From contig JABMPR010000313.1 in the NCBI GenBank assembly GCA_013202895.1, forward strand, positions 1 through 36,948: a DNA stretch of 36,948 nt, written 5' to 3'. This DNA is from a bacterium (GTDB lineage: Bacteria > Fidelibacterota > UBA8477 > JABMPR01). Positions within the stretch are counted from its first letter, which is position 1. Every line of letters starts with the position of its first letter. A model generated the notes under the pieces. The model saw only the letters and a list, made by a program, of their open reading frames with translations, ran no database searches and was not told the DNA's origin. Positions 1 to 36,948 of this stretch are shown piece by piece. Made by a program: the position numbers and the translations under genes.

Positions 1-249
1 ATTTTTGGAATGCCCTTCTATTACATCGAATATGGCATTGCTCAACTTGGGGCGCTTCAGGTTTACCGTTTGTATAAGCAAAATCCCCAAGCAGCATTGG
101 ATGGATACATTAAAGGCTTAAGTCTGGGAAGCTCCAAACCATTACCAGAGGTCTGGCAGACCATGGGAATTAAGTTTGATTTCTCTGCTGAGACCCTCAA
201 GGAGCTGGTTGAATTCGTCCAGCAGGAACTTGCTTCATTACAGGATTAA
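1..249 (+). CDS. M3-family oligoendopeptidase (PepF-like), C-terminal fragment
   Basis: The frame is open from base 1, so this is the last 82 residues of a gene whose start, and HExxH zinc site, lie before the window. The visible part contains FYYIEYGIAQLGALQVYR, which matches the conserved C-terminal segment of M3 oligoendopeptidases, where tyrosines line the active-site cleft. The closing helices (LPEVWQTMGIKFDF followed by LKELVEFVQQEL) are also typical of the family. These enzymes are zinc peptidases that cut short peptides in the cytoplasm. The stop is two bases before the next gene, an M20 dipeptidase, so the two probably form one peptide-degradation operon. The catalytic centre cannot be inspected here. 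Confidence 0.85.
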   Translation: MFGMPFYYIEYGIAQLGALQVYRLYKQNPQAALDGYIKGLSLGSSKPLPEVWQTMGIKFDFSAETLKELVEFVQQELASLQD

Positions 250-251
250 AC

Positions 252-1625
252 ATGAATAAAATTATTGATTTCTTAAAGGTACACCATGATAGATTTGAGC
301 AGGAGCTTATTGACATCCTGAAAATCCCCAGCATTAGCTCGGACCCTGAACACGCTGAAGATATGCATATCACGGCTGGGCTTCTAAAAGATGAGATGCA
401 GCGGATTGGAATGGAAAATGCCCGTGTGATGGATACTGGAGGTCATCCAGTAGTTTATTCTGAATGGCTGCACGCATCTGGTAAACCAACCCTGCTCATT
501 TATGGACATTATGATGTTCAACCGATAGATCCACTAGACCTCTGGAGTTCACCTCCATTTGAACCCGTGATTAAAGGTGGTAAAATTTTCGCTCGCGGTT
601 CTGCAGATGATAAAGGCCAGATTTATATCCATTTGAAAGCGATTGAAGCCTGGCTGGCTGTTCGGGATGATCTGCCTGTTAATGTGAAACTCGTTTTCGA
701 GGGTGAAGAAGAAGTGGGTTCTAAACATCTGGAGAACTTCATTCAGAAACATTCCGAAATGTTGACTGCGGACTATGTCGTCATATCAGATACTCCTATG
801 TTCAGAGAAGGCTATCCTGGTATTAGCTATGGCTTGCGTGGCCTGGCTTATCTCCAGATAAATCTGCGAGGAACTGCTACTGATCTGCATTCCGGCTCTT
901 TCGGTGGTCTGGTTAAGAACCCCATCAACGCATTGGTGGAAATTCTGGCTCAAATGAAGGATGTGGATGGACGCATTCTTATTCCCGGTTTTTATGATGA
1001 TGTTTTACCCATTACAGAAGTTGAGCATGATAAGCTTAATAATTTGCCATTTGATGCGTCCGCCTTTGCCAAGAGTATTGGAGCACCTGCTCTCTTTGGT
1101 GAAGCCGGATACGATGACCTGGAACGCTTATGGGCTCGACCCACTTTCGATGTAAATGGAATCTGGGGTGGTTTTCAGGGCGAAGGCGCCAAAACGGTTA
1201 TTCCAGCAGAAGCCCATGCTAAAGTCTCTATGCGTCTGGTTGCCGATCAGGATCCTGATGATATCTCAAAAAAGTTTATCGCCTATGTGGATTCTCTAAC
1301 ACCTGTAAGTATGCAAGCTGATATAGAAGCCCTGCACGGTGGCTTCGGCTATATCACCGATTTGAATAATCCAGGACTTCAGGCGGGAGTCAGAGCCTTA
1401 CAAAAGGCCTTCGACAGAGAAGTAGATTTCCTGAGGGAAGGCGGCTCCATTCCAATTGTGAAAGTATTCGCAGATATCGTTAAAGCACCAGTATTGCTTA
1501 TGGGATTTGGACTTCCTGATCAAAATGCCCATGCCCCTAATGAAAATTTTAGTCTTTATAATTATCACAAGGGAATTGAAAGCATCGTCTATTTCTTTGA
1601 AGAAATTGGTAAACTGAAGGGTTGA
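252..1625 (+). CDS. M20 family dipeptidase (CNDP/PepV-like metallopeptidase)
   Basis: This is a 457-residue di-zinc aminoacyl dipeptidase that would release amino acids from dipeptides or short peptides. Metal-site motifs are visible in family order: GHYDVQP (His86, Asp88), ADDKGQ (Asp119), the catalytic/bridging EGEEEVGS (Glu152-Glu153), Asp180 in VISDTP, and a C-terminal His near residue 428 in NAHAPNE. His213 in DLHSG lies in the inserted lid/dimerisation domain, a feature of this subgroup. The length matches the family. There is no signal peptide, so it is cytoplasmic. The start follows AGGA at a six-base spacing and lies two bases after the M3 peptidase stop, which supports co-transcription. 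The exact substrate is not determinable. Confidence 0.92.
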   Translation: MNKIIDFLKVHHDRFEQELIDILKIPSISSDPEHAEDMHITAGLLKDEMQRIGMENARVMDTGGHPVVYSEWLHASGKPTLLIYGHYDVQPIDPLDLWSSPPFEPVIKGGKIFARGSADDKGQIYIHLKAIEAWLAVRDDLPVNVKLVFEGEEEVGSKHLENFIQKHSEMLTADYVVISDTPMFREGYPGISYGLRGLAYLQINLRGTATDLHSGSFGGLVKNPINALVEILAQMKDVDGRILIPGFYDDVLPITEVEHDKLNNLPFDASAFAKSIGAPALFGEAGYDDLERLWARPTFDVNGIWGGFQGEGAKTVIPAEAHAKVSMRLVADQDPDDISKKFIAYVDSLTPVSMQADIEALHGGFGYITDLNNPGLQAGVRALQKAFDREVDFLREGGSIPIVKVFADIVKAPVLLMGFGLPDQNAHAPNENFSLYNYHKGIESIVYFFEEIGKLKG

Positions 1626-1626
1626 T

Positions 1627-2268
1627 ATGAAAAGAGGTCTCCACTACTATGAAGAGCTGGCAAACACGATAACCCATGGTGCAGGGATTGCGTTCAGTAT
1701 CGCTGGTTTAGTCTTGCTTGTTGCTAGATCTGCAATGTATGGTGATGTGTGGCAGGTAGTTAGCTTCAGCATTTACGGTACATCCCTGATCTTGCTCTAC
1801 CTTGCATCAACACTCTATCATGGATTTCAATCAAAAAGAATGAAAGAGATCTTTCGAACCTTAGATCATTCAGCCATTTATCTGCTTATCGCCGGAACCT
1901 ACACCCCCTTTTTATTAGTCACATTGCGAGGTCCCTGGGGTTGGAGTCTATTTGGATTGATCTGGGGTTTGGCTTTACTGGGAATTTCATTTAAGATCAT
2001 CTTTGGACACAAATACAACTTTGTGAGTACACTTTTTTATCTAATGATGGGTTGGGTGGTAATTATTGCCATCAAGCCTTTGCTGGATGCCCTGCCCTTG
2101 TCGGGCTTCTTCTGGCTATTGGCAGGAGGTCTGGCATACACCTTCGGAGTCATCTTTTATACCTGGGAAAAACTGCCATTTAACCATGCAATCTGGCACG
2201 GATTCGTGCTAGCGGGTAGCTTTTTTCACTTCTTTGCGGTTTTGCTTTATCTAAGTCCTGTCGCCTGA
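1627..2268 (+). CDS. Hemolysin III / PAQR-type integral membrane protein (YqfA/HlyIII family)
   Basis: This 213-residue protein has about seven hydrophobic segments and the family signature residues: ELANTITHGAG at the N-terminus, STLYHG, RTLDHSAIYLLIAGTYTPF in the middle, and the C-terminal HAIWHGFVL...HFF. The conserved histidines and aspartate form the metal-dependent site shared with eukaryotic adiponectin/progestin receptors. Bacterial members are inner-membrane proteins linked in some species to membrane lipid homeostasis; pore-forming activity was reported only for a few. The start is one base after the dipeptidase stop and is preceded by AAGGG at five bases, so it is the last gene of this + strand operon. 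It converges with the TPR lipoprotein gene, leaving only nine bases between stops. Confidence 0.92.
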   Translation: MKRGLHYYEELANTITHGAGIAFSIAGLVLLVARSAMYGDVWQVVSFSIYGTSLILLYLASTLYHGFQSKRMKEIFRTLDHSAIYLLIAGTYTPFLLVTLRGPWGWSLFGLIWGLALLGISFKIIFGHKYNFVSTLFYLMMGWVVIIAIKPLLDALPLSGFFWLLAGGLAYTFGVIFYTWEKLPFNHAIWHGFVLAGSFFHFFAVLLYLSPVA

Positions 2269-2277
2269 AACTTGAGG

Positions 2278-3750
2278 CTAAACCTCAGCCTTAATCCTTG
2301 TTTTACTAAGAACTATGGCTTGATCAAAATTATTCAATACATTTAATTCTTCAGCACGTTGCATCATGACCGCCGCCTGTTTATGATTGCCCAGGCCATC
2401 ATAAGCGATCCCCATTCGATAAAGGTTATAAGGATTTAACTGATTAGCTTTTTCCAGCTCATCCAATGCATCCTGATACTTCTCTTCATAGAGAGCTATA
2501 ATACCATTTAATTGATGCCCTATTCCAATTTGAACCGGATTTTTCTGCTCAGCAACAGTTCTATTGAATTCATCGGCTATCTTTCTGGCTTTAGTGAAAT
2601 TACCCTGGGCGGCGAAGCCCCTCGAGATATTGTATTTGTAATTAGTCTGAGCATTTTCAATGATTGCTGGCTGCAGATCTGACTCATCTATTACTTTAAT
2701 TGAGCTTTTATAATATAATAAAGCCTCTTCAGGCTGATCCATTTCAAGATAAGCATTACCTATTGTAGTAAGATCAAATGAGATATTCGCAACATCCTCA
2801 TGCTCGATGGCTAAATCCATACCTTTATTAATAGATTCAAGAGCTTTTAAAAAATTGCCTTCACTTACGTAAGAGACTGCCTCAGCACGTAATCCCTGGC
2901 GGATTACTATATAGTTCTGAGCGATATCCTTAAGCAGTTGAAGCTGTTCACGTGCTTTTTCAAATTCATTTAAAAAATTATAATTGGTGGCTATCCCCAA
3001 GTAGCTGGCTGCAAAAGTTGAATCTATATCAATTGCTTTTTGATAAAACTCGTTTGATTCTTTGTGTCTTCCCATCTCCAGGAGTAATTCAGCGTAGGAG
3101 TCAAACGCATTTGGGTTTTCGGGATTCAGTTTTATATATCGTTTAAATGCTTTTTCTGCTTCGCCGTAATTTCCCAGTGATCGCTGAGAGTATCCCAGCA
3201 TATTGTAGGGAGCAGCCAAATTCTCGTTAATAGTAATCGCTCTGGAGTATGCTTTTATGGCAAGTTGATACTGTTGCATACCAAAATGATAATTACCCAG
3301 TAGATTGTGTAAGCGCTCATCACCTGGGAAAAGGGAAACAGCAGCATTAAGTGCCTCACCTTGTTTTATTGTATTGCCCTGAAGCCCAAACTCAACTGCC
3401 TGGATCAAAAGCTGTTCCGCTGGATTTACACCGCTTGAATGGGCTATAGCAGAATCAAGATATGCCATAAACTGGTTTGGCTCTTGAGAGTTTAATGCCA
3501 GATTTAACCAAGCGGTTGCGAAGCTAGAATCTTTCTCTAATGCGTATTGGAAATGAACGATGGCCTGATCACGTTGGAGTTTTTCAGCAAAGGTCAACCC
3601 GCGATAATAATCCGCCAGAGCAGCTTGAGAATTAGTGGTCACCGGCATTTTTTCGGTGGATGGTATTTTTATTTCCTTCTTGGAACAGGCCCATAATGAA
3701 AGAATGATCCCCAAACTGATTATGATTAATATTAAACGTGATCTGAGCAT
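2278..3750 (-). CDS. TPR-repeat lipoprotein
   Basis: This is a 490-residue exported protein. The N-terminus is a hydrophobic signal ending in the lipobox LWAC, making Cys22 the lipidated residue, so it should be anchored to a membrane on the periplasmic side. The rest is a run of at least eight tetratricopeptide-like helix pairs, clearest around residues 43-86 and 148-260 (for example YNMLGYSQRSLGNYGEAEKA and YAELLLEMGRHKESNEFYQK). TPR solenoids mediate protein-protein contacts; no enzymatic domain is visible. AGGAG lies six bases before the ATG. It stands 94 bases downstream of the aminotransferase gene on the same strand, so it may be transcribed separately or by read-through. Partner and role are unknown. 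Confidence 0.85.
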   Translation of the reverse strand: MLRSRLILIIISLGIILSLWACSKKEIKIPSTEKMPVTTNSQAALADYYRGLTFAEKLQRDQAIVHFQYALEKDSSFATAWLNLALNSQEPNQFMAYLDSAIAHSSGVNPAEQLLIQAVEFGLQGNTIKQGEALNAAVSLFPGDERLHNLLGNYHFGMQQYQLAIKAYSRAITINENLAAPYNMLGYSQRSLGNYGEAEKAFKRYIKLNPENPNAFDSYAELLLEMGRHKESNEFYQKAIDIDSTFAASYLGIATNYNFLNEFEKAREQLQLLKDIAQNYIVIRQGLRAEAVSYVSEGNFLKALESINKGMDLAIEHEDVANISFDLTTIGNAYLEMDQPEEALLYYKSSIKVIDESDLQPAIIENAQTNYKYNISRGFAAQGNFTKARKIADEFNRTVAEQKNPVQIGIGHQLNGIIALYEEKYQDALDELEKANQLNPYNLYRMGIAYDGLGNHKQAAVMMQRAEELNVLNNFDQAIVLSKTRIKAEV

Positions 3751-3844
3751 GATTAACTCCTGTACTGGTTTTACCCGAGCTCATTTTTAACAAATAGTTT
3801 AAGGGTCAACGTTTTACTGGCAACTTGTGTTCCAGCCATATTTT

Positions 3845-4981
3845 CTATCCGAGATCATTCATTATACTTAAGACCTGTTCTACTTCTTCTGGTGTGTTGT
3901 AATAATGAGGAGCAATACGCAACCCACCTCCTCGGAGTGAAAGATTTACTCCGGCGGCAGTTAATCCTTCATATATCCTTTCATTACTGGCTTTATCCTT
4001 ATGTGAAAATACAAAGATACTACCTATCTCATTTTTATCAAAATCATACATCTTTGAATAATTGGATTCTTCGAGACCATACTCAAATTGGTTTAAAAGA
4101 TTGTGAACATGCATATAGATACTATTGATGCCGCAATCCAGCAGTAGCTCTGTGGCCTTCTCAGCCCCTACCATACTGGGGGCATTAAATGCACCTAATT
4201 CAAACCTTCTAGCATCTGGACTCAGATCCTGTTCAAAATTCCCAAAGTCCACCGGATCCAGGTGACCCATATACCCTCGATATGTCAACTTTAGTTTGGA
4301 CTGCAGTTCTTCAGTTAAATAAATAAACCCGGTTCCCAGAGGTGACATCATCCATTTATGACCACCCACTGCCATAAAATCAATACCAAGTTCCAGAACA
4401 TCAGTGGGAATGACACCCAGGGATTGGATGGCATCCACGGAAAAGATAATATTGTGCTTATGACATAATTCTGAAAATGCTTTTACATCAGCTTGATAGC
4501 CCGTTAGATACTGAATGCTGCTAAGGGAGATGAGTCGGGTCGAAGGTCGGATAGCGGCTTCAAATAGTCCTGGAGTAACTTTTCCATCCTTACCTGCAAC
4601 GAATTCAACTTCCACACCTCTATCTCTTAAACCGAGAAATGGCATAACGTTGGATGGAAACTCATCTGCATACAGAAGAATGTGGTCTCCAGCTTGCCAG
4701 CTCAGACCTGTAGCCAGAATGTTAATCCCGGTAACTGTATTAGCCATCAACCCTATCCGTCCCACTGGTGCTCCAATCAAACGTGAATAATTCTGGCGTA
4801 AACCTTCCATGTGTTCGACCGCAATATCCCAGGTGGCAGGGTTTCCATTTCGACGATGTTCAAAATATTCATCCATAGCATTTACTACGGGTCTCGATAG
4901 AGGTGCATATGCAGCGTGATTAAAAAAGATGCGTTGGCCGGCAACATCAAAGAAAGCTCGAAATTCTTTCTGGGTTATCAT
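3845..4981 (-). CDS. Class V PLP-dependent aminotransferase (NifS/isopenicillin-N-epimerase-like)
   Basis: This is a 378-residue fold-type I PLP enzyme. It has the class V signature: Asp183 and Gln186 in SVDAIQS hold the cofactor ring, and HKW carries the Schiff-base lysine Lys209, followed by the glycine-rich PLGTGFIYL. The N-terminal FFNHAAYAPLS and the C-terminal LRGGGLRIAPHYYNTPEE are typical. I see no flexible-loop cysteine of the sort needed for a cysteine desulfurase, so SufS/IscS activity is unlikely; a transaminase, epimerase or lyase role is more probable. It is cytoplasmic. It sits 30 bases downstream of the HMA-like lipoprotein gene, probably in the same transcript as the M1 aminopeptidase. 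The substrate is not inferable. Confidence 0.88.
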   Translation of the reverse strand: MITQKEFRAFFDVAGQRIFFNHAAYAPLSRPVVNAMDEYFEHRRNGNPATWDIAVEHMEGLRQNYSRLIGAPVGRIGLMANTVTGINILATGLSWQAGDHILLYADEFPSNVMPFLGLRDRGVEVEFVAGKDGKVTPGLFEAAIRPSTRLISLSSIQYLTGYQADVKAFSELCHKHNIIFSVDAIQSLGVIPTDVLELGIDFMAVGGHKWMMSPLGTGFIYLTEELQSKLKLTYRGYMGHLDPVDFGNFEQDLSPDARRFELGAFNAPSMVGAEKATELLLDCGINSIYMHVHNLLNQFEYGLEESNYSKMYDFDKNEIGSIFVFSHKDKASNERIYEGLTAAGVNLSLRGGGLRIAPHYYNTPEEVEQVLSIMNDLG

Positions 4982-5011
4982 AACACTTTAATCCTCAGAC
5001 GCAAATAGCGC

Positions 5012-5365
5012 TCAATTCTTAAAACAGCAGGCAGGTAATCGACCCCTGGCAACCGTATTACCAGGCACATCATTAATGGTAAAGCCGAAATCCAGGAGAT
5101 GCGTTTTTATTTGCTCCTCAGAAACCTGGTTGTTCCGAAATCTGATTTGAGCTTTCTGATTCTGGATATTTGCAGTTACAGCTTTGATCCCCTCTAAGGC
5201 TAGAATTCTACCCTCGAATACCAGTTGACCGTCACTGCATACCAATTCCTCAATATTTAGCTCAAGGTTTACAATTTCTGCTTTGTTGGAACAAGACTGC
5301 AGCAATGATCCTGATAATACCACAATCAGTAGTATTCCCAGCCCGATTTTGTTATTCAGACTCAA
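5012..5365 (-). CDS. Small lipoprotein with a degenerate heavy-metal-associated (HMA-like) domain
   Basis: This 117-residue protein starts with a hydrophobic segment and the lipobox LQSC (Cys25). The mature part follows the beta-alpha-beta-beta-alpha-beta pattern of HMA metal-binding domains: LNIEELVC, a helix ending in LEGIKAVTANI, a strand, then EEQIKTHLLDFGF. In a normal HMA loop the metal is held by CxxC; here only Cys43 remains and the second position (46) is Gly. A Cys-Cys pair (113-114) lies at the extreme C-terminus and could substitute. The gene overlaps the 3' end of the M1 aminopeptidase gene by 14 bases. The listed start is TTG, directly abutting AGGAGG; a CTG at 5359 has a better spacing of six bases, so the true start is uncertain. 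Confidence 0.7.
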   Translation of the reverse strand: MSLNNKIGLGILLIVVLSGSLLQSCSNKAEIVNLELNIEELVCSDGQLVFEGRILALEGIKAVTANIQNQKAQIRFRNNQVSEEQIKTHLLDFGFTINDVPGNTVARGRLPACCFKN

Positions 5366-7895
5366 CCTCCTGAAGACGTTTTTCTATGTCAGATAATTTC
5401 TCTTTTAACTCATCAAGCTGTTTTTGTAATTTTTTATTTGGAGTCACCTTCCCAGTGGCTTGAATAGCATTGATTTGGCGCTTCAGAAACGGATAGTCCT
5501 GAACCGAAATTCGATTCATAAGGGCAGTTAAATAGGGAAGTCCTTCGCTGATTCCTGCAGTACCCAGGAGGCGAGCAGCATTAACGTGAACATAATAACT
5601 GGGATCCTGAGTGGCTTCACATAAAGCTTGAGTAACTTGATTCTTCAGGTGTGGTGGTAGCCATTCACGGATTTTTCTAACCCCCATCATTCTGGCTACT
5701 TTTTCGTCAAAAAAATGAACCGGTTTTTCAAAACCTTCTAATAGTGTTTTCACTGCCAATTCTGAATGGCTTGCTCCGAGACCAAGATAGGCACCAGCTC
5801 TTACTAAATTACGCCAACCTTTTTTTTGGGCATAGGATTCAAGTAAAGCAATGTCGTCCGTATTGCGCTGTTTTCCCAGACTTTCCAGAAGCACCATCTG
5901 GCCCCTGTAGGGCAGGTTATTCTGCTCAAGCTTTTTCAGGATTGCCGTTCGCAAAAGCGGGTGACGATGCTCTCCACAGGCCTTGGCAGCCTCTTCAATC
6001 ACCATGGCATCAGATTCCTGAGTCAGCAGATCAGCAAGATGCTTAAAAGCGTACTCATTCCCAACCTTGCCTAATGCGCGGTATGTATGTACTCTCAATC
6101 CCCAGCGATCTTCGTTCTCTAAATAATCTCGGACTGATTGAAGATTTTTTCGTTTACCAGTTTTCGTCAATTCACTGACTGCTTGCATCATACCGCGTAT
6201 GGTCTGTCCATTTTCCAATAAATGACGCAGTTTGTCATCGCCAGGGTTGAATTCTGCTTCGAACAGGGATTTCATCTCTGGATCGAGAATCACGTGCTGG
6301 GGTTCATCCATTTTGATCTGAAAAACTTGTTCCAGTTTGGCGAGGTGAATGACTTCTAAATGCTCCTCACCCTTAGCATCCTGCCAGGTAAGTTCAATAT
6401 CCATCTCAAACAGCTCGATCCCCTTTTCTTTATCGACCTGTTTCTGTTCAATAGTAAATTTTCCTCGTCCCCTGTCCTTATCATATTCAAAGCTGGCTTT
6501 CAGGATGGGGTAACCTTTTGATCTGAACCACATATCAAAAAAGCTGTCCAGATTAAGTCCGCATCGATCCTCGATACAACGTTGGAAATCAAGAGATTTT
6601 ACTGTCTTTCCGGCGTACTTCTTTACATAATCCTGAACTCCAGCCCAGAATTTTTCATCTCCGACCAGATTGCGCAGCATATGCAGACGCCAGGCTCCAC
6701 CGGGATACAGATGCATATCAAACATATTCCAACTATGATCATATTCTCGAGTGATGATGGGTCGGACGTAGCTATTTTTAGCTTCCTCCATGTATGTTTG
6801 TGCTTCCTCGGCCAGCTGCCAGTGCATGGCATCCTTACCCTCTGAGTCCTCTAGCCATACAGATTCGATATAGGTTGCCCAACTCTCTTTGAGCCAGACA
6901 TGAGCAAAATCATAAGATACAACAGCATCACCGAAGTAAGAGTGTGACATTTCATGAACATTGATCAGATCCATGATATATTGCCACTCCGTTGCCATGG
7001 TCTCATCCAGCATGAATTTATCATCCCAGGCAACCAGAGAGATATTCTCCATGGCGCCACCTATTTCACGATTGGCAATTTGGAAATATTTTGGGTATGG
7101 AAAATTCATTCCCAACTTATTCTCCATCCAGATCAACATCTTTCGGGTTGCCCCAAAAGTTCGCTTTAATTGCTCTGGCGTATAAGATTTGTCGGCATAG
7201 TAGGCAATGGGTATATCACGCAGCGGTTCATCCTGATATTCCGAGAATTCACCAATGGCAAAACAGGCCAAATAACTGGGGCAGGGGTAATCCAGCTTCC
7301 AGTGAGCTGTTTTAATCCCCTCTTTTTTCTCTTCTGAAATCAGTGAGCCATTTGCCAGAATTGTCAACTCCTCAGAGGCACTGAGATAATATTCCATCCA
7401 GGATCTCACACTGGGAAAATCGACACAGGGAAACCAGTATCTTGCCCGTTCTGTTTCATTATCGGTAATAGCGAATAATGGAAGTTCTGGTCGTTGCTCA
7501 TCGGGTTGAGAAAATGTCAATCCTGAGATGGGATCCTGGATTGAATAGTCAATCCGGATAATTTTCTCTTCTCCTGATTTCAGGGGCTTTTCAAAGTGGA
7601 GCTTTATAACTTTGCCATCATAGGAGTGAGTCAGACTACCATTTGTCGTTTCTACTACTGAGAGATCATCAAAATCTACGGCATCCAGTTTCAAGCTGTC
7701 AGCATCAGCAACATTTGCACGGATGATAATAAGAGCATATCCCCAGGCTTTACGCTCTTTCAGATCAACTGATAGATGAATTTCTGTGTGTATTGGTTCC
7801 AGTTTTAAATCCGGCGCATAGTTCCGTATCGCTCCTGGAAGTGTAAAATCTCCAGATTGATAATGTTGATGCCGGCTGAGCTGTTCGTATTTCAT
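5352..7895 (-). CDS. M1-family zinc aminopeptidase with C-terminal HEAT-like region
   Basis: This is an 847-residue gluzincin aminopeptidase that removes N-terminal residues from peptides. The exopeptidase motif GGAMEN is at residues 279-284, and the zinc site HEMSH (His314, Glu315, His318) is followed after 18 residues by Glu337 in KESWATYIE, exactly the M1 spacing. The N-terminal 210 residues form the beta-saddle domain. Residues from about 545 onward form a helical-repeat region resembling HEAT repeats (for example AAKACGEHRHPLLRTAIL, then VNAARLLGTAG), ending in a charged coiled coil. No signal peptide is visible, so it is probably cytoplasmic. AAGGA lies six bases before the ATG. It starts 14 bases after the secreted propeller gene, suggesting one operon. 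Confidence 0.93.
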   Translation of the reverse strand: MKYEQLSRHQHYQSGDFTLPGAIRNYAPDLKLEPIHTEIHLSVDLKERKAWGYALIIIRANVADADSLKLDAVDFDDLSVVETTNGSLTHSYDGKVIKLHFEKPLKSGEEKIIRIDYSIQDPISGLTFSQPDEQRPELPLFAITDNETERARYWFPCVDFPSVRSWMEYYLSASEELTILANGSLISEEKKEGIKTAHWKLDYPCPSYLACFAIGEFSEYQDEPLRDIPIAYYADKSYTPEQLKRTFGATRKMLIWMENKLGMNFPYPKYFQIANREIGGAMENISLVAWDDKFMLDETMATEWQYIMDLINVHEMSHSYFGDAVVSYDFAHVWLKESWATYIESVWLEDSEGKDAMHWQLAEEAQTYMEEAKNSYVRPIITREYDHSWNMFDMHLYPGGAWRLHMLRNLVGDEKFWAGVQDYVKKYAGKTVKSLDFQRCIEDRCGLNLDSFFDMWFRSKGYPILKASFEYDKDRGRGKFTIEQKQVDKEKGIELFEMDIELTWQDAKGEEHLEVIHLAKLEQVFQIKMDEPQHVILDPEMKSLFEAEFNPGDDKLRHLLENGQTIRGMMQAVSELTKTGKRKNLQSVRDYLENEDRWGLRVHTYRALGKVGNEYAFKHLADLLTQESDAMVIEEAAKACGEHRHPLLRTAILKKLEQNNLPYRGQMVLLESLGKQRNTDDIALLESYAQKKGWRNLVRAGAYLGLGASHSELAVKTLLEGFEKPVHFFDEKVARMMGVRKIREWLPPHLKNQVTQALCEATQDPSYYVHVNAARLLGTAGISEGLPYLTALMNRISVQDYPFLKRQINAIQATGKVTPNKKLQKQLDELKEKLSDIEKRLQEVESE

Positions 7896-7909
7896 TAAGC
7901 TTCCTTAAA

Positions 7910-8824
7910 TTATTGTTGCGAAAATTTTGACAGGGATACTTCAAACCATTCACGCTCTTCGTTTGTGACAATAAGCTTTTCGGAATCTTTAAAACAAATC
8001 CCCTCGGCCTGATTTGCTTTAAGTAAATTAAATATTTTGGGGCTTTCTGATAGAAAATCATCCCCTTGAGCTGGTCGCGGAAAATACCAGATTGTACAAG
8101 CCAGGGGGTTCTGGGCGAGCAGAACCATAGCTGAACCATCTGGAGCTATATCAGCATCAGTGACCCATCCTCCCAAACTCTCTTTGCGACTGATGAACTT
8201 CAAAACATTGACTTGGGTTGTATGGCGTGTATCCATCCGATATAGTTTTGTGGAGGGTGCTGGTTTCATGATGTGTTTGTCAGCTCGATTTTTGGTCAGG
8301 AAATAAATCTGCCCTTCAAAGGTGAAAATCGCCTCACAATCATATTCCCATTCATCCGGTGGAAACTTATCCTGATCTTCATAGCATACAGGGTACCATG
8401 CCAGGGGTCTGGTTCTGGGTGTGTTGTGGGGATTTGGTTCAGGGATAAGATAAATACCGAGATCGCGTCTGGCATTGCCGTTATTCCCAACATCCGCAAC
8501 GATAAGCGTGTCATTCAATACTGCAATTGATTCCCAGTCATATAGGATGGCGCCACTGATGTGGACACCAGGATATATATCGTCACTTTGCTCACTATAT
8601 CTCGATTGCATCCAATCCGGAATAATTATTTTCCCTACAGAGTTGAGTGGAAAAAGATAGGGCTCCGTGTCGGAATCATTGGAAACCCAGTATACATCTG
8701 CATAGGTTCGGCTTTTGACGATGGCGCTCTGTTCATTAATTGGAGGATGATCCACAATACAAATTCTAGTCTGACCCGGCAGTATTTGTGCTAGCAACAG
8801 CACACTTAGCAAGCGAACTATCAT
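7910..8824 (-). CDS. Secreted beta-propeller-like protein of unknown function
   Basis: This 304-residue protein has an N-terminal signal peptide (MIVRLLSVLLLAQILPGQT) and then short strand-rich blocks with repeating WESIAVLNDTLIVADVGNN, DCEAIFTFEGQIYFLTKN and ADIAPDGSAMVLLAQ segments. These look like blades of a beta-propeller. The trio DWES-IA, DVGNN...R and DCEAI is reminiscent of secreted esterase/phytase-like propellers in which acidic residues bind calcium, but I cannot assign a family. It is the first gene of the - strand cluster that continues into the M1 aminopeptidase 14 bases downstream, and it diverges from the radical SAM gene. The function is unknown; a periplasmic binding or hydrolytic role is a guess. 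Confidence 0.7.
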   Translation of the reverse strand: MIVRLLSVLLLAQILPGQTRICIVDHPPINEQSAIVKSRTYADVYWVSNDSDTEPYLFPLNSVGKIIIPDWMQSRYSEQSDDIYPGVHISGAILYDWESIAVLNDTLIVADVGNNGNARRDLGIYLIPEPNPHNTPRTRPLAWYPVCYEDQDKFPPDEWEYDCEAIFTFEGQIYFLTKNRADKHIMKPAPSTKLYRMDTRHTTQVNVLKFISRKESLGGWVTDADIAPDGSAMVLLAQNPLACTIWYFPRPAQGDDFLSESPKIFNLLKANQAEGICFKDSEKLIVTNEEREWFEVSLSKFSQQ

Positions 8825-8950
8825 ACAATATCACGCTCTTTGCATGATGCTGAAAGTGCCTGATGTATATTGAAAATGAGTTCGACTTTCATCCGAATTG
8901 GATTAAATAGTATCATGAGTGCAAATTCATCAATAGATGTACAAAATCAA

Positions 8951-9874
8951 ATGAAAATTTGGCATAACAGACGCTTCAATAACTATAACCATTATCTGCA
9001 AACCACTTATGGCGAAAAGATCCGAAAGGTTTCTTTGCATGGTGGTTTTACCTGTCCCAATCGGGATGGTTCCCTGGGGTATGGGGGCTGTATCTACTGC
9101 AACAATGATAGTTTTGTACCCCACTATATCGATGAAGGCATGACAATTCCGGCCCAGATGGATGTCTCCATTCCATTCATGATCGACCGCTATGGTGTTC
9201 AAAAATACATCGCCTATTTCCAAGCGTATTCAAATACCTATGATGAGCTTGACAAATTGAAACAGCTTTATGAAGAAGCGCTTGGCTATCCAAACGTAGT
9301 TGGACTTGATATCGGGACCAGAAGTGACTGTGTTGATGAAGCGCTGCTGGAACACCTGGCTCGCATAAACGAAAAGGTGCATGTCACCCTTGAATATGGT
9401 ATCGAATCTATCCATGATGAAACTTTGAAATGGATGAATCGCGGACATGATTATGACTCCATCGTTAGGGCTGTAGAACTTACCAGACAATACGGGATAA
9501 AAGTAGCGGGGCATGTCATTATGGGCTTTCCTGTTGAATCTCGAGATATGATGCTCGAGACTGGGATGGCCGCTAACAGTCTGGGCTTGGATTTCCTAAA
9601 GATCCATCAATTGCATGTGGTCAAAGGCACTGTTTTAGCTAAGCGCTTTCAAGATGCACCTTTTCCGCTGTTTCACTCAGACGAATACATTGAATTAGTG
9701 GTTGACATTCTTGAGCGCTTAAACCCAGGTATTGTTATCCAAAGATTGTTTGGTGATGCTCCGGATGAGCTGCTGATTGCCCCTCGTTGGGGGTTTAACA
9801 TACCCAAATTGACCCACCTCGTGGATCTGGAATTAAAGCATCGAGATACCTGGCAGGGGAAGCTTTTTATATAA
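8951..9874 (+). CDS. yhcC: Radical SAM protein, YhcC / TIGR01212 family
   Basis: This protein carries FTCPNRDGSLGYGGCIYCNN, the hallmark of the TIGR01212/YhcC family, with the unusual cluster ligand spacing C-x11-C-x2-C (Cys35, Cys47, Cys50 from this start). Further family segments are AYFQAYSNTYD, GLDIGTRSDC and EYGIESIHDETLKWMNRGHD. The Elp3-like radical SAM core binds a 4Fe-4S cluster and SAM; the substrate of YhcC is not established. The frame extends upstream to a TTG at 8870 and ATGs at 8876 and 8915. I prefer 8951 because family members begin about 20 residues before the conserved YGEKI segment. None of the candidates has a strong ribosome binding site. It is cytoplasmic and transcribed divergently from the propeller gene. 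Confidence 0.9.
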   Translation: MKIWHNRRFNNYNHYLQTTYGEKIRKVSLHGGFTCPNRDGSLGYGGCIYCNNDSFVPHYIDEGMTIPAQMDVSIPFMIDRYGVQKYIAYFQAYSNTYDELDKLKQLYEEALGYPNVVGLDIGTRSDCVDEALLEHLARINEKVHVTLEYGIESIHDETLKWMNRGHDYDSIVRAVELTRQYGIKVAGHVIMGFPVESRDMMLETGMAANSLGLDFLKIHQLHVVKGTVLAKRFQDAPFPLFHSDEYIELVVDILERLNPGIVIQRLFGDAPDELLIAPRWGFNIPKLTHLVDLELKHRDTWQGKLFI

Positions 9875-10115
9875 TATTTTGTACCAAAAAGTTTACGAGC
9901 AATTGGGAATCAATGGGTGTTAGAAAAACCTTTTCAGGATCAGGATATGAATAATAGGGACATTGAGCGTAAATAGTCGTTCCAAATTATTGAGTGAATA
10001 TTGGTTCGTTTCCGGATATATGACATTAAATATCATCAATAAAATCGCTTTTCATCCCTGAGGTCAAATCTATATTCACCGCCAAGATGGAGTTTGACTG
10101 ACGAAAGGAACAATT

Positions 10116-10901
10116 ATGCAGAAATGGGCACTTATTCTGGGGGCATCAAGTGGATTCGGAGGGGCAATCTCCCGTAAACTGGCTGCCAATGGATACAATA
10201 TTTTTGGTGTGCACCTCGATCGAAAGGCCACCATACACAATGTGGACGCAATCCGGGCAGATATCACGGCAAGTGGGTCTCAATCGATCTTTTTCAATGT
10301 CAATGCCGCAGATACCCGAGCACGCAAAGAATCAATCCGGGTTATGGAAGAGACCTTTTCTGAAACACCTGGCACCATTCAGATCATGGTTCATTCTCTG
10401 GCTTTTGGTACACTCCTGCCAGTGGTTTTTAATCCTGGCCAGGGTGGCGTAGTGCATAAAAATCAAATGGATATGACCCTCGATGTTATGGCTCATTCTC
10501 TGATTTACTGGACTCAGGATATAGTGGGGCACAGACTCATGGTGGAGGGCGGTCATATTTTTTGTATGACCAGTTCCGGCGGTCACACTGCCTGGCCTAA
10601 TTATGGTGCTGTTTCGGCAGCTAAAGCTGCCCTGGAAGCTCATACTCGTCAAATTGCTTTTGAGCTGGCTCCGAAGAAGATTGCGGCTAATGCCTTGAGG
10701 GCTGGTGTCACAGATACACCCGCCTTAAGAAAGATCCCTGGAAATGAACAAATGATCGCACGAGCGCTTCAGATGAATCCTGGTGGTCGTCTGACCACCC
10801 CCGAGGATGTGGCTGAAGCAGTGTTTACTCTTGCTGCTATGAACTCCTGGATGACAGGTAATGTAATTGGTATTGATGGTGGTGAGGATAACGCTGGCTA
10901 G
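10116..10901 (+). CDS. Enoyl-ACP reductase, FabL/FabI-like short-chain dehydrogenase
   Basis: This 261-residue SDR has the dinucleotide-binding motif GASSGFGG (residues 9-16). The active-site tyrosine and lysine are spaced Tyr163-x6-Lys170, which marks enoyl-ACP reductases rather than ordinary SDRs (Tyr-x3-Lys). The stretch from TSSGG through NYGAVSAAKAALEA, the following FELAPKKIAANAL and the ending IGIDGG resemble FabL more than FabI. Position 153, where FabI has a second tyrosine ten residues before the catalytic one, is serine. The likely role is the last reduction step of fatty-acid elongation in the cytoplasm. AGGA precedes the ATG by about six bases. A strong terminator follows. A different enoyl or ketone substrate is possible. 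Confidence 0.72.
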   Translation: MQKWALILGASSGFGGAISRKLAANGYNIFGVHLDRKATIHNVDAIRADITASGSQSIFFNVNAADTRARKESIRVMEETFSETPGTIQIMVHSLAFGTLLPVVFNPGQGGVVHKNQMDMTLDVMAHSLIYWTQDIVGHRLMVEGGHIFCMTSSGGHTAWPNYGAVSAAKAALEAHTRQIAFELAPKKIAANALRAGVTDTPALRKIPGNEQMIARALQMNPGGRLTTPEDVAEAVFTLAAMNSWMTGNVIGIDGGEDNAG

Positions 10902-10927
10902 ACCACTCTAAACCGATATCTCTTTTT

Positions 10928-10966
10928 AAAAAACAGCTCCTTTATTATTAAAAGGAGCTGTTTTTT
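10928..10966. terminator. Bidirectional intrinsic terminator
   Basis: There is a perfect stem of 14-16 base pairs with arms at 10928-10943 and 10951-10966 (core ACAGCTCCTTT pairing with AAAGGAGCTGT) around a seven-base AT loop. The arms are flanked by an A-run on the left and a T-run on the right, so it can terminate transcription from both directions. It lies between the convergent enoyl reductase (+) and acyl-CoA dehydrogenase (-) genes, where such an element is expected. Confidence 0.92.
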
Positions 10967-10996
10967 ATGTGTGAATTTTGTGCGTTAGTGAATTAT

Positions 10997-12724
10997 TTAT
11001 TCGTTGGTAAGAATCTGATCAACATCAGCAAAAAGAGTATCAAAACCTTTAGTAATGGATTCAGTATGGGCCATGGCCGTTGACATGGCATCCATGATAT
11101 ACTTCTTGGCAATCAACATCTTGCGGGAGTCGTCAGCCGCTTCATCAAGTAGCAGATATCCCACATAGAGTGATCCATACATCTCAACCAGGCCAGCTGA
11201 GTGCAACTCCTGGTAGGCTTTGTCATCCTGCTCCAGTACGTATGATTTACTCTTTTCCAGCAAAGCGCGGATTTTTTTAAGCCGATTGGCTAACTGACGC
11301 GCTTCATGGCGATAAGAGCGAGCCTCGTGAGCATCAAATTCTGCATCAGCCACTCCCCGGATCACACCACCAATGGCGGCAATAACCTGCAATTGAGATG
11401 TGCCTTCGTAGATATTGGTAATGCGCACATCCCGATAGTGGCGTTCCACATTGAATTCCTGCATGTATCCAGTTCCACCATGGATCTGGATCGCATCATA
11501 GCAAATACGGTTCGCTTTTTCTGAGATCACATATTTCGATAGGGGTGTTAAAAAATCAGCCATTGATTTCCAATGCTTTACCTGCGCTCGTAAATCTGTG
11601 ATGGATGCTCCTGCCTCTTTGAGTCGAGCCAGCTCCGTTTCACTCACTTTCAACATATCGACAGCCTTGGAGGTGGCATAAATTAAAGTTCTGGAGGTTT
11701 CAAGATCTACTTTCATTTTTACCAGCATATCTGCTATAGCCGGAAAGTGCAGAATGGATTTGCCAAATTGCTCACGCTCTTGAGCATAACGACGGGCCTC
11801 AACATAGGCTGCCTGGGCAATTCCCAGAGCCTGCGCAGCAACACCCAATCGGGCGCCGTTCATAAGAGCCATCACATAAGCTATCAATCCTCTTTTCCGA
11901 CTTCCAATGAGCTGGGCCGGTGTATCATGAAATTGCATTTCGCAGGTAGGTGATCCTTTGATACCTAATTTATGTTCAATCCGACGGATTTGCACAGTAT
12001 CATCACCATAACACACGAAAAGGGAAAGTCCTCTGCCATCTCGGCTTCCATCTTCGGATCGTGCCAGAACCAGACAAACGTCTGCATTCCCGTTCGTGAT
12101 AAAACGCTTTACACCATTTAGGTACCAGTTACCCTCTTCATCCTGATAGGCACGGGTCTTCACTGCCTGCAGATCTGATCCGGCATCGGGCTCTGTTAGA
12201 ACCATGGCACCCGAAACTTCACCAGTACAGAATTTGGGTAAATATTCGTTTTTGATTTCATCTGAGCCATAATTCTCAATCGTTTCTGAAATGTCCTGCA
12301 GCCCAAACAAATTCATCAGGGAAGCATCACCACGGGATACCATCTCTATGGCAAAAACATACAGGGTAATAGGTAAATTAAGACCGCCATACTCACGATC
12401 CAGGATAAAACCCATCAAACCAGCTTGATTGAGGCGTTTCATCGCCTCTTCCAAACCTTTGGCGTAGGTTACTTTGCCATCCTCAAAAGTTGAACCTAAT
12501 TGGTCGACTTCACGAGCTCTCTCAGACACAAAATTACCGGAAATATCACCGACAACCTCAAGGATGCGTTTGAAATTATCCTTGGCATCTTCGTAATCTG
12601 TTGGTGCATATGGATATTTCCTGGCCTGTTGATAATCATCTTCTCGGATGCGGATGATTTCTTCCAAATCGATGCGGTTAAACTGAAATTGAATATCTTG
12701 ATTTTCTGTGAAATAATTTGACAT
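10997..12724 (-). CDS. Acyl-CoA dehydrogenase, long form with C-terminal extension
   Basis: This is a 575-residue FAD enzyme that oxidises acyl-CoA to enoyl-CoA in beta-oxidation. The ACAD signatures are visible: LTEPDAGSD (176-184), the mid-protein QEREQFGK (316-322), IHGGTGYMQEF (414-424) and IYEGTSQ (438-444), in which Glu440 is at the usual catalytic-base position. It is about 190 residues longer than a standard ACAD: roughly 60 extra residues come before the N-terminal helical domain and over 100 after the catalytic core, with a charged helical tail. The chain-length preference cannot be read. It is the third gene of an etfB-etfA-ACAD operon, nine bases after etfA, with AAGGA six bases before the ATG, so ETF is its probable electron acceptor. 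Confidence 0.92.
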   Translation of the reverse strand: MSNYFTENQDIQFQFNRIDLEEIIRIREDDYQQARKYPYAPTDYEDAKDNFKRILEVVGDISGNFVSERAREVDQLGSTFEDGKVTYAKGLEEAMKRLNQAGLMGFILDREYGGLNLPITLYVFAIEMVSRGDASLMNLFGLQDISETIENYGSDEIKNEYLPKFCTGEVSGAMVLTEPDAGSDLQAVKTRAYQDEEGNWYLNGVKRFITNGNADVCLVLARSEDGSRDGRGLSLFVCYGDDTVQIRRIEHKLGIKGSPTCEMQFHDTPAQLIGSRKRGLIAYVMALMNGARLGVAAQALGIAQAAYVEARRYAQEREQFGKSILHFPAIADMLVKMKVDLETSRTLIYATSKAVDMLKVSETELARLKEAGASITDLRAQVKHWKSMADFLTPLSKYVISEKANRICYDAIQIHGGTGYMQEFNVERHYRDVRITNIYEGTSQLQVIAAIGGVIRGVADAEFDAHEARSYRHEARQLANRLKKIRALLEKSKSYVLEQDDKAYQELHSAGLVEMYGSLYVGYLLLDEAADDSRKMLIAKKYIMDAMSTAMAHTESITKGFDTLFADVDQILTNE

Positions 12725-12733
12725 AACTAATCC

Positions 12734-13756
12734 TTAATGCAACTGGCTCTTGTAAACTGCAATCAACCTGGGGATCACTTCTTCAAGATTTCCGGTTATT
12801 CCATAGTGAGCCACTGAAAATATTGGCGCTTCAGGATCGCTGTTAATGGCGATTATTTTCTGAGATTCCTGCATACCGGCACGGTGTTGGATGGCTCCAG
12901 AAATACCAATGGCAATATAGAGCTTGGGTCTAACCGTTGTTCCAGTTTGTCCGACCTGTCGCTCCGGTTCTATAAGACCTGCATCTACTGCAGCACGAGA
13001 TCCGGCCAGCTCGGCTCCAAGTACCTTGGCCAGATCTTTTATCAAATTAAACTTTGCTGGTGTATCCGCTCCATAACCACCTGCAACGATTATGGGCGCA
13101 CCTTTCAAGTTTACGCTGGATGGCTCCTGGTGCTTTTCAATAATCTGCACAGCAATCTCAACCGGATCAAGCTCAACAGGAACTTGAATTATCTTTCCCT
13201 TGCGTTTTAAATCTGCTACACCCATCTCCATTACACCTTCGCGAATTGTGGCCATTTGAATTTCTACATCTGGTGAGATGATGGTAGCAATGATATTCCC
13301 TCCAAATGCGGGTCGAATCTGTAATAATAAATCGGGATGTTCGACTTTACGCAGCGTCAGGGTTTCAATTTTCAGCTCTGTGCAATCCGCTGTCAGACCA
13401 GAACGAGTATGTGAGGCAACTCGAGGGGCAATGTCACGTCCAATGTGCGTTGCACCAAACAGAACCACGCGAGGTTTTTTCTCAGCAACCAATTTCGTAA
13501 TTAGATTTGCATAGGGCAGACTGCGAAACTCATTAAGTTCAACATCGTCCATCAGATAGACGTTATCAGCCCCGTGGGAAATAAGTGTTTCTGTAAGACT
13601 CTCTACCTGATGTCCAAGTAGGACAGCGCTAACTTCAGAGCCCATCTTTTGAGCCAGAGTTCTGGCTTTATGCAGAAGTTCAAGTCCCACATCAGCCAAT
13701 TCTCCATCAGCTTGTTCCGCGAAGACCCACACCATATCCTTGTTTTTCAAATTCAT
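12734..13756 (-). CDS. etfA: Electron transfer flavoprotein, alpha subunit
   Basis: This is the 340-residue large subunit of ETF, which pairs with EtfB to carry electrons from acyl-CoA dehydrogenases to the quinone pool or other acceptors. The C-terminal FAD-binding domain is well conserved: GQTGTTVRP, then YIAIGISGAIQHRAGM (about 280-295) and IAINSDPEAPIFSVAHYGI (about 303-321). The N-terminal third is the alpha/beta domain shared with EtfB. It starts eight bases after etfB, with AAGGA five bases before the ATG. The soluble protein should act in the cytoplasm. Whether this ETF bifurcates electrons cannot be decided from this subunit alone. Confidence 0.95.
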   Translation of the reverse strand: MNLKNKDMVWVFAEQADGELADVGLELLHKARTLAQKMGSEVSAVLLGHQVESLTETLISHGADNVYLMDDVELNEFRSLPYANLITKLVAEKKPRVVLFGATHIGRDIAPRVASHTRSGLTADCTELKIETLTLRKVEHPDLLLQIRPAFGGNIIATIISPDVEIQMATIREGVMEMGVADLKRKGKIIQVPVELDPVEIAVQIIEKHQEPSSVNLKGAPIIVAGGYGADTPAKFNLIKDLAKVLGAELAGSRAAVDAGLIEPERQVGQTGTTVRPKLYIAIGISGAIQHRAGMQESQKIIAINSDPEAPIFSVAHYGITGNLEEVIPRLIAVYKSQLH

Positions 13757-13764
13757 AAACTTCC

Positions 13765-14664
13765 TTAACCAAAGATGTGATCTTGCATCAATTCAGAGAT
13801 CATCTCGTTTAACCCCTCATCCGTTGCCGGCACCTGCTTGAACTCTGAACCGCTCAGAACCACATTCTCAACCTTGTGAACCTTTGTTGGAGACCCTGCT
13901 AATCCACACATTGAGACATCTGCATCAATATCCTCGATATTCCAGGTTTCAATGTAGAGGTCATTCTCCAGTGCTTTATTCATCAGTTCATCCATCCAGA
14001 CCAGGTCATGACTATCATCCACCATTTCTTCAATCTCGAATTTAGATTTAGCTTTTTTATAGGTACACAATCGCTTTACATCAAAAGGACGGGGTTCAGC
14101 CGCATTCTTGACTACTGTTAGCAATATGGGTAAGGGTGCTTCCAAAATTTCATAGCCATTTTTAATGGCTCTACGAGCACGGATTGATCTTTTTTTCAGA
14201 TCCAGTGAAAGAATCTCCTGGGTATAAGTGATTTGAGAAATACCAAGTTTTTCAGCAGTCTGGGGTCCCACTTGTGCAGTGTCACCATCAATAGCCTGTC
14301 TTCCCGCAAAGATAAGATCATATTCTCCAATATGGTGGATAGCCTTGTACAGAGCGTAGGAAGTTGCCAGAGTGTCGGCAGCAGCAAAACGCCTGTCACT
14401 CACTAGAATGACCCGATCAGCCCCCATGAATAGACATTCCCTGAGCATTTTTGCTGCATTGGGAGGTCCCATGGTTAGGGCCGTGATCTTCCCACCATGT
14501 TCATCTTTTAAGCGCAGTGCCAGTTCAAGGGCTTCTCGATCTTCTGGATTAAAAATAGCGGGGAGACGAGCGCGGTTCACAGTGCCATCAGGTCGCATGA
14601 CCTCACCTGAAATGTTGCTGGTATCCGGAACCTGCTTGACAAGAACTATAGTATGAAGTGGCAT
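13765..14664 (-). CDS. etfB: Electron transfer flavoprotein, beta subunit
   Basis: This 299-residue protein has the EtfB signatures VKQVPDTSNI (9-18), NPEDREALELALRLKD (39-54), LTMGPPNA (63-70), MGADRVILVSDRRFAAADT (80-98) and the AMP/FAD-binding loop FAGRQAIDGDTAQVGPQ (119-135). At 299 residues it is longer than the roughly 250-260 of ordinary EtfB, with the additional sequence near the C-terminus. The GRQAIDGDTAQVGPQ loop is common in ETFs of anaerobes, including bifurcating ones, so this group deserves a check. AAGGAG lies nine bases before the ATG. It is the first gene of the etfB-etfA-acyl-CoA dehydrogenase operon and sits 49 bases after the LptF/G gene. Confidence 0.95.
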   Translation of the reverse strand: MPLHTIVLVKQVPDTSNISGEVMRPDGTVNRARLPAIFNPEDREALELALRLKDEHGGKITALTMGPPNAAKMLRECLFMGADRVILVSDRRFAAADTLATSYALYKAIHHIGEYDLIFAGRQAIDGDTAQVGPQTAEKLGISQITYTQEILSLDLKKRSIRARRAIKNGYEILEAPLPILLTVVKNAAEPRPFDVKRLCTYKKAKSKFEIEEMVDDSHDLVWMDELMNKALENDLYIETWNIEDIDADVSMCGLAGSPTKVHKVENVVLSGSEFKQVPATDEGLNEMISELMQDHIFG

Positions 14665-14713
14665 TCAGAGTCTCTCCTTGACAATAATTTAGAATTCAAT
14701 ATAGTCGGATACC

Positions 14714-16111
14714 TTACTCATGTAAATGCTTACTTGATGAAGAATTATCTTTGGCAAATATTCGCCATTCAGCGGGATTAAAAATGGTTTTCAACCACAA
14801 TAAATTTATCACTGTTCTTTCTCGGGAAACTTGTAAATTTATCCATAAACCAACAATAGCCATGAGTGCATTTGGAGCCCACATTGCCAACACTGGATCC
14901 ATCATGCGCCGGTCCGCTAATTCTTCACCTGCTATCAAAGCTGCCCAATAGATAAAAAACATCCCGATAGCTACACCAATCGTGCCGCTGGATTTCCGGG
15001 TCATGATCCCCAGAGGGACCCCCACTAAGACAAAAACCAGGCAGGTTACTGCCATGGCATATTTCTTATGAATTTCTACCTGGTATTTATTCACCTGTTT
15101 TAAATAACTGTCTAGCAGGCGTTCCTGACTTTCCAGCTTATCCACGGTTCTATTCCATACTCTTGTTCGAGCATTGATAGTGATTTGATCAGTAACTGGT
15201 ATCCTTTGCAGTGTGTCCATAACGGCGATCATATCAACGGATGAATCCCCATCAAAAAGTGGACTATTGAGACGGATACTCAACATTCTTGCAATGGTTC
15301 GATCAAAGCGTTCTCCATTTTCCTCAATCCGCTTATACATCATGGCCGGGGTCATTTCACGATCCCCACGAACTGCAGATTCCCTGCGCCTTAATTCAAG
15401 GTTACTGACCTTTACTGTCAATCGGGTAGAATCAAAATATTCCCGTTGATAATCATCCAATTTATCCAGATCAAGTAAATGCTTCTCTCCATTGTAGAGG
15501 GTAAATATAATCTGTCCCCCTACAGTATTTGTACGGCCACTTTCTGCAAATATTGAGACCTGTTCACGCTGATTGCTTTTGGAGAATATGACCACACCTT
15601 TCAGACCATCTTCAGTCACCTCATTTACTCGAATATTGTAATCAGGGAGATCATCAATAAAGTATCCCGGGACAATATCCAAATCAGGTCGTTTACGATA
15701 AATATCCGAGCCCAGAAGACGTGCCCTGTGGTTCACATCGGGTAGAATGGAGGTATTAAAGAAAAGTGTAAAACTACCCACCAAAATGCCAAAGATTAGT
15801 GCAGGAGCCATAATCCTGGGCAATGAGATACCCCCGGAGCGCATGGCTGTCACTTCATGATCTGTTGCCAGACGTCCATAAGCGAGGAGAACTGCTACCA
15901 AGACAGAGAGGGGGATGGCGAGAGCCAGGATCCATGCCAGATTGAGGACGATGTACTCCAGTATCACAAAGAAAGAGAGTCCTTTCCCCAGGATACGATC
16001 CATGGCACGTATGATAAAATTTACCAGAAAGATCATCGTCAGCACTGCCAGCGAATACAGAAAGGGCGTGAGCAGTTCGCGGAAAATGTATTTATCAACG
16101 GTCTTAATCAT
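14714..16111 (-). CDS. LptF/LptG family LPS-export permease
   Basis: This 465-residue inner-membrane protein has the YjgP/YjgQ layout: N-terminal MIKTVDKYIFRELLTPF, three early membrane segments within the first 125 residues, a periplasmic beta-jellyroll from about 130 to 335, and three C-terminal membrane segments. The coupling-helix region carries the typical ATDHEVTAMRSGGISLPRI, which contacts the LptB ATPase. LptF and LptG together extract lipopolysaccharide from the inner membrane and pass it to the Lpt bridge. Only one of the pair is in the window, and I cannot tell which. No Shine-Dalgarno is visible before the ATG. It indicates that the host makes an LPS-type outer membrane. Confidence 0.92.
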   Translation of the reverse strand: MIKTVDKYIFRELLTPFLYSLAVLTMIFLVNFIIRAMDRILGKGLSFFVILEYIVLNLAWILALAIPLSVLVAVLLAYGRLATDHEVTAMRSGGISLPRIMAPALIFGILVGSFTLFFNTSILPDVNHRARLLGSDIYRKRPDLDIVPGYFIDDLPDYNIRVNEVTEDGLKGVVIFSKSNQREQVSIFAESGRTNTVGGQIIFTLYNGEKHLLDLDKLDDYQREYFDSTRLTVKVSNLELRRRESAVRGDREMTPAMMYKRIEENGERFDRTIARMLSIRLNSPLFDGDSSVDMIAVMDTLQRIPVTDQITINARTRVWNRTVDKLESQERLLDSYLKQVNKYQVEIHKKYAMAVTCLVFVLVGVPLGIMTRKSSGTIGVAIGMFFIYWAALIAGEELADRRMMDPVLAMWAPNALMAIVGLWINLQVSRERTVINLLWLKTIFNPAEWRIFAKDNSSSSKHLHE

Positions 16112-16236
16112 CGTTCAAGTATAGACACTATCGGGTTGGATTCTACTGGAAAGATTCGGACAAATAATTGAACGCTTAGAGTTGGTAACGATTTGAAAAT
16201 CAATTTCACATTTTGGTAGACCCGAAATAATACCAT

Positions 16237-17052
16237 CTAACCAGATCTATTTTCTTCTGATTTACCTGGTCGGCCCGATCTTGCAAGTTTTCCATAAGTT
16301 CTGAAGGCAAACCAGTCATAAAGAAAATCTGGCATTCCGGCCAATAGATGGATCATTATTGCCATTTGCCAGGGAAAGGTAAATCGTTTCCGGCCGCGCT
16401 CAAGCGCGCGTCTGATCTTCCTGCTTGCTACATCTACTTCCATCAGGAAGGGCATGGGAATTTTGTTATTATCAGTCATGGGGGTGCGCACAAATCCAGG
16501 ACGAATATCAGTAACCCTTACCCCAAAATGATGCATGGAGAAGCGCAGCGATTCCAGATAAGTACTCAACGCTGCTTTGGTTGAGCTGTATGCCGCTCCT
16601 GCGGGCACACCCCTGAAACCAGCAATACTGGAAACTCCCACAAGATGACCGTGGCAGTCTTCTGCCATAAATCTGGCAAAAAATTCCAGTGTTTGTGCAG
16701 CAGCTTTATAATTCAGATCAATAACCTGATTCAAAACGTGGATATTCCTATCACTGGGGTACATCATTTTTCCACCCCACCCAGCATTGGCAATCACCAG
16801 ATCACAGCCGCCAGATTCATCCTGGGCAGTTTGCAGCGCCGCTAATAAATTCTTTTCAATTGTTGCATCACAAACCAGGGACCTGGCTTTTCCCCCACTG
16901 TCTTGAATTTGAAGCACCAGGTCCTGTAATTTGGACTCAGTACGGGCTAACAGCCAGAGAGAGGCTCCGTCCCTACCATAATCCAGGGCGAGTTGACGGC
17001 CAATTCCGGTGCTGGCACCTGTAATTAATATCTTTTTAAATTTGCTGTTCAT
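16237..17052 (-). CDS. Short-chain dehydrogenase/reductase (classical SDR)
   Basis: This is a 271-residue classical SDR with the NAD(P)-binding TGASTGIG (11-18), the structural NAG (89-91), catalytic Ser142, Tyr155 and Lys159 in YSSTK, and RPGFVRTPM after it. The C-terminal 40 residues are hydrophobic and basic, like DltE/SDR-type enzymes that associate with membranes. I chose the ATG at 17052 because it follows GAGGAGG at good spacing; an upstream in-frame ATG at 17073 would translate that binding site and overlap the previous gene. It is 13 bases after the aldo/keto reductase stop, so they share an operon and may act on related carbonyl compounds. The substrate is unknown. Confidence 0.88.
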   Translation of the reverse strand: MNSKFKKILITGASTGIGRQLALDYGRDGASLWLLARTESKLQDLVLQIQDSGGKARSLVCDATIEKNLLAALQTAQDESGGCDLVIANAGWGGKMMYPSDRNIHVLNQVIDLNYKAAAQTLEFFARFMAEDCHGHLVGVSSIAGFRGVPAGAAYSSTKAALSTYLESLRFSMHHFGVRVTDIRPGFVRTPMTDNNKIPMPFLMEVDVASRKIRRALERGRKRFTFPWQMAIMIHLLAGMPDFLYDWFAFRTYGKLARSGRPGKSEENRSG

Positions 17053-17065
17053 CCGCCCTCCTCCT

Positions 17066-18007
17066 CTAATCAATCCTTATTGGAGGCATATCCGCAGCAG
17101 CACAATTTTCACTGACTTGTGCCGGTGTTTTACCCCCTGGAATGGATACATGGCATGCTGGATGAGAGAGACCAAACCGTAAAGCAACCTGAACTGGACT
17201 CCAATCTGAATAGCGTTGGTACAGATTGGACATGGATTCCATTTTAGTAAGATAATTCTCTAATTTTGGTGGATCCAGATTGAATCTCCGATGGTCAGCT
17301 TCATCAAAAGTCGTTAAGCGTGAAAATTTTCCGCTCAATAGGCCAAACAACATGGGAATGCGAACAATCACACCAACACCCAGCTCGAGAGCTTTGGGGA
17401 ATAATTCTTTCTCGGCTTCTCTCTCCAAAAGATTGTAGCGCACTTGGATGCAATCCAATAGACCGGCATGCTTTTCAAGGACAGGGGTTTGTTCTGATTC
17501 TTTGAATGATTGAATGGAAAGGCCGGCATGTCGGATCTTGCCCTGCTCCTTTAGGGTAGTTAAAGCTTCCCAGGGTTCATCATGCTCCAGTTTATCCAGA
17601 TCAGGACTGTGGAGCTGAAGAATATCGAGTGAATCAACCCCTAACCTTTTCAGGCTTTTCTCAGCCGCTTCAATTAGATACTTTTTGCTGTAGTTCTGTT
17701 GAATTGGTCCATAGCCATTATCGTTATCTTTTCCAGCATAATAAAAATCATTCCCGGCTTTGGTGGCGATAATCACCTCGCCCCTGCCACGTTCTTTGAG
17801 CACCTGGGAAATCAAATCTTCTGAATGACCAAAGCCATATACATCAGCCGTATCAATGAAAGTCACCCCTTCATCAAGCGCGGTGTGCAAGGCTTTTAGA
17901 GAGACTTTATCATCGGTGGGTCCCCAATTTTTTCCACCAATCGCCCAGGCTCCGAAACCGATTGTTGAGACTTTTGGTCCGCGCTTACCTAATTGTGTGT
18001 ATTGCAT
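17066..18007 (-). CDS. Aldo/keto reductase
   Basis: This is a 313-residue (alpha/beta)8 NADPH-dependent oxidoreductase. The AKR catalytic tetrad is intact: Asp52, Tyr57, Lys83 and His133, in IDTADVYG, IIATKAG and ILQLHSPD. The start MQYTQLGKRGPKVSTIGFGAW is typical of the general-stress/YdbC-like group. The C-terminal segment has HPACHVSIPGGKTPAQV, where the family binds the NADP phosphate. It is cytoplasmic. AGGGGGA lies a few bases before the ATG. It directly precedes the SDR gene, so two carbonyl reductases are made together. The substrate cannot be inferred. Confidence 0.92.
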   Translation of the reverse strand: MQYTQLGKRGPKVSTIGFGAWAIGGKNWGPTDDKVSLKALHTALDEGVTFIDTADVYGFGHSEDLISQVLKERGRGEVIIATKAGNDFYYAGKDNDNGYGPIQQNYSKKYLIEAAEKSLKRLGVDSLDILQLHSPDLDKLEHDEPWEALTTLKEQGKIRHAGLSIQSFKESEQTPVLEKHAGLLDCIQVRYNLLEREAEKELFPKALELGVGVIVRIPMLFGLLSGKFSRLTTFDEADHRRFNLDPPKLENYLTKMESMSNLYQRYSDWSPVQVALRFGLSHPACHVSIPGGKTPAQVSENCAAADMPPIRID

Positions 18008-18083
18008 GGTGATCCCCCTCGCTTGGTTGGATTACTCTCTGAAATGCTCTCGGAGGATCGTGTGGGATTATCAGGTGCAGCTA

Positions 18084-18983
18084 CTACTCTGTAATTGAAC
18101 GTAGGAGCTCTTCAATATCCCTTGGTGTTGACATTATTTTTCCAAAGGTGGTCATTGTGAGATCAGGAAACGCTAAAGCAATGCGATATCTGCCATGCAG
18201 CATGACTGCAGTATTCCCATTCAAAAGAATTTCATAGGGCAGGAAAGCAGTATGCTTGGGGCTACCTAGATCGATAATAGGTAGAAAATGCTCTTCTCCC
18301 GCTGGTCCACTTAAGCCAATACCATAGAGTTTGAGATCACTGCCAGGGACTTCATAAGAATATATAAGCTTCGTGTCCCCACCTTTTGACAGCTTGGAAT
18401 CAATGATACTTTTTGCTACCGAAAAACTTGAGAATTCGTTTAGCACAACCACATCTTCAAAATATTCCATACCAAACATGTAGTGGTAGTGACGAATTTT
18501 TTTTTCTTCCAATCCCTCTAATGCACCAAATGGTTCATTTTTAACATCCCCAAGTTCAGCCATTGAAGCAGAGAGTTTGCTTGAGACATCAAGAAAATTC
18601 TGCTCAACATCTGGATAGTTTTTTTGGAAATAGGCATTCCCCAGATAAATGGGATTTACATAAGAGATATTCACCTTCTCATTCTCAGATGTGAGACCTA
18701 CTCTAATAGCTGCGGCAAACCCGGTCAATTCTCCCACGCTCTTTACAGCCTCAATCATTTCGGGAGAATTGACAATAAAGATCCAGCGTGTTTCATCTGC
18801 TGCTGGTTGGTACTCGCCCAATATGCTGAAACCTGCCTCCTGGAGGTTTAGGCGTGTCATTTCTTTAACAACATCCAGACTCTCGGAACTTTGTGCACCC
18901 AGAATGTAGGGTTTTAATCCCTGGCCCAAGGAAAAGCTGACAACAGAGATAAGTAACAGTATCATAATTGAAAAACGTTTCAT
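18084..18983 (-). CDS. Secreted protein, possibly DUF302-related
   Basis: This 299-residue protein has a signal peptide (MKRFSIMILLLISVVSFSLGQ). The first half, about residues 38-130, has a helix, ageing-protein-like strand and VGELTGFAAAIRVGL...VNISYVNPIYLGNAYF, which recalls the DUF302 fold, where a conserved segment of the same shape ends in a SYxxP-like motif. The second half, from about 165, could be a diverged second copy ending in RIALAFPDLTMTTFGKIMS. There is no recognisable catalytic motif. AAGGA precedes the ATG by eight bases. It lies between a lipid kinase gene (41 bases upstream) and the aldo/keto reductase gene (76 bases downstream). The family assignment is tentative. Confidence 0.6.
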   Translation of the reverse strand: MKRFSIMILLLISVVSFSLGQGLKPYILGAQSSESLDVVKEMTRLNLQEAGFSILGEYQPAADETRWIFIVNSPEMIEAVKSVGELTGFAAAIRVGLTSENEKVNISYVNPIYLGNAYFQKNYPDVEQNFLDVSSKLSASMAELGDVKNEPFGALEGLEEKKIRHYHYMFGMEYFEDVVVLNEFSSFSVAKSIIDSKLSKGGDTKLIYSYEVPGSDLKLYGIGLSGPAGEEHFLPIIDLGSPKHTAFLPYEILLNGNTAVMLHGRYRIALAFPDLTMTTFGKIMSTPRDIEELLRSITE

Positions 18984-19024
18984 CTAATTCATCCTTTAAG
19001 CTTGGTTTTTTCCATGAACACTAA

Positions 19025-19945
19025 TTACGAATCAAATCTATTATCTGCTGACCAATTTCCAATAATTGCCTGTGTTTTCGGGATTATCCGTATCTTGAAT
19101 GCCTTCTGGACAGGGTCGAAAGATTCTCCATCAATATGAGCCGGTATGGGGAAATCACTTTCAATAGTCAATTCAGTTGTTTGATGCATTTCCATCTCTT
19201 CGACTTCATCAATGCTGCCATCATACAATTTTGTGAAAATTTGGAGTATCCGCCAACGACTGATATTCTGAACATAACAGACATCGAATTTTCCATCGTC
19301 CAGTTTCGCTTTTGGTGTAAGCTGTAATCCACCACCAACATTCCAGCCATTTCCTATACTCATAAGAAAGACCTTTTCATTCAGATCTAAATCGTTGAAC
19401 TTCATTCTCAGAGGCATCCTACGATAGGTCAGGTAAGTACCGCCAATAGCTATCAAATATTTGGGGATTCCATGGAGAAAAGGTAGCATTTTGCCAATAT
19501 CATTCGCTCTGCCTTCGAATCCCAAACCCATCACATTGATAAAACGCCTGCCGTTGACCTCACCTACATCCAACATTTTTGCATCATGAGCCAGGAGCAC
19601 ATCGATTGCCGATTCCAAATCCCCTGTTTTTATTGAACAGCTGCGAGCAAAGTCATTGCCTGTACCAATGGGCAGAATTCCCAGAGGCTTGTTCAGGTCG
19701 GGCATTCCGTTGATGATTTCGTTGATAGTTCCATCACCTCCAACGGAAACGACCACATCAAAGTCTCCTCCAACCTCCTGGACCAGCTCCGTCGCATGAC
19801 CTCGTTCTTTGGTGAAATGAAATTCAAATTCAGCCTTTCGGTCACGCATTAATCGCTCTATATCCGGCAGTGCCTTCATGGTAGATCGGCTTCCAGCCTC
19901 AGGATTTACGATAAGCAGATAGCTATGTTCAGTCTTTTTATTCAT
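19025..19945 (-). CDS. Diacylglycerol kinase catalytic-domain lipid kinase (YegS/BmrU-like)
   Basis: This is a 306-residue soluble lipid kinase. It has NPEAGS (14-19), the ATP-binding GGDGTINEIINGM (69-81) and GILPIGTGNDFARS (89-102), all canonical for the DAGK_cat family, and the C-terminal beta-sandwich with a late conserved HIDGE. Such enzymes phosphorylate diacylglycerol or related lipids to feed phosphatidic acid back into phospholipid synthesis. It begins nine bases after the TldE gene stop, so the two are co-transcribed, although no functional link is obvious. A second, diverged member of the same family lies on the other strand at 23107. Confidence 0.92.
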   Translation of the reverse strand: MNKKTEHSYLLIVNPEAGSRSTMKALPDIERLMRDRKAEFEFHFTKERGHATELVQEVGGDFDVVVSVGGDGTINEIINGMPDLNKPLGILPIGTGNDFARSCSIKTGDLESAIDVLLAHDAKMLDVGEVNGRRFINVMGLGFEGRANDIGKMLPFLHGIPKYLIAIGGTYLTYRRMPLRMKFNDLDLNEKVFLMSIGNGWNVGGGLQLTPKAKLDDGKFDVCYVQNISRWRILQIFTKLYDGSIDEVEEMEMHQTTELTIESDFPIPAHIDGESFDPVQKAFKIRIIPKTQAIIGNWSADNRFDS

Positions 19946-19954
19946 TTTGAAATC

Positions 19955-21277
19955 CTATAGAGTTAAGGCAAAGGATTTAAGTAGGATTCCTGGACAAATG
20001 ATAGCGCTAAGCTCGCGTCCCTCATAGGTACCTACATCAGGATTGACTAAGACGGAATCTGTAACCGCCTCAAGGTTGTCACCTAAAAAATTATATATAC
20101 TGTCATCGAAGCGCATGTTTTCAATGGGTGCTACGATCTTTCCATCCTCAACCCAGAAACAGGCATAACGCGTCATGCCCGTGATCCGACCACCGATCAT
20201 ATCGCTCCAATTTAAATAATGCAGATTTGAAAGATAAACACCTGTACCCAGGGCTTTCAGAACATCAGCATCCCCGAGGTTTCCGGTCCCAACTACCGGT
20301 GATCGCATTCCCTCGCCTTCAGATGCAAAATTAGATGTGACACCATATTCCTTTGCACTCCGTGTGCTAACCAAAGTTTCTATCAATTCACCCTTATCAA
20401 TGAGTATTGTCTTTTCCGGAGCGACTTCCCCATTTCCATTAAATCGAGGGACCAGACCACTACTAAAATCTTCCGAGAGTGAAAATAATGGAGAAAGCGT
20501 CTGGCCTTCATTTCTCATTTTTCCAAGTGAACTCCCACTCTGACGAATTGCTGCTTCAGAAACACCACCCCATGAGAACATTGAGATAACATCTGCCAAT
20601 CCTGCTGAGGCAATAAAGGTGCGATAGTTCCCTGGTTCTATTTTTTTAGGTGCTAAAGACATTAGCTCCAATTTGTTCACCGAATCAGCCAGGAAACTTT
20701 CATAAGCTGTCTGGTTCCACTCTGTTCCGGCAAAGGTTGCTTTGACCATCTTTTCGTTAGGAGTTATGAGAGAATAGTCCAGAGAGAATGAATCAGACGC
20801 GAACCAATGGAAACCGCCTGCTGAATTGGCACTGCCCATAAAAACGCTTCCAGATGCCCAGATACCTGTTAGATCAGATTGTCCCATGGAGGGTATGATA
20901 TTTTTTGGAATTTCATAAGCTGCAGGTAAATGTCCGACTTTTTCGCTAACGCTAGTTTCAATGCTGTCTGGAATCACAAGATAAGGATCATCCGGGAGCT
21001 GAATAACCTCTGCTCTGAGACGATCAAGCTCGGAACGAGCCCGGATTATATCTTCATCAACATCACCTGAAAGTGTGATACTCCCTGTACATCGCTTTCC
21101 ATTATTAATCAGATTGAATCCTAGATATAATTCATCAACATTCCCGATTTGTCTTACTTTTGCCGCGTTGATACGGGTAAATGTGCTTTGCTCGCCACCA
21201 TAGCCTAATCCAAGATGTTCACCATCCCGGAGCTCTGCCATGATGACTTTATTAATCTGTTTAAATAATTTTTGCAT
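19955..21277 (-). CDS. pmbA: TldE/PmbA-like subunit of the TldD/TldE protease
   Basis: This 440-residue TldD/PmbA-fold protein lacks the HExxxH zinc motif, which identifies it as the non-catalytic partner (TldE/PmbA) of the adjacent TldD. Family segments include GLGYGGEQSTFTRI near the N-terminus and the C-terminal GTGVYLSNLHYLNWSDMIGG and GMTRYACFWVEDGKIVAPIE. The heterodimer degrades unfolded peptides in a narrow chamber and in some hosts removes leader peptides from ribosomal peptides. I start it at the ATG at 21277, which follows TGAGGGA; the frame also opens at a TTG at 21289. It begins 51 bases after tldD. No peptide-natural-product precursor was seen near it. Confidence 0.88.
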   Translation of the reverse strand: MQKLFKQINKVIMAELRDGEHLGLGYGGEQSTFTRINAAKVRQIGNVDELYLGFNLINNGKRCTGSITLSGDVDEDIIRARSELDRLRAEVIQLPDDPYLVIPDSIETSVSEKVGHLPAAYEIPKNIIPSMGQSDLTGIWASGSVFMGSANSAGGFHWFASDSFSLDYSLITPNEKMVKATFAGTEWNQTAYESFLADSVNKLELMSLAPKKIEPGNYRTFIASAGLADVISMFSWGGVSEAAIRQSGSSLGKMRNEGQTLSPLFSLSEDFSSGLVPRFNGNGEVAPEKTILIDKGELIETLVSTRSAKEYGVTSNFASEGEGMRSPVVGTGNLGDADVLKALGTGVYLSNLHYLNWSDMIGGRITGMTRYACFWVEDGKIVAPIENMRFDDSIYNFLGDNLEAVTDSVLVNPDVGTYEGRELSAIICPGILLKSFALTL

Positions 21278-21328
21278 GGGGTCCCTCAAAAATGATTAGA
21301 ATTGGTAGTTATTATTGTCCAGCGACGA

Positions 21329-22759
21329 TCAAGCACCACCAAAAACCTCAACCTTGTCAAACAAGCATAAAGGACTAGCATGCCCGACCCGGATAACCTG
21401 GTTGGGTTCACCTTTCCCACAAAATGGAGTTCCATAAATTTCAAATGTATCTCGGTTGCCCACCTTTTTCAAACTGCGCCAGAACGGATTTGAAATAGCT
21501 CGATAATTAGGATTTTTCACAGTTCTGGTGAGTTTTCCATTTTCAATGAGCTTAGCGTATTCGCATCCAAATTGGAATTTGTTGCGATAATCATCGATGG
21601 ACCAGGAGCGGTTGGAGGTCATAAAGACACCCTTTTCAACAGATCCTATTATCTCATCTCGACTTGAATCTCCAGGCTCCAGATTAAGATTTGCCATGCG
21701 ATCAATGGGTGCCCGGTTCCAGGAACTTGCTCTAAAATTAGCCACGCCATTGATTCCGGATCGTAGTTGACTTTCCATACCGCCCAAACCACGCAGTAGC
21801 AAACCATCTTTAATCAGATATTCTTTTTCAGCCTTCAATCCGCCATCATCAAAGGCATAAGATGCGAATTGATTTTCCACGTAAGGATCAAAGCTGATAT
21901 TCATTAATTCAGATCCATATTGCAGTTTCCCAAAATCATCCAGACGTACAAAGCTCCACCCTGCATAATTCCGTTCATCCCCAAGGATTCTATCAATCTC
22001 CAATGCATGTCCCACGCTTTCGTGGATCTGCAACATCATCTGGTCTGGAGCAAGCAAAAGATCCATGGCGCCTGTAGGACATTCCTCTGCACTAAGCAAT
22101 TCAACAGCTTCAGATCCGATTTGCTGGCATCTGGAAAGAACATCCGCTTCGTGAAATACTTCCATACCGGATTGATAGCTTTTTGCCAGGAGCCCGCCAT
22201 CCGTCCGTTTCTGGGTGATTGATCCATCCTGAGCAACAGCCGAGTAATCAGCTGAGACCATGAGATATTTTTGGTCTACATCGCTGCCATTAGATGAGAT
22301 AAAGCGAGATTCTGTTTCGACAATCCGCGCTATGGCATTGGTAGTAACAACCTTTTCAGAGACTTTTAACTCAGACGTCGCTTTGATTAATAGCTCTGAC
22401 AATTCTCCTGGCGAGAACGCATCTGCCGCTTTAACAAATGGAGATTGGTATGATCCTTTAGCTACTGGTCTTGCTTCTGTACCAAAGCGATGCAGACTAT
22501 AGTTTGAGGCTGCTGTGGCTAGTACTACAGCTCTCTCGGCCGCTTTCTGCATGCTTATCACATCGAGACGACTCGTGGCATAATAGGCAAACTGGCCATT
22601 CACGAGCACCTCTACCATGATCCCCTGTTTGGATTCGCGTGTATTTGCTTCTGGTTTTCCATCTCGTACAAGACGAAACCCGGTATTCTCTTTTACATAA
22701 CGCAGACCGATCCAATCTGCATTAACATCAATACCTGAAAGTATTGCCTGTAGATCCAT
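21329..22759 (-). CDS. tldD: TldD metalloprotease subunit
   Basis: This is a 476-residue zinc protease subunit. The zinc motif HESVGH (His246, Glu247, His251) is intact, and Cys447 in GTPFCGKGEP is at the place of the third metal ligand of TldD. The stretch LLLAPDQMMLQIHESVGHALE is diagnostic. It works with the PmbA/TldE partner encoded just downstream, in the cytoplasm. The frame is open to 22864, but AAGGA about seven bases before the ATG at 22759 decides the start, since the extra upstream residues do not resemble the family. It is the first gene of a long - strand cluster and diverges from the second lipid-kinase operon. Confidence 0.92.
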   Translation of the reverse strand: MDLQAILSGIDVNADWIGLRYVKENTGFRLVRDGKPEANTRESKQGIMVEVLVNGQFAYYATSRLDVISMQKAAERAVVLATAASNYSLHRFGTEARPVAKGSYQSPFVKAADAFSPGELSELLIKATSELKVSEKVVTTNAIARIVETESRFISSNGSDVDQKYLMVSADYSAVAQDGSITQKRTDGGLLAKSYQSGMEVFHEADVLSRCQQIGSEAVELLSAEECPTGAMDLLLAPDQMMLQIHESVGHALEIDRILGDERNYAGWSFVRLDDFGKLQYGSELMNISFDPYVENQFASYAFDDGGLKAEKEYLIKDGLLLRGLGGMESQLRSGINGVANFRASSWNRAPIDRMANLNLEPGDSSRDEIIGSVEKGVFMTSNRSWSIDDYRNKFQFGCEYAKLIENGKLTRTVKNPNYRAISNPFWRSLKKVGNRDTFEIYGTPFCGKGEPNQVIRVGHASPLCLFDKVEVFGGA

Positions 22760-22812
22760 TATATTTCCTTCGCATAAATCAATCATGCTCCAGCAGAGTT
22801 GAGGGAGCGGTA

Positions 22813-22843
22813 CAAAACTAAGTCTTGGCGGTTGTACAATCAA
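22813..22843 (-). promoter_or_regulatory. Possible Bacteroidetes-type promoter for tldD
   Basis: On the - strand a TTG (22843-22841) is followed after 20 bases by TAGTTTTG (22820-22813). This matches the TTG / TAnnTTTG pattern described for the primary sigma factor of Bacteroidetes. It would place the transcript start about 45 bases before the tldD ATG. The motif is short and the host lineage is uncertain, so this is only a candidate. Confidence 0.25.
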
Positions 22844-22881
22844 GGAAAGCGTGTCGTATCTCAAGCACTCCTTGTATATAT

Positions 22882-22898
22882 ATTAATTTTAAATTAAT
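22882..22898. repeat. AT-only inverted repeat in a divergent promoter region
   Basis: ATTAATTT and AAATTAAT form perfect eight-base arms around a single T. The site lies upstream of both divergent operons, where a dimeric repressor or nucleoid protein could bind. Chance AT palindromes are common in AT-rich DNA, so a regulatory role is unproven. Confidence 0.35.
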
Positions 22899-23106
22899 GC
22901 ATATCCATCATGGTAAATACGAGTCCAATTAGCGTATAGCTGACTATATGTCAGAGCTTAGTGACGTTTTAAATTGACCTTTCGCAATTCTATTTTTTTT
23001 GGCGGGATTATACATTTTATCTAATCAGAGGTATATTCTCTCAAAGCTTAAATTTTTTCCTATATTGGGGCGTTCTCTAAACAATAAATAAAAAAGACCG
23101 GATTCT

Positions 23107-23997
23107 ATGAAAAAATTAATCATTTACAATCCCTGGGCTGGGCACGGATTTGCAGGTAAAATCCTACCACAAATCAAAGCCTACCTTGAGGAAATAGAAA
23201 TGCCATGTGATATTTTAGTGACAGAACATCGTGGACACGGCATCGACCTTGCAAAAGATGCCGATTTTAGCCAATATTCCGGCGTACTGGCCGCCGGTGG
23301 TGATGGAACTCTATTCGAAGTAATCAATGGATACTATCGTAACGCTTCAGCCACACGTTTGCCAATTGGAGTGATCCCCATTGGAACGGGAAACGCTTTT
23401 GTTAGAGATATGGATCTGCACCATCACGACTGGAAACCGGCTCTGGATATCATCAAAACTGGTAAAACGCGGAAAGTTGATGTCGGTCATTTTAATACCG
23501 AAGGTCAGACCTGGTATTACTTAAATATCCTTGGATTAGGGCTCGTGGCGGATATCGGGGCAACGGCACTAAAAATGAAAGCCCTGGGGAATGTCTCATA
23601 TACTCTGGGTAGTCTGTATCATATTCTTAAGCTGAAACCATTCAATATTAAAATAGAAATTGATGATTTAACCCTGGAACGCGAAAATATTTTTGTGGAA
23701 ATTTCCAACACGCGTTATACCGCCAATTTTCTTATGGCACCTGATGCAAAAACCGATGATGGGCTTCTGGATGTGACCCTCTTGGGTCCAAAAAGCCGGA
23801 TCGGATTGATAAGAAGTTTTCCAAAAATAATCACAGGTGACCATATCCATATGGAGGAAGTGGAAACCTTTCAAGCCTGTCATATCAGGGTGGAAACAGA
23901 TATCCCGAAAATTCTGACACCAGATGGAGAATTGATGGGTTCTACCCCCATAGATATTGATTGCCTAAAACAGGCCATCGATGTCTTCTGGATATGA
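23107..23997 (+). CDS. Second diacylglycerol kinase-type lipid kinase, diverged
   Basis: This 296-residue protein has the DAGK_cat landmarks YNPWAGHG (7-14), GGDGTLFEVING (64-75) and GVIPIGTGNAFVRD (88-101), and a C-terminal DGELMGSTP. In the nucleotide loop the usual Asn of GGDGTxNE is Phe70, so the sequence reads GTLFE. Related kinases phosphorylate diacylglycerol, monoacylglycerol or long-chain bases. Its stop overlaps the start of a PlsC acyltransferase by four bases (ATGA), so the two proteins are translationally coupled and likely act in sequence on the same lipid. It diverges strongly from the lipid kinase encoded at 19025-19945. No strong ribosome binding site is visible before the ATG. 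Confidence 0.9.
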   Translation: MKKLIIYNPWAGHGFAGKILPQIKAYLEEIEMPCDILVTEHRGHGIDLAKDADFSQYSGVLAAGGDGTLFEVINGYYRNASATRLPIGVIPIGTGNAFVRDMDLHHHDWKPALDIIKTGKTRKVDVGHFNTEGQTWYYLNILGLGLVADIGATALKMKALGNVSYTLGSLYHILKLKPFNIKIEIDDLTLERENIFVEISNTRYTANFLMAPDAKTDDGLLDVTLLGPKSRIGLIRSFPKIITGDHIHMEEVETFQACHIRVETDIPKILTPDGELMGSTPIDIDCLKQAIDVFWI

Positions 23998-24716
23998 GAG
24001 CCCTCAAGTCCCTTTATTATTGGATAGTGGCGCTGGGCTATTTTGGTCCAGTGCTTTTTATATTGATATTGAGATCATATATACAGAAACCTCAACAATA
24101 TGATCCCTGGTTAAAGCGCAGAATCATAACATTATTCAAGATTTTAAGAAGTGAACCCCATGTTGAATTCAGCGAGCCACTCCCCCTGGACCAACCGCTC
24201 ATTTTTATGGCAAACCACACCAGTTTGATTGACATCCCCCTACTCAAAGCCAGCATTCCAGCATATTTTATAGGAATTCTGGCACATCTACAATTCAGCT
24301 ATTTTATGTACGGACCTGCTGCCCGCCGCATTGGTAGTATTCCCATTGACCGTGAGAATATTCGACTTTCACTTAAAAGTTTTGATAAGGCCAGAGAGTT
24401 GCTACAGCAGGGCATCCATATTACTGTCCTTCCAGAGGGAAGCAGATCAAAGGATGGGCATCTGATGCCCTTTAAAAAATTACCTTTTCGCTTTGCAAAG
24501 GAAAGTAATGCAGCGATCGTCCCCATGGCCATTTCGGGTGTCTTTAAAATGAAAAACAAGGATTCACTCCACCTGACTCCCGGAAAAATTATCATTCGTT
24601 TTGGTTCTCCGATTGGAGTGGCTAAAATTGCTTCAATGGAAACAGAGGACTTGATGGAAGTGACCCGCAAGGAAATATATTCTCTCCTGGAACCTTTTGA
24701 AGCAGGTGAATCATGA
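23994..24716 (+). CDS. 1-acyl-sn-glycerol-3-phosphate acyltransferase (PlsC family)
   Basis: This is a 240-residue membrane-associated acyltransferase that adds the second acyl chain to lysophosphatidic acid. It has the HX4D catalytic motif in NHTSLID (His75, Asp80), the substrate-binding LPEGSRSKDG (147-156) and a C-terminal IVPMAISG (175-182). An N-terminal hydrophobic segment at residues 8-29 anchors it. The ATG at 23994 overlaps the lipid kinase stop as ATGA, a classic coupled start; an upstream in-frame ATG at 23961 lies deep inside the kinase gene and is unlikely. Kinase plus acyltransferase could convert an acylglycerol to phosphatidic acid. Confidence 0.92.
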   Translation: MRALKSLYYWIVALGYFGPVLFILILRSYIQKPQQYDPWLKRRIITLFKILRSEPHVEFSEPLPLDQPLIFMANHTSLIDIPLLKASIPAYFIGILAHLQFSYFMYGPAARRIGSIPIDRENIRLSLKSFDKARELLQQGIHITVLPEGSRSKDGHLMPFKKLPFRFAKESNAAIVPMAISGVFKMKNKDSLHLTPGKIIIRFGSPIGVAKIASMETEDLMEVTRKEIYSLLEPFEAGES

Positions 24717-24755
24717 TAAACCGGAGGGGTATCCATTAAAGATTAGAGGTGAAGA

Positions 24756-26225
24756 ATGGTCAAATATATCAAGGGCTTAGTCCAATTTGTTGCATTAATT
24801 GGAGTCATCAATATGTGTAGTACGGTACCAGCAAGTCATGATTTTGTATCAGAGCAAAAAAAAATAGACGCCTTGATTCTGAGTGGTGAATTCACTGCCG
24901 CGACCCAAATCATAACAAATTATCTTGAGCAAGGCGATCTCACTGGATCAGAGCGGGCTCGATATCTTTTCGAGATTGAGCGCCTGAATCGAATACGAAA
25001 AGATTTTACAGTCGGTCGAGCTGAAGTCCTTGAATATATAAAGCGTTATTATCCCCAGGTATCTGACTCGAATATGGCTGTTTGGGAAGCTGCAAAAGCG
25101 CTTGAAGTTATGACAATTGATGGGCAGGACCTGTATTTCAATCGTGCTGCTCGCAACCTGTTCCGCATCGATCCTGAGATGAAACAAGTGTGGAATACAC
25201 AGCACCCCGATGCCGAAATCACATCTGGATCCGGGGCAAAACTGGATCTGGATCTTCATAATGCAGCGGTAATTCAGGATGCTATTGCTTCAGGGGATAT
25301 GTATGTCAAACCGAAAAGATTGCGCATAAAACAGAGTATAGTGGTGAATGCGAATGTTGTACCCGCAGGAGAGATAATCAAATGTTGGATTCCTTATCCG
25401 CGCCTCATTCCCGGTCGTCAACAGGACATCGAATTTATTCAGAGCCAACCAGAGACCCATCAACTGGCACCAGAAGCTGCCTTACAACGTACAATCTATT
25501 TTGAAAAACTAGCAGTTGCTGACCAGGTAACCCTTTTCAGCACAGAATATGATTTCACAAGCCATGCCGTTTACCGGGAAATTGACCCTGATCGTGTGAC
25601 AAAATTACAGTCCTTGGAGTCCCTGGAAGCTAATTTACAGGAGGAATCTCCACATATTGTCTTTACGCCCGCTTTGCAGAAGCTTTCACAAGCAATCATA
25701 GGCGATGAACAGAATCCTTATCTTAAGGCACGCTTGCTCTTTGCCTGGGTAGATGAGCATACTCCCTGGGCATCAGCCCGGGAATATTCTACAATCAGGT
25801 GCATCCCTGAGTATGCCTTTGAGAATGGTCATGGAGATTGCGGGATTCAAACTTTATTGTTTATCACACTGTGTCGGATGAACGGTATTCCAGCACGCTG
25901 GCAATCTGGTTGGGAATTACAGCCTCCCAACGATAGCATGCATGATTGGGGAATGATTTATTTTGAGCCTTATGGTTGGGTCCCCATGGATGTCACCTAC
26001 GGACTTCGTCAAAGTGAGGATGTAAATTTGCAATGGTTCTATCTCAGTGGCATGGATAGTTACCGTATTATTTTTAACGATGCCTACTCCAAATCATTTA
26101 TCCCGACCAAATCCCATATCCGTTCTGAAACGATTGATAGCCAGCGTGGTGAGGTCGAATGGTCCGGTGGGAATTTGTATTTTGATCAGTGGAGCTGGGA
26201 TTTCGAATGGGAAATCCTTGAATAA
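24756..26225 (+). CDS. Secreted transglutaminase-like cysteine protease family protein
   Basis: This 489-residue protein has an N-terminal hydrophobic signal (about 1-24) and a C-terminal transglutaminase-like domain. The papain-type triad is visible: Cys362 in GHGDCGIQ, His396 in SMHDWGMIYF and Asp412 in WVPMDVTYG. Between them sits RMNGIPARWQSGW, typical of this superfamily. Residues 35-190 are helical with no recognised domain, and 195-300 look strand-rich. Bacterial members act as peptidases or amidases more often than as cross-linkers. GAGGTG lies five bases before the ATG. It is 39 bases after the PlsC gene, so it may share that transcript. The substrate is unknown. Confidence 0.87.
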   Translation: MVKYIKGLVQFVALIGVINMCSTVPASHDFVSEQKKIDALILSGEFTAATQIITNYLEQGDLTGSERARYLFEIERLNRIRKDFTVGRAEVLEYIKRYYPQVSDSNMAVWEAAKALEVMTIDGQDLYFNRAARNLFRIDPEMKQVWNTQHPDAEITSGSGAKLDLDLHNAAVIQDAIASGDMYVKPKRLRIKQSIVVNANVVPAGEIIKCWIPYPRLIPGRQQDIEFIQSQPETHQLAPEAALQRTIYFEKLAVADQVTLFSTEYDFTSHAVYREIDPDRVTKLQSLESLEANLQEESPHIVFTPALQKLSQAIIGDEQNPYLKARLLFAWVDEHTPWASAREYSTIRCIPEYAFENGHGDCGIQTLLFITLCRMNGIPARWQSGWELQPPNDSMHDWGMIYFEPYGWVPMDVTYGLRQSEDVNLQWFYLSGMDSYRIIFNDAYSKSFIPTKSHIRSETIDSQRGEVEWSGGNLYFDQWSWDFEWEILE

Positions 26226-26378
26226 ATAATTAGCATTCATACGCATCAAGGGTCAGGTATTTGTCTCTGATATCCTCAGATTGACACTTCAGATTAATTA
26301 TAATTGGGATTAAAGATGTACTTTGCTACAGCCAGCGAGACGCGCTAATAGGCTGGGCTCTGAAGCCGAAAATTCATT

Positions 26379-28292
26379 TTATTCCGAGCTAGGTGATTCA
26401 TCCATATTTCGTTCAACACGATCTCGACCATTTCCCTTGGCCTGATAAAGAGCTCGATCGGCTGCCTGCAGCAGCAAACCTGGCTGGCCAGCTAGATCTG
26501 GAACCAGGGTCGCGACTCCCAGACTTAGGGTCACCATTGGGGCCACCGGGGAAGATTCATGTTTGATGTTTAGATCGCGAACACATTTTCTGATTAATTC
26601 TGCAATCTGAATCGCTCCCTTGACATCGGTTTCAGGTAGGATAATGCAAAATTCCTCACCTCCGTAACGTGCTGCAAGATCACCGGGACGATTGACAGAG
26701 TCTTGGATGGCAGTAGCTACTCTAACAAGACAATCATCACCCTGTTGATGACCATAGGTATCATTATATAATTTAAAATGGTCGATATCGGACATCACGA
26801 CGCTCAGGGGTCGCTTATCACGCAGCATACGTTTCCATTCGCGATCCATTTCCTCATCCAGACGTCGACGATTAGCAATTCCTGTGAGACCATCTACCCG
26901 TGATAATTCTTTTAAACGGTCGTTGGCAATCTCTAATTCAGTCGTCCGTTCTTTGACAAGTTCTTCCAAATGGTCTTTGTGATTCAAAACTTCCCGTTCG
27001 GCTGATTTGCGTACTTCAATTTCTGAGTGGTATGCGACATTGGTCCTTTCAAGTTTGATACGCTGAGTATCAATTGTATCGTAAGCCTTTGAGAATCTGA
27101 CCGAGATTAAAAACGCCTGTGCCAGGATGAATATCAGTAAACCCAGAGATATAAAATGACCTGTTTGTATAACATTTGAGACATACAGGATGTCATTCAA
27201 AAAGGTCACAGCTATTGCCAAAAAACCCATAAGCACCAGGGCTGATCCTTCTTCACCCCGCAGAAACGCAAGGCCGAGGCCATAAATCACATAAAGCATT
27301 GCCAGGAGACTAAAAGGTTGGAAAAAAAGAAGCGACAAGGAAAAAACTTCTACACCTGTAAATAATACGATGAGAACAAAAATAGAGGATATCGCTAATA
27401 CGGTTTGAGCCACCCACTTATTAATCTCATCAGGAAATTGTAAGCGAATGAAAAGGAAAAAGATAGGGATGCCCAGATAAAAGGTCAGGTATTCAAACTT
27501 GACCTGAAAATGCCAGGGCAGAGAGGGCCATAATTGGTGCAGAAATATCTCACCTGTCGTTAATGTCCGCATGGCAATTATCAGGCAAAATATACCAAAG
27601 TACAAAGCCGCTTTGCCGTGTGTGCTTAGCGAAAAAACGCCAAGATGATATATTCCCATGATAAGGATAGCACCAACCAGGAATAGTTCCATGGCGATCC
27701 GGTTTTCACGACTGCCCGCGATATCATCGCTGGTACCGAAGGAGATGGATTCCCAAAGTCCTCCCAGGCGGTGGTGGTGATTTGAAACATCTACTCGTAG
27801 TCTGATCTGGCTGGAATGGAATCCCAATTCATAGTTGCGAGGTTGATAAGCTGGTCGGGCTAATGCAGGATCATTAGAGCTTAACCCGATGCCCCCGATC
27901 ACTTTTTCGTTGACAAAAAGATTATAGGCTGTACCGGCAGTGGGAAATCCCAAAGCGTAGGAAAAATTTGATTCAGGTAGTAAGATGGTGAGATAATATG
28001 ATCCGGAACCGTGGCCGGGAAGTTTTTGACCATTATAATCATATCCATTCCAGGAATCTGGAACCTCTATCTCGATGTAGTTTTCCTGATTTGACTCCTC
28101 ATCAGAGATACTATCATTCCAGATAAACCGCCATTCCCCATCAAGACTAATAGGGTCATCAAAATTGAAATCTCGAAGATCCATTACCCCATCAACAGCA
28201 GAGAAGTCGTCAGAACTGCCACAACTTATGAGCATCAGTGCCGCAGCAATTATACTTAACACGAATATGGGATATGATAGTGATCTCATCAT
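26379..28292 (-). CDS. 7TMR-DISM receptor diguanylate cyclase
   Basis: This is a 637-residue signalling protein that would make cyclic di-GMP in response to an extracellular cue. In order: a signal ending in the lipobox LISC (Cys24); a periplasmic jelly-roll DISM-type sensor (about 35-190, with LDGEWRFIWND and PDSWNGYDYNG); seven membrane helices (about 195-410); a coiled coil (about 415-465); and a GGDEF domain (470-625). The active-site motif is GGEEF (544-548), so catalysis should be intact. RPGD at 535-538 is the RxxD inhibitory site five residues before it, so product feedback is expected. AAGG lies before the two tandem ATGs. A short palindrome is found just upstream. Confidence 0.92.
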   Translation of the reverse strand: MMRSLSYPIFVLSIIAAALMLISCGSSDDFSAVDGVMDLRDFNFDDPISLDGEWRFIWNDSISDEESNQENYIEIEVPDSWNGYDYNGQKLPGHGSGSYYLTILLPESNFSYALGFPTAGTAYNLFVNEKVIGGIGLSSNDPALARPAYQPRNYELGFHSSQIRLRVDVSNHHHRLGGLWESISFGTSDDIAGSRENRIAMELFLVGAILIMGIYHLGVFSLSTHGKAALYFGIFCLIIAMRTLTTGEIFLHQLWPSLPWHFQVKFEYLTFYLGIPIFFLFIRLQFPDEINKWVAQTVLAISSIFVLIVLFTGVEVFSLSLLFFQPFSLLAMLYVIYGLGLAFLRGEEGSALVLMGFLAIAVTFLNDILYVSNVIQTGHFISLGLLIFILAQAFLISVRFSKAYDTIDTQRIKLERTNVAYHSEIEVRKSAEREVLNHKDHLEELVKERTTELEIANDRLKELSRVDGLTGIANRRRLDEEMDREWKRMLRDKRPLSVVMSDIDHFKLYNDTYGHQQGDDCLVRVATAIQDSVNRPGDLAARYGGEEFCIILPETDVKGAIQIAELIRKCVRDLNIKHESSPVAPMVTLSLGVATLVPDLAGQPGLLLQAADRALYQAKGNGRDRVERNMDESPSSE

Positions 28293-28320
28293 CTAATATG
28301 CCTTCGAAAAGGACTACCCG

Positions 28321-28336
28321 GATAATCCAAATTATC
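28321..28336. repeat. Short inverted repeat upstream of the diguanylate cyclase gene
   Basis: GATAAT-CCAA-ATTATC is a perfect palindrome with six-base arms, 29-44 bases upstream of the diguanylate cyclase start. Its position fits an operator near the promoter. The arms are short, so function is unproven. Confidence 0.3.
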
Positions 28337-28422
28337 GAATCAAAAAATATAAGGAATGCATGCCCGTATCAACACCTTATAATCTGAATAGCTAACTAAT
28401 TAATTTTGATATATATCGTAGC

Positions 28423-29709
28423 TTATCTGGTTTGGAAATACAAATACAAATTGGCTGCCATGCGTCCGACTACAAAAGCTGTGGCAGCGGCGGTAACACC
28501 AATCATGTTGAATTGAATGATAGCTACATAGAGAACAGTAATAATACTGAAAACTTCGATCAGGGTTGCGCCGGTGATGGGACTGGTCCTACCAGATTGG
28601 ACTAAAATAGCTCTCTGAAAAGATATAAGTACCGTTGAAGCAGGAAATATACCCATTATCATGAGCGGGGTGAGAGCCAGGGTTGTAAGAATCGGGCTTA
28701 AGCCGCTGACTTGAGAAAACCAGATTCTGGAAAGCGGTGTAAAGGCAGTCAAGATCAGTCCCAGCGCCAGGCCTATACCGAGATAGGTGGCAAAACGTTT
28801 GATGACTCGATCATTTTCTTTGCTTTTTCCCAATAAGGTAATCGCTGCTTCCTGAAAGGATAAACCAACCCCCCGAAATAAAAACACGAAGGAGCCCACC
28901 ACGGGTAGGACGGCAAGTGATTCTAATGCCAGTGCACTTTTGCCGATAAAAAAAGTTACCAGAGGATGCACACCAAGTGTCAACATGGAGGTTAGTGCCA
29001 GAGGGTAATAGAAGATGCTGATTCTCCGAAAGCTTAACCCTGCTTGTGGCAGCGTCAAACTTTCATTGTTTTTTAATTTCTTCAAAATTGGCTGAACCAT
29101 AATGCGGGTGCTAATGGCTTCCATGATTACACCGGATGACAAAGCTGCAGTTCCTATATAAACACCCGGAATACTGGTGAAAATAAATAAGCCCGTGGCA
29201 GTGGCAGACATGGATATCAGACGAACAAAAGTACCATAGGCTACTCGTCGTGTTGCATGATTGCGAATGAGAACACCCTGATAAAAGCGCCTAAATCCAA
29301 TTGCTCCAGGCCAGGGGATCATGATTATCGTTCCGATATGGGTCAGCTGCGCTACGTTTTCTGGTAGCCCAATGAGCTCAATGGTAATGAAAAAGAAAAA
29401 TTTAGGGATGAGCAAAATCAGCATGAGACAGGTGATGATCACATTCAAAGTCCAGGTAAATTGGCGTAGTTTTTTCAGTGATTGAAAATCCTTTACCAGT
29501 GTGGTTGAAGCCGTCATCATCATAATCACTGGTGCTTCGATTATGAGAGCAAAGGAAAAAGTGACGCCATAGGCAGCAAGATTAAATTTTGGATCTGTGA
29601 GTCGGGCAATGATGGCTGCGATGAAGGGGCCTTCCAGGGACATCATCAACCAGGTACCGGCTAGTGGTAGCCAAAATCTTAGAATTTTATTTGTGCTCAG
29701 CGTTTCCAT
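28423..29709 (-). CDS. MATE/MOP-superfamily membrane transporter
   Basis: This 428-residue protein has about twelve hydrophobic segments and two similar halves, as in multidrug/oligosaccharide/polysaccharide (MOP) exporters. The first half has RFWLPLAGTWLMMSLEGPFIAAII, and GFRRFYQGVLIRN after the fourth segment; the second begins near residue 225. The sequence is closer in feel to the archaeal/ANKH-like branch than to NorM, so the substrate may not be a drug. It may export lipid-linked sugars, organic anions or cations. I chose the ATG at 29709; a GTG at 29715 is in frame, and neither has a clear ribosome binding site. It lies downstream of the glycosidase-like lipoprotein gene on the same strand. 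Confidence 0.75.
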   Translation of the reverse strand: METLSTNKILRFWLPLAGTWLMMSLEGPFIAAIIARLTDPKFNLAAYGVTFSFALIIEAPVIMMMTASTTLVKDFQSLKKLRQFTWTLNVIITCLMLILLIPKFFFFITIELIGLPENVAQLTHIGTIIMIPWPGAIGFRRFYQGVLIRNHATRRVAYGTFVRLISMSATATGLFIFTSIPGVYIGTAALSSGVIMEAISTRIMVQPILKKLKNNESLTLPQAGLSFRRISIFYYPLALTSMLTLGVHPLVTFFIGKSALALESLAVLPVVGSFVFLFRGVGLSFQEAAITLLGKSKENDRVIKRFATYLGIGLALGLILTAFTPLSRIWFSQVSGLSPILTTLALTPLMIMGIFPASTVLISFQRAILVQSGRTSPITGATLIEVFSIITVLYVAIIQFNMIGVTAAATAFVVGRMAANLYLYFQTR

Positions 29710-29803
29710 TATCACTGGAATCTAGAGTTGATCAAAGAGAATGCTCAGATTTGTTTGGAATATTTGGGAGAGTACCGAAGACAGATAAATCTTTTTATTC
29801 AGT

Positions 29804-31246
29804 TTACTTGTATTGGAATTCAGCAACCATGGTGGATTGTGGTTCCACCGAAATCGTAAAAAATTGGCTATTGTTAGCTTCATCATGGCGCAGTTTAAGT
29901 TCCATATCAACAGTTTCTACTACATCGCGCTGACCAAGTTCAACAGAAAAAAGCTCAGGTGAGTGAGAGGCGACAGCCCCAGTGAGTTCCAGTGACCGCC
30001 GGGCACTACTTATGTTGATCTGTATTGATTTGGCGCTCTCATCCTGATTGCATACAGTTAGCACAAGCTTTTCACCATTGTCAAATGCCAGCGCATTAAA
30101 ATTATGTTGGGGATCGTACGAAGCCTTCACTACAGAGGCATTATCAGGAATACGCTTCATCAAGTTCGCAAGTAGCGTAAATACTGGTTTTGCCTCACCG
30201 TTTAAATCCAGCAATCCCCAGGACTGTTTTTTAAATTTCACATCAGCAGGTGCATCATACATCTGATAAATAAAGGGGATTACCGCCGCTTGCTTTAACA
30301 AATCGAGCGTGTTTGAATAAACTCTCAATGCGTAGGGCATTGTAAAGCTCGCGCTGTAATAATAAGTCTTAAATGTACTCAAATTACCCTGCTGGTCATA
30401 AGCACCTGGATCGGGGTATTGGATTTTTCCAAAATTAGTTTCTGTACTTGCATATTCTGAAACAAAGATTGGTTTTCTGGATTCGATGGTGTCCAAATAT
30501 TCGGTGAGTTGATTGAAGGCCACACTCAGATTTTCATCGTCAATTCGGTTTTCCCACATTTGAACAGTCCAGAAATCAAGCGTTTCGAAGACTTGCTCAT
30601 CCAGATCCATATACCATGTTTCCATATCTCCTGAAATTCCTGGAGTGGAAAGTCCCGGTCCAACAATCCCAACCTGATCAAATCCCCTGAGAGTCAACTC
30701 TTCCTTAGTTGCATGTACAAGTGCATTATATGTATCTGAAGACATGGGTAGCGAATCGCCCGGGGCAATATCCGGAACATCTAACAGCTCAATATAATCA
30801 GCCGGTACTTCCTGATAGAGCAATTCATCTACTTCCTCAGCCCACCACCCGGCGAAACCTTCAATATCTACCAATTGACCATATTCATTGGTGAAATTAG
30901 CAGGGATAGCATCCAGACTATAAATCCATTTTATGTGTAGCCTTTGGGTGGATCCTCTTAAAGCCAGTATGTCGTCCCAGTTATCACTCACTCGCTTGAC
31001 TCTAATATATTTGACTCCGAGTTCATTAAAGGTCTGGAGTGCCTTCAGTCGGCGACTATAAAAACTAATGGGAACATTGGCTCCCATGCCCTCGAACTTT
31101 CCCAGCTCAGTACTTAGATCAATTTCCACCGGGATATATTCCCCTTTTTTCCGATCACCAAAAAAACTACAGGACCACATTAAATTATAAATAAGGAACA
31201 ATATTATTGATTTTGCTAGGAGCTTGGAAAATCGTTCGGATGGCAT
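29804..31246 (-). CDS. Glycosidase-fold lipoprotein (GH clan A-like), catalytic acid/base replaced
   Basis: This 480-residue exported protein has a signal ending in WSC (Cys26), so it is probably a lipoprotein. The middle is a TIM barrel of GH clan A type: FEGMGANVPISFY (51-63), GVKYIRVKRV (77-86), then PADYIELLDVPDIAPG (148-163), VGIVGPGLS (192-200) and KPIFVSEYAST (258-268). In this clan the fourth strand normally ends in NEP, with Glu as acid/base; here it reads DVP (156-158), so Val157 replaces it. Glu264 is at the nucleophile position on strand seven. A C-terminal beta-sandwich follows from about 385. The start could also be a GTG at 31264. Whether it hydrolyses or only binds sugar is open. 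Confidence 0.72.
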   Translation of the reverse strand: MPSERFSKLLAKSIILFLIYNLMWSCSFFGDRKKGEYIPVEIDLSTELGKFEGMGANVPISFYSRRLKALQTFNELGVKYIRVKRVSDNWDDILALRGSTQRLHIKWIYSLDAIPANFTNEYGQLVDIEGFAGWWAEEVDELLYQEVPADYIELLDVPDIAPGDSLPMSSDTYNALVHATKEELTLRGFDQVGIVGPGLSTPGISGDMETWYMDLDEQVFETLDFWTVQMWENRIDDENLSVAFNQLTEYLDTIESRKPIFVSEYASTETNFGKIQYPDPGAYDQQGNLSTFKTYYYSASFTMPYALRVYSNTLDLLKQAAVIPFIYQMYDAPADVKFKKQSWGLLDLNGEAKPVFTLLANLMKRIPDNASVVKASYDPQHNFNALAFDNGEKLVLTVCNQDESAKSIQINISSARRSLELTGAVASHSPELFSVELGQRDVVETVDMELKLRHDEANNSQFFTISVEPQSTMVAEFQYK

Positions 31247-31264
31247 GGATTTAATTTCAACCAC

Positions 31265-31459
31265 CCAAGCAAGGAATCAACTAAAACATGTCCTACTCAG
31301 AAATTATTACGAACTCTTATGGATTATGCCAACATGAATTTCAGTTGGATGTTTGTGAATTTATTGATGGTCAGCCAATTGTGTGACCAGTGTTGACAAT
31401 GGGGATGTGTAATTTAGCTGGATTAAAAACCAGACTTACCTTCAGGGTCAGAAATGAAC
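31265..31459. other. Intergenic spacer between the glycosidase-like and patatin genes
   Basis: This 195-base spacer holds no gene or clear terminator that I can support. It probably carries the promoter of the glycosidase-like lipoprotein gene on the - strand. Confidence 0.5.
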
Positions 31460-32446
31460 TCAGTTTTTTATTCGCTCAAGTTCCTTTTTTGTCTCTTCGT
31501 AGCCTTTCTCGATAGCAATTTCAGCTTCCAAAAAGTTCCAGGCTGCCAGACCTGTACTCACGTTGATCAACACATCTGGTTGAGCTATCTCAACTTGCGT
31601 AGCTGCAATGAGTGCCATTGAAAGTATTACTGTCTCATGAGCAATTTCTGCCAGATTGGGTTTTCCGGCGGTGTACCAGGGTTCATTTGACCTGGGGATT
31701 CTCCAGGTTGATTTGCTGCTCTCGAGATCATCCCCGTGCAGATAGGTAAAAGTCTCCTTTTGATTCATGCTATCAGGGAAGGCCAGAACGTTTACTGCAA
31801 TGATGTAGTCAGCACCCATGCTACGGACCACATCAATGGGCACAGGATCTATCATACCACCATCAACCAGAATACGGTCACCAAAAGACATGGGGTTGAA
31901 TAAAATTGGGATAGAGGAACTGGCTCGGGCTGCATTAGCCAGGCTGCCCTGATTAATGACGTAGAGATCGCCTTTTAAAATATCAACAGTGGTTGCGGCA
32001 AAAGGAATCGGCAGATCTTCAATTTTTTTATTTCCGTACAAATCCTCTAAAAAGGCTTTGATCTTCTGACCATCGATAAACCCTCGCGTAGGAAAAACTG
32101 GATCCAATAAATGGAGGACATCGATCCAGTTTGAGTTTAGGGCAATCTCTAAAAGGGTATCCGGGCTGAGACCAGCAGCATAACTTCCACCTATGATGGC
32201 ACCCATGCTGCTCCCGGCAATCATATCCACCCTGACGCCAGATTCTTCAAGAGCTTTGAGGACACCAATGTGTGCGAATCCCTTGGCAGCACCGGCTCCC
32301 AAAGCCAGACCAATTTTAAAATCCTGTTTGGCTTTGCCCTGAAGAACCAGCCGAAATCGATTATCCAAATCAGGTGGATTTAGTGCTGCTGCAGTGGATA
32401 CTCCTGCAAGAAAAAGGCTAAAAACAATTTTAAGAACTTGTACGAT
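31460..32446 (-). CDS. Exported patatin-like phospholipase (RssA type)
   Basis: This serine lipid acyl hydrolase has an oxyanion loop GAGAAKG, the nucleophile motif GSSMG (Ser80 from this start) and the catalytic DGG (Asp195). Homologues cleave acyl chains from phospholipids. The first conventional start codon is a TTG at 32368, just before DNRFRLVL, but the frame continues upstream without a stop into a convincing signal peptide (VQVLKIVFSLFLAG, then VSTAAA). The only start-like codon at its head is ATC at 32446, five bases after AAAGG. I therefore propose a rare ATC start; a sequencing change of an ATG is the alternative. The upstream nuclease stop is in the same frame, 12 bases earlier. 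Confidence 0.78.
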   Translation of the reverse strand: MVQVLKIVFSLFLAGVSTAAALNPPDLDNRFRLVLQGKAKQDFKIGLALGAGAAKGFAHIGVLKALEESGVRVDMIAGSSMGAIIGGSYAAGLSPDTLLEIALNSNWIDVLHLLDPVFPTRGFIDGQKIKAFLEDLYGNKKIEDLPIPFAATTVDILKGDLYVINQGSLANAARASSSIPILFNPMSFGDRILVDGGMIDPVPIDVVRSMGADYIIAVNVLAFPDSMNQKETFTYLHGDDLESSKSTWRIPRSNEPWYTAGKPNLAEIAHETVILSMALIAATQVEIAQPDVLINVSTGLAAWNFLEAEIAIEKGYEETKKELERIKN

Positions 32447-32458
32447 GCCAGCCTTTAA

Positions 32459-33208
32459 TTAATCATAGATATTATTCAGGATTGCCGCCAGATGAAAGCC
32501 ACCTTTAAGGAGTCTGTCTTCCATTAATTCGCGGTTTTTGTAAATGTATTTCCAGGACAGATTTCCATTTCCTATGTCATAAACCTGTTCATGGAGCGAA
32601 CGCGATTCGTTGATAAATCCTACGACATTGGGATCCATAAGTATGGTTTTTTGCTCTGGGGTCATACCCAATTGGATCTGTTGGGCATATTCGGTGTAGC
32701 TATATTGCATATTATCAATCATCTGTGAATCCCAAACCCGGTGCAGGTTGGTTTCCTCCCTGAACCAGGTGACATCCACACTGTTTCCACCCCTGTCAGT
32801 TCCGTTACCTACATGCAGGGGTTGGTGAAGATCACCCACAATATGCACAACAAAACGCAGAACATCGATGTGGTCCTTTTTACCTAGTATTCCCCCTTTT
32901 AACATTTTCGAGAATTCATTGAGCTTCTGGACAGCACGCCCCCCGGCTTCAGGACCCTCATAACCCTTGCCTTCAATAATTGTGCAGTAATGCCAGTCAT
33001 GAGAATGATCCCAGGTAGAATCAGATTTAATATCATCTGCCCAGTTGGCGATTCTGGCAAGATCTGAGTGTCCTAAAAATAGTGAAATTTGCTCTTTAGC
33101 TTTTGGGCTAAGATTTTCCTCAGCGATTATACCAATTACTCGATGGCCTGTTTTCCCCCAGCCAAAGACGAGTGTGGCGCTGAGCATTAAGATAATGAAC
33201 TGTCGCAC
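32459..33208 (-). CDS. Secreted S1/P1 family nuclease
   Basis: This is a 249-residue zinc-dependent endonuclease/3'-nucleotidase acting on single-stranded nucleic acids outside the cytoplasm. The signal peptide ends before Trp17, the N-terminal Trp that itself binds zinc in this family. The other trinuclear zinc ligands are visible: His22, Asp58, His73, His122, Asp126, His132, His156 and Asp160, with family spacing (HIVGDLHQPLH and NLHRVWD). It starts at GTG, with GGAG upstream. It precedes the patatin gene in the same frame, and together they suggest scavenging of phosphate or carbon from nucleic acids and lipids. Confidence 0.93.
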   Translation of the reverse strand: MRQFIILMLSATLVFGWGKTGHRVIGIIAEENLSPKAKEQISLFLGHSDLARIANWADDIKSDSTWDHSHDWHYCTIIEGKGYEGPEAGGRAVQKLNEFSKMLKGGILGKKDHIDVLRFVVHIVGDLHQPLHVGNGTDRGGNSVDVTWFREETNLHRVWDSQMIDNMQYSYTEYAQQIQLGMTPEQKTILMDPNVVGFINESRSLHEQVYDIGNGNLSWKYIYKNRELMEDRLLKGGFHLAAILNNIYD

Positions 33209-33405
33209 TATGATCTCTCCTAATAAATGTTATAGCGTTGAATCTAATGTGTGCAGGTATAAACTCATTAAAAAAATCATCCGAAAGCCGATGCTGAATC
33301 CGCTTCAGAAAAATTAAATGTCATGCCATATAGAATTCCTGCCTACTCTGGCTCCCTCTCAAATCGTGATTTGAATAACCAGTGAGTTGTTGAATAATAC
33401 TACAC

Positions 33406-33439
33406 AACAATATATTTATTACGAACCTAAGATATTGTT
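33406..33439. repeat. Inverted repeat with long spacer in the non-coding region
   Basis: AACAATAT (33406-33413) pairs with ATATTGTT (33432-33439) across 18 bases, and TATTGTT recurs at 33453-33459. The arms could be half-sites for a DNA-binding dimer, or a chance match in AT-rich sequence. Confidence 0.22.
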
Positions 33440-33683
33440 TTATTTAAGTTAGTATTGTTCTTTGGAGAGTAATGGTGTTTTTATACGTTTTATTAAGAAT
33501 CGCCTCGTGTCTATCAAGACCAAACTAGCAATTTCATACTTCATACGATCATAATAACTAAACTATACTTATTATTATCATATACTTAGCAACTATTTAT
33601 CAATTAGAATTATTGTGTTGAAATTATCAACAGGTGCTGAATAATTAAGCAGGTTCGAAAAATGGTCCCTAGATTGGTTCTGA

Positions 33684-33697
33684 GGAAGAATACTTCC
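33684..33697. promoter_or_regulatory. Candidate upstream activator site (palindrome)
   Basis: GGAAG-AATA-CTTCC is a perfect five-base-arm palindrome about 100 bases before the sigma-54-like promoter, the usual distance for an enhancer-binding protein site. It is more GC-rich than its surroundings. No cognate regulator is encoded in the window. Confidence 0.28.
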
Positions 33698-33796
33698 GCA
33701 CTGCTGAATATATCAACACATTATACACTTGATTGAAATATAGTAGCACTCACGTATATCACTGATTCTAAACCATTTAACAACTCATAATCCACC

Positions 33797-33811
33797 TGGC
33801 ACTGCTATTGA
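33797..33811 (+). promoter_or_regulatory. Sigma-54-like promoter of the GcvH/HybA/HybB operon
   Basis: TGGCAC, five bases, then TTGA. The sigma-54 consensus is TGGCAC-N5-TTGC, so the -24 box and the spacing match perfectly and only the last C of the -12 box differs. Transcription would start near 33822, giving a leader of about 20 bases with AAGGAGG at 33831-33837, six bases before the ATG. Sigma-54 control is common for hydrogenase and other anaerobic redox operons. Confidence 0.45.
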
Positions 33812-33843
33812 AATAAATAAGGTGAACAAAAAGGAGGTTCATC

Positions 33844-34554
33844 ATGGTCATATTATTTGTCGTATTATTCGTCGTCATTGCCTTTTCAGTAGGGTGGTAT
33901 CAGGATCGAAGACGACTTGAAGCGATTAGCGCTTCACCTATTGTTAAAAAACAAGCCTACCAATTCAAGATAGAAAATCTGAAGATTCCAGCGGGAATCT
34001 ATTTTAGCCCTACTCATAGCTGGGCTCATTTGCAGACCAACGGTCGTGCAAGAATTGGAGTTGACGCATTTCTCCATGGACTCACAGGTGTGCTTTCGCA
34101 GGTGTCTGTTCCTGATCAGGATAAAACTATCCAACAAGGTGATCCATTATTTAGAATTATCCATGAAGGTAAGAAATTGGTGATCTCGGCTCCTGTATCA
34201 GGAAAAGTAAAAGCGATTAATTCGGAAGCCCTCCAAAATATGCGAATGATTCATCGCGATCCTTACTCTACGGGTTGGTTAATCGAGATGGAGCCTGCCA
34301 ATTGGGAAAAAGAAACAAACCGCCTGTATCTTGGTCAACGCACTACATCCTGGCTTAAAGATGAAATGGCGCGCATTCGTGATTTTTTTGCTCATTCTTT
34401 TATCTCCCCTGATTCTGCAAGCGGGTTGGTTCTGCTTCAGGAAGGTGGTGATATCGCCCAGGATGCCCTGGCCTTTGCCGAGAATGGATTGTGGGAATCT
34501 TTCCAAAAAATCATTCTGGACCAGGCCAATCTTGAATTAAAAGTCAGCTCTTGA
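33844..34554 (+). CDS. Membrane-anchored GcvH-like (lipoyl-domain fold) protein
   Basis: This 236-residue protein has one N-terminal membrane helix (1-18), a linker, and a GcvH-fold domain (about 48-155): IPAGIYFSPTHSWAHL corresponds to the GcvH HEW region, then SAPVSGKVKAIN (115-126) and RDPYSTGWLIEMEP (138-151) match the APVSG and DPYGxGW segments. In GcvH the lipoylated Lys lies eight residues before Pro of PVSG; here that residue is Gly109, with lysines at 110 and 111. The C-terminal 80 residues are an extension of unknown fold. No glycine-cleavage genes are near; the neighbours are iron-sulfur and NrfD proteins, so it probably serves electron transfer or complex assembly. AAGGAGG gives a strong start. 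Confidence 0.8.
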   Translation: MVILFVVLFVVIAFSVGWYQDRRRLEAISASPIVKKQAYQFKIENLKIPAGIYFSPTHSWAHLQTNGRARIGVDAFLHGLTGVLSQVSVPDQDKTIQQGDPLFRIIHEGKKLVISAPVSGKVKAINSEALQNMRMIHRDPYSTGWLIEMEPANWEKETNRLYLGQRTTSWLKDEMARIRDFFAHSFISPDSASGLVLLQEGGDIAQDALAFAENGLWESFQKIILDQANLELKVSS

Positions 34555-34613
34555 ACCTGTCAATAATCTGAAGCCTGCAAAACGTATAATTACCGTAGAG
34601 AGGATCATTAAGC

Positions 34614-35489
34614 ATGTCTCTAGATCGTCGAGAATTCTTAAAAACCCTGGGCGTTGCTGGTGCAAGCCTAAGTGGTGTATCTGTATTTGGGAAATCAACA
34701 ACAGAGTCTGAAAGTGAAGAATATTACGCCATCCTCCATGATATAACTTTGTGTGAGGGATGTCAGGAATGTGAGGTTGCTTGCGCCGCTGCTAATAAGC
34801 TGCCGGCCCTCGCAGATGATGATTATCCAGATAGCTCTATCAAGCGTGAGCTGAAACCAGATCGATATTCAGTTATTAACGCAGTTGAAACCTCAGCTGG
34901 TGAGGTCTACACCAAACAACAGTGCATGCATTGCGCTCAACCCGCTTGCGCTTCTGCCTGTTTAACCAAAGCCATGGAAAAACATGTTGAGGGTCCCATT
35001 ACCTGGAATGGAGATAAATGTATGGGGTGCCGTTTTTGTATGCTTTCCTGCCCATTTAATATGCCAAAATTCGAGTATGATAGTAATAATCCAAAGATTG
35101 GTAAATGCCAGATGTGCTTCACAAGATTGAAGGAAGGTGGAATTCCAGCCTGCGTTGAAAATTGCCCAGCCGAAGCACTCATCTTTGGAAAACGAAGCGA
35201 CATCCTGAGGGAAGCCCACCGCAGAATTATGGATGACCCCAGCAATTATGTGGACCATGTCTATGGGGAGTTTGAAGCAGGTGGAACCTCCTGGTTAAAC
35301 CTGTCGCCCGTTCCGTTTGAAGAGCTGGGGTTTAACACTGAGATAGATAATCGACCATACCCAGAACTCACAAAGGGTTTCCTTTATAGTGTGCCCTCTG
35401 TGTTTGTTTTATGGCCAGCCCTCCTGCTTGGATTGAGAGAAGCTACAAATCGTGATACGGATGATATCGCTGGGGAGGATGAAAAATGA
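34614..35489 (+). CDS. Tat-exported 4x[4Fe-4S] ferredoxin-type subunit, HybA-like
   Basis: This is a 291-residue periplasmic electron-transfer subunit. It begins with a Tat signal (DRREFLKTLG, residues 4-13). Sixteen cysteines form four 4Fe-4S sites: 47/50/53/57, 104/107/112/116, 136/139/142/146 and 165/168/180/184. A hydrophobic segment near residues 255-274 should anchor it in the membrane, the arrangement of HybA of hydrogenase-2 and unlike soluble DmsB/NrfC proteins. It would pass electrons between a periplasmic enzyme and the quinone-binding NrfD-type partner encoded next, whose start overlaps its stop as ATGA. AGAGGA precedes the ATG by ten bases. The catalytic subunit is not in the window. 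Confidence 0.9.
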   Translation: MSLDRREFLKTLGVAGASLSGVSVFGKSTTESESEEYYAILHDITLCEGCQECEVACAAANKLPALADDDYPDSSIKRELKPDRYSVINAVETSAGEVYTKQQCMHCAQPACASACLTKAMEKHVEGPITWNGDKCMGCRFCMLSCPFNMPKFEYDSNNPKIGKCQMCFTRLKEGGIPACVENCPAEALIFGKRSDILREAHRRIMDDPSNYVDHVYGEFEAGGTSWLNLSPVPFEELGFNTEIDNRPYPELTKGFLYSVPSVFVLWPALLLGLREATNRDTDDIAGEDEK

Positions 35490-36724
35490 GTGAACAAATC
35501 CTGGCAAAAGTGCTGCAGCCCGCTCCAAATCGATGGAAATTTCTGCTCTCTGAATTGAGACCCAAGGGAAAGCTGCTTACTCCCTTTAATATCATTTCCA
35601 TACCCGTCATATTGCTGGGTTTAGTATTAATCATTATCCGTTTCTGGAAGGGTCTTGGGTCCATTACAAATCTTTCTCAGGATGTCCCCTGGGGTTTATG
35701 GATAGGTTTTGATGTGGTCACTGGAGTCGCATTTGCAGGGGGCGCATATGTCTTGACCTTTATGGTTTATATCCTCAGAATGGAGAAATATCATTCCATT
35801 GTCCGGGCCACCGTACTAAATGGTTTTCTTGCCTATCTTTTTTATGCCGGTGCCCTTTTACTTGATCTGGGGCGGCCATGGAATGTCATCAATCCTATTA
35901 TTGGAAATTCCTTTGGTACGAGCAGCGTTCTCTTTCTGGTTGCCTGGCATTTTATGCTCTACATGCTCGCTGAATTGATAGAATTCTCTCCTGCCATCGC
36001 TGAATGGCTAGGGGCTGAACGAGCTCGCAGAATTCTTAAGAGTCTAACCATCGGAGCGGTAATTTTTGGAATCACACTCTCTACCCTGCACCAATCTGGT
36101 CTGGGTGCCCTGTTTCTTATGGCTAAGGGCAAAATCCATCCCCTCTGGTACTCAGAATTCATCCCGGTTCTATTTTTTGTTTCGAGTATTTTTGCCGGGC
36201 TTTCCATGGTCATTTTTGAGGGTTCAATAACACAACGCGTTTTTGCTCACCAACTGTCCAGAGGTAGTCATAAAACCCATAATGAGATTCTCAGAGGACT
36301 GGCCAAGATTTGTTCGGTGGCAATGTTTGCTTATTTATTTCTAAAGATTATCGATCTGATTCATGGACATAATTTGAGTCATTTATCTACATCCTGGGGG
36401 GCCTGGTATCTCGTCGAAATGGTCGGCTTTGTCATTCTTCCTCTATTTCTATTTATCAGAGGTGTGAAAACAGGTGGCCCATTTATCATCAAAGCTGCAT
36501 CATTTATTACACTCATCGGAATCATCCTAAACAGATTAAATATCTCCGTCATAGGATTTAACTGGGATGCTGTGGATCGTTACATCCCAACCTGGATGGA
36601 GTTTGAAGTGACCTTTGCCGTTCTCTTCCTGGAAATCTGGATCTTTCGCTGGGTATTGCATCGTTTACCAGTCCTTCGCCCCATTGAAGAAGTCGTAAAA
36701 TCCCAAACCATTGATAGGAGTTAA
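35486..36724 (+). CDS. NrfD/HybB-type integral membrane quinone-interacting subunit
   Basis: This 412-residue protein has about ten membrane segments and is HybB/NrfD-like. Recognisable parts are DVPWGLWIGFDVVTGVAFAGGAYVLT (68-93), GALLLDLGRPW, WHFMLYMLAELIEF and TLSTLHQSGLGALF. In this family the protein exchanges electrons between quinone and an iron-sulfur partner on the periplasmic side, sometimes with proton movement. Its ATG overlaps the HybA-like stop, so the two are translationally coupled. One base separates its stop from the next GcvH-like gene. It resembles HybB more than the shorter NrfD/PsrC. Direction of electron flow is not known. Confidence 0.92.
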   Translation: MSEQILAKVLQPAPNRWKFLLSELRPKGKLLTPFNIISIPVILLGLVLIIIRFWKGLGSITNLSQDVPWGLWIGFDVVTGVAFAGGAYVLTFMVYILRMEKYHSIVRATVLNGFLAYLFYAGALLLDLGRPWNVINPIIGNSFGTSSVLFLVAWHFMLYMLAELIEFSPAIAEWLGAERARRILKSLTIGAVIFGITLSTLHQSGLGALFLMAKGKIHPLWYSEFIPVLFFVSSIFAGLSMVIFEGSITQRVFAHQLSRGSHKTHNEILRGLAKICSVAMFAYLFLKIIDLIHGHNLSHLSTSWGAWYLVEMVGFVILPLFLFIRGVKTGGPFIIKAASFITLIGIILNRLNISVIGFNWDAVDRYIPTWMEFEVTFAVLFLEIWIFRWVLHRLPVLRPIEEVVKSQTIDRS

Positions 36725-36725
36725 A

Positions 36726-36948
36726 ATGATGGAAGCATTTAGTTATGTAAACATTTTCTCAACCAAGGGAATTGAATACCTCATCGTTATCAGTTTCTTT
36801 ATTGTCGTCGTTCCCTTCTGGCGATTTCTAAAAGAAACGGACATGCCATTGCCTTCTATGGCTGCTATTCGTCTTCCCAAAGGGGTCTTTTTTGATACCA
36901 CTCATACCTGGGCGTTTTTGGAGACCGCTGGTAAGATCAGGGTGGGAG
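36726..36948 (+). CDS. Second membrane-anchored GcvH-like protein (3' end beyond window)
   Basis: The frame runs open to the window end; 74 residues are visible. It starts at tandem ATGs (36726 and 36729) one base after the HybB-like stop, with AGGAG upstream. A membrane helix spans about residues 17-34. The following LPKGVFFDTTHTWAFLETAGKIRVG parallels IPAGIYFSPTHSW...GRARIG of the first GcvH-like protein and the HEW-to-VG segment of GcvH. The lipoyl-site region lies beyond the window, so its lysine cannot be checked. It makes the operon symmetrical: two GcvH-like proteins flank the HybA-like and HybB-like pair. Confidence 0.78.
   Translation, partial: MMEAFSYVNIFSTKGIEYLIVISFFIVVVPFWRFLKETDMPLPSMAAIRLPKGVFFDTTHTWAFLETAGKIRVG

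Follow-up and report, generated by a model that had tools for sequence, protein, structure and literature searches.

A conserved gene cluster of GcvH-fold proteins, HmcBC-like subunits, and a two-component system suggests a link between respiration and signalling

In bacteria, redox sensing is carried out by kinases and respiration by NrfD-type complexes. The gene order of hmc in Desulfovibrio places a small transmembrane (TM) protein after HmcC. The locus described here, at the end of a 36,948-nt stretch of DNA that was analysed as a whole (the window), resembles the Hmc system (hmcABCDEF; components in PMC10924467) in its HmcB-HmcC pair, for both of which the Hmc models were the best in NCBIfam, and possibly in the TM protein encoded after HmcC; some relatives also have a multiheme cytochrome of the periplasm. 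Unlike Hmc, its HmcB and HmcC scores fell below the equivalog cut-offs, and it carries GcvH-fold proteins and a two-component pair; no 16-heme HmcA, HmcE, or HmcF was recognised when the ORFs at the window end and on contig C44, which continues it, were read. HybA and HybB of E. coli hydrogenase-2 also combine a tail-anchored Fe-S protein with an NrfD-family subunit, but no HybO/HybC hydrogenase subunits are adjacent in our locus, and the HybB channel residues T63, S95, E133, and E268 are changed.

The recruitment of GcvH-like proteins to a redox pathway has a parallel in the lipoate-binding LbpA proteins, which serve Hdr-like sulfur oxidation according to the cited part of PMC6067878. Unlike LbpA, the proteins reported here are membrane-anchored and stand with HmcBC and a kinase, and lipoate is only a candidate cofactor; no shdr genes were recognised among the ORFs of C44. 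NqrA and RnfC also have a lipoyl-like fold (barrel-sandwich) in membrane quinone/electron-transport complexes and gave weak Pfam/NCBIfam matches, but the GcvH model matched far better. A literature search, judged by titles and abstract openings, turned up no work that describes these genes together.

The window is a whole contig, and its last genes form one run, listed below with the upstream element and the remainder of the cut gene.

33797-33812, plus strand: TGGCAC-N5-TTGAA, a sigma-54-like element that precedes the run; rpoN is present in the genome
33844-34554, plus strand: GcvH1, N-terminal TM segment, GcvH fold (PF01597; this part predicted cytoplasmic), and conserved C-terminal extension
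34614-35489, plus strand: HmcB/HybA-like protein, tail-anchored; start of twin-arginine type, four ferredoxin-type motifs of four Cys each
35486-36724, plus strand: HmcC/HybB-like NrfD-family membrane subunit, 10 TM-like segments (PF03916; HybB residues kept)
36726-36948, plus strand: GcvH2, 5' part of a 232-aa TM + GcvH protein, remainder on C44
contig C44 (L004 10263-10752), minus strand: remainder of GcvH2

All four genes that the first-pass annotation had described at the window end were found at those positions, and the tight spacing it had noted is real (ATGA overlap at 35486-35489, one-base gap at 36725). The window was joined to C44 by an exact 14-base overlap, in frame and within GcvH2, and the join is backed by the unbroken relatives L041, L042, and L160. 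The contig ends inside GcvH2 (start at 36726), and the GcvH domain of this protein is visible solely in the C44 part. After GcvH2, C44 encodes a third GcvH-like protein with a four-Cys motif (GcvH3), a sensor kinase, a sigma-54 regulator, and an archaemetzincin. The annotation had predicted that a hydrogenase or another periplasmic oxidoreductase would follow; these genes were found in its place. Neither gcvT nor gcvP, whose presence directly downstream would have spoken for a glycine cleavage context, was recognised on C44.

GcvH1 matched PF01597 with 58.7 bits (Pfam cut-off 22.2) and has a single, N-terminal TM-like segment. Its AlphaFold2 model (mean pLDDT 84.2) superposed on the E. coli H-protein with a TM-score of 0.91 on the target. 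The fold is thus that of glycine-cleavage GcvH, whereas the TM anchor, the C-terminal extension, the altered lipoyl hairpin, and the neighbours are different. The curated cut-offs of the glycine-cleavage gcvH models were not reached (63.3 against 117 bits and 54.5 against 115.85), and a canonical GcvH is encoded separately in the same genome on contig C31. A supported branch (98/96) separated GcvH1, GcvH2, and the TM-receiver-GcvH proteins described below from nine ordinary H-proteins. Genes that match GcvH models may not always be glycine-cleavage proteins. A plasmid search with GcvH1 reported two ordinary gcvH genes.

Topology prediction puts the GcvH domains in the cytoplasm. Of the complete GcvH1 of relatives, counted without our own, six cut at contig ends, and those containing N, 57 of 69 have a PstS-like domain fused ahead of the TM segment (order signal peptide-PBP-TM-GcvH), which places GcvH in the cytoplasm. 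Lys/Arg were also richer after the TM segment than before it in 67/74 GcvH1 and 75/77 GcvH2. Because of this topology, a role of GcvH as docking unit for a periplasmic enzyme is unlikely.

The HmcB-like protein starts with MSLDRREFLK, contains 16 Cys in four ferredoxin-type motifs, and ends in a hydrophobic tail. Its match to the Pfam TAT_signal model (17.8 bits) was under the cut-off of 22.7, and an RRxF-like start was found in 35 of 79 HmcB frames, so that Tat export is unsupported for most of them. The next gene product belongs to the NrfD family by its PF03916 match (52.1 bits, Pfam cut-off 25.8) and by its retention of HybB residues R89, Y99, E148, and H184, which are needed for HybB activity according to the cited part of PMC8076601. 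R89 was kept in 117 and the other three in all of 120 aligned rows, in which one gene, the type B HmcC of G370, counts twice (L146 and L175). HmcC is 28.9% identical to E. coli HybB, and a PDB sequence search with it gave nothing at E 0.001. The NCBIfam models HmcB (314.5 bits, cut-off 420) and HmcC (393.8, cut-off 550) scored higher than HybA (225.6) and HybB (258), all four below their cut-offs.

The cassette recurred in 81 loci, our own and the 80 that scored best as HmcC matches; some are truncated by a contig end, and the set is not an even sample. Components missing from these loci were all at contig ends except the kinase of L071. This recurrence indicates that the gene arrangement is not due to chance. 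The first-pass annotation had held that its reading would fall if relatives showed no conserved association of the GcvH families with HybA/HybB-like genes; the neighbourhood survey showed the association in the 81 loci and in further relatives, and the idea thus came through its own check. The recruitment of GcvH to a membrane electron-transfer unit is consistent with this conservation in HmcB/HmcC clusters, although no catalytic oxidoreductase follows.

The kinase (HisKA/HATPase) and the regulator (receiver and sigma-54 interaction domain) of our genome form an NtrC-type pair by Pfam. Two heme-type motifs were present in 67 of 69 kinases (those of at least 450 aa among 72), and GAFTGA in 64 of 65 regulators (those of at least 400 aa among 67). 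The sigma-54-like element was found before the first gene, GcvH1, in 64 of 74 loci, with a pattern picked on the same loci in which it was counted and with shuffles that preserved single-base content only; elsewhere it was found before HmcB in 0/79, HmcC 0/81, GcvH2 0/79, the kinase 0/72, and the regulator 2/67. In further loci the pattern was found in 6 of 21, and a broader pattern, counted without a shuffle control, in 14 of 21. Our own genome has rpoN. Of 40 cassette genomes (40 of the 80 loci), four gave no rpoN match and a fifth gave just a fragment.

More distant relatives (type B) carried the same GcvH domain fused to response-regulator receiver domains, in 34 proteins of 17 loci. The receiver residues looked for were present in 33 of the 34. 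Their clusters also hold HmcBC and a kinase, and an NtrC-family regulator like that of the cassette was not seen in these stretches. A 13-heme cytochrome was found in 16 of the 17 loci, and also in L157. Among 32 further genomes (G229, the genome of L104, was taken once), the cluster contained HmcC in 31 and the kinase in 28, one of them cut, which makes the kinase the less constant component; it was unseen in L142, L145, L149, and L152, and also in L158. L159 has a kinase, a regulator, and a GcvH protein, with no HmcBC within the 11 kb taken.

We propose, with about even confidence, that the genes of this operon build an active, quinone-linked HmcBC/HybAB-type electron-transfer complex, and that cytoplasmic GcvH adaptors tie it to a two-component system of its own. 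HmcB, as a periplasmic, tail-anchored protein with putatively four [4Fe-4S] clusters, and NrfD-type HmcC would carry electrons to or from the quinone pool, with a multiheme cytochrome c as the most probable partner on the periplasmic side. The two TM-anchored GcvH-fold proteins may contact the complex at the cytoplasmic face and link it to the neighbouring kinase/response-regulator pair. The kinase would sense redox state via its periplasmic heme motifs, assuming that these bind heme, and the NtrC-type regulator would turn on its own operon through sigma-54. The complex may act as sensor or as regulated enzyme. As judged from gene content, order, and fusions, this arrangement points to a single conserved unit that combines respiration with signalling; if so, the recruited GcvH fold would represent a new kind of link between them. 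Against the proposal stand the variable presence of the kinase, the HybB channel residues that have changed, and the limits noted above for Tat export, the promoter pattern, rpoN, and the sampling of loci.

It is possible, but we consider it doubtful, that the GcvH proteins have no more than a structural part in an Hmc-like complex, and that the two-component pair controls only transcription of the operon in response to redox state, with no direct contact between GcvH and kinase. The position of the sigma-54-like element almost exclusively ahead of the first gene, the conservation of the four HybB residues, and the GcvH-HmcB-HmcC loci in which no kinase was seen agree with such a regulated enzyme, whereas the receiver-GcvH fusions beside a kinase, with no NtrC-family regulator seen, point to a GcvH-bearing protein as the kinase's own target. 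More tentatively than the adaptor reading, the GcvH fold might be a phosphorylation-controlled switch: the kinase, acting on receiver-GcvH or through the GcvH subunits, would gate HmcC electron flow directly, without transcription. On this view, since that regulator family was not seen in type B stretches, receiver-GcvH proteins would there serve as the direct output of the kinase.

A redox-carrier role, in which lipoate on the hairpin lysine of GcvH would link a cytoplasmic dithiol partner to HmcC as an electron shuttle, appears improbable. A lysine one column past the canonical lipoyl position was found in 74 of 78 GcvH1 (two of the other four are gaps) and 67 of 79 GcvH2, that of our own GcvH1 borders the hairpin turn in the AlphaFold2 model, and the cited part of PMC6067878 offers a precedent. 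The hairpin is, however, one residue shorter and its canonical context is gone; the lysine is absent from 12/79 GcvH2 and from all nine GcvH3, and several TM-receiver-GcvH proteins have R or N at this position. These counts do not support lipoate carriage as the chief role across the family. A hydrogenase or other periplasmic oxidoreductase partner encoded elsewhere is very improbable, even though HybA and HybB were the next best NCBIfam models and, with the genome estimated to be 87.7% complete, its gene could be missing. None was found on C44, nor was one recognised in any neighbour cluster common to at least 6 of the 81 loci. The single NiFe hydrogenase found in the genome is on a different contig and looks cytosolic, with a diaphorase-like gene before it and a small subunit without visible export signal. 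After the search downstream and, for NiFe enzymes, across the genome, a hydrogenase partner was rejected.

Across our own genome, the promoter pattern occurred at 8 sites and a reversed control pattern at 2, and no regulon is claimed from it. For four of the 8 sites, an ORF of at least 80 aa begins within the next 250 bases, one of these being the site of our operon; three lie inside a long frame on either strand, and one has an unclear setting. We also considered whether GcvH2 is HmcD fused to GcvH. The TM region of our GcvH2 matched the HmcD model with E 2.6e-5 and 24.1 bits, under the cut-off of 34, and 4 of 30 relatives matched at E <= 0.01; this identity was not adopted and stays a lead. 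Alignments A1, A2, and A4 comprised 35, 39, and 30 chosen rows. In a survey of 247 genomes drawn from one phylum, 58 genomes had matches; with G243 (99 bits, ordinary length, internal stops) and the 24 genomes below it set aside, the extended GcvH family was found in 33 of the 247, each with a best match of at least 111 bits, and may thus be called common.

All four genes that the first-pass annotation had described at the end of the window were confirmed at their positions, together with the ATGA overlap and the one-base gap between them. GcvH1, a membrane-anchored GcvH-fold protein, is followed by an HmcB/HybA-like gene with a twin-arginine start (the Pfam TAT model scored below its cut-off), 16 cysteines grouped into four ferredoxin-type motifs, and a hydrophobic tail. 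The overlapping NrfD-family gene encodes 10 TM-like segments, and after one base it is followed by GcvH2, truncated at the contig end. The top NCBIfam models for the two middle genes were HmcB (314.5 bits) and HmcC (393.8 bits), followed by HybA (225.6 bits) and HybB (258 bits), all below cut-off.

The window is an entire contig, C290, and its last 14 bases are the start of the reverse complement of contig C44, in the GcvH2 frame. Unbroken relatives (L041, L042 and L160) aligned across this join without a break, over 3,841 to 3,852 columns at about 75% identity. With the C44 part, GcvH2 is 232 aa long. It is followed by GcvH3, with a Cys-rich N-terminus and a weak match to Pfam GcvH (16.5 bits; cut-off 22.2), a sensor kinase with HAMP, HisKA and HATPase domains, a response regulator carrying a sigma-54 domain, and an archaemetzincin. 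The features located were as follows (L004 is the stretch on C44).

Window 33797-33812: TGGCAC-N5-TTGAA, a sigma-54-like element
Window 33844-34554: GcvH1, one N-terminal TM-like segment and a GcvH domain (PF01597, 58.7 bits)
L004 9468-10181, minus strand: GcvH3, with an N-terminal four-Cys motif
L004 5842-6372, minus strand: archaemetzincin (PF07998), after the regulator

The hydrogenase predicted to follow the window was not found when the C44 ORFs were read, nor were gcvT and gcvP, the glycine cleavage genes that would have contradicted the redox reading. A single gene for a NiFe hydrogenase large subunit is present in the genome (87.7% complete); it lies on contig C185 behind a diaphorase-like gene, and we take it to be that of a cytosolic group 3b enzyme.

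A scan with HmcC gave at least 579 relatives, and the 80 best were retained; with our own locus these make 81 loci, an uneven sample because they are the best matches. HmcB and HmcC were present in all 81, GcvH1 in 78, GcvH2 in 79, the kinase in 72 and the regulator in 67; wherever a component was absent, too little sequence was left before the contig end, except for the kinase of L071. In L115 the kinase and regulator lie before GcvH1 instead of after GcvH2. The archaemetzincin was found in 64 of the 81 loci by clustering, and by motif in 50 of the 55 with room for the gene. No catalytic subunit was recognised in the neighbour clusters common to at least six of the 81 loci. By record titles, the best 80 of the at least 579 relatives belong to Neomarinimicrobiota, many Bacteroidota groups, one Chlorobiota and a few unplaced bacteria. 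On the minus strand at window 29804-33208, upstream of the operon, lie three genes, two of them presumably patatin-like and S1/P1-nuclease-like, with relatives likewise located upstream of the cassette in 7-8 of the 81 loci.

Sampling was widened with a GcvH1 profile in 247 genomes of the phylum of locus L104, which 58 genomes matched at 1e-20, in many cases through ordinary H-proteins. In 33 of the matched genomes the best match reached at least 111 bits, and loci were taken from 32, L104's own genome being excluded. HmcC lay in the same gene cluster as GcvH in 31 of the 32 and HmcB in 30 (none in L142 or in the part of L168 covered), and the kinase was present in 28, including one cut (L136). 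HmcB, HmcC and kinase were all absent from L142, which is close to a contig end, and L145, L149 and L152 had HmcB and HmcC without a kinase. Among eight stretches of the window's own phylum (L154-L161, including a 4-kb contig, L156, and a 3-kb piece, L161), six had HmcB and HmcC with GcvH, one of them (L158) without a kinase; L159 had kinase, regulator and GcvH and no HmcBC in 11 kb. Because the kinase is absent more often than HmcBC, GcvH is tied more tightly to HmcBC than to the kinase.

Two architectures were distinguished. Type A has the order GcvH1-HmcB-HmcC-(GcvH2)-(GcvH3)-kinase-NtrC-(archaemetzincin). Type B, in 16 loci, has the order HmcB-HmcC-13-heme cytochrome-kinase-[receiver-GcvH]-[TM-receiver-GcvH], and in a variant, L151, the cytochrome is missing. 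One short and one long receiver-GcvH fusion are encoded in each of the 17 loci; the receiver residues looked for were kept in 33 of the 34 proteins, Pfam found receiver and GcvH in 7/7 fusions submitted, and an N-terminal TM-like segment was present in 16/17 long and 0/17 short fusions. The cassette regulator profile gave no ORF above 300 bits on the type B stretches; in L171, the receiver was weakly matched by a 455-aa ORF of the opposite strand. Both types occur in genomes G370 and G300, and L157 is a type A locus that also has a 13-heme cytochrome. A supported branch (98/96) of a 53-row tree separated GcvH1, GcvH2 and the long fusions from nine ordinary H-proteins; the short fusions fell outside it, as did GcvH3 and two GcvH3-like proteins (N1), and several rows were very long. 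A second H-protein family of the window's phylum, with an EAAKMTG/ESAKMTT motif and distinct from the GcvP-linked GcvH, was seen in L033-L039.

In 67 of 74 GcvH1 (equal in 5, less in 2) and 75 of 77 GcvH2 (equal in 2), Lys/Arg were commoner behind the TM segment than ahead of it, and 57 of 69 complete GcvH1 genes encode a signal-peptide-like start, a PBP (PstS-like) domain, a TM segment and GcvH in this order. Three fused GcvH1 submitted to Pfam scored 33.0, 23.0 and 21.7 bits for the PBP domain (cut-off 27), and when the profile and an L043 model were used for searches by sequence and by structure, PstS proteins and H-proteins were matched. From this bias and domain order the GcvH domain is predicted to be cytoplasmic. 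HmcB is placed on the opposite side by its twin-arginine start; among HmcB frames of at least 250 aa an RRxF-like start occurred in only 35/79, four Cys motifs in 78/79 and a hydrophobic tail in 79/79. In the fused GcvH1 of L043 (5353-7068) and 34 others, a D-x-N...E stretch of the PstS-like part is invariant (L043 D232, N234, E243) and presumably resembles an EF-hand-type loop.

The lipoyl turn of GcvH1 and GcvH2 is shorter by one residue and its canonical context is lost. A lysine stands one column past the canonical lipoyl position in 74/78 GcvH1, 67/79 GcvH2 and 0/9 GcvH3, and the long fusions vary there between K, N and R. Lipoylation is possible in some members, not generally. The four-Cys motif of GcvH3, C-x12 or so-C-x5-C-x2-C (often CIWM...), was present in 24/24 GcvH3-type sequences (our own and 23 relatives) and is a possible Fe-S or metal site.

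HmcBC would be a working quinone oxidoreductase module. In 120 HmcC relatives (one row repeated) aligned to HybB of E. coli K-12, R89 was kept in 117 rows, and Y99, E148 and H184 in all 120; according to PMC8076601, replacing these four residues reduces hydrogen oxidation in E. coli. Other residues listed for HybB have changed: T63 was kept in none of the 120 rows and E268 in hardly any, and S95, S105 and E133 in none of the 80 cassette loci. The GcvH proteins may serve as cytoplasmic adaptors from HmcBC to the two-component pair, the strongest argument for this being the receiver fusions of the same GcvH domain. The kinase, which has CxxCH and a second C-x(2-5)-CH in 67/69 cases, would either read the HmcBC complex or control it.

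PMC10924467 describes a HybB-like quinol oxidase paired with a tail-anchored Fe-S protein, a combination that occurs with octaheme cytochromes, in Hmc, and also with an Fe-Fe hydrogenase; its section 12 has no mention of GcvH proteins. Hmc of Desulfovibrio alaskensis is treated in PMC4215793. Our literature search found no description of the GcvH, HmcBC and two-component gene set.

The pattern TGGYAY-N5-TTGR, picked after these loci were viewed, was found in 64 of 74 loci from our own and the best 80 (0.08% in single-base shuffles), in a stretch running from 150 bases ahead of the GcvH1 start to 20 past it. Before the other genes of these loci it occurred in 0/79 (HmcB), 0/81 (HmcC), 0/79 (GcvH2), 0/72 (kinase) and 2/67 (regulator). 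Among 21 further type A loci it was present in 6 (200 bases before to 25 after), and a broader sigma-54 form admitting the classical TTGC in 14, counted without a shuffle control; both forms were absent from the five testable type B loci. An rpoN gene scored above cut-off in our own genome as well as in 35 of the 40 cassette genomes examined, with a fragment in one more and no match in four, and the regulator had GAFTGA in 64/65. The promoter-like element, rpoN and GAFTGA together suggest that the cassette likely regulates itself through sigma-54.

The genome also encodes, on other contigs, two multiheme proteins, each about 335 aa long, that resemble the type B cytochrome (278 and 250 bits). 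A multiheme cytochrome cluster, with one protein like the type B 13-heme protein, was seen at G000:C357:1-9000 (L179). At G000:C79:9000-21055 (L180), an NtrC-type regulator is followed by multiheme, NrfC-like, NrfD-like, Rieske-like, cytochrome b-like and more multiheme genes, as named by reading.
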